A DNA stretch of 47,726 bases from Clostridia bacterium (GTDB lineage: Bacteria; Bacillota; Clostridia; Oscillospirales; CAG-272), in the NCBI GenBank assembly GCA_017456895.1, contig JAFTIN010000062.1:1-47726 (forward strand), in the 5' to 3' direction. A program made the position numbers and the translations under genes. Under the pieces are notes generated by a model. That model was not told where the DNA came from. It worked only from the letters and a program-made list of their open reading frames with translations, and ran no database searches. This document shows, piece after piece, positions 1 through 47,726 of this stretch; position 1 is the stretch's first letter, and each line of letters begins with the position of its first letter.

Positions 1-254
1 TTTGCGTTTTCCATATTTGGGGGAGATGCACCCTCGTCAATGTAAAAGTCCACAAGCTCCCAATTTGGGCAGAGGGATAAGGTGTCCTTGAAATCTTGAA
101 TGTGGTATGCAAGGTAGTTCTCGTGCTTGGTTTGATTGAAATAACGGATATAAACACCTACACGGAAGTGGTGTGCGGTGTTGGGGCGTTCGTGCCGTAT
201 GTTCTGCAACCACGCTTTATGTTCCGCTAAGATTACCACAGGCGAGGCATCCAT
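1..254 (-). CDS. Recombinase family protein, N-terminal part (runs off the left edge)
   Basis: Reading the minus strand from about position 254 towards 1 gives an uninterrupted frame containing FRVGVYIRYFNQTKHENYL and, further on, WELVDFYIDEG. This matches the start of the serine-recombinase-like proteins carried by clostridial conjugative elements, where a VGVYIR strand and a YxDEG motif are typical. The usual catalytic Ser of the VxYxRVS motif is replaced (YIRYFNQ), as I recall for this subgroup, so it may be an accessory protein rather than an active recombinase. The only in-frame ATG I see (254) lies inside sequence that also encodes the neighbouring hydrolase remnant, so the true start is uncertain. 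The rest of the gene lies outside the window. Confidence 0.6.
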   Translation of the reverse strand, partial: MDASPVVILAEHKAWLQNIRHERPNTAHHFRVGVYIRYFNQTKHENYLAYHIQDFKDTLSLCPNWELVDFYIDEGASPPNMENA

Positions 255-369
255 TGAAATAGCAGAAAAACTAAACTGCGAAATACATATGTATCCCAAA
301 TACGGACATGCAGCGTATGAAGAAGCTAAGGATTTCAATAAAAGAGTGTATGAATTTCTGATGAAATAA
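236..369 (+). pseudogene. Alpha/beta hydrolase C-terminal remnant
   Basis: The frame ending at 369 carries a tail with EIAEKLNCEIHMYPKYGHA followed by a helix ending in VYEFLMK. This is the usual last strand and helix of an alpha/beta hydrolase, with the catalytic His in the GHA motif. Nothing upstream encodes the nucleophile elbow or the rest of the fold; that DNA instead encodes the N-terminus of a recombinase on the opposite strand. The gene was therefore probably cut by insertion or deletion of a mobile element, with the junction near 225-255. The exact left limit is inferred. Confidence 0.5.
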
Positions 370-437
370 TCAAATTCCAATTTGTCGAGCAGGCAACTGC
401 GTGAAATCACACCCACTTTTACTGTTCTTTCGCAAGT

Positions 438-466
438 AAAAAAGACACCCTATGGGTGTCTTTTTT
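438..466. terminator. Bidirectional intrinsic terminator
   Basis: A GACACCC/GGGTGTC stem with a 3-nt loop is flanked by six A on one side and six T on the other. It can serve the hydrolase remnant on plus and the DUF6514-like gene on minus. Confidence 0.85.
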
Positions 467-479
467 GTTTGCGTTTTTC

Positions 480-773
480 TTACGCCATCTCATCCTCGAG
501 TATGTAAAGCAGGTTAAGCGGTGTTGCCAGATTCTCCGAGAGCTTTCTGAAGAATGATATAGCCTTTCCGACGTCTGCAAAGATCTCCTTTGTTCTTGCT
601 TCGGTCACATTACCCTCGGAGTCCGTCATCTTTATCTCGATGGAGTAGAGAGGCAGGCGATAGCTCGCTACCTTGTTCGACTCACTCATCACGAGCGAGT
701 ATTCGTATTTCGCTCCATCCTCCATACGCGTTTCGGTCTTAATGACCGTTTCAGTTACAACAGTTTTGCCCAT
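480..773 (-). CDS. Small DUF6514-like protein
   Basis: A 97-residue soluble protein with a central beta-rich part (YSIEIKMTD, then a threonine- and acid-rich turn) and a C-terminal helix ending LNLLYILEDEMA. The size and the pattern of a short sheet followed by a helical segment ending in an acidic tail resemble the DUF6514 family of Clostridia, whose function is unknown. This assignment is from memory of the family and is tentative. It has no signal peptide or membrane segment. It is monocistronic: an extended -10 (TGGTACAAT on the minus strand, about 804-812) lies upstream and the 438-466 terminator follows. Confidence 0.6.
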   Translation of the reverse strand: MGKTVVTETVIKTETRMEDGAKYEYSLVMSESNKVASYRLPLYSIEIKMTDSEGNVTEARTKEIFADVGKAISFFRKLSENLATPLNLLYILEDEMA

Positions 774-1037
774 TTTTCGCCCCTTATTTTTTTGATATCT
801 TATTGTACCATAAACTCGTGATTAGTGTCGTAAAGAAAAATGGGGAAGAATTAACACCGATTTTCGACTTAACTCGAGATTTTTGCATAAATTGACATAA
901 ATGCAATAAAATAGGATAACTCGCCTTAAAATAGCAAGTTGAGCCGTGGCATCTTAGGATAAACAAAGTTTTTCCCGGCTCCCATTACAGGCCAAAAAGG
1001 TCGAAAAAACACTCAACAAACACTATAATATGGAAAA
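774..1037. other. Intergenic region without a recognisable gene
   Basis: AT-rich DNA between the DUF6514-like gene and the thioesterase terminator. Apart from the extended -10 element for the downstream minus-strand gene, I see nothing here. Two short minus-strand open frames (60-74 codons) lack convincing ribosome sites and look incidental. Confidence 0.5.
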
Positions 1038-1085
1038 ATGACGGCATAAGAGCAAGAAATACAATCCTTTTCTCTATGCCGTCAT
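1038..1085 (-). terminator. Intrinsic terminator of the thioesterase gene
   Basis: ATGACGGCATA at 1038-1048 pairs with TATGCCGTCAT at 1075-1085, with extra AGAG/CTCT pairing inside. Read on the minus strand it is followed by a T run. It sits six bases beyond the thioesterase stop codon. Confidence 0.8.
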
Positions 1086-1090
1086 TATAT

Positions 1091-1804
1091 TTATATATCC
1101 GCAAGAATGACTTCTGCCTCGGTGTTGACCTGACCGTCCTCGCGCAAGGTTCTGAAGTAGAAGGTATATCCGTCAGCTCCGTCCGCTCTCTCAATACGGA
1201 GTCTTTCACCTCTCGGAGCCTCGTTTTTGTAGTTGATGGATATGCTCCTTATCCTCTTGCCGTCAAGTGGAAGGAAGTTTGAGTACATATCCGGGTACCT
1301 TGTGTTGTTCATATGGCAGTTTTGGTCGAGGTCTCCGTAGTTCACGGTATAGGTTCCTACCTCGCGTATACCGGAGGGAAGGGAAAACCTTGTCAGCTCG
1401 AGACTGTGCGGCTCGTGTGTTTCGAGCCCGAGCTCAAAATCGTTTACTCTGACCAGAGAGCGTGTTTCCGTATCGATCAGCGCCCATACCGATACAGCTC
1501 TGCCGATAGTTTTGCCGTCCTTCTCGAGCGCATAGCAACGTAAAAAGCTGTATCCGCGGCTCTCACAGGGGTAGGTTACCGCGCACACTCTTTCATACGC
1601 TCTTACAGGCTCATTAAACTCTATCTTTATCCTGCTGAGTATAAATGCGCGCTTCATATCCTTTAATTGCTCGTATGACATACCGTTGAGTGTGAGCTGC
1701 GTCTGCGCGGCGCTCTGTATATATCTCATCAGCGAAGACATTCTCGCCACTCCGTTGTAGTCTACGTCATGTATATCCGTGATCAATTCGGTTCTGAATT
1801 CCAT
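1091..1804 (-). CDS. Acyl-ACP thioesterase (Acyl-ACP_TE family)
   Basis: A 237-residue double-hotdog protein. The N-terminal hotdog begins with the strand and helix DVDYNGVARMSSLMRYIQ, and a second repeat carries YGDLDQNCHMNNTRYPDM near residue 160. That motif matches the DxNxHxNN signature of plant FatA/FatB and bacterial acyl-ACP thioesterases and supplies the catalytic Asn and His. It would hydrolyse acyl-ACP to a free fatty acid and ACP in the cytoplasm, setting chain length or recycling ACP. The length is normal for bacterial members (about 240). It is divergent from the RluA-family gene, with a 165-bp AT-rich gap, and is followed at once by its own terminator. Confidence 0.88.
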   Translation of the reverse strand: MEFRTELITDIHDVDYNGVARMSSLMRYIQSAAQTQLTLNGMSYEQLKDMKRAFILSRIKIEFNEPVRAYERVCAVTYPCESRGYSFLRCYALEKDGKTIGRAVSVWALIDTETRSLVRVNDFELGLETHEPHSLELTRFSLPSGIREVGTYTVNYGDLDQNCHMNNTRYPDMYSNFLPLDGKRIRSISINYKNEAPRGERLRIERADGADGYTFYFRTLREDGQVNTEAEVILADI

Positions 1805-1969
1805 AACAACCGCCTCTTTAAATTTATATCCATATCTTAGCCCTTTTTCTCATTATTGTCAAGCGTGTGCGCTAAAATTTAAAGAAAACTTTAAAAATAA
1901 TAAAATCTATTGTAAAACCTACGCATTTTATGTTAAAATAGAGAAAAAGCATTGAAGGGAGGTGCCTCC

Positions 1970-2647
1970 GTGGTCGAAATACTTTATAAATCAAAGAACG
2001 CTGTAGTTATTTATAAGCCTCAAGGCACACCCTCACAGAGTGATCCCTCGGGTGATCCCGACGCTATGACTCTCACCTCCGAGGCTTTATGCGCTCTCGG
2101 TGAGCAGGACTCCCTTTGGCTTATTCACCGACTCGACAGAGTTGTAGGCGGACTTATCGTTTTCGCAAGGAATAAGAGATACGCCGCCCTCCTTTCGGAA
2201 TACGTCAAGGATCGCCTTATCACCAAGGAGTATTACGCTGTAGTGGACGGAGAGACCGAGGGCGGAGCGCTCGAGCACCTCATCTTCAAGGATCCGAGGC
2301 TCAACAAGGCATATATAGTTGACCGTAAGAGGCCGGGTGTAAAGGAAGCTCGCCTTACGTATAGGGCATTAAAGACCGTCAATACTGAAAAGGGAGCAAA
2401 AACTCTCGCATACGTAACTCTCGAGACCGGACGCTTCCACCAGATACGCGCGCAGATGTCCCATGTAGGCCACCCGATAACCGGGGATGGTAAGTACGGC
2501 AGTAAGGACAACAGAGCGCACAGTCTCGCTCTTTTCTCCTCGCATCTGTCAGTTGATTTGCCGGGAGAGAGTATAGACGTTACAAGGCTCCCCGAGCTTA
2601 CCGATTACCCATGGTCGCTCTTTAATTCTGACGACTACAAATTGTGA
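1970..2647 (+). CDS. RluA-family pseudouridine synthase (no S4 domain)
   Basis: A protein of about 225 residues with the RluA catalytic motif HRLDRVVGG, in which Asp is the nucleophile, an early NKPxG-like segment (YKPQGTP), and the C-terminal RFHQIRAQMSHVGHPITGD motif typical of the family. It should isomerise uridine to pseudouridine in rRNA or tRNA; the target is not predictable here. There is no S4 RNA-binding domain, unlike the paralogue at 17.5 kb. I chose the GTG at 1970 because GGGAGG at 1957-1962 is an ideally placed ribosome site; an upstream TTG at 1952 would put that site inside the gene. The next gene starts seven bases after the stop, so the two are probably co-transcribed. Confidence 0.87.
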   Translation: MVEILYKSKNAVVIYKPQGTPSQSDPSGDPDAMTLTSEALCALGEQDSLWLIHRLDRVVGGLIVFARNKRYAALLSEYVKDRLITKEYYAVVDGETEGGALEHLIFKDPRLNKAYIVDRKRPGVKEARLTYRALKTVNTEKGAKTLAYVTLETGRFHQIRAQMSHVGHPITGDGKYGSKDNRAHSLALFSSHLSVDLPGESIDVTRLPELTDYPWSLFNSDDYKL

Positions 2648-2654
2648 GGTAGAA

Positions 2655-3803
2655 ATGACCGAAAAACTGTATTATACTGATGCGTATATAAAAGAATTTG
2701 AGGCCACCGTTCTCAATTTTACCGAGCTTGACGGAAAATATGCCGTTATACTTGATCGCACCGCCTTTTTCCCCGAGGAGGGAGGGCAGAGCGCGGATAT
2801 CGGCTTCATCGGAATTGCGAAGGTCCTCGACGTTAGAGAAAAGGACGGAAATATTTTGCATTTCGTCGACTCGCTTCTTGAGATCGGAGCGAGCTACTAC
2901 TGTAAGATAGACTTTTCCGACCGCTTTGAGAAAATGCAGTGTCACACCGCGGAGCATATCATCAGCGGAGCGATAAACCGACTCTTCGGCCTTGACAACG
3001 TAGGCTTTCATCTCGGCAAATATGAGGTGACGATGGACGTTAACGGATATCTCACACGTGAGCAGCTTGATGAGGTTGAGCTTATAGCCAACCGCGCCGT
3101 CTTTGACAACGTTCCTGTAAAAACGTATTTTCCCTCGTCAGATGAGCTCTCCGCACTCAATTACAGATCAAAGCTCGATCTTACCGAGAACGTCCGACTT
3201 GTTGAGATCGTTGGATACGATCTTTGCGCCTGCTGTGCTCCGCACGTTTCATATACCGGAGAGATAGGCCTTATCAAGATACTTGATTTTGAAAAGCATA
3301 GGGGAGGCACGAGGATCAATATTGCCGCAGGATACCGCGCTCTCTATGACTACCGTGAAAAGTACTCAAACGTGCTTAAGGCCTCGGCTCTTTTCTCCGA
3401 GCCACAGCCCACGGTCGCAGTTGCTGCCGAGAGCTTCTTGAGATCATATGAGGAGCTTAAGGCGAGGCTAAAGGCCGCAAGGCTTAACAATGCCCGACTT
3501 GAAGCAGAGCTCATTCCGTGTACGGAAGGGAACCTCGTCTGCCACTATCCCGAGATGACACCCGACGAGATGCGCGAGGTGGCCAATCTGGCTAAATCCA
3601 AGGTCACGGGTGTACTCGTTATCCTCACGGGCGGCGATGGGGATTATAAGTATATTATGACGTCCGAGAGCGTCGATCTGTCTAAGATCTATAAGCAGAT
3701 CAATGCAAGTCTTTTAGGCCGTGGCGGCGGTAGAGATAATATGATCCAGGGTAGCTTTTCTGCAGATTTTAATAGTATTAAAGAATATTTTGCAAAGCTA
3801 TAA
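2655..3803 (+). CDS. alaX: AlaX-type alanyl-tRNA editing protein with DHHA1 domain
   Basis: A 382-residue protein related to the editing half of alanyl-tRNA synthetase. A small N-terminal barrel contains FFPEEGGQSAD. The second-additional domain carries the zinc motif HxxxH (HTAEH, residues 97-101) and the later CACCAPHV motif. A coiled segment follows near 260-290, and the C-terminal DHHA1 region ends with GRGGGRDNMIQGSF. It has no aminoacylation core. The family deacylates mischarged Ser- or Gly-tRNA(Ala) in trans. Translation is probably coupled to the upstream RluA-family gene (7-nt gap, GAGG site). A terminator follows. Confidence 0.9.
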   Translation: MTEKLYYTDAYIKEFEATVLNFTELDGKYAVILDRTAFFPEEGGQSADIGFIGIAKVLDVREKDGNILHFVDSLLEIGASYYCKIDFSDRFEKMQCHTAEHIISGAINRLFGLDNVGFHLGKYEVTMDVNGYLTREQLDEVELIANRAVFDNVPVKTYFPSSDELSALNYRSKLDLTENVRLVEIVGYDLCACCAPHVSYTGEIGLIKILDFEKHRGGTRINIAAGYRALYDYREKYSNVLKASALFSEPQPTVAVAAESFLRSYEELKARLKAARLNNARLEAELIPCTEGNLVCHYPEMTPDEMREVANLAKSKVTGVLVILTGGDGDYKYIMTSESVDLSKIYKQINASLLGRGGGRDNMIQGSFSADFNSIKEYFAKL

Positions 3804-3808
3804 AAGCA

Positions 3809-3836
3809 AAACTGCCGTGATTTAACACGGCAGTTT
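3809..3836. terminator. Convergent (bidirectional) hairpin terminator
   Basis: AAACTGCCGTG at 3809-3819 pairs perfectly with CACGGCAGTTT at 3826-3836 around a 6-nt loop. It lies between the convergent alaX and dCMP deaminase genes. The T run is short. Confidence 0.75.
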
Positions 3837-3844
3837 ATGAAATA

Positions 3845-4339
3845 TTAATCAATATCAAAATTCAACACGATCTGCGCCTTCGTGGGCTTCATCTTCGTGA
3901 GCTTTACACCGGCTGCTCTTAGCATACGCTTGGAGGCGTTATCGGATACGGTGCCGTTATACTTATCTGAGAGGTAAACTACCTCCTTGACGCCGGACTG
4001 TATGATTGCCTTTGCGCATTAGTGACAGGGGAAGAGGGATACGAAGATACGTGAGCCAAAGAGAGACTTTCCGCCTGCGTTAAGTATGGCGTTAAGCTCG
4101 GCGTGCACCACGAAATTATACTTTGTTTCGCCCTGGCTCTCATCTCTGTTCCAGGGGAATTCGTCGTCGGAACAACCCTGGGGAAAGCCGTTGTAACCGG
4201 TCGAGAGTATGCGGTTGTCGTCACTTACGATACACGCGCCGACCTGTGTGCTTGGATCCTTGGAGCGGTCTGCCGCGAGTAGGGATACGCCCATAAAGTA
4301 GTCGTCCCAACAGATATAATCATTTCTTTTATCTGACAT
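3845..4339 (-). pseudogene. comEB: dCMP deaminase (ComEB type) interrupted by an in-frame TAA
   Basis: The protein starts MSDKRNDYICWDDYF, carries the zinc-binding and catalytic motif HAELNAILN, and reaches SLFPCH before a TAA at 4019-4021. The same frame then continues with CAKAIIQSGVKEVVYLSD and runs to a normal stop at 3845, giving 164 codons in total, the usual length for dCMP deaminase. The stop falls exactly inside the PCxxC motif whose two Cys bind zinc, so the truncated 106-residue product could not be active. One base (G to T in a GAA codon) would explain it. It could be a true nonsense mutation, a mixed-strain site or an assembly error. When intact, the enzyme converts dCMP to dUMP for dTTP synthesis. 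Confidence 0.8.
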
Positions 4340-4430
4340 AATTTATCTCCGATCATAAAATCAAATTAACGGATTTAGTATATCATATAAGCTATCGCTT
4401 GTCAACACATTTTTTAGGGAAGGAGGCGCC

Positions 4431-5318
4431 ATGCACTCAAAAAGTTTATATTCACGCTGTGAGCTTTGCGAAAGACGGTGCAGAGTCGACAGAACCGCAG
4501 GCAGGGTCGGCTTTTGTCATTCCTTGGATACTATGAGAGTAACACGCGCCGCCCTCCACTTTTGGGAGGAGCCCATTATCTCAGGCACACGCGGTTCCGG
4601 TACTATATTTTTCTCGGGCTGCTCGCTCGGTTGCGTATACTGTCAGAACGCACGTATATCCCGCTCCGCGGTGGGTGAGGAATATAGTCCCGAACGCCTC
4701 GCGGAGGATATGCTCCGTCTCGAAAGAATAGGAGCTCACAATATTAACTTCGTCACTCCCACGCACTTTGCTCCCGGTATTACCGAGGCTATCCGTCTTG
4801 CTCGCCATAATGGACTTTCTATCCCTACGGTATACAACACGGGCAGCTACGATACTGTAGATACGGTTAGGTCGCTTGAGGGCCTTATAGACGTTTATTT
4901 GCCCGACCTGAAGTATTACCGGCCGGAGAGTGCGGAGAAGCTCTCCTACGCCAAGGATTACCCTTTGGTAGCCCGCGCGGCTATTGCCGAGATGGTAAGA
5001 CAGCGCCCGGAGCCGGTCATAGAAGAGGGAATAATGCGCTCCGGCGTCATAGTCAGAGTCCTTCTTCTGCCCTCTCACCTTGCCGAGGCCAAGCTCTCGG
5101 TAAAGTATCTCTATGACACCTACGGAAGCAATATTTATTTAAGTCTTATGAATCAGTACACCCCCATGCCCGGTATGACGTCTCCTCTTGACAGAAAGGT
5201 CACTCATGCCGAGTATTCCGAGCTCGTTGACTATGCGGAGCGCATAGGCGTTGTAAACGCCTTCATACAGGAGGACGGCACACAGTCTGAGAGCTTTATT
5301 CCCGATTTTAAGTTATAA
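4431..5318 (+). CDS. PflX-like radical SAM protein
   Basis: A 295-residue protein. The N-terminus has a Cys-rich segment (CELCERRCRVDR, then GFCH) that could hold an extra Fe-S cluster, followed by the radical SAM motif CSLGCVYCQN with the CxxxCxxC cluster ligands. The DVYLPDLKYY and MNQYTPMPGM segments are typical of the COG1313/PflX group related to pyruvate formate-lyase activases. The substrate is unknown for this group; a glycyl-radical activase role is possible but unproven. The start is supported by AAGGAGG just upstream of the ATG. It is divergent from the dCMP deaminase gene and is a single-gene unit ending in a strong terminator. Confidence 0.82.
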   Translation: MHSKSLYSRCELCERRCRVDRTAGRVGFCHSLDTMRVTRAALHFWEEPIISGTRGSGTIFFSGCSLGCVYCQNARISRSAVGEEYSPERLAEDMLRLERIGAHNINFVTPTHFAPGITEAIRLARHNGLSIPTVYNTGSYDTVDTVRSLEGLIDVYLPDLKYYRPESAEKLSYAKDYPLVARAAIAEMVRQRPEPVIEEGIMRSGVIVRVLLLPSHLAEAKLSVKYLYDTYGSNIYLSLMNQYTPMPGMTSPLDRKVTHAEYSELVDYAERIGVVNAFIQEDGTQSESFIPDFKL

Positions 5319-5320
5319 TT

Positions 5321-5352
5321 AAAACGCACTTGCAATACTGCAAGTGCGTTTT
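5321..5352. terminator. Bidirectional intrinsic terminator
   Basis: AAAACGCACTTGCA pairs perfectly with TGCAAGTGCGTTTT around a 4-nt loop, with A and T runs on either side. It is shared by the pflX-like gene (plus) and the pot operon (minus). Confidence 0.9.
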
Positions 5353-5355
5353 TCT

Positions 5356-6678
5356 TTATGCTTTTTTCGCGTCCTTGTCCCTTTGTCTGTAGAACTTGGA
5401 GCGCTTTTTCTTAATGTAAATACTGTATGAGCACACCGCAAGGAGAGCCACAACTATTGTTATGCTGCTCACGTGTACCCATACCTCAACGTCAGTCTCG
5501 GTCTTGAGCTGCTCCCACAGTCCGTTCACGTACTGTTGCATATCGTCGCCGTATATATCAGCGTTGGAGAAGCCGTGGTAGTAGGGATCGTAATCGTAAT
5601 TGGCGTTGAGCTCCTCGTAGGAGCTGCCGTAGAGAAGGTCGTATGCCTCCTCGCCCATTTCGTCGAGGTATTCCTCGCTGTCGATAACCAACGAGTTAGG
5701 GGAAGCGTAGCCGACGTAGATAGCGTTTGCTACAGCTGCCTCTTCGGAGAGCATAAAATTGATGTATTCCTTTGCAACCGCTTTATTGGAGGAGGACTCA
5801 GGTATACACATAGCATCTACAAAGACGTTTGTACCCTCCTTGGGGTAGTAGAACTTGAGATCCTCGTTATCGTACGCCATAGTGACATAGTCACCTACAA
5901 AGTATGGGGCTATAGCCGCTGAGGCGGTGGTCATCTTGTTGAAGATCTCGTCGTTTACGTAGCCCTGGAGTATCTCCTTCTGTTCTCTTAAATATCCGAG
6001 TGCCTCGACCCACTTGCTTCTGTCAGCGGTATTGACGTCTATATTATGATAATACATCGCAGTGCCGAATGCGTCTCTCGGATTGTTGAACTGGAGTATC
6101 TTGCCCGAGTACTTCTTGTTCCAGAGCAGAGACCAGGACTTGTCCTTTATCTCCCCGTTCTCATCCAGATCCTCGGGATCCATAAGAGTAGGGTTGTAGA
6201 TAATACCTACCATACCGTAGGTATAGGGTATGGAGTATTGCTCCTCGGTATCATAGTACAGACCCTTGAAGTCGTCTATGATATACTTATAGTTGGGTAT
6301 CTCCTCGGCAACGTTGAAGCTGTGGAGCATACCCTCGTCCGCCATACGCTGGAGCATATAGTCGGAGGGGAAGATAACGTCGTATACACCATCGCCTGCG
6401 CCGCTCGAGAGCTTACTGTACATGTCCTCGTTCGTTGCGTAGGTGGTGTAGTTTACCTTGATCTTAAAGCCGTACTTTGCGGCCAAATTGGTGTTGAAGT
6501 ATTCCTCGAACATGGCGTTCGTATCGGGCATACCCTCAAAGCCGTCGGAGATATATTCTCCCCAGTTGTATACGTTGAGGGTGACCGTATCCTTTATTCC
6601 GTCCTCCTTTTTGCACGACGTCATAAGGAAGGCAGAGAGGCAAACGACGAGGATAATAAAGATTGTCAGCTTCTTCAT
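5356..6678 (-). CDS. potD: Polyamine ABC transporter substrate-binding lipoprotein (PotD) with a C-terminal membrane anchor
   Basis: A 440-residue extracellular solute-binding protein. Residues 1-22 form a lipoprotein signal ending in the lipobox LMTSC, so the mature protein would start at a lipidated Cys. The body has family features such as LNVYNWGEYI near the N-terminus and YDVIFPSDYML, typical of spermidine/putrescine binders. Unusually, about residues 402-421 form a hydrophobic segment followed by a Lys/Arg-rich tail, giving a second anchor; PotD proteins are usually about 350 residues and end without one. It overlaps potC by 4 bp (ATGA) and is the last gene of potABCD. Its ligand is inferred from the family. 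Confidence 0.9.
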   Translation of the reverse strand: MKKLTIFIILVVCLSAFLMTSCKKEDGIKDTVTLNVYNWGEYISDGFEGMPDTNAMFEEYFNTNLAAKYGFKIKVNYTTYATNEDMYSKLSSGAGDGVYDVIFPSDYMLQRMADEGMLHSFNVAEEIPNYKYIIDDFKGLYYDTEEQYSIPYTYGMVGIIYNPTLMDPEDLDENGEIKDKSWSLLWNKKYSGKILQFNNPRDAFGTAMYYHNIDVNTADRSKWVEALGYLREQKEILQGYVNDEIFNKMTTASAAIAPYFVGDYVTMAYDNEDLKFYYPKEGTNVFVDAMCIPESSSNKAVAKEYINFMLSEEAAVANAIYVGYASPNSLVIDSEEYLDEMGEEAYDLLYGSSYEELNANYDYDPYYHGFSNADIYGDDMQQYVNGLWEQLKTETDVEVWVHVSSITIVVALLAVCSYSIYIKKKRSKFYRQRDKDAKKA

Positions 6679-7496
6679 TTTCTTGCCGCCTTTCTCTTTC
6701 TTCTCTCCTCCTCGCGTCCGCTTCTAACGTTAGAGAAAATAAGAAGTGCGAAGATAGTGATGATTATGAGAGTTGAAAGCGCGTACATATCCGGAGTAAC
6801 CTTCTTCTTAGTCATAGAGTATATGAGAAGGGGAAGGGTCTGGAACTTGGAGGAGCCGACGAAGTAGGAGATGACGAAATCGTCGAGCGAGAGAGTGAAG
6901 GCCATAACAAAGCCGGAAACGACTCCGTGCATTATGTTAGGCAGCTTTACCTTGAAGAAGGCCTGCATGGGAGTACATCCAAGGTCGAGCGCGGCCTCCG
7001 AGAGCGAGTCGCCAAACTCGGTTATTCTCGGCAACACCGAGAGGATGACGTAAGGAAGGCAGAAGGTTATGTGAGCTATAAGCATAGCCACAAAGCCCAT
7101 ATCGTCGTATGAGATGCGCAAAATACCCGCAACGACTACGAAGAAGAGCATCATCGACATACCGGTAACGATATCGGGGTTCATCATCGGGATGTTTGTC
7201 ACCGAATTGATTGTCGCCTTTAATACCTTGCTCCTCATCTTGTAGATGCCCTCTGCAGCAGCAGTACCGATAACGGTAGCTATGGTCGCAGAGGATATAG
7301 CGAGAATGAGAGTGTTTCTGAGGGCTGTGAAGGTATCGGGAGAGTTAAAGAGCTCCTTATACCATCTGAAGCTGAATTCACCGAAAACTGCGGTGGAGTT
7401 CTCCGAATTGAAGGAGAAGAAAATGAGCGTGAGTATCGGAATATACAGAATTCCGAATATTAGCACAAGGTATGCGGTGCTGAGGTGTTTTTTCAT
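6675..7496 (-). CDS. potC: Polyamine ABC transporter permease PotC
   Basis: A 273-residue inner-membrane permease with about six transmembrane helices, starting with a hydrophobic helix after MKKHLS. The cytoplasmic EAA loop (EAALDLGCTPMQAFFKVKLP) contacts the ATPase. The FTLSLDDFVISYFV segment is characteristic of PotC/PotB permeases. It forms the translocation channel with PotB. It overlaps potB by 4 bp and potD by 4 bp, which points to tight translational coupling. The C-terminus ends in a short Arg/Lys cluster. Confidence 0.92.
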   Translation of the reverse strand: MKKHLSTAYLVLIFGILYIPILTLIFFSFNSENSTAVFGEFSFRWYKELFNSPDTFTALRNTLILAISSATIATVIGTAAAEGIYKMRSKVLKATINSVTNIPMMNPDIVTGMSMMLFFVVVAGILRISYDDMGFVAMLIAHITFCLPYVILSVLPRITEFGDSLSEAALDLGCTPMQAFFKVKLPNIMHGVVSGFVMAFTLSLDDFVISYFVGSSKFQTLPLLIYSMTKKKVTPDMYALSTLIIITIFALLIFSNVRSGREEERRKRKAARK

Positions 7497-8305
7497 ACGA
7501 TTATACCTCCTTCGTCCGCATCGCTGAATTTATTCATAATTCCAAGCGAAATAAGGATAAGTATCATCATAACAAGAGAGATCGCCGCACCGGTGTTGAG
7601 AGCGCCGGAGACAAACTGTCTTTCAATTGTATCACCGATAAGCTCAAAAGTACCTCCGCCCAGCTTTTGCGAGATGTAGAAGGTGCTTATAGAGGGTACG
7701 AATACCATAGTTATTCCCGAGATAACGCCCGAGAGCGAGAGAGGGAAGATTACCTTGGTGATTACCTGGAATGTATTACAGCCGAGGTCGCTCGCCGCCT
7801 CCCACATATGCTTGTCAATCTTTGATATACAGGTATAAATAGGAAGCACCATATAAGGCAAGAAATCGTAAACCATACCGAAGATGACCGCTCCCTTTGT
7901 ACCGATTATATGCAGCTCGGTGTTCAGGAGTTGATTGAGAAATCCGCCATCGTCTAGTATAGCCATGATAGAGTAGGTTCTGATAAGCAGATTAGTCCAC
8001 ATAGGAAGCATAAGAAGCATTATGTAGATCTTCTGTCTTTTAGCGGGTGCTCTTGCGATAATGTACGCAAGAGGATAGCCTACAAGGAAGCAGACAAAAG
8101 TCGCGAGAACCGAGAGCTCGAGCGAAAGGCCGAAGAGCTTTGTATAATTCTTTAAAGAAGCAAGATTATCAAAGGTAAAAGCTCCGCTTTCGTCCGTAAA
8201 AGCATAAAATACAACGATAAATAGCGGCAGAACTATAAATAGAATTGCCCAAAATATATGGGGCGCCGCTGCAATCGAGTGCATTATAGACCTTTTCTTT
8301 TTCAT
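7493..8305 (-). CDS. potB: Polyamine ABC transporter permease PotB
   Basis: A 270-residue permease, also with about six transmembrane helices, with the EAA motif EAASDLGCNTFQVITKVIFP in the last third. The segment MLLMLPMWTNLLIRTYS matches the PotB/PotH group of spermidine/putrescine and related transporters. It pairs with PotC in the membrane. The gene starts 64 bases after potA and overlaps potC by 4 bp. A run of basic residues at the N-terminus (MKKKRS) precedes the first helix. Confidence 0.92.
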   Translation of the reverse strand: MKKKRSIMHSIAAAPHIFWAILFIVLPLFIVVFYAFTDESGAFTFDNLASLKNYTKLFGLSLELSVLATFVCFLVGYPLAYIIARAPAKRQKIYIMLLMLPMWTNLLIRTYSIMAILDDGGFLNQLLNTELHIIGTKGAVIFGMVYDFLPYMVLPIYTCISKIDKHMWEAASDLGCNTFQVITKVIFPLSLSGVISGITMVFVPSISTFYISQKLGGGTFELIGDTIERQFVSGALNTGAAISLVMMILILISLGIMNKFSDADEGGIIV

Positions 8306-8369
8306 TTCACATATATCCTATGGGAGCAAGAGAGCTCCACTTCCATTTACAAAAATTATTTTTAAAAAA

Positions 8370-9488
8370 TCAGAATTCCTCTGCTGCGTCAGCGTCGGAG
8401 AGCTGGTCTATCTCATCGGAGAAGGAGGAATAGTCACCGAACTTGCCGGAGTACTTCGACTTCTTCATTATGTGTATAGCATCCGGCTCGATATACACTC
8501 CGATGGTCGCCTCGGGTGCAACGTAGTCTGTGGACTGTATCATCCACTTGAAGCCCTTGATGTCCACGATTATCTCATAGTGTACGCCCTTGAAGGTTAC
8601 CGATGTGACCTTGCCGGTCAGCATACCCTTTTCGGGAGCTACGACATCGACGTCCTCGGGGCGGATTACAACGTCTACGGGCTCGCCCTGCTCATAGCCG
8701 CTGTCCACACACTCAAATACGTGGGAGGCAAGCTTGACCTTTTTGTCCTCAAGCATAATACCGTCAATAATATTACTCTCACCGATAAAGTCCGCGACAA
8801 AGGCGTTCTTGGGTTCGTTGTATATGTCTGTGGGCGTACCGATCTGCTGGATCTCGCCATCCGCCATAACTACGATCGTGTCGGACATGGAGAGTGCCTC
8901 CTCCTGATCGTGAGTTACGTATATGAAGGTGATACCTATAGCTTGCTGTATGGTTTTGAGCTCGTTCTGCATATCCTTACGGAGCTTTAGGTCGAGCGCG
9001 CCGAGGGGCTCGTCGAGCAGGAGAACTCTCGGATGGCTTACGAGGGCGCGTGCAATGGCAACTCTTTGCTGCTGGCCTCCCGACAGGGTGCTGACGCTTT
9101 TGTTTTCAAAACCGACGAGAGCCACCATCTTGAGCATCTCGGTGACCTTAGTTTTTATTTCTTCCTCGCTGACCTTTTTCAATCTTAAGGGGAACGCTAT
9201 ATTCTCATAAACGTTAAGGTGAGGGAACAGCGCATATTTTTGGAAAACGGTGTTTACGTGTCTTTTATGAGCGGGCACGTCGCTTATTTCCACGCCGTCA
9301 AAGTAGAGCTGACCTTCGTCAGCAGTTTCAAAACCGCCGATAATACGCAAGGTTGTTGTCTTGCCGCAACCGGAAGGACCGAGAAGAGTGATAAATTCCT
9401 TGTCTCTGATATACAGATTCATAGAATCGATTACCTTTTCGCCGTCATAAGACTTTGAAATTCCTTTTAACTCAATGAGCTTTGCCAT
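8370..9488 (-). CDS. potA: Polyamine ABC transporter ATPase PotA
   Basis: A 372-residue ABC ATPase. The Walker [10 protein letters not shown] is near residue 37, the signature [15 protein letters not shown] is in the middle, and Walker B ([12 protein letters not shown]) and the H-loop region ([10 protein letters not shown]) follow. A C-terminal TOBE-type regulatory domain (about residues 240-340, with [10 protein letters not shown]) is typical of PotA. It energises import through PotB/PotC. It is the first gene of the operon, behind a clear promoter at 9576-9604. An acidic tail ends the protein. Confidence 0.94.
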
Positions 9489-9575
9489 TTTCGAAATCTT
9501 ATACCCTTTCTTAAAGTAATAGATACGCGTACGTGCTAATTCGTGCGCATTTTAACCAAATGTGTTGATACGGCC

Positions 9576-9604
9576 ATTATAACAAAAACAATATAGTTTT
9601 GCAA
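9576..9604 (-). promoter_or_regulatory. Sigma-A promoter of potABCD
   Basis: On the minus strand, TTGCAA, a 17-bp spacer and TATAAT. Transcription would start near 9569, leaving a leader of about 80 nt before potA. I see no recognised riboswitch in it. Confidence 0.75.
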
Positions 9605-9730
9605 TACTTTTAGACAAATTTTTTCAAAAATATTTTGAATTAGCCGTGATTAGACGAAATTAGCCGTGATTTTTTGCGCATAAAACCGCAAAAAGCTCTT
9701 AAAAACTCTTAAAATCTCCGTTTTTCTCGT

Positions 9731-10363
9731 TTATCGTTCAAAAATGTCGCTTTTTCCAAATTTGGCTAACTTTGAGAGCGTCATAAAGAAAAACAGACCG
9801 AATACCCACCATCCCTCGCTGAATCTCTCGATAAGATAAAGTGCGACGAATGTGATACTTATACAGAATAAAAAAGATGCTGCCTCCAGCTTTCGTATCA
9901 GGTGATCCCGACCGAGGTATTTGAACAGCTCACATATTGCCCCGTATCCGTCATAGCCCTCAATAGGCATAAGATTTGAGAGACCGGTCACAAGACTTAC
10001 GTACCCGAGCACTTTAAGGTATCCGTCCATTGCGTCACCCAAAGGGAGAGTAAGGAGAAAAACTAACAGATTAGCGGTCGGACCGGATAAGAGTATCACT
10101 ATCTCCCTGAGGTATGAGAGCGATGAAGAGCGCCTTATTCTGAAGCCTGAGGTGTGCCCTCTGATCCTTACACTTTTTGAACAAAAGCAGGCTATCGCGA
10201 TATAGTGCCCGAGCTCGTGGAGTACCGCAGCGATTATAGTCAGCACAGCTATGTACGGAAGGTCGAATCCGAATATGATAGATATCCAGAATATTATCGG
10301 CAGCACAGATCCCGAGAGTAATTCGAGGAGCTCGATCAGTCTTTTTTTGGTCGCTTTTTTCAT
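9731..10363 (-). CDS. M50-family site-2-type membrane metalloprotease
   Basis: A 210-residue integral membrane protein with about five to six hydrophobic segments. HELGH near residue 50 in the second segment supplies the zinc ligands and catalytic Glu. The later NLMPIEGYDG motif corresponds to the NPxDG zinc-ligand motif of the SpoIVFB branch of S2P proteases. It would cleave substrates within the membrane. The size and lack of a CBS or PDZ domain fit the short, SpoIVFB-like type, though nothing nearby identifies a substrate. Its ribosome site is AGGAGAGG. About 240 bp of AT-rich DNA separates its end from potA; I see no clear hairpin terminator there. Confidence 0.82.
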   Translation of the reverse strand: MKKATKKRLIELLELLSGSVLPIIFWISIIFGFDLPYIAVLTIIAAVLHELGHYIAIACFCSKSVRIRGHTSGFRIRRSSSLSYLREIVILLSGPTANLLVFLLTLPLGDAMDGYLKVLGYVSLVTGLSNLMPIEGYDGYGAICELFKYLGRDHLIRKLEAASFLFCISITFVALYLIERFSEGWWVFGLFFFMTLSKLAKFGKSDIFER

Positions 10364-10446
10364 GTTCCTCTCCTTTCCTAAGCCGAGTAAGAAATAGCTT
10401 TCTTTTAACCTTATGTGAAGTCTGGAATATAGATACTTTTATATCA

Positions 10447-10485
10447 ATAAAAAACGCTCTGCCGCGCAATAAAGTCGGCAGAGCG
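10447..10485 (-). terminator. Intrinsic terminator of the biotin-ligase-like gene
   Basis: CGCTCTGCCG at 10455-10464 pairs with CGGCAGAGCG at 10476-10485. On the minus strand it is followed by a T run. Confidence 0.85.
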
Positions 10486-10490
10486 AGAAA

Positions 10491-11273
10491 TTATCTGATT
10501 TTCTTTGGATTTTGTATTAGGGCAGGGGAACTTACTCGGATATCCGGATCCTTTCCGTTATCTATGATGAGCTCACCTGTTTTTGAGTCAACCCCGAGCA
10601 CCTTGTGCGCCTTCCATTTCTCGTCTCGGAAGTACTTTACCTTCTTTCCTCTAAAAGCGAATCTCTGTGTGTATTCACTCATGAATTTATGAGGAGATTT
10701 CAAGCTTTGATAGAACTGGAAGAACTTTGTGAGGATGTCTCTTGCTATGATCATATTGACGGAGGTGTTTTCACTTTCAAACACCTTCTTTACCATATCA
10801 GACAGCCTCGGTGGGAAGTTGTCCTTAGAGAGTCGGGCGCTGAAAGAAACGATAATGTACTCGTATGTGGTAAAGTTGTCGAGCTTTCCTTCAAGAGCAA
10901 CGGAACCGATTTTAACACCGTCACAGTATAGGTCGCTCACCCATCCTATTCCTATCTTTTTATCGGTATGAGCCTCAAGTCCTACTGCCATTGCAGCAGT
11001 GGACATAGCTCCGAGGAGAGATGCCTGTGAGGGAAAGATAGAGGGCCTTAGAATGCAGGACATAAACAAACCAAGTTCTGCTTCCGCCTCTACGTCCTTC
11101 TTTGGCGAGATCTTTGTCTTAGTCAGTCGGTCGGTAAATACGACGTATCTGTCGGGATAATTCTTTTCCTTTGCGTAGTATCTCGCCAGCTCGACGGCAG
11201 ACTTCAGCGATGAATGAGCCTCGAAGTTAATGATAGTGCCGTCTGCTTCTCTGTAAGTAACGATGCTTTTCAT
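10491..11273 (-). CDS. Degenerate biotin-protein-ligase-like protein
   Basis: A 260-residue protein whose middle follows the biotin ligase (BirA/BPL) fold: YVVFTDRLTK, FMSCILRP, then GWVSDLYCDGVKIGSVALEG, then a final SH3-like part around KAHKVLGVDSKTGEL. Two catalytic signatures are changed. The GRGR biotin-AMP loop is replaced by TKISPKKDVE, and the conserved Lys of KWxND is Gly (GWVSD). It is therefore unlikely to be a normal ligase and may bind biotin or an acyl ligand, or be a decayed paralogue that has kept an open frame. It lacks a DNA-binding HTH. It starts with an AAAGGAG site and ends in its own terminator, just downstream of proS. Confidence 0.65.
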   Translation of the reverse strand: MKSIVTYREADGTIINFEAHSSLKSAVELARYYAKEKNYPDRYVVFTDRLTKTKISPKKDVEAEAELGLFMSCILRPSIFPSQASLLGAMSTAAMAVGLEAHTDKKIGIGWVSDLYCDGVKIGSVALEGKLDNFTTYEYIIVSFSARLSKDNFPPRLSDMVKKVFESENTSVNMIIARDILTKFFQFYQSLKSPHKFMSEYTQRFAFRGKKVKYFRDEKWKAHKVLGVDSKTGELIIDNGKDPDIRVSSPALIQNPKKIR

Positions 11274-11326
11274 TGTCGAGCGCTCCTTTCATCCTGATCC
11301 ATGCGGACGTTTTTTAATATAATATA

Positions 11327-12766
11327 TTAGTATGCTTTTCCCCAATATACGAGCTTCTTTGCCGCTCTGCCACAGCATACGCAGGTGTCGGATATGTTTT
11401 CCTGCTCGAAGGGAACACAGCGAGAGCCTACACCGGTAAGCTCCTTGACCTTGTCCTCACATTCCTCGTCGCCGCACCACATAGCCTTGACGAATCCGTC
11501 ACCGTTTGTAAGTGCGGAGTTGATCTCGTCTATGCTCTTGCAAGCGTATGTGCGCTTTTCGCGGTTGGCGAGGGCCTTTTCGTACATTCCGTCGCGTACT
11601 TCTACGAGCTTGTCCGCGATGATCTTTTCAAGCTGGTCGATGGGAGCGAATGTCTTCTGTCGGTTATGTCTGGTTACTACAACGAACTGGCCACCTTCGA
11701 TGTCGCGGGGGCCGATCTCTACGCGGAGCGGAACACCCTTCATCTCATACTCGGAGTACTTCCATCCGGGAGACTGATCGGAGTCGTCGAGCTTGACGCG
11801 TACGCCTGCCTTGACGAGTCTGTCCTTGATCTCGTTTGCCTTCTCGAGTACGCCTTCCTTATGGAAAGCAACGGGAATAATAACCACCTGAATGGGAGCT
11901 ACTGCGGGCGGGAGAACGAGGCCGTTGTCGTCGCCGTGAGTCATGATGATACCGCCGATCATTCTGGTGGTACAGCCCCAAGAGGTCTGGTGTGGATATT
12001 CGAGCTTGTTGTCCTTTGAGGTAAAGGTTATATCAAATGCACGTGCAAAGCCATCACCGAAATAGTGCGACGTTGCTGCCTGCAGTGCCTTACCGTCGTG
12101 CATAAGAGCCTCGATACAGTAGGTGTCCTCAGCGCCCGCAAACTTGTCAGAGGGAGTCTTTGCACCCTTGATTACAGGGATTGCAAGGTCCTTTTCGTGG
12201 AAGTCGGCGTATACGTTGAGCATCTGTACGGTCTCCTCGCGCGCTTCCTGTGCGGTAGCGTGCATAGTGTGTCCCTCCTGCCAGAGGAATTCTCTCGAGC
12301 GAAGGAAGGGGCGGGTGGTCTTTTCCCATCTTACAACGGAGCACCACTGGTTATAGAGCTTTGGGAGGTCTCTGTAGGATTTGATCACGTTTGCATAATG
12401 CTCGCAGAAGAGAGTCTCGGATGTAGGACGAACGCAAAGACGTTCTGTGAGCTTCTCGTTACCGCCGTGTGTTACCCAGGCTACCTCGGGAGCGAAGCCC
12501 TCAACGTGATCCTTCTCTTTTTGGAGCAGAGACTCGGGGATAAACATAGGCATATACACGTTCTCGTGACCGAGCTCCTTGAAACGAGTGTCAAGTATTC
12601 TCTGGATATTCTCCCAGATAGCGTATCCATAGGGACGGATGATCATGCAGCCCTTTACGCTTGAGTAGTCGATGAGGTCGGCCTTTTTAACGATATCTGT
12701 ATACCATTTAGCAAAGTCCTCGTCCATCGAGGTTATCTGTTCAACCATTTTCTTGTTGTCAGCCAT
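11327..12766 (-). CDS. proS: Prolyl-tRNA synthetase, short archaeal/eukaryote-like type
   Basis: A 479-residue class II synthetase that attaches proline to tRNA(Pro) in the cytoplasm. Motif 2 is [24 protein letters not shown], here split by the tRNA-contacting loop, and motif 3 is in the [16 protein letters not shown]-like region near residue 275. There is no internal editing (INS) domain. The C-terminal extension has Cys pairs (CGDEEC and CVCCGRA) and ends in the family-typical WGKAY. These features place it in the short class used by many Clostridia and Bacteroidetes. It has its own sigma-A promoter and a leader of about 40 nt, too short for a T-box. Confidence 0.96.
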
Positions 12767-12811
12767 AATAATTTACTAAAACCTTTCGCGAAACATATTC
12801 TAACAGCATAG

Positions 12812-12840
12812 ATTATATAACAAATATATTATTTTGTCAA
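12812..12840 (-). promoter_or_regulatory. Sigma-A promoter of proS
   Basis: A perfect TTGACA, 17-bp spacer and TATAAT on the minus strand, with the start of transcription expected near 12805. Confidence 0.85.
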
Positions 12841-12927
12841 GAGAAACAGAAAAAATGACGAATATACCTGTAAAATTGGTCAAAAGAGGGAAAATGCAAG
12901 ATTTTAATATCAATTTTGCAAAATGAC

Positions 12928-12956
12928 TTGCAAAAAAAACAAACATGTAATATAAT
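12928..12956 (+). promoter_or_regulatory. Sigma-A promoter of the aspartate-type aminotransferase gene
   Basis: TTGCAA, 17-bp spacer and TATAAT on the plus strand, about 90 nt ahead of the start codon. Confidence 0.7.
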
Positions 12957-13053
12957 ATAGAGGACATAATGAGAACGCAGCTGCGGAAAATGAATTTTTT
13001 GTTTTTCAAAAATGCAAAAAACTTTTTTGACAGATGTACGAAAAGGAAATATG

Positions 13054-14325
13054 ATGAAAAGATTTAATGAACTTTCGCCCTGCGAAAGAAGGAAAGTATA
13101 CAGCGAGCTATCCGCCTCGTATGAGGAATATAAGGCAAAGGGCCTTTCACTTGACCTTTCAAGAGGTAAACCCAACGGCACGCAGTTGGACATAAGCAAC
13201 GGATTGCTTACAGTTGACCTTACCGATAGCTACAAAACCCGCGAGGGCTTCGATTGCCGTAATTACGGTATTGTTGACGGCCTTCCTGAAATGAAGGAAT
13301 TTTTTGCCGATGTCATGGGGCTCAGGAAAGAGGATATTATGGTCGGAGGCAACTCCTCGCTTCAGCTTATGTTCGACTCTCTTATGAGAGCTATGGTGTT
13401 CGGTGTTTATGGCTCCGAGCGTCCTTGGTCGCAGGAGAAGGGACTTAAATGGATCTGTGTTGCTCCCGGATATGATCGTCATTTCAGGATCACTGAAAAG
13501 CTCGGTTTTGAGATGCTTACAGTGAAAATGGGTAAGGATGGTCCGGATATGGACGAGGTAGAGCGCCTTGCCCGTGATCCCAAGGTAAAGGGCATATGGT
13601 GTATCCCAAAGTACTCCAACCCTACAGGTTATACCTATTCCGATGAGGTTGTAGAGCGCCTCGTGACTATGCAGTGCGGTGCGCCTGATTTCCGTATAAT
13701 GTGGGATAACGCCTATGCGATTCATGACTTCTCGGAGGATGCCGATGAGCTTGTAGATATATTCACTGTTGCAAGAAAACACGGGACCGAGGATCGCGTA
13801 TTTTATTATTCCTCCACATCAAAGGTCACATATCCCGGCGGAGGCGTTGCCTTGATGGCAGCTAGTGAGAACAACCGTCGACAGATAGCTCCTTATCTTG
13901 GTGCTCAGACCATCGGATATGACAAGATAAATCAGTTAAGACACTTAAGATTCTTTAATTCTCCCGAGAATCTCAGAGCGCATATGCTTACTCTCGGTAG
14001 CGTTATCAAAAAGAAGTTTGACATTGCATTTGCCTCGCTTAACTCCCTTCGCGGACTTGGTATAGCAGAATGGACAGAGCCTCGCGGCGGTTACTTTATC
14101 TCCATCGACGCCATGCCCGGCACGGCAAAAAGAGTGTTCGAGCTTGCCTCCTCGCTCGGTGTTGTGCTTACGGCGGTTGGCGCGACCTTCCCGTACGGCA
14201 TAGATCCCGATGACTCCAATCTTCGTTTGGCTCCAACGTATCCCACCGATGAGGAGCTCTCTCTTGCTTGCGAGGTACTCGTACTATCTATCAAGATGGC
14301 AGCGCTCGAGAAACTCGGAATATAA
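13054..14325 (+). CDS. PLP-dependent aminotransferase of the AspT (PF12897) family
   Basis: A protein of about 423 residues. The N-terminus has DLSRGKPNGTQLD, the centre has CIPKYSNPTGYTYS (the Asn-Pro-Thr cofactor-binding motif) and WDNAYAIHDF, and the PLP Lys lies in YYSSTSKVTYPGGG. This is the subgroup of type I aminotransferases represented by aspartate aminotransferase AspT of Corynebacterium, so transamination of aspartate/2-oxoglutarate is the best guess. I chose the ATG at 13054 because AAAGGA at 13042-13047 is correctly spaced for it; an upstream ATG at 13012 lacks a ribosome site. It is a single-gene unit ending at a shared terminator. Confidence 0.87.
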   Translation: MKRFNELSPCERRKVYSELSASYEEYKAKGLSLDLSRGKPNGTQLDISNGLLTVDLTDSYKTREGFDCRNYGIVDGLPEMKEFFADVMGLRKEDIMVGGNSSLQLMFDSLMRAMVFGVYGSERPWSQEKGLKWICVAPGYDRHFRITEKLGFEMLTVKMGKDGPDMDEVERLARDPKVKGIWCIPKYSNPTGYTYSDEVVERLVTMQCGAPDFRIMWDNAYAIHDFSEDADELVDIFTVARKHGTEDRVFYYSSTSKVTYPGGGVALMAASENNRRQIAPYLGAQTIGYDKINQLRHLRFFNSPENLRAHMLTLGSVIKKKFDIAFASLNSLRGLGIAEWTEPRGGYFISIDAMPGTAKRVFELASSLGVVLTAVGATFPYGIDPDDSNLRLAPTYPTDEELSLACEVLVLSIKMAALEKLGI

Positions 14326-14355
14326 GTTTTGCCAATTTAATATACGGCAGAAACG

Positions 14356-14410
14356 AAAATCACGACCGAATCTCTCACCACATAGAGTGAGGGTTAGGTC
14401 GTGATTTTTT
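14356..14410. terminator. Convergent bidirectional terminator
   Basis: AAAATCACGACC pairs with GGTCGTGATTTT, and an inner CTCAC/GTGAG pair extends the structure. A T run follows on plus. It is shared by the aminotransferase and yitT-like genes. Confidence 0.85.
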
Positions 14411-15301
14411 CTATTGAGCATCGCGAAAGCCCTTACCGGCTATCTCGCTTGTCTTCGTGATAATTATGAATGCGGAAGGATCTATTTCCTTTACCTTTCG
14501 GCGCAGCCTCAGTGCCTCGGTTCGTCTGCATACAGTTATGATTATCTGCTTGTCTTCGTGTGTATATACTCCCTCGCCCTTATACATTGTTGCTCCGTGA
14601 TGTAACTCGTTGACGATAAATTCGTCGATCTCGTCAGGCTTAGTTGTGATGATGGTGAAGGCTTTGCACATATTGAGCGAGTCGAGAATATCGTCTATTA
14701 CGAATACTTTTGCGAACAGACCGAGCATAGCGTAGAGTCCGACAGACGCGCTTCTGTAGACGAAGAAGGTGGACATTGCAATTACGAGATCGGATACGAG
14801 CAGGGCCTGGCTTACGTTCATATTGGTGTACTTTTTCAGTATGAGAGCCACTATATCCGTCCCTCCGGAGGATGCCTTGTAACGGAAGAGGATCGCGGAG
14901 CCTATACCGGTAAGTAAAACAGCGTACACAAGCTCCATAAGAGGTTGCGATGTGAGAGTGGGTGCGCCGCTCAATGTCTCAATCGGTAATAGAAGTTCAA
15001 GGATAAAGTTTTCGAACGAGAGCATAAGAGAGCAATATATAGTGAGTAGGCCGCATTTCTTACCGAGTATGATCACACCGAGTATAAGCAATACAACGTT
15101 GATCGAGAGCATATATACCGATTGTGTTATACCGAGATTTATACTGAACGGCAGCTTTGCCAGAATTATAGCGATGCCACTGACACCGCCGGTTGCAAAG
15201 CCGTTGGGTGCTTTGAAAAAATATATACCTGTCGCCAGCATCAGTATGCCGAGATTGATCAAGAGAAAGTGCTTCAGTGTGATTCCGCTCTTGTTTTTCA
15301 C
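14411..15301 (-). CDS. YitT-family membrane protein with DUF2179 domain
   Basis: About 296 residues with five or six membrane helices (YitT_membrane domain, residues about 10-200), including GLAIxx-like GVSGIAIILAK and the conserved SSGGTDIVALILKKY. A soluble DUF2179 domain follows (about 205-290, with TTKPDEIDEFI and EVIxxRxE-like TVCRRTEALRLRRKVKEIDP). The transport or sensing role of the family is unknown. I chose the GTG at 15301: it has CGGAGG nine bases upstream, and the promoter at 15336-15363 would start transcription inside any longer reading. It is divergent from ligA. Confidence 0.83.
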   Translation of the reverse strand: MKNKSGITLKHFLLINLGILMLATGIYFFKAPNGFATGGVSGIAIILAKLPFSINLGITQSVYMLSINVVLLILGVIILGKKCGLLTIYCSLMLSFENFILELLLPIETLSGAPTLTSQPLMELVYAVLLTGIGSAILFRYKASSGGTDIVALILKKYTNMNVSQALLVSDLVIAMSTFFVYRSASVGLYAMLGLFAKVFVIDDILDSLNMCKAFTIITTKPDEIDEFIVNELHHGATMYKGEGVYTHEDKQIIITVCRRTEALRLRRKVKEIDPSAFIIITKTSEIAGKGFRDAQ

Positions 15302-15335
15302 GGTTTTTGCCTCCGTTTTTTGTCGTTCAAGGACT

Positions 15336-15363
15336 ATTATAGTCATCGCGAACAAAAAGTCAA
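15336..15363 (-). promoter_or_regulatory. Sigma-A promoter of the yitT-like gene
   Basis: TTGACT, 16-bp spacer and TATAAT on the minus strand. Its position fixes the start codon at 15301 rather than the upstream TTG at 15355. Confidence 0.75.
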
Positions 15364-15395
15364 TAGAAAATCGGTAAAACCTTCTAAGGTTTTGA

Positions 15396-17481
<2,086 letters not shown>

Positions 17482-17487
17482 ATAAAT

Positions 17488-17523
17488 AAAAGCGAGGATA
17501 CCATTTCGGATATCCTCGCTTTT
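17488..17523. terminator. Convergent bidirectional terminator
   Basis: AAAAGCGAGGATA pairs with TATCCTCGCTTTT around a short loop. It is shared by ligA (plus) and the RluA-family operon (minus). Confidence 0.88.
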
Positions 17524-17525
17524 GT

Positions 17526-18359
17526 TTATTTTGTTTCTAATATGACTGTTTTGCCGGTAAATGGGTGAGGGAAGGATAGTGAGGCGCAGTGCAGAGAATA
17601 TGTTTCATCTGTTCTCTTACCGTAGAGGAAGTCGTTTACGAGTGGGTGTCCGACGTGGGCCATGTGAACTCTGATCTGATGTGTTCTTCCCGTGTGAGGG
17701 GTGAGCTTTATGAGAGAGGTACCGTCCTCATACGTTTCGATCAGCTCATATTCGGTTATACATTCCTTTCCGTCTTCACGTACCACACGCTTAATGCCTC
17801 CCTCGGTCTCTCTGGCAATCGGCGCGTTTATTATCCCGTGATCCGGAGTGGGAACACCTTCAACGTGAGCAAAATATGTTTTTTTGAATTTTCTTTCCTT
17901 CATAGATTGATACAGCTTTGCACCGCTGAGTCTGTCCTTCGCAATAAGAACAATACCTGATGTATCGCGGTCAAGCCTGTTTACCGCTCTGAATACAAAC
18001 GGTTTGCCGACGTAGTGTCGTACAGCGTTTGCCAAGGTTGGCAGATGATTTCCGCGAGATGGATGTACGGGCATATTTTTAGGCTTGTTTACAGCTATGA
18101 TATAGTCATCCTCATATATTACGTCTATTGGCACGTTCATAGGCTCAATATTTTCGCTCTCCTCGTCGGGCAGGGTGATCTCTATCACGTCACCGTCCTT
18201 AACGAGAGCTCTCATATGCACGTATTCGCCATTGAGCTTGACGTTGTCGTATTTGACACAGGCTATAAGAGATACGGATAACCCGAGCCTACGCCTCAGG
18301 TAGTCACGTATTTTCATTTCACCGGATACGGAGTGTACCCGTTCTGTATACTTTTCCAT
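17526..18359 (-). CDS. RluA-family pseudouridine synthase with S4 domain
   Basis: A 277-residue enzyme. An N-terminal S4 RNA-binding domain (about residues 10-75, with LRRRLGLSVSLI and VKLNGEYVHMRALVKDGD) is followed by the catalytic domain with NKPKNMPVHPSRG, the nucleophile Asp in VNRLDRDTSGIVLIAK, and GRTHQIRVHMAHVGHPLVND. It would form pseudouridine in rRNA or tRNA; the S4-containing architecture is that of RluD-like enzymes, but the exact site cannot be told. It follows the GNAT gene with a one-base gap and is the last gene of a three-gene operon. Confidence 0.92.
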   Translation of the reverse strand: MEKYTERVHSVSGEMKIRDYLRRRLGLSVSLIACVKYDNVKLNGEYVHMRALVKDGDVIEITLPDEESENIEPMNVPIDVIYEDDYIIAVNKPKNMPVHPSRGNHLPTLANAVRHYVGKPFVFRAVNRLDRDTSGIVLIAKDRLSGAKLYQSMKERKFKKTYFAHVEGVPTPDHGIINAPIARETEGGIKRVVREDGKECITEYELIETYEDGTSLIKLTPHTGRTHQIRVHMAHVGHPLVNDFLYGKRTDETYSLHCASLSFPHPFTGKTVILETK

Positions 18360-18360
18360 A

Positions 18361-18846
18361 TTACTCCGTTTTTTGATATGCTATGCGCTCGTCACCGCCG
18401 AGAATATAGATTATTCCCCTGCGGGAAAACCCGTTCTTTTCGAGTGAACGCTGCATCGGTAAATTGTCCTTATGAGTGTCGATTCTTAAATTATTTATGA
18501 TACCGTAGCAGTAGTCGTATATTTTCGAAGCTATACCTCTGCCTTGATATTTCATCGCAATTCTGTGAATGACGCCATATTTTTCATCGTTTATCCACTC
18601 GCCTCCGTCGATCCTTAGGTAGGTTGGATCATCTCCTATCTTGAAGAAAAAGGTGCCGATTATTTCGCCTTCATCAACTGCTACGTAGGAGTGACCGTCA
18701 CGGACGTCACCCTCTATCAGCTCTCGGGGAGGATAGCCTCCCGCCCATTGCTCGGGGTTACCCGTACTGCGCATAAATTCTCTTGCGCTCTCGTATATCT
18801 CCATCACGCTAAGGATATCCTCGGGGCGTGTTTTACGTATTATCAT
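18361..18846 (-). CDS. GNAT-family N-acetyltransferase
   Basis: A 161-residue protein starting MIIRKTRPEDILSVMEIYE. It has the GNAT fold landmarks: the strand YVAVDEGEIIGTFFFKIG, the acetyl-CoA motif A HRIAMKYQGRGIASKI, and the final NLPMQRSLEKNGFSRRG. It transfers an acetyl group to an unknown amine. The gene starts inside the end of the AraC-family gene (14-bp overlap), so the two are translationally coupled, and a pseudouridine synthase gene follows at once. A longer reading from 18999 would overlap the regulator gene almost entirely and is rejected. Confidence 0.82.
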   Translation of the reverse strand: MIIRKTRPEDILSVMEIYESAREFMRSTGNPEQWAGGYPPRELIEGDVRDGHSYVAVDEGEIIGTFFFKIGDDPTYLRIDGGEWINDEKYGVIHRIAMKYQGRGIASKIYDYCYGIINNLRIDTHKDNLPMQRSLEKNGFSRRGIIYILGGDERIAYQKTE

Positions 18847-19663
18847 TCTTTGTTTTTCCTCTCTCGCGTCTCCAGGAGGCAGGGGAGATGCTGTGGTACT
18901 TTTTGAAGGTTCTTGAGAAGTATTCAACGTCGGCAAATCCTGTAAGGACAGCCACCTCTCTAAGCGGCTTATTTGTCGTAAGCAGCAGTTTTTCGGCAAG
19001 GTCCATACGTTTTCTTACTATGTAATCATTTATGGTTATTCCGAACTCCCGTTTGAAGTGCTCGGTCAGAGTTACTGTACTGCAGTGCAGATTTTTTGCC
19101 AGATCGTGTAAGGTCAGCTTTCTTGTGATGTTGTCCTTTATGTATTTCTTTATAAGATGGCCGATACTCTCGCTTGAACTGATCAGAGACGGGTCGTTTG
19201 CTATATATTCTGCAAAGATCTTAAGGGTCTCGAAATATGCCGAGACCTCCTCATCAGTCAGCTTTCTCGCGGATGATATCTGCTCCGAGATGGTGTAACT
19301 GTCACTTCTGCCATTGATACAGAGATTACGTACTGCTTGTTCCTCGTTTTTCTTTATTCCGATGGCTGCAATTATGTATCCTACCGGATCGCCATCACGT
19401 ATGATAGGTACTATTACCTCCGTGATACCGAAAGGGCAGGAGTAGAGAATGGGAGAGAGTGTTTCCTTAGTAGCGCTTAGCTGCTCGATATCGGACAGTC
19501 TGCATTTATCTATAGCCGAGCGTTCACGGTGCAGAAGAGTGCATATATCCTCTCTATTTCTCATTACCGACAGGGAGTGAAAATCGCTGTCGACCACCGA
19601 TATATCCATTCCGGAGACCATATAGAATATTTCTACTATTTCGTCAAGAGTGCCTTTACTCAT
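18833..19663 (-). CDS. AraC-family regulator with N-terminal PocR-type sensor domain
   Basis: About 276 residues. Residues about 5-150 match the PocR ligand-sensing domain: a Cys-containing segment near LLHRERSAIDKCRLSD and the core YSCPFGITEVIVPIIRDG, which in this family can bind small molecules, propanediol or a redox/heme-type ligand. The C-terminal 100 residues form an AraC DNA-binding domain with two HTH units (LTLHDLAKNLHCSTVTLTEHFK and LREVAVLTGFADVEYFSRTFKKY). The ATG at 19663 is chosen because GGGAGGTG precedes it. It is divergent from a Gfo/Idh/MocA dehydrogenase gene across 204 bp, which it may regulate; that is inference. Confidence 0.88.
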   Translation of the reverse strand: MSKGTLDEIVEIFYMVSGMDISVVDSDFHSLSVMRNREDICTLLHRERSAIDKCRLSDIEQLSATKETLSPILYSCPFGITEVIVPIIRDGDPVGYIIAAIGIKKNEEQAVRNLCINGRSDSYTISEQISSARKLTDEEVSAYFETLKIFAEYIANDPSLISSSESIGHLIKKYIKDNITRKLTLHDLAKNLHCSTVTLTEHFKREFGITINDYIVRKRMDLAEKLLLTTNKPLREVAVLTGFADVEYFSRTFKKYHSISPASWRRERGKTKNDNT

Positions 19664-19687
19664 TCTTTCACCTCCCACTTTTGTTTT

Positions 19688-19716
19688 ATTATACCATCAA
19701 CGATAAATAAGTTCAA
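19688..19716 (-). promoter_or_regulatory. Sigma-A promoter of the AraC-GNAT-RluA operon
   Basis: TTGAAC, 17-bp spacer and TATAAT preceded by TGG (extended -10) on the minus strand, with a leader of only about 20 nt. Confidence 0.78.
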
Positions 19717-19801
19717 TAGTAAAATGAAAAATTAAAAACTAAAAGGCTTACTTTTTTGCATTTTTTATCGATTTTCCATATTTTTGTTATTGATTTATCA
19801 T

Positions 19802-19829
19802 TTGAAAAAGGTTGTATATTTGATATAAT
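19802..19829 (+). promoter_or_regulatory. Sigma-A promoter of the Gfo/Idh/MocA gene
   Basis: TTGAAA, 16-bp spacer and TATAAT on plus, about 30 nt before the ribosome site. Confidence 0.75.
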
Positions 19830-19867
19830 CATTATGTAAATAAAATACCGAAAGGCAGGTTTTGAAA

Positions 19868-20899
19868 ATGAAGGTTGAAAAGTTAGTTGTTGGTGTTATC
19901 GGTCTTGGTATGGGCGCGCATCACCTAAAGGGCGCTATTAACTACGGTGCTGAGATAGGAATGATCTGCGACATCAATCCCGAGACTCTCGATAGGGTTG
20001 GTGAGGATACCGGTATCCCCAGAGAGAAGAGAACGACCGACTACCACGATATCGTAAATAATAAGGAGATCAACGCGGTTCTTATCGCCACTCCCGATCA
20101 GCAGCACAGAGTACAGGTTGAAGAGTGCCTCGCAGCAGGTAAGCATATTATGTGCGAGAAGCCCCTTGCCCTTACCAGGGAAGATCTTGAGGCTATGGTT
20201 GCCGCAGTAAACGCTCACCCCGAGTGCAAGTTTATGATCGGTCAGATCTGCCGCTTCACTCCCGCGTTTATTAAGGCTAAGGAGTACATAGACAGAGGCG
20301 ATATCGGTGAGATCTACTTTGCAGAGTCCGAGTATGCGCACGATTATCAGCACATGTTTGACCACGATCCCAAGAACTGGCGCAGCGACCCCATACGTAA
20401 CGGTGTTGTAGGCGGTGGCTGTCACGCTGTTGATCTTCTCAGATGGCTTATCGGAGAGGATCCCACAGAGGTTTATGCTCTCGGTACTCATAAGCTGCTT
20501 CCTGCAGTTACTTACGATGACGCTAACCTTGCTATACTCAAGTTCCCCGGCAACGTTATGGGCAAGGTGTTTGTTTCCACCGCGTGTAAGCGTAATTACA
20601 CTATGCGTACCTGTATTTACGGTACCAAGGGAACACTTATCTTTGATAACACCTCTCCCACAATGCAGGTGTTCCTCGTAGACGAGAACGGTGAAGGCGG
20701 TCACGAGCCTCAAGAGGTTGAGGTTCAGGTCAACAACCACAATGCCAACGCAGAGTTCAAGGCGTTTGCAGACTGTCTTGTAAACGGCACCGAGATCGAG
20801 ACTCCTATTATTGAGGGTGCAAAGACCGTTGAGGCATGTCTTGCTATCATTGAGTCCTCTAAGACCGGCAAGATCGTTAATCCCAATTACAATTTCTAA
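19868..20899 (+). CDS. Gfo/Idh/MocA-family NAD(P)-dependent oxidoreductase
   Basis: About 343 residues. The N-terminal Rossmann fold has VVGVIGLGMGAHHLKGA and the conserved EKPLALT motif near residue 95, whose Lys contacts cofactor and substrate. The catalytic region holds GGGCHAVDLLRWLIGEDP, with the His typical of inositol/sugar dehydrogenases. It oxidises or reduces a sugar or inositol derivative; the substrate is unknown. The ATG at 19868 is preferred over a TTG at 19862 because of the AGGCAGG site. It is divergent from the PocR/AraC regulator and ends at a strong terminator. Codon use looks like that of a well-expressed gene. Confidence 0.88.
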   Translation: MKVEKLVVGVIGLGMGAHHLKGAINYGAEIGMICDINPETLDRVGEDTGIPREKRTTDYHDIVNNKEINAVLIATPDQQHRVQVEECLAAGKHIMCEKPLALTREDLEAMVAAVNAHPECKFMIGQICRFTPAFIKAKEYIDRGDIGEIYFAESEYAHDYQHMFDHDPKNWRSDPIRNGVVGGGCHAVDLLRWLIGEDPTEVYALGTHKLLPAVTYDDANLAILKFPGNVMGKVFVSTACKRNYTMRTCIYGTKGTLIFDNTSPTMQVFLVDENGEGGHEPQEVEVQVNNHNANAEFKAFADCLVNGTEIETPIIEGAKTVEACLAIIESSKTGKIVNPNYNF

Positions 20900-20908
20900 A
20901 ATATACAC

Positions 20909-20940
20909 AATCCCGACAGGCTTTTAGGCATGTCGGGATT
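20909..20940 (+). terminator. Intrinsic terminator of the Gfo/Idh/MocA gene
   Basis: AATCCCGACA pairs perfectly with TGTCGGGATT; the T run that follows is interrupted. Confidence 0.8.
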
Positions 20941-20970
20941 ATTTATTAAACGTATTTCTTAGCGTAGAAT

Positions 20971-21360
20971 TTGAATATTCAATGCAGTGCGAGCATCGCA
21001 TTTGACTAGTCAAACACACTTTGGGCTAAGCCCAAACCCAAATACGTGAACCCCAAAAGCTCATACTTCGCTTCGGGGAACCCCTAAACAAACAGAAAGA
21101 GAGCAAGAGTAAAAGGATAAACTTCCTTCTATTCTTGCTCTGTTTGTTTTCTGTGAATGAATTGATGCTGACGCATCATGAATTGGCTTCGCCATGAATT
21201 CTCGCGTTGCTCCATGAATTGAATTGCAACGAATATCATGCCTGTAGGGCAATTCACGCAGTTTACTGCAATTCATGACACATAGTGTCAATTCATGCAA
21301 CCTTTTTGCAATTCATTGCGTGTTATCCTTAACGGAGAACACGCAAAGCCTACCTGCTTT
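20971..21360. repeat. Array of short hairpins with recurrent ATGAATT/AATTCAT spacers
   Basis: A 390-bp gene-free stretch made almost entirely of small inverted repeats: TTGAATATTCAA (20971), TGCGA-GCA-TCGCA (20988), TTTGACTAGTCAAA (21001), TTTGGGC-TAA-GCCCAAA (21020), a longer imperfect stem (21086-21149), GATGC-TGAC-GCATC (21164), TGGC-TTC-GCCA (21184), GCAGT-TT-ACTGC (21258), TGACAC-ATA-GTGTCA (21276), TGCAA-N5-TTGCA (21296) and GCGTGTT-N13-AACACGC (21318-21344). ATGAATT recurs in the left half of its second part and AATTCAT in the right half, so the array itself is symmetric about 21235. I do not recognise it as a named element. Confidence 0.75.
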
Positions 21361-21364
21361 GATA

Positions 21365-22309
21365 TTATTCGTTTGGCAATCTGCTCTCGATAATGTAATC
21401 GAGAGTGTCATCCGTTATGCTTTGACTTACACAAGTGAGAGAACTCTTTATACCGTCGAGCTCATTGTAATAATGGGTGCTATATATCGGATCGGCGATC
21501 CATTCCGCACCGTCAAGTCTTATCCTGCTCCAGTCACCGGAATCGTTAGATATGGAAACCGTCTTGGTGATCCTCTCGGTCGGATTTTCCTTCGTTGCAT
21601 ATACGACTTTAGCATCTGCGGTACCGTCTGCCGTGTCTATCACGTAAAAGAGATACTGATATTGACTCTCAAGAACTTTTCCGGTTTCAACCTCCGCGAT
21701 CGAGACAAGCTCATATATTCCGCGATAAGCATATGATTTATAGTCGTACTTCTTCATCGATCCGATCTGCTCCTGTACGTAGGAGAGATCGGTAGCCCTG
21801 TCTACTCTCTCCCATCTAACGGAGATGGCCTCGGAGCGCATAGGTCTCTTTGTAAAGAGCTCTGTGTAGTCAAGAGCGTTTTTGGTATAATTGAGATTAT
21901 TCCTAGTCACACCCAGCCTATGTATGCCGCTGTTTTCGTTGACCGTTATGGAATCGTTGAATATAACGTACTCAACCTTTGATGAGTCGTCGCTGTCATA
22001 TTCATATGAAAGGGTGATCTCTTTAACGTATGGCTCCTCGCCTACCGCTTTATGTACATAGTATCCTGTACTCGTACCGGTAATAATGAGGTAGTCCTCA
22101 TACAGATATTCCTCGTCCTCGACGTAGTTTTTACTATTGGGCGTGTAGCCCTCTTTACGCTCGTATGAGGGGGTGTAGCTATAGTGTGTTAGCTTGTAGG
22201 TTCCTTTGACACGGCTCATCTTCTGTCCTGAAATTATATAGCAGCTCGCCATAGTCAACAAAACCGAGATAATAAGCAGCATCGCAAGTAAACGTTTAAT
22301 CGTCTTCAT
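21365..22309 (-). CDS. Uncharacterised lipoprotein
   Basis: A 314-residue secreted protein with an N-terminal signal peptide ending in the lipobox TMASC (Cys23), so it should be anchored to the outer face of the membrane. The rest is Tyr- and Ser/Thr-rich and predicted mostly beta, with no motif I recognise and no catalytic signature. It has its own promoter and a GGAGGA ribosome site. It sits alone between the hairpin array and tRNA-Leu, on the opposite strand to both neighbours. Its function is unknown. Confidence 0.8.
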   Translation of the reverse strand: MKTIKRLLAMLLIISVLLTMASCYIISGQKMSRVKGTYKLTHYSYTPSYERKEGYTPNSKNYVEDEEYLYEDYLIITGTSTGYYVHKAVGEEPYVKEITLSYEYDSDDSSKVEYVIFNDSITVNENSGIHRLGVTRNNLNYTKNALDYTELFTKRPMRSEAISVRWERVDRATDLSYVQEQIGSMKKYDYKSYAYRGIYELVSIAEVETGKVLESQYQYLFYVIDTADGTADAKVVYATKENPTERITKTVSISNDSGDWSRIRLDGAEWIADPIYSTHYYNELDGIKSSLTCVSQSITDDTLDYIIESRLPNE

Positions 22310-22365
22310 CTAAAATCTTCCTCCTTTGCGAGTGTAGGTAAAGAAATATCTCTACCTTTACTGCT

Positions 22366-22393
22366 ATTATATCATATATCGCGCGCATTTCAA
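22366..22393 (-). promoter_or_regulatory. Sigma-A promoter of the lipoprotein gene
   Basis: TTGAAA, 16-bp spacer and TATAAT on the minus strand, about 60 nt ahead of the start codon. Confidence 0.65.
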
Positions 22394-22447
22394 TGTATAT
22401 ACTGTTAAAAATACTTTTTCTAAATGTAACTTTTTTGACAAAATGCC

Positions 22448-22476
22448 TTGACAAGTACGAAAATATGTTGTATAAT
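22448..22476 (+). promoter_or_regulatory. Sigma-A promoter of tRNA-Leu
   Basis: Consensus TTGACA, 17-bp spacer and TATAAT, ending 11 nt before the mature tRNA. Confidence 0.88.
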
Positions 22477-22487
22477 ACCTTTCGCAC

Positions 22488-22571
22488 GCGGGAGTGGCGG
22501 AATCGGCAGACGCGCACGTTTGAGGGGCGTGTGTTTCCAACGTACGGGTTCAAGTCCCGTCTCCCGCACCA
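22488..22571 (+). tRNA. tRNA-Leu (anticodon GAG)
   Basis: The acceptor GCGGGAG (22488-22494) pairs with CTCCCGC (22561-22567), followed by discriminator A and an encoded CCA. The anticodon stem CACGT/GCGTG encloses the loop TTGAGGG, giving anticodon GAG, which reads CUC and CUU. The T arm is CGGGTTCAAGTCCCG. A long variable arm makes it class II, as expected for leucine. It has its own promoter and terminator. Confidence 0.95.
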
Positions 22572-22579
22572 AGAAAAGA

Positions 22580-22608
22580 CAACTCGAGTTAATCTCGAGT
22601 TGTTTTTT
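22580..22608 (+). terminator. Intrinsic terminator of tRNA-Leu
   Basis: CAACTCGAG pairs with CTCGAGTTG around TTAAT, followed by six T. Confidence 0.9.
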
Positions 22609-22616
22609 CTTTATAA

Positions 22617-22734
22617 GGGAGGTGGGACTTGAAGTAGGAGCCGTGTAGAAAACTCTTCCGGTGGACGAGTTTTCCCGGCGAACGACCAAGGCGCGCAGTT
22701 CGCGCCGCGAGTCACAGTCCCGTCTCCCGCACCA
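22617..22734. repeat. Palindromic element whose ends copy the tRNA-Leu 3' end
   Basis: The right end (22716-22734) repeats the last 19 bases of the tRNA (22553-22571) exactly, including CCA. The left end (22617-22629, GGGAG-GT-GGGACT) is an inverted, slightly diverged copy of the same sequence. Between them lie two strong hairpins: GAAAACTC/GAGTTTTC (22648-22674) and GGCGCG/CGCGCC (22690-22706). There is no acceptor 5' half, D arm or anticodon arm, so it is not a second tRNA. It could be a small non-autonomous element or an attachment-site remnant. Confidence 0.65.
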
Positions 22735-22738
22735 CTCT

Positions 22739-22777
22739 AAGCCTAAATTGATTCATTGAGTCAGTTTAGGCTTTTTT
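22739..22777 (+). terminator. Intrinsic terminator after the tRNA-like element
   Basis: AAGCCTAAA at 22739-22747 pairs with TTTAGGCTT, followed by a T run. It suggests the element is, or was, transcribed. Confidence 0.8.
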
Positions 22778-22830
22778 GTTATTTATGGTATTTTCGGTGT
22801 CTATACTGACGGCGGTTTATGCCGCGAAAG

Positions 22831-22952
22831 ACTCTTGACACGAGTAGGAGCGAGGTAGGCTGTTCTGCCAAAGGCAAACGAAAGCCCCTACGGGCTTGGT
22901 GGTTGGCTTCTTTGCCTATTCACCTCGCTCCGTAGAGGCTCGTGTCAAGAGT
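22831..22952. repeat. 122-bp stem-loop inverted repeat
   Basis: ACTCTTGACACGAG (22831-22844) pairs perfectly with CTCGTGTCAAGAGT (22939-22952). Further in, GGAGCGAGGT pairs with ACCTCGCTCC, and AGGC with GCCT. The loop holds a separate hairpin, AAGCCC-CTAC-GGGCTT. It encodes no protein. It is MITE-like, or a processed structured RNA. Confidence 0.75.
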
Positions 22953-23373
22953 ACCGTGGAATAAATAACCGTTAGCGTGAATCGTGTTTTGATTGTAGCA
23001 CCAAAGTTTTTTAAAATGGAAGGAACTGTGCAGGGGTGTTCGATGCATTCGTAGCTGAAATGGGATTTCAAGGGTGACAAAAGTAGCTTAACAGATTAAA
23101 AAGGCGTTGTCCACTTCATTTACTACCCAATTTTGAGCATTTACTATCCACTTTTAAGCCGTACCTATACACCCATATATTCCCAATATGCACAAGCTCT
23201 CAAAATTCTCTTTGCTCTCTTACAACTATCATTCTAAATCTTAAAGGTGAAGAGTTTTTGCACCATTAAAAAAATAAATGAGAATTTTGTTAAAATTAAC
23301 TATATAGGTTAACCCTGACAGCTTGTGTCAGGTTTAGAAATATTTTTTAAAAATTCTGCTATCGTCAAATATG
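22953..23373. other. AT-rich intergenic region with no recognisable gene
   Basis: About 420 bp between the stem-loop and the GNAT promoter. It contains a near-duplicate pair (TTTACTACCCA at about 23119 and TTTACTATCCA at about 23141) and short open frames on both strands that match nothing I know. It could be a decayed mobile-element end. Confidence 0.4.
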
Positions 23374-23402
23374 TTGACTTTAAAGTGGGGATTTGGTATA
23401 AT
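23374..23402 (+). promoter_or_regulatory. Sigma-A promoter of the second GNAT gene
   Basis: TTGACT, 17-bp spacer and TATAAT, about 40 nt before the start codon. Confidence 0.75.
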
Positions 23403-23440
23403 GTTTTCGATAATAAGCAATAACATATTGGAGATAGATA

Positions 23441-24022
23441 ATGAAAATTGTTTATGGTGATATTACTCTTCGAGATTATCAGTTAACTGATGTTGAAGAT
23501 GAGGTTCGTTGGACTAATGTAGATACCGCTTGGTTTTACGAAGATACGCCTTGGATGGTTATGGAGAAGGTTAACCCAGACGAGCTTCGAGCAGATATGA
23601 TTGAAATAATGGAAAGTATGCCAGAAAACGCTATTCGTTGGCGATTTGAAATTGAAGTGGATGGGCGACATATTGGCTTGGTTTCTTCTTGCTATTTGGA
23701 TAGTGATTATAATAATACCCCTTGGAATTCTATAGATCAGAGCAAAAATGCTCCTGAAAACAATTCTGTGAGAGAGATTGGAATTGAAATTTGTGAAATG
23801 GAGTGTTGGGGAAAAGGTATCGGTACGAGAGCCCTTACAGCCCTGATGGAGTATTATCGCAGTTTAGGTGAAAACCGCTTTGTTCTTCAAACGTGGAGTG
23901 GAAATCTCAGGATGTTAGGATGTGCCAAAAAGCTTGGATTCTACGAGATAAAACGAATAAAGGGTGCTCACATTGTAGATGGCAAAGAGTACGATGCTTT
24001 GATTTTAGAAAAACAATTCTAA
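23441..24022 (+). CDS. GNAT-family acetyltransferase (RimJ/RimL-like)
   Basis: A 193-residue protein with the GNAT fold: FEIEVDGRHIGLVSSCYLD, then the acetyl-CoA motif EIGIEICEMECWGKGIGTRAL, then a C-terminal GCAKKLGFYEIKRIKG. The substrate is unknown; related proteins acetylate ribosomal protein termini or antibiotics. The ribosome site is GGAGA and the promoter is clear. It is monocistronic and lies in AT-rich DNA downstream of tRNA-Leu. Its base composition and codon use differ from the flanking housekeeping genes, consistent with acquisition. Confidence 0.8.
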   Translation: MKIVYGDITLRDYQLTDVEDEVRWTNVDTAWFYEDTPWMVMEKVNPDELRADMIEIMESMPENAIRWRFEIEVDGRHIGLVSSCYLDSDYNNTPWNSIDQSKNAPENNSVREIGIEICEMECWGKGIGTRALTALMEYYRSLGENRFVLQTWSGNLRMLGCAKKLGFYEIKRIKGAHIVDGKEYDALILEKQF

Positions 24023-24134
24023 TCATCAATTTTCCTTTGTCAATGTGAATTATAAAATCTAACCTGTTCACCTTTTGAACACATTAAAAATATTTTTGCA
24101 AAAAAGAAAAAGGAAAAAGTTGTTTAATTTCAAA

Positions 24135-24163
24135 TTGAATAATGATTTGCTTTGTGGTATTAT
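24135..24163 (+). promoter_or_regulatory. Promoter of the HTH regulator gene
   Basis: TTGAAT, 17-bp spacer and TATTAT. Confidence 0.65.
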
Positions 24164-24171
24164 TTAGTTAG

Positions 24172-24183
24172 ACCAAGCTTGGT
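24172..24183. promoter_or_regulatory. Palindromic operator candidate
   Basis: ACCAAGCTTGGT is a perfect 12-bp palindrome placed at the expected transcription start of the HTH gene, a position suited to autorepression. Confidence 0.5.
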
Positions 24184-24209
24184 TCAAATAATATGTGCAG
24201 GAGATTTCT

Positions 24210-24653
24210 ATGGAAAAATATTACACACTTAACGAAGTGGCGTTGATGAGCGGATTAACAACAAGAACTCTTAGAAACCATATCACAATGGGTGTTTTAA
24301 AAGGAGAAAAAAATGACGGTGTTTGGAGGTTTAGCGTAGAGGAATTAGGAGAGTTCTTTCAAAACCCTTATGTAAAACCGAGTATACAAGCAAAGAAAAA
24401 ATCAATAGTATTCGATTTCTTAAAACAGAATAAAAAGCAAACAAATGAAATGTGCACAATCATTGATATAAATGCAAATCTTACCAATGCACAAAAAATA
24501 TCAGCATTCTTTTGCGAACAAATAAGCAATCTGGATGGTGTAAATATACAATTCTCATCCGAGACTTTTCATTCATGTGTAAGAGTGATCTTAAAAGGAC
24601 CGGAGGGGGTTGTTATGGGCATATTGAATTCATATTATAACAAGGAATGGTGA
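24210..24653 (+). CDS. Small HTH (MerR/excisionase-type) DNA-binding protein
   Basis: A 147-residue protein. The first 60 residues (YTLNEVALMSGLTTRTLRNH, then VLKGEKNDGVWRFSVEELGEFF) form a winged HTH_17/MerR-type DNA-binding domain. A linker of about 40 residues leads to a C-terminal beta-alpha domain (FFCEQISNLDGVNIQFSSET, then VRVILKGPEGVVMGILNSYY) I do not recognise, possibly ligand-binding. I chose the ATG at 24210 because CAGGAG lies six bases upstream; a GTG at 24195 would swallow that site. It probably regulates itself through the adjacent palindrome. Confidence 0.72.
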   Translation: MEKYYTLNEVALMSGLTTRTLRNHITMGVLKGEKNDGVWRFSVEELGEFFQNPYVKPSIQAKKKSIVFDFLKQNKKQTNEMCTIIDINANLTNAQKISAFFCEQISNLDGVNIQFSSETFHSCVRVILKGPEGVVMGILNSYYNKEW

Positions 24654-24752
24654 TTATTAAGCCGTATTTATGTCAGTATGTTAACACGCTAAAGATATAT
24701 TCTTAAAAAAACGGAAAACTCACACCGACGTTCACGATATAAGGCGTTTCTA

Positions 24753-24856
24753 AAATCGCGTTATAAATTAAAAAGAGTCGCAGAAGAATACGCGGATGTT
24801 TGTCCCAGCGGTCTAGCGGGCAACTCCGCGTTCTGCGACCTTTAATTTTAGCGATT
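24753..24856. repeat. Long imperfect stem-loop
   Basis: AAATCGC (24753) pairs with GCGATTT (24856 end), and GTCGCAGAA (24777-24785) pairs perfectly with TTCTGCGAC (24831-24839). Inside, CGCGGA pairs with TCCGCG and a small hairpin caps it. There is no open frame. It sits after the HTH gene; it may act as a terminator or be a repeat element. Confidence 0.65.
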
Positions 24857-24931
24857 TAGTCTTTTGTCAGATGACGTTCGGTTGGTTTTCCGTTTTTAAT
24901 TTTTATATGTTTTCTTGTGTTCTTTTTGTTA

Positions 24932-24995
24932 GTGGCGTGTGCTTGTCTCGGCGAGCGACAGCGAGCCGACTTGTATCAAGACAAGCACACGCCAC
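24932..24995. repeat. 64-bp perfect inverted repeat
   Basis: GTGGCGTGTGCTTGTCT (24932-24948) and AGACAAGCACACGCCAC (24979-24995) pair without mismatch over 17 bp, with inner TCGGC/GCCGA pairing. No T run follows, so it is not a typical terminator. Confidence 0.75.
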
Positions 24996-25039
24996 GGTGC
25001 CAAAATTAAAAATACGAGTAATTTATAGATTTAAAAATA

Positions 25040-25068
25040 TTGCTATTGCGATCAAAATGTGGTAATAT
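25040..25068 (+). promoter_or_regulatory. Promoter of the HAD hydrolase gene
   Basis: TTGCTA, 17-bp spacer and TAATAT. Confidence 0.55.
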
Positions 25069-25127
25069 ATTTACACAAAACAATTTTTTCGAGGTATTTA
25101 TGTGTATGAAAAAACCGGGAGGCGTTT

Positions 25128-25910
25128 ATGGAAAAACTGTCAAAAGACAAATATATACTTTTTCTTGACGTAGACGGCACGGTTTATGACGGTCATGATG
25201 TTCTTGGCAAAACGGCAGATGCCTTAGCAAAAGCAAAAAAATGCGGACATAAGGTTTTCATTAATTCGGGAAGAATGCAATGTATTATCCCAAGCATTGT
25301 TCTTGAAAAGGTTTGCCCTGACGGTATCGTCGGAGGAATGGGAACGGCCGTAACAATCGGTAATGAATTGATCTACCTTGCACGTATGAATAATGACGAG
25401 GTTGAATATCTGATGCGCTTTGGCGAAAAACGTGGATTTTTCACTATTGCAGAAAGCCTTGACCGTCTTGTTATTATGAACGGTAAGGAAATTCAAGGAC
25501 AGAAAGAATTTGTTAATACCACGGACGAGTTTTTGGAAAAATACGCGGATATGCCAGTAACCAAAATAACATATATGAATCCGGTTTCGGAGAGAGATAT
25601 CGATATTCTGAAAAACGGAGACCGCGTCGTGTATACACATCGCGAATACGTAGAGATCCCGACACATGGCTGCAACAAAGCAACGGGTATGAAGATCGTG
25701 TGCGATCATTTTGGCTCAGATGTCAAGCAGTCTATCGCGATGGGCGACAGTATAAATGATGAGGATATGATAACATATGCCGGTATTGGAGTAGCAATGG
25801 GAAATGCCGATGAATATATAAAATCCATTGCTGATTATATAACGTCTTCCTGCAGTGAAGGCGGAGTCGCTGATGCAATTGAGACGCTGATATTCAAGTT
25901 TGATCGGTAA
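25128..25910 (+). CDS. HAD-family hydrolase, Cof type
   Basis: A 260-residue HAD phosphatase. Motif I is LFLDVDGTVYDGH (nucleophile Asp and acid/base Asp), motif II is INSGR, the Lys of motif III lies in the CNKATGMK region, and motif IV is GDSINDEDMITYAGIGVAMGNA. The cap between motifs II and III (about residues 85-180) is of the C2 (Cof) type. It dephosphorylates small sugar or nucleotide phosphates; the substrate is unknown. It has a GGGAGG ribosome site and is monocistronic. Confidence 0.88.
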   Translation: MEKLSKDKYILFLDVDGTVYDGHDVLGKTADALAKAKKCGHKVFINSGRMQCIIPSIVLEKVCPDGIVGGMGTAVTIGNELIYLARMNNDEVEYLMRFGEKRGFFTIAESLDRLVIMNGKEIQGQKEFVNTTDEFLEKYADMPVTKITYMNPVSERDIDILKNGDRVVYTHREYVEIPTHGCNKATGMKIVCDHFGSDVKQSIAMGDSINDEDMITYAGIGVAMGNADEYIKSIADYITSSCSEGGVADAIETLIFKFDR

Positions 25911-25948
25911 ACGCACATATTTCAATTTATCGGTTTCAAACATTACCA

Positions 25949-25977
25949 TTGCATTTTGATAAAAAATGTGATATACT
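25949..25977 (+). promoter_or_regulatory. Promoter of the nitroreductase gene
   Basis: TTGCAT, 17-bp spacer and TATACT. Confidence 0.6.
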
Positions 25978-26016
25978 TTAAATAATAGGATAGAAATCAC
26001 TTTCAAGGAGCTTAAT

Positions 26017-26526
26017 ATGGAACTTAAGGAAGCCCTTTTAAAAAGAAGAAGCGTGAGAAAGTTTACTGATGAGGCGGTATCGGACGAGTATATTGATGAG
26101 CTTCTCCATGCCGCTATGAGTGGTCCGAGCGCTTGTAACAAGACTCCTTGGGAGTTCTACGTTATCAAGAACAGCGAAAAGCTCGCAGCAGTAAAGAAGG
26201 CGTCTCGTTTCTCGAGGTTTAACTCGCCTCTTGCTATAGTCGTATGCGGCAATCTATCAAGGGCACTGCCGATGCAGCTCGCGGAGTACTGGATTCAGGA
26301 TTGCTCTGCGGCTACCGAGAACATCCTTTTAAGAGCGACCGATCTCGGGCTCGGTGCAGTTTGGTGCGGTGCGCACCCGCAAGCAAGAGTGGTGAAGAAA
26401 ATTAGGGAAGTACTTGATCTTCCCGAGAAGCATGTACCACTCGGTATTATCCATATTGGTCATCCTGCCGAGTCTCCCGAGCCTCGTGATCAGTATGACG
26501 AAAAGCGCGTGCATTTTGTAGAATAA
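26017..26526 (+). CDS. Nitroreductase-family flavoprotein
   Basis: A 169-residue protein with the family start LKEALLKRRSVRKFTDE (Arg residues contact FMN phosphate), a central AAMSGPSACNKTPWEFYVI, and GLGAVWCGAHPQ in the last third. It is a small FMN-dependent NAD(P)H oxidoreductase that would act in the cytoplasm as a dimer. The physiological substrate is unknown. The ribosome site is AAGGAG. GC content returns here to the level of the housekeeping genes, marking the right end of the accessory patch. Confidence 0.87.
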   Translation: MELKEALLKRRSVRKFTDEAVSDEYIDELLHAAMSGPSACNKTPWEFYVIKNSEKLAAVKKASRFSRFNSPLAIVVCGNLSRALPMQLAEYWIQDCSAATENILLRATDLGLGAVWCGAHPQARVVKKIREVLDLPEKHVPLGIIHIGHPAESPEPRDQYDEKRVHFVE

Positions 26527-26610
26527 ACAAGTAAAATATTGAGAAATGGTATTTACTATCGGGCAGAAATGCCGGATTCTAAATAAAACAAAAGAAAGGA
26601 AAAAGAAAAA

Positions 26611-27435
26611 ATGGATTGGACTCAGGTATTAAACAACATCCTGAATACTGTCATTGGCTGGGCTACCACGGCCGGACTCCGTCTTCTTATTGCTCTTGTT
26701 CTGCTCTTCATCTCCTTCAAGGTTGTTAACTTTGTTGCCAGAAGAATAGAGAAGAGTGGCGATAACGGAAAGCTTGATAAGACCCTTGCCAGAACCTTTG
26801 CTTACATTTTCAGACTCGGACTCAAATGCCTCATCGCAATATGCCTCGTAGGCTTCGTTGGTATCGACACCAGCGGACTCGCGGCTCTCGTCGTTTCTCT
26901 TGGTGCGTGCATAGGTCTTGCACTTAACGGCGCTCTCTCCAACCTCGCAGGCGGTATTCTCATCATTATCACTCGCCCCTTCAGAGTAGATGATTTCATC
27001 GAGGCTCAGGGCCACTCCGGTACGGTTGAGGATATTCACATCACCACCACCAAGATCCGTACAGTAGATAACAAGGTTGTCTACATACCCAACGGACCCC
27101 TCTCTTCCGGAACAATCGTCAACTATTCTGTTAAGGATACAAGAAGAGTAGACTTCACCTTCTCCATCGGTTACTCTGATGACTTTGAGAAGGCAAAGGG
27201 AATTGTTATGGACATTCTCACTTCTCACGAGCTCGCTCTTAAGGATCCCGAGCCTATGGTTCGTGTTACAGCTCACGGCGCCAGCAGCATCGACCTCGTT
27301 GCCCGTGTTTGGGTAAAGAGCGCCGACTATTGGACCGTAAACTTTGACGTACTCGAGGCTGTCAAGACTGCCTTTGATAAGGAAGGTATTGAGATACCCT
27401 TCAACCAGCTCGACGTACACGTTAAGAATAACTAA
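26611..27435 (+). CDS. Small-conductance mechanosensitive channel (MscS family)
   Basis: A 274-residue channel subunit. Three transmembrane helices (about residues 18-40, 62-85 and 90-115) are followed by the pore-lining TM3 with its Gly/Ala pattern (LGACIGLALNGALSNLAGGI). The MscS beta domain (TRPFRVDDFIEAQGHSGTVEDI) and a C-terminal vestibule domain (VDFTFSIGYSDDFEKAK, then IEIPFNQLDVHV) follow. It would form heptamers that release osmolytes on hypo-osmotic shock. The ribosome site is AGAAAGGA. It ends at a strong terminator. Confidence 0.94.
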   Translation: MDWTQVLNNILNTVIGWATTAGLRLLIALVLLFISFKVVNFVARRIEKSGDNGKLDKTLARTFAYIFRLGLKCLIAICLVGFVGIDTSGLAALVVSLGACIGLALNGALSNLAGGILIIITRPFRVDDFIEAQGHSGTVEDIHITTTKIRTVDNKVVYIPNGPLSSGTIVNYSVKDTRRVDFTFSIGYSDDFEKAKGIVMDILTSHELALKDPEPMVRVTAHGASSIDLVARVWVKSADYWTVNFDVLEAVKTAFDKEGIEIPFNQLDVHVKNN

Positions 27436-27453
27436 AGCAATATTATTTGCTCT

Positions 27454-27485
27454 AAAGCCGGCAGAATTATCTGCCGGCTTTTTAT
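27454..27485 (+). terminator. Intrinsic terminator of the mscS-like gene
   Basis: AAAGCCGGCAGA pairs with TCTGCCGGCTTT around a short loop, then a T run. Confidence 0.92.
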
Positions 27486-27499
27486 TTTTCCTCCTCTCA

Positions 27500-27528
27500 T
27501 TGATTTTCGTTTCTGTTTATGCTATAAT
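27500..27528 (+). promoter_or_regulatory. Promoter of the P-loop kinase gene
   Basis: TTGATT, 17-bp spacer and TATAAT, followed by a short leader. Confidence 0.7.
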
Positions 27529-27554
27529 ATAGCAAACAACTATAGGAGTATTCT

Positions 27555-28091
27555 ATGAAAAAACTGATTTTAATTGGCGGTGTTCTCGCAGGCGGAAAGT
27601 CGACCTTTTCACACCTCGTCGGTGAGCGATTTGATATACCCGTTGTGAATAAGGATAGGCTGAAGGAAATACTCGGCGACAACATTGCGACCGCGAACAG
27701 GGAAGAAAACAAAAAGCTCTCGGTCATCTCCTTTGAGCTTATGATGTACCTCGCATCAACCGAGGGAAACGCTTTGATCCTTGAATCTAACTTCAAGGAC
27801 TACGAGATTGCAAAGATAAAGGATAAAATTAGAGATACCGAGATATTATCGATCGTCTTTGACGGCGATAGCGCTACCTTGCACCAAAGATTCTGCAAAC
27901 GACTCAACGAGAACAGACACCCGGTGCACAAGTCGCAGGACTTATCGCGTATTGAGGACTTTGTTGCTGTGATTCATGATCTACGCACAGTTGAGTATCC
28001 CGGAGAGGTCATTTACGTCGACTGCACCGACTTCTCATACCAGACAGACGAGAAATTATACAAGAAAATAGAAGAATTCCTGAATAACTGA
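27555..28091 (+). CDS. P-loop kinase-like ATPase (AAA_33/zeta-like)
   Basis: A 178-residue single-domain nucleotide-binding protein. The N-terminal Walker A is GGVLAGGKST (residues 8-17), followed by NKDRLKEILGD. A Walker-B-like strand, ALILESNF, lies near residue 76 and a lid with paired Arg near RFCKRLNENRHP. This layout is that of small kinases annotated as AAA_33 or zeta-toxin-like. There is no antitoxin gene beside it, so a toxin role is not supported; it is more likely a metabolite kinase of unknown substrate. Confidence 0.72.
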   Translation: MKKLILIGGVLAGGKSTFSHLVGERFDIPVVNKDRLKEILGDNIATANREENKKLSVISFELMMYLASTEGNALILESNFKDYEIAKIKDKIRDTEILSIVFDGDSATLHQRFCKRLNENRHPVHKSQDLSRIEDFVAVIHDLRTVEYPGEVIYVDCTDFSYQTDEKLYKKIEEFLNN

Positions 28092-28162
28092 TTTTTCTAT
28101 TGTTTTTTCGATCAAAGTATGTTAAAATCATACTGTAAATACAAATTTATCCGGAGATTAAT

Positions 28163-28798
28163 ATGGAAAACAATCTTTTTAACGATAACCCCGAGAAAAA
28201 GGACAATAAAGCGAGATTTATCGAGATCTTTAAGTCCAAGATAACCAGAGAGGGCTCGGATAAGCTCCTTCAGTTCCTCCTTTCTCCTCATTCGGACTTC
28301 TTTACCGCTCCTGCGAGCTCGCGCTTCCACTCCTCCTACGAGGGCGGTCTGCTTGATCACTCGCTCAACGTTTATGACTGCCTTGTCGCATATATGAGCT
28401 CCGAGAAGGCCAAGAGCCTTGGCTTTGAGTACAGCGATGAGTCGCTTGCTATCGTGGCGCTTCTTCACGATCTGTGCAAGGTCAACGTATACAAAAAGGG
28501 CTTCAGAAACGTCAAGGACGAGAAGGGCGTTTGGCAGAGAGTGGACACCTTTGAGTATGATGATCAGCTCCCCTACGGCCACGGTGAAAAGAGCGTGTAT
28601 ATGATCTCTCCCTATATGATGCTCAAGAGAGAAGAGGCATTTGCTATCAGGTACCACATGGGTTACTCCTCTACCGAGGATCAGCGCAACGTTTCTGCCG
28701 CCTTTGAGATGTTTCCGCTCGCGTTTGCTCTCCACGTAGCCGACAGCGAGGCTACCTATTACGTAGAGAGCGATAAGTATAAGAAGGTGAAAAAGTAA
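28163..28798 (+). CDS. HD-domain phosphohydrolase
   Basis: A 211-residue protein with HD-superfamily metal ligands: a first His in GGLLDHSLNVYD (about residue 67), the HD pair in ALLHDLCKVNVY (about 100-112), and a later GHGEKSVYMI and YHMG region supplying further ligands. It would hydrolyse a nucleotide or other phosphoester; the substrate is unknown. The stop codon overlaps the start of the next gene (TAATG), so the pair is co-translated. An upstream TTGTTT-N17-TAAAAT promoter (about 28099-28127) is plausible. Confidence 0.83.
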   Translation: MENNLFNDNPEKKDNKARFIEIFKSKITREGSDKLLQFLLSPHSDFFTAPASSRFHSSYEGGLLDHSLNVYDCLVAYMSSEKAKSLGFEYSDESLAIVALLHDLCKVNVYKKGFRNVKDEKGVWQRVDTFEYDDQLPYGHGEKSVYMISPYMMLKREEAFAIRYHMGYSSTEDQRNVSAAFEMFPLAFALHVADSEATYYVESDKYKKVKK

Positions 28799-29328
28799 TG
28801 GCTTGGGATACAGATACCGACTACAGCTTTGCAGACATGCATATCGGCTACGGCGACAGAGTACTTTGGAAGGGGAGACCGGAAAAGGGAATAACCGTGC
28901 GCCCCGACGAGCTCGTAACTATTCCTTTTGGTCTTTTCTTCACGATTTTTGCTCTGTTCTGGATCAGCATGGCGATGCAGGCAGGAGGTATTTTTGCTCT
29001 GTTTGGCGTGCCATTTGTTCTCGTTGGGCTCTATATGGTTGGCGGAAGATTCATTATCAACGAGCTTATGAAGAGGAATACTGCATACGTTATCACCGAC
29101 AAGGCGATAATCAGAAAGCGCGGAAGCCGTGTTGACGTCTGGTACGGCAGAGATCTCTCCAATATGCAGGTCTTCAGCCACAAAAACGGCACAACGTCGT
29201 TTATGTTCTCGACGGTCCAGGTTCATTACAGCGGAAGAAGAGGCGTAAGCACTCATCTTTACGGTATTGAGAACGTCAGAGATGCCAAGGACGTCAGCGA
29301 GGCAATAAAGCAGATCGAACGCAACTAA
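28798..29328 (+). CDS. Membrane protein with bacterial PH-like (DUF304-type) domain
   Basis: A 176-residue protein. After a soluble N-terminal stretch with GDRVLWKGRPEKG, two adjacent hydrophobic helices (about residues 45-85) form a hairpin in the membrane. The C-terminal beta-rich domain starts at YVITDKAIIRKRG and matches the YxlTdkrii pattern of bacterial PH (bPH/DUF304) proteins. Function is unknown; such domains are thought to mediate protein or lipid contacts at the membrane. It is translationally coupled to the HD hydrolase gene and ends at a large terminator. Confidence 0.78.
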   Translation: MAWDTDTDYSFADMHIGYGDRVLWKGRPEKGITVRPDELVTIPFGLFFTIFALFWISMAMQAGGIFALFGVPFVLVGLYMVGGRFIINELMKRNTAYVITDKAIIRKRGSRVDVWYGRDLSNMQVFSHKNGTTSFMFSTVQVHYSGRRGVSTHLYGIENVRDAKDVSEAIKQIERN

Positions 29329-29332
29329 ATAT

Positions 29333-29396
29333 AAAACAGGCTATCGTTTATCGAATGCTCCCTCGGAAGCATTGTGACAATTGATAGCCTGTTTTA
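29333..29396 (+). terminator. Intrinsic terminator of the HD-PH operon
   Basis: AAAACAGGCTATC pairs with GATAGCCTGTTTT, with an inner GAATGCT/AAGCATT-type hairpin; a short T run follows. Confidence 0.8.
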
Positions 29397-29434
29397 TTGT
29401 TAAAAAAGATATTAATATAATGAGCGGGTGAGTT

Positions 29435-29662
29435 TTAGTATATTTTTATTCTTTCAGGCGGAGGGCACTCAAGGCAAGATCCTCTATCGTATAATTCTTT
29501 AGGGAGCGCCTTTTTGCAAGCAGGACATTCATGCTTGGGCCTCATTCTTAGTTGAGGATCATAATCGGTAATTATTATTTCGATGCCCGGCTGCAGGTTG
29601 TATTTATCGCGTAGCTTTTTCGGTATAGTTATTTTTCCGTTTTTATCGATCCTTAGTTCCAT
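29435..29662 (-). CDS. AbrB/SpoVT-type regulator with zinc-ribbon tail
   Basis: A 75-residue protein starting MELRIDKNGKITIPKKLRDK, a swapped-hairpin AbrB DNA-binding domain (residues 1-45, with LQPGIEIIITDYD). The tail has two CxxC pairs (CPACKK, then CLEC), probably binding zinc. AbrB domains act as dimeric transition-state or antitoxin-like regulators. The start is fixed by GGAGG upstream. An intrinsic terminator lies in its leader just before the ribosome site, so expression probably depends on read-through of the structured RNA at 29692-29903. A longer frame from 29755 crosses that terminator and is rejected. Confidence 0.8.
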   Translation of the reverse strand: MELRIDKNGKITIPKKLRDKYNLQPGIEIIITDYDPQLRMRPKHECPACKKALPKELYDRGSCLECPPPERIKIY

Positions 29663-29691
29663 ATACAGTCCTCCAAAAATATTATTAAAAA

Positions 29692-29903
29692 AACAAAAAG
29701 CGCGGCAACCGAAGCGCCGCGCCGAAAAACACAAACTCCGATTGCTGCTACACAAAACTTAATGATTCACGAGATAAACTGCACTACTCACCAAGTGGAA
29801 TTTGCGTTTTTACCAAATTCATTATGATGAAATAGTATAGCAATAAAACACTCTATCAAAAATAGAGCGCATCTCGTGTAGAAATTATAAAGTTTTGTGT
29901 AGC
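29692..29903 (-). ncRNA. Structured leader or small RNA ending in an intrinsic terminator
   Basis: Transcription from the promoter at 29910-29938 would begin near 29903. The first bases, CTACACAAAACTT (29902-29890 on minus), pair perfectly with AAGTTTTGTGTAG (29760-29748), and CACGAGAT pairs with ATCTCGTG further in. Inside are smaller hairpins: CTCTAT/ATAGAG (29851-29867 on plus), TTCAT-CATA-ATGAA and AATTTG/CAAATT. A terminator follows (GCGCGGC/GCCGCGC, then a T run, 29692-29725), about 20 nt before the AbrB-like gene's ribosome site. It contains no T-box sequence and matches no riboswitch I know. A 6S-like RNA is an alternative. Confidence 0.6.
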
Positions 29904-29909
29904 GAATTA

Positions 29910-29938
29910 ATTATACCACAATCGAGAATAATAGTCAA
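29910..29938 (-). promoter_or_regulatory. Sigma-A promoter of the structured RNA / AbrB gene
   Basis: TTGACT, 17-bp spacer and TATAAT on the minus strand, with an extended TGG before the -10. Confidence 0.82.
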
Positions 29939-29941
29939 TAG

Positions 29942-29982
29942 AAAAAAACGAAGGCACTGCAGAAAAATCCGCAGTGCCTTTT
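29942..29982 (-). terminator. Intrinsic terminator of the hydrogenase operon
   Basis: AAGGCACTGC (29951-29960) pairs with GCAGTGCCTT (29971-29980). On minus it is followed by a T run. Confidence 0.9.
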
Positions 29983-29993
29983 AAAACTAAATA

Positions 29994-31742
29994 TTAGTTG
30001 TACTTCTTTCTTGCAACGTAAGAAGTGTGGAGAGTATGGTGAGCCTTGTGACAGCCGTAGCCACCCTTGAAGTAGTTGTCATATACTTCCTTGATGATAG
30101 GGTTCTGGTGAGACTTACGCATAGTCATAGCCTCGTCCTGAGCGTAGAGCGCCTTAGCTCTCTCTGCCTTGAGGTCTACGGTATCACGTACGTGCTGAGG
30201 CTGGATAGGCTGACCGCCGCCGTTTACACAGCCGCCGGGACAACCCATGATCTCAACGAAGGTCCAGTCTGCCTCGCCCTTTGCGATCTTGTCCATAACG
30301 AGCTTCGCGTTAGACGCGCCGCTTGCTACGGCAACCTTGATCTCAAGGCCTGCGATGTTGTAGGTAGCCTCCTTAAGACCGTCGGTACCTCTTACCTCGT
30401 GGAACTCGATGGAGTCGTTATCCTTGCCGGTGAGAACGTCGTTGGCGGTTCTGAGAGCAGCCTCCATAACACCGCCTGTAGCACCGAAGATAACTGCTGC
30501 GCCGGTATCTACGCCGAGAGGATTGTCGAACTCCTCGTCGGGAAGAGTGGTGAACTTAAGACCGGTTCTCTTGATCATACGGGCAAGCTCACGGGTGGTG
30601 AGTGCAACGTCAACGTCAACGATGCCTTCGCCTGCTGCACACATATCCTCTCTCTGTACCTCAAACTTCTTTGCAGTACAGGGCATGATAGAAACTACGA
30701 AGATATCCTTAGGATCGTATCCCATCTTATCAGCCCAGTAGGTCTTGATGAGCGCGCCGCCCATCTGCTGAGGAGACTTGCAGGAGGAGAGGTGATTGAT
30801 GAAATCGGGGTAGTAGAGTTCGCAGAACTTAACCCAACCGGGAGAGCAGGAGGTGATCATAGGAAGGGTTCCGCCGTTCTTAACTCTCTCGAGAAGCTCG
30901 GTTGCTTCCTCAACGATAGTGAAGTCTGCCGCGGTATTAGTGTCGAATACCTTCTCAAAGCCGATTCTGCGGAGAGCGGCAACCATCTTACCCTCAACAT
31001 TGGTTCCGATAGGCATATCGAAGCACTCGCCGAGAGTCGCGCGGATAGAGGGAGCGGTCTGAACCACTACGTGCTTTGTAGGATCGTTAAGAGCTGCCCA
31101 TACCTTATCGGTGTCATCTCTCTCTACGAGAGCGCCGGTAGGACATACAGCGGTACACTGACCGCAGGAGATACAGGGAGTCTCGCCAAGATCCATATTG
31201 AAGGGCTGGCCGATGCAGGTATCGATACCGCGGTTGTTAGCGCCGATAACCGATACGTACTGCTCGTTACATACTGCTACACATCTACGGCAGAGGATAC
31301 ACTTGTTGTTATCTCTTACGAGGTGAGGAGTGGAGTAGTCGAGCTCGTAGGTGGGCTTGAAGCCGCCGAAGGCGTTCTGGTCAACACCGTACTCAAGACA
31401 GAGCTTCTGAAGCTCACAGTTGGTGCTTCTTACACAGCTTAGACAGCTCATGTCGTGTGTGGAGAGGATGAGCTCGAGAGTAGTCTTACGAGCCTCTCTT
31501 ACCTTCTGGGTGTTGGTCTTGATCTCCATACCCTCGGTTACGGGGTATACGCAGGCGGTAACAAGTCCGCGAGCGCCGGTAGCCTCAACAACACAGATAC
31601 GGCAAGCGCCGATCTCATTCTTTTCTTTCATATAGCAGAGGGTAGGGATCTCTACGCCTGCTGCGCGCGCAGCCTCAAGAATGGTTGCGCCCTTGGGTAC
31701 GCTTACAGCAATACCGTTAACTTTACAATTAAGCATTTCCAT
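29994..31742 (-). CDS. hydA: [FeFe] hydrogenase catalytic subunit (HydA/HndD-like)
   Basis: A 582-residue enzyme. Domains in order: a [2Fe-2S] ferredoxin domain (Cys36, 47, 50, 64); a His/Cys3 [4Fe-4S] site (HDMSCLSCVRSTNC, residues 96-109); two [4Fe-4S] clusters (CILCRRC and CISCGQCTAVC); and the H-cluster domain with L1 TSCSPGW (297-303), L2 MPCTAKKFE (353-361) and L3 EIMGCPGGCVNGGGQP. All active-site residues are present. It interconverts H2 and protons/electrons. With the NuoF- and NuoE-like genes of the same operon it probably forms an electron-bifurcating enzyme using NADH and ferredoxin. It is the last gene of the operon; cofactor maturases (HydEFG) are not in this window. Confidence 0.95.
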   Translation of the reverse strand: MEMLNCKVNGIAVSVPKGATILEAARAAGVEIPTLCYMKEKNEIGACRICVVEATGARGLVTACVYPVTEGMEIKTNTQKVREARKTTLELILSTHDMSCLSCVRSTNCELQKLCLEYGVDQNAFGGFKPTYELDYSTPHLVRDNNKCILCRRCVAVCNEQYVSVIGANNRGIDTCIGQPFNMDLGETPCISCGQCTAVCPTGALVERDDTDKVWAALNDPTKHVVVQTAPSIRATLGECFDMPIGTNVEGKMVAALRRIGFEKVFDTNTAADFTIVEEATELLERVKNGGTLPMITSCSPGWVKFCELYYPDFINHLSSCKSPQQMGGALIKTYWADKMGYDPKDIFVVSIMPCTAKKFEVQREDMCAAGEGIVDVDVALTTRELARMIKRTGLKFTTLPDEEFDNPLGVDTGAAVIFGATGGVMEAALRTANDVLTGKDNDSIEFHEVRGTDGLKEATYNIAGLEIKVAVASGASNAKLVMDKIAKGEADWTFVEIMGCPGGCVNGGGQPIQPQHVRDTVDLKAERAKALYAQDEAMTMRKSHQNPIIKEVYDNYFKGGYGCHKAHHTLHTSYVARKKYN

Positions 31743-31760
31743 TTTTGCGTACTCCTTTCA

Positions 31761-33581
31761 TTATATCTTGGAAATTGCACCGAACTTACAGCCGGCCATA
31801 CAAGCACCGCACTTGATACACTTAGCGGTGTCGATCTCGTAGGAGGGAAGCTTGTGTCCGGGAGCAACGTAGTCGGTCTTGTGGATAGCGTCAACAGGGC
31901 AGTTCTTAGCGCACTTGCCGCAGCCGATACACTTGTCCTGATCAATGTTGAAGGAGAGGAGGTTCTTACATACCCCTGCGGGACACTTCTTGTCTACAAC
32001 GTGAGCGATATACTCGTCGCGGAAGAAGTTGAGGGTAGCGAGAACGGGGTTGGGAGCAGTCTGTCCGAGACCGCAAAGGGAGTTAGCCTTGATGTAGTTG
32101 CAGAGCTCCTCGAGTCTGTCGATATCCTCGAGAGTTCCGTTACCGTCGGTGATCTTGTTAAGGAGCTCGAGAAGACGCTTGGTACCTACACGGCAGGGAG
32201 TACACTTACCGCAGGACTCGTCAACGGTGAACTCAAGGAAGAACTTAGCCATATCAACCATACAGGTGTCCTCGTCCATAACGATAAGACCGCCCGAGCC
32301 CATCATACAACCGATGGAAACGAGGTTATCGTAGTCAACCTCGGTGTCGATAAGCGAAGCAGGGATACAACCGCCGGAGGGACCACCGGTCTGAGCTGCC
32401 TTGAACTTCTTGCCGTTGGGGATACCGCCGCCGATGTCGTAGATGATCTCACGGAGGGTAGTACCCATGGGGATCTCAACAAGACCGGTGTGCTCGATCT
32501 TACCGCCGAGAGCGAATACCTTAGTACCCTTGGATCTCTCAGTACCCATAGATGTGAACCACTCTACGCCGTTAAGAATGATCTGGGGAATGTTAGCGAA
32601 GGTCTCAACGTTGTTCTCAACGGTGGGCTTGCCGTAAAGGCCCTTAACTGCAGGATACGGAGGACGGGGACGGGGCTCACCGCGGTTACCCTCGATAGAG
32701 GTCATAAGAGCGGTCTCCTCACCGCATACAAACGCGCCTGCGCCAAGTCTGATCTCGAGGTCGAAATCGAAGCCGGAGTTGAATATATTCTTACCGAGAA
32801 GGCCGTATTCCTTAGCCTGGTCGATAGCGTGCTGGAGTCTATTTACCGCAATGGGGTACTCTGCACGGACGTAAACGTAACCCTTGGTCGCGCCGATAGC
32901 GTAACCGCAGATGATCATTGCCTCAATAAGAGCGTGGGGGTCGCCCTCAAGGATAGAACGGTCCATGAATGCTCCGGGGTCACCCTCGTCCGCATTACAT
33001 ACAACGTACTTCTGGTCTGCCTTGTTGGGAGCGGTGAGAGCCCACTTTCTACCGGTTGGGAAGCCTCCGCCTCCTCTGCCGCGAAGACCGGAATCGGAAA
33101 CTACCTTGATTACCTCCTCGGGAGTCATCTCGGTGAGAACCTTACCGAGAGCCTGGTAACCGTCCATAGCTATGTACTCTTCGATATTGTCGGGGTCGAT
33201 AACACCGCAGTTACGGAGTACGATACGCTTCTGGGACTTGTAGAAAGCGGTATCATTAAGAGATACGCTTGCCTTCTCAACGATCTCCTCTGCGCCGGTA
33301 TCTGCATATACGAGACGCTCAACTACACGACCCTTGAGAAGATGCTCCTCAACGATCTCCTTAACGTCCTCGGGAGTTACACGGCTGTAGAAGGTGCCGT
33401 CGGGATATACGATAACAACGGGGCCGAGAGCACAGAGACCGAAGCAACCGGTCTGTACGAGCTTAACCTCGTTCTCAAGGCCGAAAGCCTTGATGTTTTC
33501 CTGGAAAGCGGCCTGGATCTTGCTACTGCCTGAGGAGGTACAGCCTGTACCGCCACAAACAAGAACTTGTGCACGAATCAT
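31761..33581 (-). CDS. hydB: Hydrogenase NADH-binding subunit, NuoF-like (HydB/HndC)
   Basis: A 606-residue flavoprotein. An N-terminal thioredoxin-like [2Fe-2S] domain (CGGTGCTSSGS, then TGCFGLC) is followed by the FMN/NADH domain (GLRGRGGGGFPTGRKW, GAFVCGEETALM) and a [4Fe-4S] helical domain (CGKCTPCRVGTKRL). The C-terminal 60 residues hold two more [4Fe-4S] ferredoxin motifs (CIGCGKCAKNCP and CIKCGACMAGC). This multi-cluster layout is that of HydB/HndC in bifurcating hydrogenases. It accepts or delivers electrons to NAD(H). It ends 18 bp before hydA. Confidence 0.95.
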   Translation of the reverse strand: MIRAQVLVCGGTGCTSSGSSKIQAAFQENIKAFGLENEVKLVQTGCFGLCALGPVVIVYPDGTFYSRVTPEDVKEIVEEHLLKGRVVERLVYADTGAEEIVEKASVSLNDTAFYKSQKRIVLRNCGVIDPDNIEEYIAMDGYQALGKVLTEMTPEEVIKVVSDSGLRGRGGGGFPTGRKWALTAPNKADQKYVVCNADEGDPGAFMDRSILEGDPHALIEAMIICGYAIGATKGYVYVRAEYPIAVNRLQHAIDQAKEYGLLGKNIFNSGFDFDLEIRLGAGAFVCGEETALMTSIEGNRGEPRPRPPYPAVKGLYGKPTVENNVETFANIPQIILNGVEWFTSMGTERSKGTKVFALGGKIEHTGLVEIPMGTTLREIIYDIGGGIPNGKKFKAAQTGGPSGGCIPASLIDTEVDYDNLVSIGCMMGSGGLIVMDEDTCMVDMAKFFLEFTVDESCGKCTPCRVGTKRLLELLNKITDGNGTLEDIDRLEELCNYIKANSLCGLGQTAPNPVLATLNFFRDEYIAHVVDKKCPAGVCKNLLSFNIDQDKCIGCGKCAKNCPVDAIHKTDYVAPGHKLPSYEIDTAKCIKCGACMAGCKFGAISKI

Positions 33582-33596
33582 TTCTTAAATACCTCC

Positions 33597-33962
33597 TTAT
33601 ACATTTGCGGGGGTGAATTCGGATACGATTTCACCGTTCTTAAGGTGCTTTTCTACAACGGTCTTTGCCTTTTCGGGGGTCATCTTAACGTAGGTGACCT
33701 TCTCCTTGCCCGCCTCGTAGATCTCTACGATGGGTTCGTACTGGCAGAGGCCAACGCATCCGGTCTGGGATACGGTAACCTTCTGGTTAAGGCCGGAAGC
33801 ATTAACCTCCTCAACGAAAGCGTTGAGAACGGGTCTTGCGCCTGCCGCGATACCGCAGGTAGCCATACCTACGACAACACGAACGTCGCCTGAGCCCTCG
33901 CGAAGAACAACCTTGTCCTTCATTTTGTTTTTGATTGCCTGCAATTCAGCCAAAGATTTCAT
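33597..33962 (-). CDS. Thioredoxin-like [2Fe-2S] ferredoxin (HndB-like)
   Basis: A 121-residue protein with a thioredoxin-like fold and the Cys pattern GMATCGIAAGARPV, then QTGCVGLCQYEPIVEI. That pattern and its place next to the NuoF-like gene match HndB of HndABCD-type hydrogenases. It probably shuttles electrons within the hydrogenase complex. It lies 15 bp upstream of hydB. The first 25 residues form a Lys-rich helix. Confidence 0.85.
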   Translation of the reverse strand: MKSLAELQAIKNKMKDKVVLREGSGDVRVVVGMATCGIAAGARPVLNAFVEEVNASGLNQKVTVSQTGCVGLCQYEPIVEIYEAGKEKVTYVKMTPEKAKTVVEKHLKNGEIVSEFTPANV

Positions 33963-33999
33963 TTTTGTGTCCTTTCTCTGTTTGCTTTTTTATTTAATT

Positions 34000-34542
34000 T
34001 TATTTGATAACTTCATATTGCTCGTTGAGGTTGTCCCGTATCCATACGATGACCTCGTAGGTATCGAGGGGAACGTCCTCGAGCACGCTTCTCAGTTCGC
34101 GTGTGTCGAGCTCGACCTCACCGCGGTCTGTTATATGGCGGAAGAGAAAATCCACCGTCGGGTGACCTTGGATGAGAGTTACTATACTCGAGGTTACGTC
34201 GCCAAGAGGCGTAAAGTCTATATGGTTCTTAAGAAAAACAGCCTTCACGGTCGTTCCGTGATCTTTTTCATCGGTACTCGAAGTTATTGTGAGCGATCCG
34301 CCCGTCTGCTCGCAAGCGAGCTTCAAGAGGGGAATACCAAGTCCTACCTTGCGTGTTTTTCTCGTTGTATAAAATGGATCTGTGACGGCCTTGACCGTCT
34401 CCTCGTCCATGCCGCAACCGTTGTCCTTAATGGTGAGGATCAGCTCGTCACCTGTTTCATCAACGTATATCTCGGTTAGAGGCGCGCCCGCTTTAACCGA
34501 GTTCTCGGCAATGTCGAGAATATTCAGCGATATTTCTTTCAT
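34000..34542 (-). CDS. Histidine-kinase-type ATPase domain protein without kinase core
   Basis: A 180-residue protein. The N-terminal 120 residues form an HATPase_c (GHKL) domain: the N box (ILDIAENSVKAGA), the G1 box (IKDNGCGMD), an F-box-like DPFYTTR, and the G2 box GLGIPLLK. No phospho-accepting His, sensor or membrane segment is present. The last 60 residues, with TDRGEVELDTRELRS, are of unknown fold. It could be an anti-sigma-type or partner-switching kinase. It overlaps the PHP gene by 4 bp, so it belongs to the regulatory part of the hydrogenase operon. Confidence 0.82.
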   Translation of the reverse strand: MKEISLNILDIAENSVKAGAPLTEIYVDETGDELILTIKDNGCGMDEETVKAVTDPFYTTRKTRKVGLGIPLLKLACEQTGGSLTITSSTDEKDHGTTVKAVFLKNHIDFTPLGDVTSSIVTLIQGHPTVDFLFRHITDRGEVELDTRELRSVLEDVPLDTYEVIVWIRDNLNEQYEVIK

Positions 34543-35270
34543 ATCTTATTTATTAGCTTAAAGAGCTCGCGCCTCACCTCTTCGGGTGAGTCGGGATCTG
34601 CATCAAGCTCTAAAAAGTTATCGGGTTCATTTATATCGGTCAGATAATGAGAGTCGGAGCTTATGATTATTAGCTTGTCCGATAGATCGTATTTTTCCTT
34701 AAATTCGGGAATCTTGTCCTTTGAGTGTATCTCTACACAGCAAAAGTCGGGTGACTCGGGCAGAGTACCGAGAATTGCAATTACTCCGTTGGCGTCCCTG
34801 TCTATGTGGGCAGGGTAACATACGCCGCCAAACTCACATACAAGTTTTGGGGCTTCGTCATAGGAGATGGTAGTCGCGTTGGACAGCAGATACTCATCAT
34901 GTCCGATCACCTCGTCCTCAGAGTTGATGATAAGTTGATCACCGAATATATCTGTTCTGTTTTTGATTAAAACGCGTCTTTTTTGCAAATACTCATCAAA
35001 TTTCAGGGCAGAGTCAAGCTCTTCAAATAAACATACGAGGTGAATATCCTCGGACGTTGTCAGCTCGAGCCCCGCAACGGGGATGATTCCGTACCTTTTT
35101 GCCGCCTCGAAAAACGCAGGACAGTTCTTTGCTGTGTTGTGGTCCGTGAGCGCAACGATCTTTATTCCGGACAGATAAGCCATTCCGGCGATATTGTTCG
35201 GCGTGTTATCGTTGTCAGCACAAGGAGACAGACACGAGTGATTATGCAGATCGTAGGTAAATCTCATCAT
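34539..35270 (-). CDS. PHP-domain phosphoesterase
   Basis: A 243-residue protein with the four PHP metal-binding motifs: DLHNHSCLSPC near residue 8, LTDHNTAKNC near 40, GLELTTSEDIHL near 68, and YPAHIDRDANG and SSDSHYLTD in the last third. PHP enzymes hydrolyse phosphoesters with two or three bound metals. Single-domain relatives act on nucleotides or signalling molecules; the substrate here is unknown. It overlaps its neighbours by 4 bp on both sides, so it is expressed with the hydrogenase genes. Confidence 0.87.
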   Translation of the reverse strand: MMRFTYDLHNHSCLSPCADNDNTPNNIAGMAYLSGIKIVALTDHNTAKNCPAFFEAAKRYGIIPVAGLELTTSEDIHLVCLFEELDSALKFDEYLQKRRVLIKNRTDIFGDQLIINSEDEVIGHDEYLLSNATTISYDEAPKLVCEFGGVCYPAHIDRDANGVIAILGTLPESPDFCCVEIHSKDKIPEFKEKYDLSDKLIIISSDSHYLTDINEPDNFLELDADPDSPEEVRRELFKLINKI

Positions 35271-35596
35271 AACCCCGACTTGAAAAGCGCCTTTGCAATC
35301 TCGTACGCGCTTTTAGGGGAGGAGAGAATATTTACCCCTTTAGACTCTGCAGTCTCGGTTACGCCCTCATCGGGAGTAACACCTTCTGCAAGAATTATGC
35401 AGGAGACGTCGGCAAGAGTAGCTACTGCTACAATGTTCGAGTTAGACATTATCGTTATCCACGCGTTGTTTTCACATGCGCGGCCCATTACCCAGCTTAA
35501 GAGATCTCCGATATACGCACCCTCAACCTCCCTTTCGGGAGAAGGCAGAGTAACTATGTTAAGGTCAGCGACTTTGATAAGCTCTTGTACGTTCAT
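35267..35596 (-). CDS. DRTGG-domain protein (second copy)
   Basis: A 109-residue protein with the DRTGG-domain pattern: EGAYIGDLLSWVMGRA, WITIMSNSNIVAVATLAD and CIILAEGVTPDEGV, then a final helix. DRTGG domains are small regulatory modules of unknown ligand found beside CBS domains and in phosphotransacetylases. It lies one base after the hydrogenase-like gene and overlaps the PHP gene by 4 bp. A diverged paralogue lies at 37311-37664. Confidence 0.78.
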   Translation of the reverse strand: MNVQELIKVADLNIVTLPSPEREVEGAYIGDLLSWVMGRACENNAWITIMSNSNIVAVATLADVSCIILAEGVTPDEGVTETAESKGVNILSSPKSAYEIAKALFKSGL

Positions 35597-35597
35597 A

Positions 35598-36869
35598 TCA
35601 CGCGTCCCGTCCTTCCTTGATCTCTCTGAGCGCCTTTATCGGACAGCCGTCAACCTCTGCCAATCCCTTGATAACGTCCTCTGCAAAGGCTCTGCACGTC
35701 GGCGAGCCGCAGGAGCCGCAATCTATACCGGGAAGGGTATCCTTGAAGCTGTGTATATCGGCAAGCATCCTCATAGACTTTGCTATACTGTCGCTAAGTC
35801 TTGATATGGGCATATATTCGGGCAGATCGTCGAAGAGGTAGTGCTCGGGGATATATTCGCTATCCTCCTTGCTGACCTGATTCTTGGATACCGGAAGGTA
35901 TCTTCTCAGGGTCTGCAGCCTTGCTCTTGCTATGAAGGGGTTCTGTATAGTAAGAACTCCTCCGACGCAACCGCCCGCGCACGCATTAAGCTCAATAAAC
36001 TCTACGGGTGGTATATTACCGTTCTCGAGCTGATCAAGCACGCGTATCACGTTATCTATACCGTCTGCGGCAAGATAGTCGTCGTTGAAGATCGCCGTCG
36101 CCTCACCGCCGCTTCTCGCCCAGCCTATACCAATACGGCCGGACTCGGAGAGCTGGGGTACGTCGTCGCTCTTCTTCATTTTACCGATTAAAAGGAAATA
36201 TATATCGTTTATTGAAACTACCTCGTCAACACAGCTCTTGTAGGAAGCAAAGCCGTTTTTAACGTAGCTTGCCTTTGCAGGGCAGGGGGAGATAAAGCAT
36301 ACGCCGATTTCCTCGGGCTTAAGCTCCGGGTGATCCGCGAGGGCCTTATCCTTAGCCAGCTTGGCCGCAACCTCCATAGGAGGCAGCATATGTATAATGT
36401 GCTCCGAGAGCGAGGGGAATCTCAGGCTTATAAGTCTTGAGATAACCGGACACGCCGAGCTTATAGCGGGCTTCTTGACTACGTCAAGCTTAAGGTAGGT
36501 TCTTGTGTACGCGGTGACAAGCTCAGCCGCCTTTGATACCTCAAAGACGTCGTCAAAGCCTATCTTCAAGAGTCCGTCGAGTACGTAGTCGATCTCCTCA
36601 AGGTTATCGAACTGACCGTACAGCGAGGGGGCGGGAAGAGCTATCTTCCACTTGAATCTCTCCATGTCGGAGAGCTTACCGCATACTGCTTTTTTTGCTT
36701 TGTGAGGACAAACTCTGATACATTCGCCGCAGTCTATGCATCTCTTTGGATTGATCACAGCGCGGCCGCCCTTAATACGTATTGCTTCGGTTGGGCAATG
36801 CTTAAGGCAAGTAGTGCATCCGGTACACTTACTCTCATCCAAAAGAACCGAGTGTTCGTAAGTATACAT
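35598..36869 (-). CDS. Hydrogenase-like Fe-S protein with altered H-cluster site (putative sensor)
   Basis: A 423-residue protein. Two N-terminal [4Fe-4S] motifs (CTGCTTCLKHC and CIDCGECIRVC) precede a [FeFe]-hydrogenase large-subunit domain. The four Cys expected to bind the H-cluster cubane are kept (Cys140, Cys196, Cys297, Cys301). The residues that shape the diiron pocket are not: L1 reads SACPVI, L2 SPCPAK lacks the Met and Glu, and L3 ELNACAGGC has Asn for Met. The C-terminus has a further CGSCGSPTCRAF [4Fe-4S] (FeS/PF04060) domain. It is unlikely to be an efficient hydrogenase and may sense H2 or redox state, like HydS-type proteins. No PAS domain is present. Confidence 0.85.
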   Translation of the reverse strand: MYTYEHSVLLDESKCTGCTTCLKHCPTEAIRIKGGRAVINPKRCIDCGECIRVCPHKAKKAVCGKLSDMERFKWKIALPAPSLYGQFDNLEEIDYVLDGLLKIGFDDVFEVSKAAELVTAYTRTYLKLDVVKKPAISSACPVISRLISLRFPSLSEHIIHMLPPMEVAAKLAKDKALADHPELKPEEIGVCFISPCPAKASYVKNGFASYKSCVDEVVSINDIYFLLIGKMKKSDDVPQLSESGRIGIGWARSGGEATAIFNDDYLAADGIDNVIRVLDQLENGNIPPVEFIELNACAGGCVGGVLTIQNPFIARARLQTLRRYLPVSKNQVSKEDSEYIPEHYLFDDLPEYMPISRLSDSIAKSMRMLADIHSFKDTLPGIDCGSCGSPTCRAFAEDVIKGLAEVDGCPIKALREIKEGRDA

Positions 36870-36882
36870 AAAGTTCCACCTA

Positions 36883-37311
36883 TTAATTTTTATAATTCAC
36901 TCGCATAACTATTTTGGTTCCTACGCCAACGGTAGAGAATATATCGAGCTTGTCGGTATTCTTCTTCATGTTGGGGAGTCCCATACCTGCGCCAAAGCCG
37001 AGAGAACGGATGTTGTCGGATGCGGTGGAGTAGCCCTCCTGCATAGCCTTATCAATATCCGAAATTCCGGGGCCTCTGTCGTCAAGAATGATTTCTATGT
37101 ACTCGTCGTACACGTGGACCTCAGCGACACCGCCGCCTGCGTGGATAACCATATTTATTTCGCCCTCGTACATAGCGATAGAAACTCGTCGGATAGTTTC
37201 GGGGTCAATTCCGATCTGCCTGAGATTCTTCTTTACATGTACAGATGCCTGACCGGCAGAGGTAAAGTCTTCACCGTCGACATCAAAGCGGAATATGAGA
37301 TGCTCCTGCAT
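36883..37311 (-). CDS. RsbW/RsbT-type ATP-binding regulator
   Basis: A 142-residue GHKL ATPase of the anti-sigma/serine-kinase type: YEGEINMVIHAGGG (N box), DDRGPGISDIDKAMQEG (G1) and SLGFGAGMGLPNMKKNTD (G2). Such proteins phosphorylate or bind a partner in partner-switching systems (as SpoIIAB, RsbW and RsbT do). No sigma factor, STAS antagonist or PP2C phosphatase is encoded in the window, so its partner may be one of the DRTGG proteins or the hydrogenase-like protein; that is inference. It overlaps the DRTGG gene by one base. Confidence 0.85.
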   Translation of the reverse strand: MQEHLIFRFDVDGEDFTSAGQASVHVKKNLRQIGIDPETIRRVSIAMYEGEINMVIHAGGGVAEVHVYDEYIEIILDDRGPGISDIDKAMQEGYSTASDNIRSLGFGAGMGLPNMKKNTDKLDIFSTVGVGTKIVMRVNYKN

Positions 37312-37664
37312 TACTGCACCATTTCCTTACTGCTAAGTCCTGCGGAGTAGATTATACCGCAAGACTCATAAAGAGTCTTGTTAGTACTCATTACAACTAT
37401 TCCGCTTTCCTTTGCAAGATTAAGGATTTCGTCAGTCGGAGTCTTGGAGCGCACGAATACCACACATACCATGTCCAGCATAATGGCGGTACGAATGACC
37501 TGTGGGTTCACCAGTCCGGTGAGAAGAACGCACTGATCCTTGACATAGGCGAGTACGTCGCTCATAAGGTCGCAGCCGAATGCTGAGGTAACTTCTGTGT
37601 CAAGGTTTTCTCCGTGGCAGAGGAGCTTTGCATCAAGCAAATGTTGAATATCTTTGATTTTCAT
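37311..37664 (-). CDS. DRTGG-domain protein (first copy)
   Basis: A 117-residue protein. The region FGCDLMSDVLAYVKDQCVLLTG, interrupted by turns, followed by NPQVIRTAIMLDMVCVVFVRS and a KTLYESCGIIYSAGL helix, fits the DRTGG domain and aligns by eye with the 109-residue copy downstream. The ligand is unknown. It overlaps the RsbW/RsbT-like gene by one base and follows the NuoE-like gene by 26 bp. Confidence 0.75.
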   Translation of the reverse strand: MKIKDIQHLLDAKLLCHGENLDTEVTSAFGCDLMSDVLAYVKDQCVLLTGLVNPQVIRTAIMLDMVCVVFVRSKTPTDEILNLAKESGIVVMSTNKTLYESCGIIYSAGLSSKEMVQ

Positions 37665-37690
37665 ATCTTTGTCCTATTCAAAAGAGTGAA

Positions 37691-38185
37691 TTAGGAGTAC
37701 TTTGCGATTATATCGTTTACGTCATCAACACCGAGACGGCCGTAAACTTCTTCGTTTACAGTAAGGACCGGAGCAAGACCGCACGCACCAATGCAACGGC
37801 AAGCAGTAAGAGAGAACTTTCTGTCGGGTGTACATTCGTCGCCGCCGATACCGAGAACCTCCTGGAGCTTGTTGTAGATGTCGCCCGAGCCCTTAACGTA
37901 GCAAGCAGTTCCGAGACAAACGGAAATGTTATAGCTGCCCTTAGGTGAGAGAGAGAACTGCGCGTAGAAGGTTGCAACACCGTATACCTTTTCGAGCGGA
38001 ACGTCCATTCCCTCGGCGATCATTTTCTGCACCTCAATGGGAAGGTACTCGTAGATTCCCTGTGCTTCCTGCATTACGGTCATAAGCTGGCTCTTGTCAT
38101 GCTTATGCTTTGCGATAACCTCCATGAGGCGAGCTTCCTGCTCGGCAGTTCCGCAGAAGGGAAGGCTTGAAAGTTTTTTGATCAT
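37691..38185 (-). CDS. hydC: Hydrogenase NuoE-like [2Fe-2S] subunit (HydC/HndA)
   Basis: A 164-residue thioredoxin-like [2Fe-2S] protein: a helical N-terminal domain (EAQGIYEYLPIEVQKMIAEG, interrupted only by turns), ATFYAQFSLSPKG, and the cluster ligands CLGTAC and CRCIGACG. It matches NuoE and the HydC/HndA subunits that work with NuoF-like proteins. It is the first gene of the operon, with an AGGAGG ribosome site and a clear promoter. Confidence 0.93.
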   Translation of the reverse strand: MIKKLSSLPFCGTAEQEARLMEVIAKHKHDKSQLMTVMQEAQGIYEYLPIEVQKMIAEGMDVPLEKVYGVATFYAQFSLSPKGSYNISVCLGTACYVKGSGDIYNKLQEVLGIGGDECTPDRKFSLTACRCIGACGLAPVLTVNEEVYGRLGVDDVNDIIAKYS

Positions 38186-38215
38186 TCTTATATCCTCCTA
38201 AAAATTATATGCGAA

Positions 38216-38285
38216 CACGTGTACTTACGTGCGTATTAATGTAAAGCATTAAGACGATTATATCATATCAAAAAACAGATTTCAA
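38216..38285 (-). promoter_or_regulatory. Hydrogenase operon promoter with two operator-like palindromes
   Basis: TTGAAA, 17-bp spacer and TATAAT on minus (38257-38285). TTAATG-N5-CATTAA (38236-38252) spans the expected start of transcription, and CACGT-N6-ACGTG (38216-38231) lies just downstream. Neither is an exact match to the Rex site (TTGTTAAN4TTAACAA) as I know it. Confidence 0.65.
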
Positions 38286-38364
38286 CCCTTTTAAATAAAA
38301 AAATGATAAAAAATTAACATTCTTTTTCCTGCTTTGACATATCCTGCCGGATTTATACCCGATT

Positions 38365-39189
38365 TTACATAATTTCCCGTCGAAGATCGGAGAATAATGT
38401 ATTTGCTACCGAGCAACCGACTGTAGGCAGTGCTATTCCATCAATTCTCCTACATAGTCTCAACAGCTTTGTCGTACTTGTGACAAAGACCGCATCAGCG
38501 CTGAAGAGCTCTCTTTCAGAAAAGTATCTAACGTCGTGCCCGATTCCAAGAGTCTTACACACTCTTACGAGGTTTTTCTCGGATATTCCCGGGAGTATAT
38601 TTGAGTCGAGCGGGTGTGTGACAAGGACGTTGTTCTTGATGAAGGATACGTTGGCGGATGAACATTCGCTCACCACACCATCCCTAACGTATATAGTCAC
38701 TTCACCGCCTTCCTTTATAGCGGTACCGGTGGATAATACGGCAGGGAGCAGATTAGTCGTCTTCACGTCACAGTATCCGTGTCTTCTGTCCACCTCGGTC
38801 ACTGCGTCGACAAAGTAGAGTTTATCCGGTATAACAGACTCGGTCACCGTTATAAGCAGATTTGCCTTTTCGCTTCCTCTTTGGTGCTCCCGCCTTTTTC
38901 CATAGCCGGAGAGCTGTATGTATAGGACAAAATCATCTGCTGCGGATTCCTTGAGTACAAGATCAATAGCTTCTCTTATCTCGGTATTGCAAGGGATATT
39001 TCGCAGCCCGATCCTTTCGGCGTTTGTGAGTAATCTATTGAGGTGATCCTCTAATTGATACGGCACACCTTTATGCCCGAGCACCACGTCGTATACCGAG
39101 TCGCCAAAGAATATAGATCGGTCGGAAAGGGGAATTGTGCAGGCGTCGTAAGGGGTAATTATTCCGTTGTAAAATGCGTAATCTTTCAT
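38365..39189 (-). CDS. Class IV aminotransferase (D-amino-acid transaminase-like)
   Basis: A 274-residue PLP enzyme. The start FYNGIITPYDACTIPLSDRSIFFGD, broken by turns, is the family N-terminus. The PLP Lys lies in CDVKTTNLLPAVLS (about residue 150), followed by SECSSANVSFI and the ILPGISEKNLVRV and AVFVTSTTKLL segments. The arrangement fits D-alanine aminotransferase (Dat) better than branched-chain aminotransferase, although 4-amino-4-deoxychorismate lyase is in the same fold. Dat makes D-amino acids for peptidoglycan. It is monocistronic. Confidence 0.85.
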   Translation of the reverse strand: MKDYAFYNGIITPYDACTIPLSDRSIFFGDSVYDVVLGHKGVPYQLEDHLNRLLTNAERIGLRNIPCNTEIREAIDLVLKESAADDFVLYIQLSGYGKRREHQRGSEKANLLITVTESVIPDKLYFVDAVTEVDRRHGYCDVKTTNLLPAVLSTGTAIKEGGEVTIYVRDGVVSECSSANVSFIKNNVLVTHPLDSNILPGISEKNLVRVCKTLGIGHDVRYFSERELFSADAVFVTSTTKLLRLCRRIDGIALPTVGCSVANTLFSDLRREIM

Positions 39190-39270
39190 CTAAAAAACTC
39201 CCTTTTTTTGATATACGTTCAGTCTATGCAAGAGTACGATTTTTGTTAATTTGTTCTTCGCGAAAACGCA

Positions 39271-39320
39271 AAAAAACGGACGAAAGCAAAGAGGTGATAC
39301 CCACTCTTTCTTCATCCGTT
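39271..39320 (-). terminator. Intrinsic terminator of yfcE
   Basis: CGGACGAAAGCAAAGAG pairs with CTCTTTCTTCATCCG (one bulge), followed by seven T on the minus strand. Confidence 0.82.
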
Positions 39321-39366
39321 TGTAAGGCGATATTTGTATTTCTGCCCTTGAATTAATATTGAATTT

Positions 39367-39912
39367 TTAGAATTCTTTCGTTTTAATTAATTCGCCGGCA
39401 ATGTTGTAAAAGCTGAATTTTCTATCCTCGTAAACAACGTATGAGCGAGGACAGTTTTCCTTCGGCAGAGTAATGGAACCGGGATTGATGTATGTGTTGT
39501 TATTACCGAACTCCTCGGCTCTGATAACGTGTGTGTGACCGTGCAGGAGAATATCTCCTTCAGCCATAGGCGGAGGTGTCTTTGTGTTGTAGTTGTGACC
39601 GTGAGTCGCATATATGCTAAGGCCGTCCAGACTAAGTAAGGCATAGTCCGCGAGGATAGGGAACTCGAGCACCATCTGGTCGACCTCTGTGTCACAGTTA
39701 CCCCTCACCGCGAGTATCTTTTCCTTGTATCCGTTGAGCAGGGCGATTACCTCCTTCGGTGCATATCTACCGGGCAGATCGTTCCTCGGCCCATGGTAGA
39801 GTATATCTCCGAGCAACAGTATCTTGTCGCAATTCTCTTTCTCGAAAGCGTCGATTATCACCCTCGCGCTCTCTATATCTCCGTGTATATCCGATGCAAT
39901 AAGTAGTTTCAT
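39367..39912 (-). CDS. yfcE: YfcE/MJ0936-type phosphodiesterase
   Basis: A 181-residue calcineurin-like metallophosphoesterase. The metal motifs are in order: SDIHGD (residues 7-12), GDILYHGPRN, GNCDTEVD, THGHNY and HGHTHVIRAEEF. The IxNPGS motif (YINPGSITLPKE) is typical of the YfcE family, which hydrolyses phosphodiesters and possibly cyclic nucleotides. I chose the ATG at 39912 because a GGAG site precedes it; a longer reading adds a meaningless extension. Confidence 0.9.
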   Translation of the reverse strand: MKLLIASDIHGDIESARVIIDAFEKENCDKILLLGDILYHGPRNDLPGRYAPKEVIALLNGYKEKILAVRGNCDTEVDQMVLEFPILADYALLSLDGLSIYATHGHNYNTKTPPPMAEGDILLHGHTHVIRAEEFGNNNTYINPGSITLPKENCPRSYVVYEDRKFSFYNIAGELIKTKEF

Positions 39913-40026
39913 ATTTACTCCGTATAATATTGTTTTTACATCTACAATTATACCCACCCGCAATACTTTTGTCAAGGACATAAGTTATTAGCTGTTATAT
40001 TAGTTTTTAACTCCTGCTTAATTAGA

Positions 40027-40055
40027 TTGACATATGCAACCTGAAATGCTATAAT
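40027..40055 (+). promoter_or_regulatory. Sigma-A promoter of the uncharacterised membrane-anchored protein
   Basis: Consensus TTGACA, 17-bp spacer and TATAAT, 29 nt before the start codon. Confidence 0.85.
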
Positions 40056-40084
40056 ATTACCAAAAAAGAGAAAGGGGAAAACAG

Positions 40085-41056
40085 ATGGCGAGAAGTATTA
40101 TACGTAAGCCTTCTTTTTGGAAGATAGTCGGTGCGTTTCGCTCAATGTGGAAGCGTTTTCTGCGCCGTATGTTTATCCCTTGGTATGGCAGAAAAGGCGT
40201 TGGCTGGTTTAGAGACCCCAAAAAAGCAAATTACAATTGGTGGTATTACAGAACCTCTATCAGTATTCCTCGACTTCTTGGTTACAAGCCTTCAAGAGGA
40301 GTCTGTGTGCTTGCTCTTACGGTTGCGTGTTTTATGAGTATCTTCGCATGCCCTGTGGATGTAGTCAAGGCGGGAATTCGTGTGCGCCGCACATCAAAGT
40401 CAATTCGATCAAATAGACATGCTTCTGAAGCTTTGAGGAAGAATCGAGCAGCCGTTCATAACAATTCCGGTCAAAGAAGTACAACAGATGTAAATCATGG
40501 TTCTTCTACCGAACGTGTAAAGACTTCTGTAAATCTTAAGCAAAACACCGCTGATGCACGTGCAGAAAGACTTCAGAATAATGTGAAATCGTCACATGCG
40601 CTTAAAGCATCCGAAAAAGAAAAAAATCAATCAAGCTCTGTGAGCTCAAGCAGGGAAAGACTATATGATTATGCCGAGGTGAAGCCGAGTGAAAATCCGG
40701 TAGTGACCGAACCGGACGAGAATATGCCTAAGACTACACCAAAAAATGAAAATGACAGGTATATCAGAAAACGTATAACGGTTAATGAGACGTATCGCGA
40801 CCGTAAGCTATCGGATTATCTTACACAGGGACGCTGCCTGGACGTTGTTTTTGACTCGGAAGATCCAAAGGATAGAGATATTATAATGCTTTGCATTAAC
40901 GGTGAAAAGATATGTGGTGTTCCGGAAGAATATCATACAGCGTACGCAACTTGCCTGAAGCTTAACTATAAGGTTTACGCTATAGTATCGGATGTAGTTT
41001 GTTGTCAAGAGAAGATTTCCTATGAGCTTGAAACCTGGATAAGCTGTGAGAAGTAA
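40085..41056 (+). CDS. Uncharacterised membrane-anchored protein with disordered linker
   Basis: A 323-residue protein of unknown function. Residues 1-70 are basic and rich in Trp/Tyr (FIPWYGRKGVGWFRDPKK). A single hydrophobic segment lies at about 78-97 (VCVLALTVACFMSIFACPV). Residues 100-235 are a low-complexity Ser/Asn/Lys-rich linker that looks disordered. The last 85 residues form a compact domain (RKLSDYLTQGRCLDVVFDSE, interrupted by turns, then INGEKICGVPEEY) that loosely resembles a HIRAN-type fold; this is a weak, by-eye resemblance. It has a consensus promoter and an AAAGGGG ribosome site, so it is probably well expressed. Confidence 0.65.
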   Translation: MARSIIRKPSFWKIVGAFRSMWKRFLRRMFIPWYGRKGVGWFRDPKKANYNWWYYRTSISIPRLLGYKPSRGVCVLALTVACFMSIFACPVDVVKAGIRVRRTSKSIRSNRHASEALRKNRAAVHNNSGQRSTTDVNHGSSTERVKTSVNLKQNTADARAERLQNNVKSSHALKASEKEKNQSSSVSSSRERLYDYAEVKPSENPVVTEPDENMPKTTPKNENDRYIRKRITVNETYRDRKLSDYLTQGRCLDVVFDSEDPKDRDIIMLCINGEKICGVPEEYHTAYATCLKLNYKVYAIVSDVVCCQEKISYELETWISCEK

Positions 41057-41088
41057 AGCACTTTTTTCAATCTATGTATTTTAACCCA

Positions 41089-41192
41089 GGGAGCGCTCTC
41101 ACGCTCTCTTTTCCATTTAACTTCTCATTCTACCACATCATCTTGTGTCACCCCTCTCAGTCGCTTTGCGACAGCTCTCCCGAAGTGAGAGC
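41089..41192. repeat. Terminator-like hairpin and REP-like double hairpin
   Basis: GGGAGCG/CGCTCTC (41089-41108) followed by TTTT may end the preceding gene. About 50 bp later GTCGC-TTT-GCGAC (41160-41172) and GCTCTC-N7-GAGAGC (41174-41192) form adjacent hairpins in a CCCCTCTCAGTCGC context of the kind I recall as recurrent between genes in gut Clostridia. Confidence 0.6.
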
Positions 41193-41280
41193 CTTTACTA
41201 ACTCCCCCGTCTTACGCCTACACCGAAAGCTACCCACTCGCGAGGGAAGCCATAAAAATAAAAACCTATGTACACTTATC

Positions 41281-41309
41281 TTGACAAAATAATATTCTTG
41301 TGTTAATAT
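41281..41309 (+). promoter_or_regulatory. Sigma-A promoter of the topoisomerase-like gene
   Basis: TTGACA, 17-bp spacer and TAATAT on plus. Confidence 0.7.
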
Positions 41310-41340
41310 AAATAGTGGAAAATTATGTAGCGAGGTTAAT

Positions 41341-43341
41341 ATGGCAACAAAAACAGTAAGAAAAACTGCATATGACGATCAAAGTATTAAGTCGCTAAAG
41401 GGTGCGGAAAGAGTCAGGAAGAGACCTGCGGTCATCTTTGGCTCGGACGATCTTATCGGTTGTCAGCACTCCTTCATTGAGATACTTGCAAACTCCGTTG
41501 ACGAGGCTCGTGAGGGCTACGGAACAAGAATAATCGTAAAGAAGTTCAAGGACCTCTCCATTGAGGTTGAGGACTACGGACGCGGTGTTCCTCTCGGATA
41601 CAACGAGAAAGAGAAAAGATGGAACTGGGAGCTTGTATTCTGCGAGCTTTACGCCGGCGGTAAGTACGACAACAACGGCAAGAACTCGGCTTATGAGTTC
41701 TCCCTCGGACTTAACGGACTTGGCGCGACTGCGACACAGTACTCGAGTGAATATATGACTGTAAAGTCTCATAACGGCAAGACTATTTCCGAGATGAGCT
41801 TTAAGAAGGGCGAGCCCGTAGGTAAGCTCAAGGTCACCGATCTCAGAGTGGGCGACAAAAAGCAGGGAACGGTTATCAGATGGCGTCCCGACCTTGACGT
41901 TTTCAAGGAGATCGACATTCCCGTAGAGTTCCTCGAGAACACACTCCGCCGTCAGGCATTTGTTAACGCGGGACTGAAGTTCATCCTCGAGGTTGAGAAG
42001 GATAACGGTAAGTTTGAGACCAGCGAATTCTATTATGAAAAGGGTATTTCCGACTATATAGTCGAGATTACCGACGGTATATCCCTCACTAACCCCGTGA
42101 CCTGGAGCCTTGAGACAATGGGTCGCGACAGAGAGGATATGCCCGACTATAAGGTAAAGGCGGATATCACCTTCTGTTTTACCCAGTCAGGAACAGCGGA
42201 GTATTACCATAACTCCTCCTTCCTTGAGCACGGCGGCGCGCCGGACAAGGCTGTGAGAACCGCTTTTGTCTATGCAATAGACAAGTATATCAAATCGCAG
42301 AATAAATACCAGAAGAACGAGTCCAAGATATCCTTTGGAGATATTCAGGACAACCTTACGATAATAATCAACTCTGCCTCAACGCAGACCTCTTACGAGA
42401 ACCAGACCAAGAAGGCTATCACCAACGCCTTTATCTGCAAGGCTCTCACCGACTGCATGAAGCAGAAGCTCGAGACCTACCTCATCGAGAACCAGTCGCA
42501 GGCTATGACTATAGTCAACACCGTCCTTGCAAACAAGCGCTCCAAGGAGGAATTTGACAAGCACAGAGTTGACATCAAGAAGAAGCTCACCGGCTCAATG
42601 GACGTCTCCAACAGAGTAGAGAAGTTTATTCCTTGTAACTCCAAGGATCCCGAGATCCGCGAGGTCTACATAGTAGAGGGAGATTCGGCTGCTACGAGCT
42701 GTAAGCTTGGCAGAAACGCTGATTTCCAGGCTATTATGCCCGTTCGCGGTAAGACGCTCAACTGTATGAAGTCGAGCTACGATAAGATCTTTGCCAGCGA
42801 TATTATTGTTGATCTTCTCAAGGTCATCGGTTGCGGCGTTGAGGTCAAGGGAGGAAAGAAGTCCGGCGGACTCGCTACCTTTGATTATAATCTCCTAAAG
42901 TGGAGCAAAATAATAATCTGTACCGATGCGGACGAGGACGGATTCCAGATCAGAACCCTTCTTCTCACCCTCTTCTATAGACTCCTTCCGACTCTTATAG
43001 AGAAGGGCAAGATATATATCGCAGAGTCACCGCTCTTTGAGATCACCGTCGGCTCGGATACATACTTCGCTTACAACGAGCAGGAGAAGGTAGATATACT
43101 CTCTAAGATAGGTAACAAAAAGTACACCATCCAGCGCTCCAAGGGACTTGGTGAGAATACCCCGAGCATGATGTGGCAGACCACAATGTGTCCTCAGACA
43201 CGTAGGCTCATAGCTGTATCTCCCACCGATGCGCAGGAGACAGCGCGTATGTTTGACGTGCTTCTCGGCGATGCTCTCCAGGATAGAAAGCGCTATATCA
43301 CAGAGAACGGTCATCTGTATATTGCAGAGGCAGATATTTGA
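41341..43341 (+). CDS. Divergent GyrB/ParE-like type IIA topoisomerase subunit
   Basis: A 666-residue protein. The GHKL ATPase domain has IEILANSVDEAREG, VEDYGRGVPLGY and the GLNGLGATATQYSSE loop, followed by a transducer domain. The TOPRIM domain has VEGDSAATSC and PVRGKTLNC, the metal motif CTDADEDGFQIRTLLLT, and QRSKGLGEN. All catalytic acidic residues are kept, but several signatures differ from ordinary gyrase (EGDSAATS for EGDSAGGS, TDADED for TDADVD, GLNGLGA for GLHGVGA). No GyrA/ParC-like partner is in the window; gpmI follows after 30 bp. It is probably a second, specialised topoisomerase of the Clostridia. Confidence 0.85.
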   Translation: MATKTVRKTAYDDQSIKSLKGAERVRKRPAVIFGSDDLIGCQHSFIEILANSVDEAREGYGTRIIVKKFKDLSIEVEDYGRGVPLGYNEKEKRWNWELVFCELYAGGKYDNNGKNSAYEFSLGLNGLGATATQYSSEYMTVKSHNGKTISEMSFKKGEPVGKLKVTDLRVGDKKQGTVIRWRPDLDVFKEIDIPVEFLENTLRRQAFVNAGLKFILEVEKDNGKFETSEFYYEKGISDYIVEITDGISLTNPVTWSLETMGRDREDMPDYKVKADITFCFTQSGTAEYYHNSSFLEHGGAPDKAVRTAFVYAIDKYIKSQNKYQKNESKISFGDIQDNLTIIINSASTQTSYENQTKKAITNAFICKALTDCMKQKLETYLIENQSQAMTIVNTVLANKRSKEEFDKHRVDIKKKLTGSMDVSNRVEKFIPCNSKDPEIREVYIVEGDSAATSCKLGRNADFQAIMPVRGKTLNCMKSSYDKIFASDIIVDLLKVIGCGVEVKGGKKSGGLATFDYNLLKWSKIIICTDADEDGFQIRTLLLTLFYRLLPTLIEKGKIYIAESPLFEITVGSDTYFAYNEQEKVDILSKIGNKKYTIQRSKGLGENTPSMMWQTTMCPQTRRLIAVSPTDAQETARMFDVLLGDALQDRKRYITENGHLYIAEADI

Positions 43342-43371
43342 TAAAAACACAAGATAAAGAAAGGCAGAACA

Positions 43372-45027
43372 ATGGCACATCTTGAAAAATCTAAGAAATT
43401 TTCCGGTGTAGAAGGCCCCCTTCTCACTATAGTTATGGACGGCGTTGGCCTTGCTCCCGACAACGGTGCAAATGCTGTTGCCGCAGCTCACACCCCCACT
43501 CTTGATTACCTTATGGCAAACTATCCTATGGTTGCTATCCGCGCTCACGGAACCGCAGTCGGTCTCCCCAGTGACGACGATATGGGCAACTCCGAGGTAG
43601 GACATAATGCTCTCGGCTCCGGTCAGGTATTCGCACAGGGCGCGAAGCTTGTTTCCCAGTCCATTGAGACGGGTAAGCTCTTTACCTCCGGTACATGGCT
43701 TGACCTTGTAAACGGTGTTAAGACCAACAGCTCCACCCTCCACTTTATGGGCCTTTTCTCGGACGGAAACGTTCATTCCCATATCGACCATCTTAAGGCG
43801 CTTATCGAGAACGCAAAGTCATCCGGCGTGAAGAGAGTAAGAATACACATTCTTCTTGATGGCCGTGACGTTGGTGAGACCAGCGCGCTTGAGTACGTTT
43901 GCCCCTTCGAGGAGTATCTTAACACTCTTCGTTCCGCAGATTTTGACATTGCTATCGCTTCCGGCGGCGGACGTATGCAGATCACAATGGACAGATACGA
44001 GGCTAACTGGTCTATGGTTGAAGCAGGCTGGAAGACTCACGTTCTCGGCGAGGGCAGACAGTTTGCATCTGCTGAGGAGGCTATTACCGCGTACAGAAAC
44101 GAGCTTAAGGTCATTGACCAGGATCTGCCTCCCTTCGTTATCGCAAAGGACGGTGAGCCTGTAGGCACCATTAACGACGGTGACAGCGTTATCTTCTTCA
44201 ACTTCCGCGGTGACCGTTCCATCGAGATCTCCAAGGCATTTGAGTCCGGTGCTGACTTTGATAAGTTCGACAGAAAGAGAGTTCCCGCAGTCCTTTATGC
44301 AGGTATGCTTGAGTACGACGGCGACCTTCATATCCCCTCAAGATTCCTTGTAAACCCTCCCGAGATCACCAACACTATGACAGAGTATCTCTGCGCAGTC
44401 GGTGTTAAGGAGCTTGCCATCTCCGAGACTCAGAAGTACGGACACGTAACCTATTTCTGGAACGGAAACAAGTCCGGTAAGTTCTCCGAGGAGCTCGAGA
44501 CCTATATCGAGATCCCCTCTGACGTCGTTCCCTTTGAGCAGAGACCTTGGATGAAGTGCGCAGAGATCACCGACAAGCTCATTGAGTGCCTTAAGTCCGG
44601 TGAATATAAGTACCTCCGCGTTAATTTCCCCAACGGTGATATGGTAGGTCACACGGGCTCTTTCCTCGCTACCGAGTGCTCCATGGAGGCTCTTGATCTT
44701 CAGCTTGCGAGAATCCTCAAGGTAGTCGACGAGCTTCATGGCGCCGCTATCATTACCGCGGATCACGGAAACGCTGATGAAATGTATGAGATCGACAAGA
44801 AGACCAAGGCTCCTAAGGCGGGCAAGGACGGCTCCTTCAAGGCAAAGACCAGCCACACTCTTAACCCCGTTCCTTGCATCATATACGATAACTTTACCGC
44901 TGACAAGTACTCTGTTAAGAGCGAGAGAGTAGACCTCGGCCTTTCCTCCGTTGCGGCTACTACGGTAAATCTTCTCGGTTATGAGGCTCCCTCTATCTGG
45001 GACGAGTCCCTCGTTGAGCTTGTATAA
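43372..45027 (+). CDS. gpmI: 2,3-bisphosphoglycerate-independent phosphoglycerate mutase
   Basis: A 551-residue alkaline-phosphatase-superfamily enzyme of glycolysis that converts 3-phosphoglycerate to 2-phosphoglycerate. The N-terminal metal site is TIVMDGVGLAPDN and the catalytic Ser lies in DMGNSEVGHNALGSG. The phosphotransferase domain has HILLDGRDVG and ASGGGRMQITMDRYE. The C-terminal metal ligands are NFPNGDMVGHTG, ITADHGNADEM and TSHTLNPVP. It is slightly longer than the usual 510-515 residues. It has an AAAGG site and ends with a terminator. Confidence 0.96.
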   Translation: MAHLEKSKKFSGVEGPLLTIVMDGVGLAPDNGANAVAAAHTPTLDYLMANYPMVAIRAHGTAVGLPSDDDMGNSEVGHNALGSGQVFAQGAKLVSQSIETGKLFTSGTWLDLVNGVKTNSSTLHFMGLFSDGNVHSHIDHLKALIENAKSSGVKRVRIHILLDGRDVGETSALEYVCPFEEYLNTLRSADFDIAIASGGGRMQITMDRYEANWSMVEAGWKTHVLGEGRQFASAEEAITAYRNELKVIDQDLPPFVIAKDGEPVGTINDGDSVIFFNFRGDRSIEISKAFESGADFDKFDRKRVPAVLYAGMLEYDGDLHIPSRFLVNPPEITNTMTEYLCAVGVKELAISETQKYGHVTYFWNGNKSGKFSEELETYIEIPSDVVPFEQRPWMKCAEITDKLIECLKSGEYKYLRVNFPNGDMVGHTGSFLATECSMEALDLQLARILKVVDELHGAAIITADHGNADEMYEIDKKTKAPKAGKDGSFKAKTSHTLNPVPCIIYDNFTADKYSVKSERVDLGLSSVAATTVNLLGYEAPSIWDESLVELV

Positions 45028-45054
45028 GTTCCGATTTAAAATATAAATCAAAGT

Positions 45055-45081
45055 AAAATGCGCCCGAAAAGGGCGCATTTT
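45055..45081 (+). terminator. Intrinsic terminator of gpmI
   Basis: AAAATGCGCCC pairs perfectly with GGGCGCATTTT around GAAAA. Confidence 0.9.
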
Positions 45082-45278
45082 CTTTCCAATATACACGAAA
45101 ATTATGGTTATTACTTACAATTTTATAGTATAAAATAGTACAACATTCACAAACTTTAAACGTTGTTAAAAAAAGTGATATTTGTTCATAATTCTGTCAT
45201 ATTTTTCTGCTATAATTACCGCGCTTTATGTGTAGAGTTTCATGCGAAAAGCATATATTATAAAATGTGGAGGATAAT

Positions 45279-45617
45279 ATGGTTTTTGTTAATCTTCAGG
45301 TAAGACACAAGACATTTGGTCTTGGTACCATTGTCTCTAAGGACGGCAAGTATATAAAGGTAAAATTTGATAGTGCGGAGAAGAACTTCGTTTATCCCGA
45401 CGCGTTTGAGAAGTTTTTGACACTCGCTGACGGTACGGTTAATGATGAGATCCTTGCTGATCTTGCCGCTACTAACGAGCACAAGGCGAAGATCCTTGCG
45501 GCAAAACACGAAGAGAACGTTCGCGCCATGACTCATGGTATCGTTATCCCGGGTAAAGAAGGCTCAAGTGAGTCTGAAGAAGAGGATTCCTACAGGAATT
45601 CGAGCGATTCCGAATAA
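45279..45617 (+). CDS. Small beta-barrel-type protein with acidic tail
   Basis: A 112-residue protein. Residues 1-45 (FVNLQVRHKTFGLGTIVSKD, then IKVKFDSAEKNFVYPDAFEKF) match a short SH3/KOW-like module seen at the start of several clostridial proteins, with the recurrent VxHkxfGxGxI and F-YPdaFekFL pattern. A helical stretch rich in Ala/Lys/Glu and a very acidic, Ser-rich tail follow. Function is unknown; nucleic-acid or protein binding is plausible. I chose the ATG at 45279 because GGAGGA precedes it; a GTG at 45267 overlaps that site. Confidence 0.75.
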   Translation: MVFVNLQVRHKTFGLGTIVSKDGKYIKVKFDSAEKNFVYPDAFEKFLTLADGTVNDEILADLAATNEHKAKILAAKHEENVRAMTHGIVIPGKEGSSESEEEDSYRNSSDSE

Positions 45618-45628
45618 TTTCCGTTTAG

Positions 45629-45660
45629 AAAAGGTGCAGCTTCGTACAGTTGCGCCTTTT
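45629..45660 (+). terminator. Intrinsic terminator
   Basis: AAAAGGTGCAGC pairs with GTTGCGCCTTTT (G-U pairs allowed), ending in T residues. Confidence 0.78.
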
Positions 45661-45670
45661 ATTGTTAATG

Positions 45671-45699
45671 TTGACTTTTTTCTTGCTTTGGGGTAAAAT
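45671..45699 (+). promoter_or_regulatory. Promoter of the VTE5/VTE6-like fusion gene
   Basis: TTGACT, 17-bp spacer and TAAAAT on plus. Confidence 0.72.
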
Positions 45700-45727
45700 A
45701 TAGTCAGTAAAAGTATGTGAGGTTAAT

Positions 45728-47173
45728 ATGATTCTGAAAGGATACGCTTTTGGTATCGGCTACGCGCTTGTATGCCTTTTATTATCATTTGTATTGTATA
45801 AACTCGGTGTGCCGAAAAAATATACGCGTAAGGCAGTCCATATTTTGGTCGGCTTTGAATGGGTGATCCTTTATCACTTTATGGGCGCAGGTATTCACTT
45901 TTTTGCAGTATGCATTCTATTTCTTGTGCTTCTTTTGATCGCATATAAGGGCAGACTTATGCCTATGATCTCATCGGACACGGATAACGCTCCCGGAACG
46001 GTGTATTACGCATTGGCTATGACCGGAGTTGCGCTCGTCGGATGCTTTATCCCTGAGGTAATGCTGCCTTTTGGCATAGGCGTTATGTGTACCTCCATCG
46101 GCGACGGATTTGCAGGTGTTATAGGCCAGCTTATAGGGAAGGGTAATCCTAAAATATACTTCGAAAAAACGCTTCTTGGATCAGTATCAAATCTTGTATT
46201 ATCGTCTCTTTCGGCGTTCGTGATTTCGTTGGCATTTGGCATGGAGCTGAACGTCGCAGAGTGCCTCTTGATAGGCCTTCTTTCGGCCGAGCTCGAGTTG
46301 ATCACTCCCTTCGGTCTTGACAATATTTCTATCACCTGGGGCACGACCGCTCTCGCTTTTGCATTTATGTATTTCGGCGGGATTGGCAACTATCTTTTGC
46401 CTATAATTCTCTCTCCCATAATCATCATTTTTGCAACAAAGAAAAAGGCCTTGACGACCGGTGGAGTAGTTATGGCCATCATACTGGATATCGCCGTCTC
46501 CCTTGCTTTTGGCAACGCTGGATTCGGAATTCTCATTATCTATTTCGCATCGGCGATAATCGTAGATAAAATTAAAAAGAGGTATAAAAACAAAAGCAGA
46601 AATGAAAGTGATGAAGCGACGGATTGTAGAAATTATATGCAGGTTATAGCTAACGGACTTGTTGCGTTTGTTGCTTCGGTAGCGTATTTCTTCTCCGGAA
46701 AGACATTGTTTGTTGTTCCGTTTGTAGCCTCCTTGGCCGAGTCCTTTTCCGATACGGCTGCTTCGGGGATAGGCATATTTTCAAAGACAGCATACGATCC
46801 CTTCAGACGACGTTTTTGTGAGAAGGGTTTGAGTGGTGGAATGTCTGCTTTGGGCACCTCGGCATCTTTAATTTCCGCATTTTTATTATCAGCCTTTGCA
46901 TTCGTTATCGGTATTCCCGGTTTCGGTGTTGCTGAACTTTTTATAGTTGCGTTTTCCGCCTTTCTTGGTGCGGTCTTTGATAGCCTCTTGGGTTCACTTC
47001 TGCAGGTTAAATACAAGTGCACCGTATGTAACTCGCTGACTGAGAGAGAAGTGCATTGCTCCGAGCCTACCGTTAAGCATTCGGGCTTTGAGCTTATTGA
47101 CAATGACGTTGTTAATATGCTTTCATGTGCATTTGCCGGAGTTCTTGCTACCGTGCTCGCGATCCTCGTCTGA
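45728..47173 (+). CDS. Fused prenol kinase-like (VTE5/SEC59 type) and DUF92 (VTE6-like) membrane protein
   Basis: A 481-residue membrane protein with about a dozen hydrophobic helices. Residues 1-180 match the CTP-dependent dolichol/phytol kinase family: YTRKAVHILVGF, SIGDGFAGVIGQLIGKG and EKTLLGSVSN. After about residue 190 it matches DUF92, the family of plant phytyl-phosphate kinase VTE6: ASLAESFSDTAASGIGIFSK, SGGMSALGTSASLISAFLLS and LGAVFDSLLGSLLQ. It then has a CTVCNSLTEREVHC pair and a last VNMLSCAFAGVLATVLA helix. By analogy it could phosphorylate a prenol twice to give a prenyl diphosphate; the substrate is unknown. It has its own promoter and terminator. Confidence 0.82.
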   Translation: MILKGYAFGIGYALVCLLLSFVLYKLGVPKKYTRKAVHILVGFEWVILYHFMGAGIHFFAVCILFLVLLLIAYKGRLMPMISSDTDNAPGTVYYALAMTGVALVGCFIPEVMLPFGIGVMCTSIGDGFAGVIGQLIGKGNPKIYFEKTLLGSVSNLVLSSLSAFVISLAFGMELNVAECLLIGLLSAELELITPFGLDNISITWGTTALAFAFMYFGGIGNYLLPIILSPIIIIFATKKKALTTGGVVMAIILDIAVSLAFGNAGFGILIIYFASAIIVDKIKKRYKNKSRNESDEATDCRNYMQVIANGLVAFVASVAYFFSGKTLFVVPFVASLAESFSDTAASGIGIFSKTAYDPFRRRFCEKGLSGGMSALGTSASLISAFLLSAFAFVIGIPGFGVAELFIVAFSAFLGAVFDSLLGSLLQVKYKCTVCNSLTEREVHCSEPTVKHSGFELIDNDVVNMLSCAFAGVLATVLAILV

Positions 47174-47190
47174 TTTCTTCATTAATATTT

Positions 47191-47222
47191 AAAAGGGACT
47201 GCCACGAAAATGGCAGCCCCTT
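47191..47222. terminator. Convergent bidirectional terminator
   Basis: GGGACTGCCA at 47195-47204 pairs with TGGCAGCCCC around a short loop, with A and T residues outside. It is shared with the spore protein gene. Confidence 0.8.
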
Positions 47223-47240
47223 CCGCTTTATTAATCAGAA

Positions 47241-47420
47241 TTAGCCGTTAGGATTCATCGAGTTCTCGTAGGACTCGATCATCTTCTTAACCATCTGACC
47301 ACCAACGCTACCTGCCTGGCGAGCGGTAATGTCGCCGTTGTAGCCCTGCTTGAGGGTTACGCCAACTTCATTAGCAGCTTCCATCTTGAACTTCTCGAGT
47401 GCAGCCTTATTCTTAGCCAT
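47241..47420 (-). CDS. Alpha/beta-type small acid-soluble spore protein
   Basis: A 59-residue protein starting MAKNKAALEKFKMEAANEVG and continuing GDITARQAGSVGGQMVKKMI. Both conserved SASP blocks are present: the (K/R)xExAxE(x)G-like block, which includes the protease (GPR) cleavage region around FKMEAANE, and the TARxxGxVGGxMVKKMI block. These proteins coat and protect DNA in the dormant spore and feed the outgrowing cell. It is preceded by an AGGAG site and should be expressed in the forespore under sigma-G; I did not identify that promoter with confidence. It shows that the host makes spores or descends from spore formers. Confidence 0.93.
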   Translation of the reverse strand: MAKNKAALEKFKMEAANEVGVTLKQGYNGDITARQAGSVGGQMVKKMIESYENSMNPNG

Positions 47421-47588
47421 TGTTTTGAAATTCTCCTGTTTTTCTTATCTATATTTATCGAGCCTATATCGAACGCTCCCATAGGCTCGTTCTTTTAGAC
47501 TCTGATATTATTTTGGCTACACTTTATGCATTTATTAATGGAAATATAAGTCAACCGTAAAAATTCTTGAAAAAATTAAAAAAAGGTA

Positions 47589-47617
47589 TTGACAACGGAT
47601 AAAAATTGTAGTATAAT
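47589..47617 (+). promoter_or_regulatory. Strong sigma-A promoter, probably of an rRNA operon
   Basis: Consensus TTGACA, 17-bp spacer and TATAAT on plus, with A-rich DNA just upstream (UP-element-like, 47560-47585). Confidence 0.85.
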
Positions 47618-47623
47618 AGACGA

Positions 47624-47726
47624 GCTACACGCGTGAAGGCGGTGGCAAAATTGCTCATTGAAAATTGAACAACATGAAATTTCGAGCACTGAAAAGTGCA
47701 GAGATCTCGTTAATACACTTTGAAAA
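47624..47726 (+). promoter_or_regulatory. rRNA operon leader (probable), cut by the right edge
   Basis: No open frame. It contains a boxA-like TGCTCATTGAAAA (47652-47664) followed by the TTGAAAATTGAAC phrase commonly seen before 16S rRNA in Firmicutes. No mature 16S sequence has been reached at the window's end. Confidence 0.65.

Follow-up and report, generated by a model that had tools for sequence, protein, structure and literature searches.

The 47,726-nucleotide stretch of DNA analysed here (the window) carries on its reverse strand, at 29938-29687, a structured element made up of a promoter, an RNA of about 213 nt, a terminator and a ribosome binding site. An earlier reading of the letters had placed the element in front of an AbrB-type regulator gene; the structured leader is real, but it is one copy of a larger repeated class, and the copies in gut Clostridia precede many different, unrelated single genes, a good number of which encode envelope proteins. 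The RNA probably acts as a self-contained 5' leader by which transcription of the downstream gene is switched. The pairings rest on the comparison of copies, and from these we infer the switching, its direction and its trigger. The mechanistic kind is already known, and the RNA class itself is apparently new. There are hundreds of copies in gut Clostridia, and the class seems to be undescribed, being absent from Rfam 15 and from the literature searched.

The leader RNA and its helices

The features of the window copy, all on the reverse strand, are as follows.

29933-29938, reverse strand: -35 hexamer TTGACT (sequence)
29910-29915, reverse strand: -10 hexamer TATAAT, 6 nt ahead of P1 (sequence)
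29890-29903, reverse strand: 5' strand of P1, presumed RNA start, pairing with 29760-29747 (fold and copies)
29871-29878, reverse strand: 5' strand of P2, pairing with 29768-29775 (fold; swap test)
29848-29870, reverse strand: inner, terminator-like hairpin with a U-rich stretch after it (fold and sequence)
29825-29844, reverse strand: 5' strand of P3, pairing with 29778-29793 (fold; swap test)
29798-29820, reverse strand: P4, a local hairpin GAATTTG/CAAATTC (fold; covariation in copies)
29797-29811, reverse strand: 5' strand of the pseudoknot, AAAAACGCAAATTCC, with CAAATTC common to P4 (covariation; duplex energy)
29778-29793, reverse strand: 3' strand of P3 (fold; swap test)
29768-29775, reverse strand: 3' strand of P2 (fold)
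29747-29760, reverse strand: 3' strand of P1 (fold and comparative tests)
29736-29745, reverse strand: 5' strand of the antiterminator, GCAATCGGAG (copies and fold energies)
29725-29739, reverse strand: 3' strand of the pseudoknot, GGAGTTTGTGTTTTT, with GGAG common to the antiterminator (covariation and swap tests)
29705-29714, reverse strand: 3' strand of the antiterminator, CTTCGGTTGC, within the terminator hairpin (copies and fold energies)
29699-29723, reverse strand: intrinsic terminator hairpin, with a U-rich tail to 29687 (sequence and fold)
29670-29674, reverse strand: ribosome binding site GGAGG (sequence)
29435-29662, reverse strand: gene for an AbrB-type protein of 75 aa with two CxxC motifs (TIGR01439, PF04014)

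Much of this layout had been anticipated by the sequence-only reading. The good promoter that it described is near-consensus (TTGACT-17-TATAAT, an 11/12 match with TG ahead of the -10 hexamer), its second 8-bp stem is P2 (29878-29871 with 29775-29768), and the several hairpins that it placed within a transcript of about 210 nt recur in the fold, with a predicted length of about 213 nt. The long-range stem of 13 bp is upheld by both fold and copies, with its length corrected to 14 bp (P1, 29903-29890 with 29760-29747). The intrinsic terminator had been put about 20 nt before the ribosome binding site; it lies 24 nt from that site and 36 nt from the ATG at 29662. Two long-range pairings were missed, namely the pseudoknot and the antiterminator.

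The window RNA folds at -79.1 kcal/mol (z -7.05), and none of 200 dinucleotide shuffles was as good (mean -48.35, sd 4.36). In this fold, the body closed by P1 holds P2, the inner hairpin, P3 and P4. The protein encoded behind it matches TIGR01439 (E 6.9e-09, above that model's cutoff) and PF04014 (E 2.1e-05). Upstream of the leader lie two genes, for an [FeFe]-hydrogenase and a NuoF-like subunit (window 29994-33581), and the promoter of the leader comes directly after a strong, terminator-like hairpin with a U run that follows the hydrogenase gene (window 29951-29980).

Several sets of copies were used for the comparative tests. A set of 203 copies had been chosen by P1 and pseudoknot scores, which biases its averages for these two helices, and its script passed over 33 of 60 newly retrieved loci, as well as 10 of the 20 weaker ones, in many cases because the anchor required CAA where the tail has CTA. 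It contains at least two chance picks, and a 204-copy set has one more (L251). Because of this bias and incompleteness, the P1 test was repeated on 156 copies picked by the tail only, and the pseudoknot and antiterminator tests on 245 copies picked without pseudoknot or antiterminator criteria.

These comparative tests support P1, P2, P3, P4, the pseudoknot and the antiterminator as predicted pairings. Among the 156 tail-picked copies, 153 reached a P1 helix score of at least 24, against 53 when partners were swapped and 1 when letters were shuffled. P2 scored 23.08 with its own partner and 15.99 with swapped partners in 174 long copies, and P3 scored 28.36 against 18.26 in 203 copies, both comparisons being uncorrected for relatedness. 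In P4, four of seven pairs had changed on both sides, a level that none of 500 shuffles attained.

The pseudoknot is a 15-bp helix between the loop of P4 and the tail immediately downstream of P1, with a duplex energy of -18.9 kcal/mol in the window. In an alignment of 29 copies, 98.9% of its cells are paired and 5 of the 15 pairs have changed on both sides; taken together with the terminator, it scored higher than all of 500 shuffles. RNAalifold chose the pseudoknot unprompted from this alignment, along with the terminator, and did not predict P1, P2 or P3. The 245-copy set gave 30.07 for own and 27.63 (sd 0.15) for swapped partners, again uncorrected for relatedness. Of 33 copies with unusual tails, which include a few chance picks, 17 paired better with their own pseudoknot loop than with a canonical loop, and 14 paired worse. 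Two copies (L224 and L295) have both the pseudoknot and the antiterminator rewritten and yet complementary.

A further hairpin with a run of five U residues, terminator-like and about 60 nt into the RNA, is found in 111 of the 174 long copies. Its 5' strand may pair with the distal P2 partner (local pairing scored 16.36, against 15.0 swapped), and an early second switch is therefore possible.

Antiterminator and proposed switch

The tail strand that enters the pseudoknot has a second potential partner, in that its segment CAATCGGAG can pair with CTTCGGTTG within the terminator, using the loop and the 3' side of the terminator hairpin. The signal for this antiterminator is clear only once divergent copies are included. 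The 29 closest copies have 96.2% of their cells paired, with covariation not beyond that of shuffles; the 245-copy set scored 18.4 with own and 16.88 (sd 0.11) with swapped partners. Of the 245 copies, 192 could be classified by the letters in tail and terminator: 162 had CAA with TG, 16 had CTA with AG, 4 and 6 were mixed and 4 were of other kinds (relatedness is uncorrected in this count and in the swapped comparison). Twenty of the 33 unusual-tail copies, a few of which are chance picks, paired better with their own terminator than with the canonical one, and eight paired worse.

When tail-terminator RNAs were folded in isolation (n=200), the mean probability of tail-terminator pairing was 0.433, against 0.046 for shuffled tails, and the antiterminator had a probability above 0.5 in 82 of the 200 copies and of 0.5 or less in 118. 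The native tail did not lower the total energy in these 200 copies (-19.3 kcal/mol, against -19.69 kcal/mol with shuffled tails). In the window, the antiterminator fold comes to -19.9 kcal/mol and the terminator, with the tail strand blocked, to -16.9 kcal/mol.

Transcription attenuation is proposed because the pseudoknot shares bases both with P4 and with the antiterminator. Comparison of the copies supports a promoter at fixed spacing from which the RNA starts at P1, a body formed by P1, P2 and P3, and two choices of partner: the P4 loop strand can form P4 locally or the pseudoknot with the tail after P1, and this tail has the terminator's loop and 3' side as its other possible partner. In the presumed OFF state, a signal would stabilise the body together with the pseudoknot, leaving the tail occupied and the antiterminator weakened, such that the terminator forms and the RNA of about 213 nt is released. 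In the presumed ON state the pseudoknot would be open, P4 and the antiterminator would form, and RNA polymerase would read into the gene. The mutual exclusivity of the helices is a prediction read from the shared strands. Its weakest link is the overlap between pseudoknot and antiterminator, which consists of GGAG only, so that a shortened pseudoknot could coexist with the antiterminator. The relay from P4 through pseudoknot and antiterminator to the terminator gives direct and clean mutational predictions.

In its architecture the RNA resembles a riboswitch or attenuator that controls transcription. The leader layout of the riboswitch kind (promoter, structured RNA, expression platform, gene) is present in 188 of 204 copies, and the comparison of copies points to alternative helices that link the body to the terminator; membership among the riboswitches could be claimed only with a ligand. 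A general signal, such as a second messenger, an ion or a stress, seems likelier than a pathway metabolite, since one RNA class precedes many unrelated single genes.

Distribution and the genes behind the copies

When the window's own genome and 97 relatives were searched at the DNA level, 47 of the 98 had matches, frequently more than one each. A model was also built from the 29 copies that the script could delimit, covering the 3' part only. At genus level it hit 51 of 69 genomes, with a maximum of 15 hits in one genome; the order gave 141 of 394 genomes, the class 93 of 391 and the phylum 1 of 398, this last being the window's own. In the order, class and phylum searches eight candidates were scored per genome, which makes the copy numbers lower bounds, and the stricter filters used there may lose weak matches. 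Twenty of the weaker listed matches were inspected by eye, and all 20 had P1-like ends, a tail and a terminator; among 32 further loci, one (L271) was without an evident 5' strand of P1 and another (L290) had a damaged terminator. The organisms named for the 80 of 118 stretches listed are uncultured Clostridia, Oscillospiraceae and similar, many of them from ruminant gut. In 23 of 204 copies, one of these a chance pick, the P1 ends are less than 135 nt apart; by eye, this shorter form is without the P2 arm.

A ribosome binding site and an open reading frame follow directly on the same strand in 188 of 204 copies, and in 148 of 156 when the tail-picked set is used; the remaining 16 of the 204 have no clear open reading frame behind them. 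Promoter spacing is fixed across the 204-copy set: a -10 hexamer with at least five of six matches is present in 186 copies, lying exactly 6 nt before P1 in 168 of these, and a -35 hexamer with at least four of six matches is present in 169, with a spacing of 17 in 165.

A Pfam search with 145 of the 188 downstream proteins returned 74 families. Among the 25 families listed, BspA-type repeats and zinc ribbons each occurred 7 times, AbrB/MazE 5 times, and SLH and SLOG-type YpsA 3 times each; these 25 held no aminoacyl-tRNA or amino-acid gene family, and a metabolic theme, for which they likewise gave no sign, was set aside. A defence-gene theme was rejected as well, the PADLOC matches being scattered: of the 33 families, 25 were listed, and none of these took in more than 2 of the 145 proteins. 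Exported proteins and proteins with CxxC motifs are over-represented among the products of the genes behind the copies. Measured against 861 other open reading frames from the 8-kb loci, called with our own simple ORF caller, the 179 targets of at least 50 aa more often had an N-terminal hydrophobic segment (85/179 vs 144/861), a lipobox (30/179 vs 36/861) or at least two CxxC motifs (38/179 vs 47/861). A small protein family with a CLGNGEQGFECCCDEC core stands behind 17 of the 188 copies (L005, L011, L141, L155 and others), and the one member searched had no NCBIfam match.

The special link to the AbrB regulator, which the sequence-only reading had drawn, did not hold up. The window's AbrB gene is accessory: just two of the 69 genus genomes have a match, the window's own and another with 37% identity, against 51 of 69 for the RNA model, and AbrB was rejected as the characteristic regulated partner. 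Since the copies precede unrelated single genes, the link is incidental.

It is possible, and we suggest it tentatively, that this is a riboswitch-type class spread across much of the Clostridia, responding to one general intracellular signal, with up to 15 copies per genome and a regulon of envelope and accessory proteins, in which released RNAs might cross-regulate one another by the 15-nt complementarity of loop and tail. Such cross-regulation is conceivable because loop and tail are nearly identical in most copies. A class of this kind would unite many orphan lipoproteins, zinc-ribbon proteins and SLOG-like proteins in one regulon and would point to an undescribed signal.

Known RNAs and alternative readings

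At gathering score, an Rfam search over the window found a tRNA at 22488-22568 and nothing at the leader, and searches of two sets of 12 and 14 loci with Rfam 15 found only tRNA, tmRNA and TPP, all outside the element. A lax search of 29400-30200 gave nine matches, all under their own gathering scores (best E 0.0037), and a second lax search gave one sub-threshold match, to SNORA68 (E 0.026). No Rfam 15 covariance model, those for T-box, 6S, c-di-GMP-I/II and raiA included, matched over the element at gathering score, and identity with 6S or another known RNA was rejected. The class was not found in the literature searched (including PMC11109978, PMC8632094 and PMC8040213), where an unnamed entry in supplementary motif lists is possible. 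The earlier view of a riboswitch- or attenuator-like leader outside the known classes is thus strengthened by the homologues, in which the long-range stems are kept, by the covariation, and by the empty Rfam result at gathering scores.

Several known systems share parts of the design. T-box leaders are about 200 nt long, place a terminator and antiterminator ahead of a gene and occur in many copies per genome, all of which is seen or proposed here; the present RNA differs in having no Rfam T-box match. Among terminator-controlling riboswitches, the c-di-GMP riboswitches of Clostridia sit in leaders, let terminator and antiterminator exclude each other, and occur several times in a genome, where they control a regulon that includes surface proteins. 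The present RNA resembles them in position, in the proposed choice between terminator and antiterminator, in its multiple copies and in its surface-protein genes, whereas its fold is different and matches nothing in Rfam at gathering score. The nearest described layout is that of the Bartonella Brt RNAs (Brt1-9), a family of structured RNAs of about 200 nt with several members in one genome, every member standing immediately ahead of a gene and having a 3' terminator or riboswitch-like region at which read-through was proposed (PMC5387305). Size, repetition within a genome, position and the 3' terminator region are alike in the two. By their published description, the Brt RNAs are confined to Bartonella and all nine precede one family of HTH genes, which sets them apart from an RNA of Clostridia with unrelated downstream genes; the pseudoknot and antiterminator with covariation support are a further difference from the Brt RNAs as described there (PMC5387305).

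The element might instead be an attenuator in which a bound regulatory protein, perhaps the AbrB-type protein encoded behind some copies, chooses between pseudoknot and antiterminator. Genes of the AbrB type are indeed found behind several copies (5 of the 145 proteins match PF04014, and by eye L217, L219 and L220 have further ones), and paired arms of variable sequence with conserved loops would also suit protein binding. These genes are a small minority, however, and the genus counts for the window's own AbrB gene and for the RNA diverge as given above. AbrB folds, moreover, are known as DNA binders, and we consider this reading unlikely.

As another reading, the element could encode a separate small RNA that acts in trans and has a promoter and a terminator to itself; the genes behind it would then be expressed by leak-through or be neighbours by chance, and the conserved U/A-rich strands would target other RNAs. 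The tandem copies, each with promoter and terminator (three in L007 and three in L167), are consistent with this, and pairing in trans would be possible, as loops pair with the tails of other copies nearly as well as with their own (28.78 vs 31.06). Action both in cis and in trans was proposed for the Brt RNAs (PMC5387305). On the other hand, the direct succession of leader, same-strand ribosome binding site and gene in 188 of 204 copies argues against independence, as does the covariation of an antiterminator that a small RNA with a plain terminator would not need, and we regard the small-RNA reading as distinctly improbable. The 6S-like independent RNA that had been raised as an alternative is likewise the less likely reading, with no Rfam 6S match and with 188 of 204 copies ending shortly before a ribosome binding site and open reading frame.

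Many copies, some in tandem, with unrelated host genes and at times beside gene remnants (L096, L167, L295), could suggest a mobile or repetitive palindromic, MITE-like element that carries a promoter to any gene, but this is very improbable given that the conserved unit, instead of being bounded by the terminal inverted repeat P1, extends past it through tail and terminator, that promoter spacing is fixed, and that searches of plasmid, phage and viral sequence gave one UNVERIFIED phage record and no true viral-contig copy. In these searches, which could miss divergent copies, blastn with the window sequence found that one phage record and no plasmid record, and exact tail patterns occurred in 0, 0 and 1 stretches of viral contigs, the sole match (L299) being a chance match without the element. 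Phage or plasmid cargo was rejected on the same results.

Some individual copies deserve mention. The UNVERIFIED record, a 'Bacteriophage sp.' scaffold from human feces that is possibly a bacterial contig, holds a full copy before a lipoprotein-like gene (L296; MT835845.1, 1960-3256). L096, like L007 and L167, has copies in tandem that are each equipped with a promoter and a terminator; behind the upstream copies of L167 and L096 are short remnants that resemble the beginning of the gene following the last copy. A degenerate and apparently composite copy (L298, G002:C18) lies near the distant AbrB relative of 37% identity. The window's own genome has a second copy (L295, G000:C26:621-737), behind which a small Cys-rich gene has an early stop.
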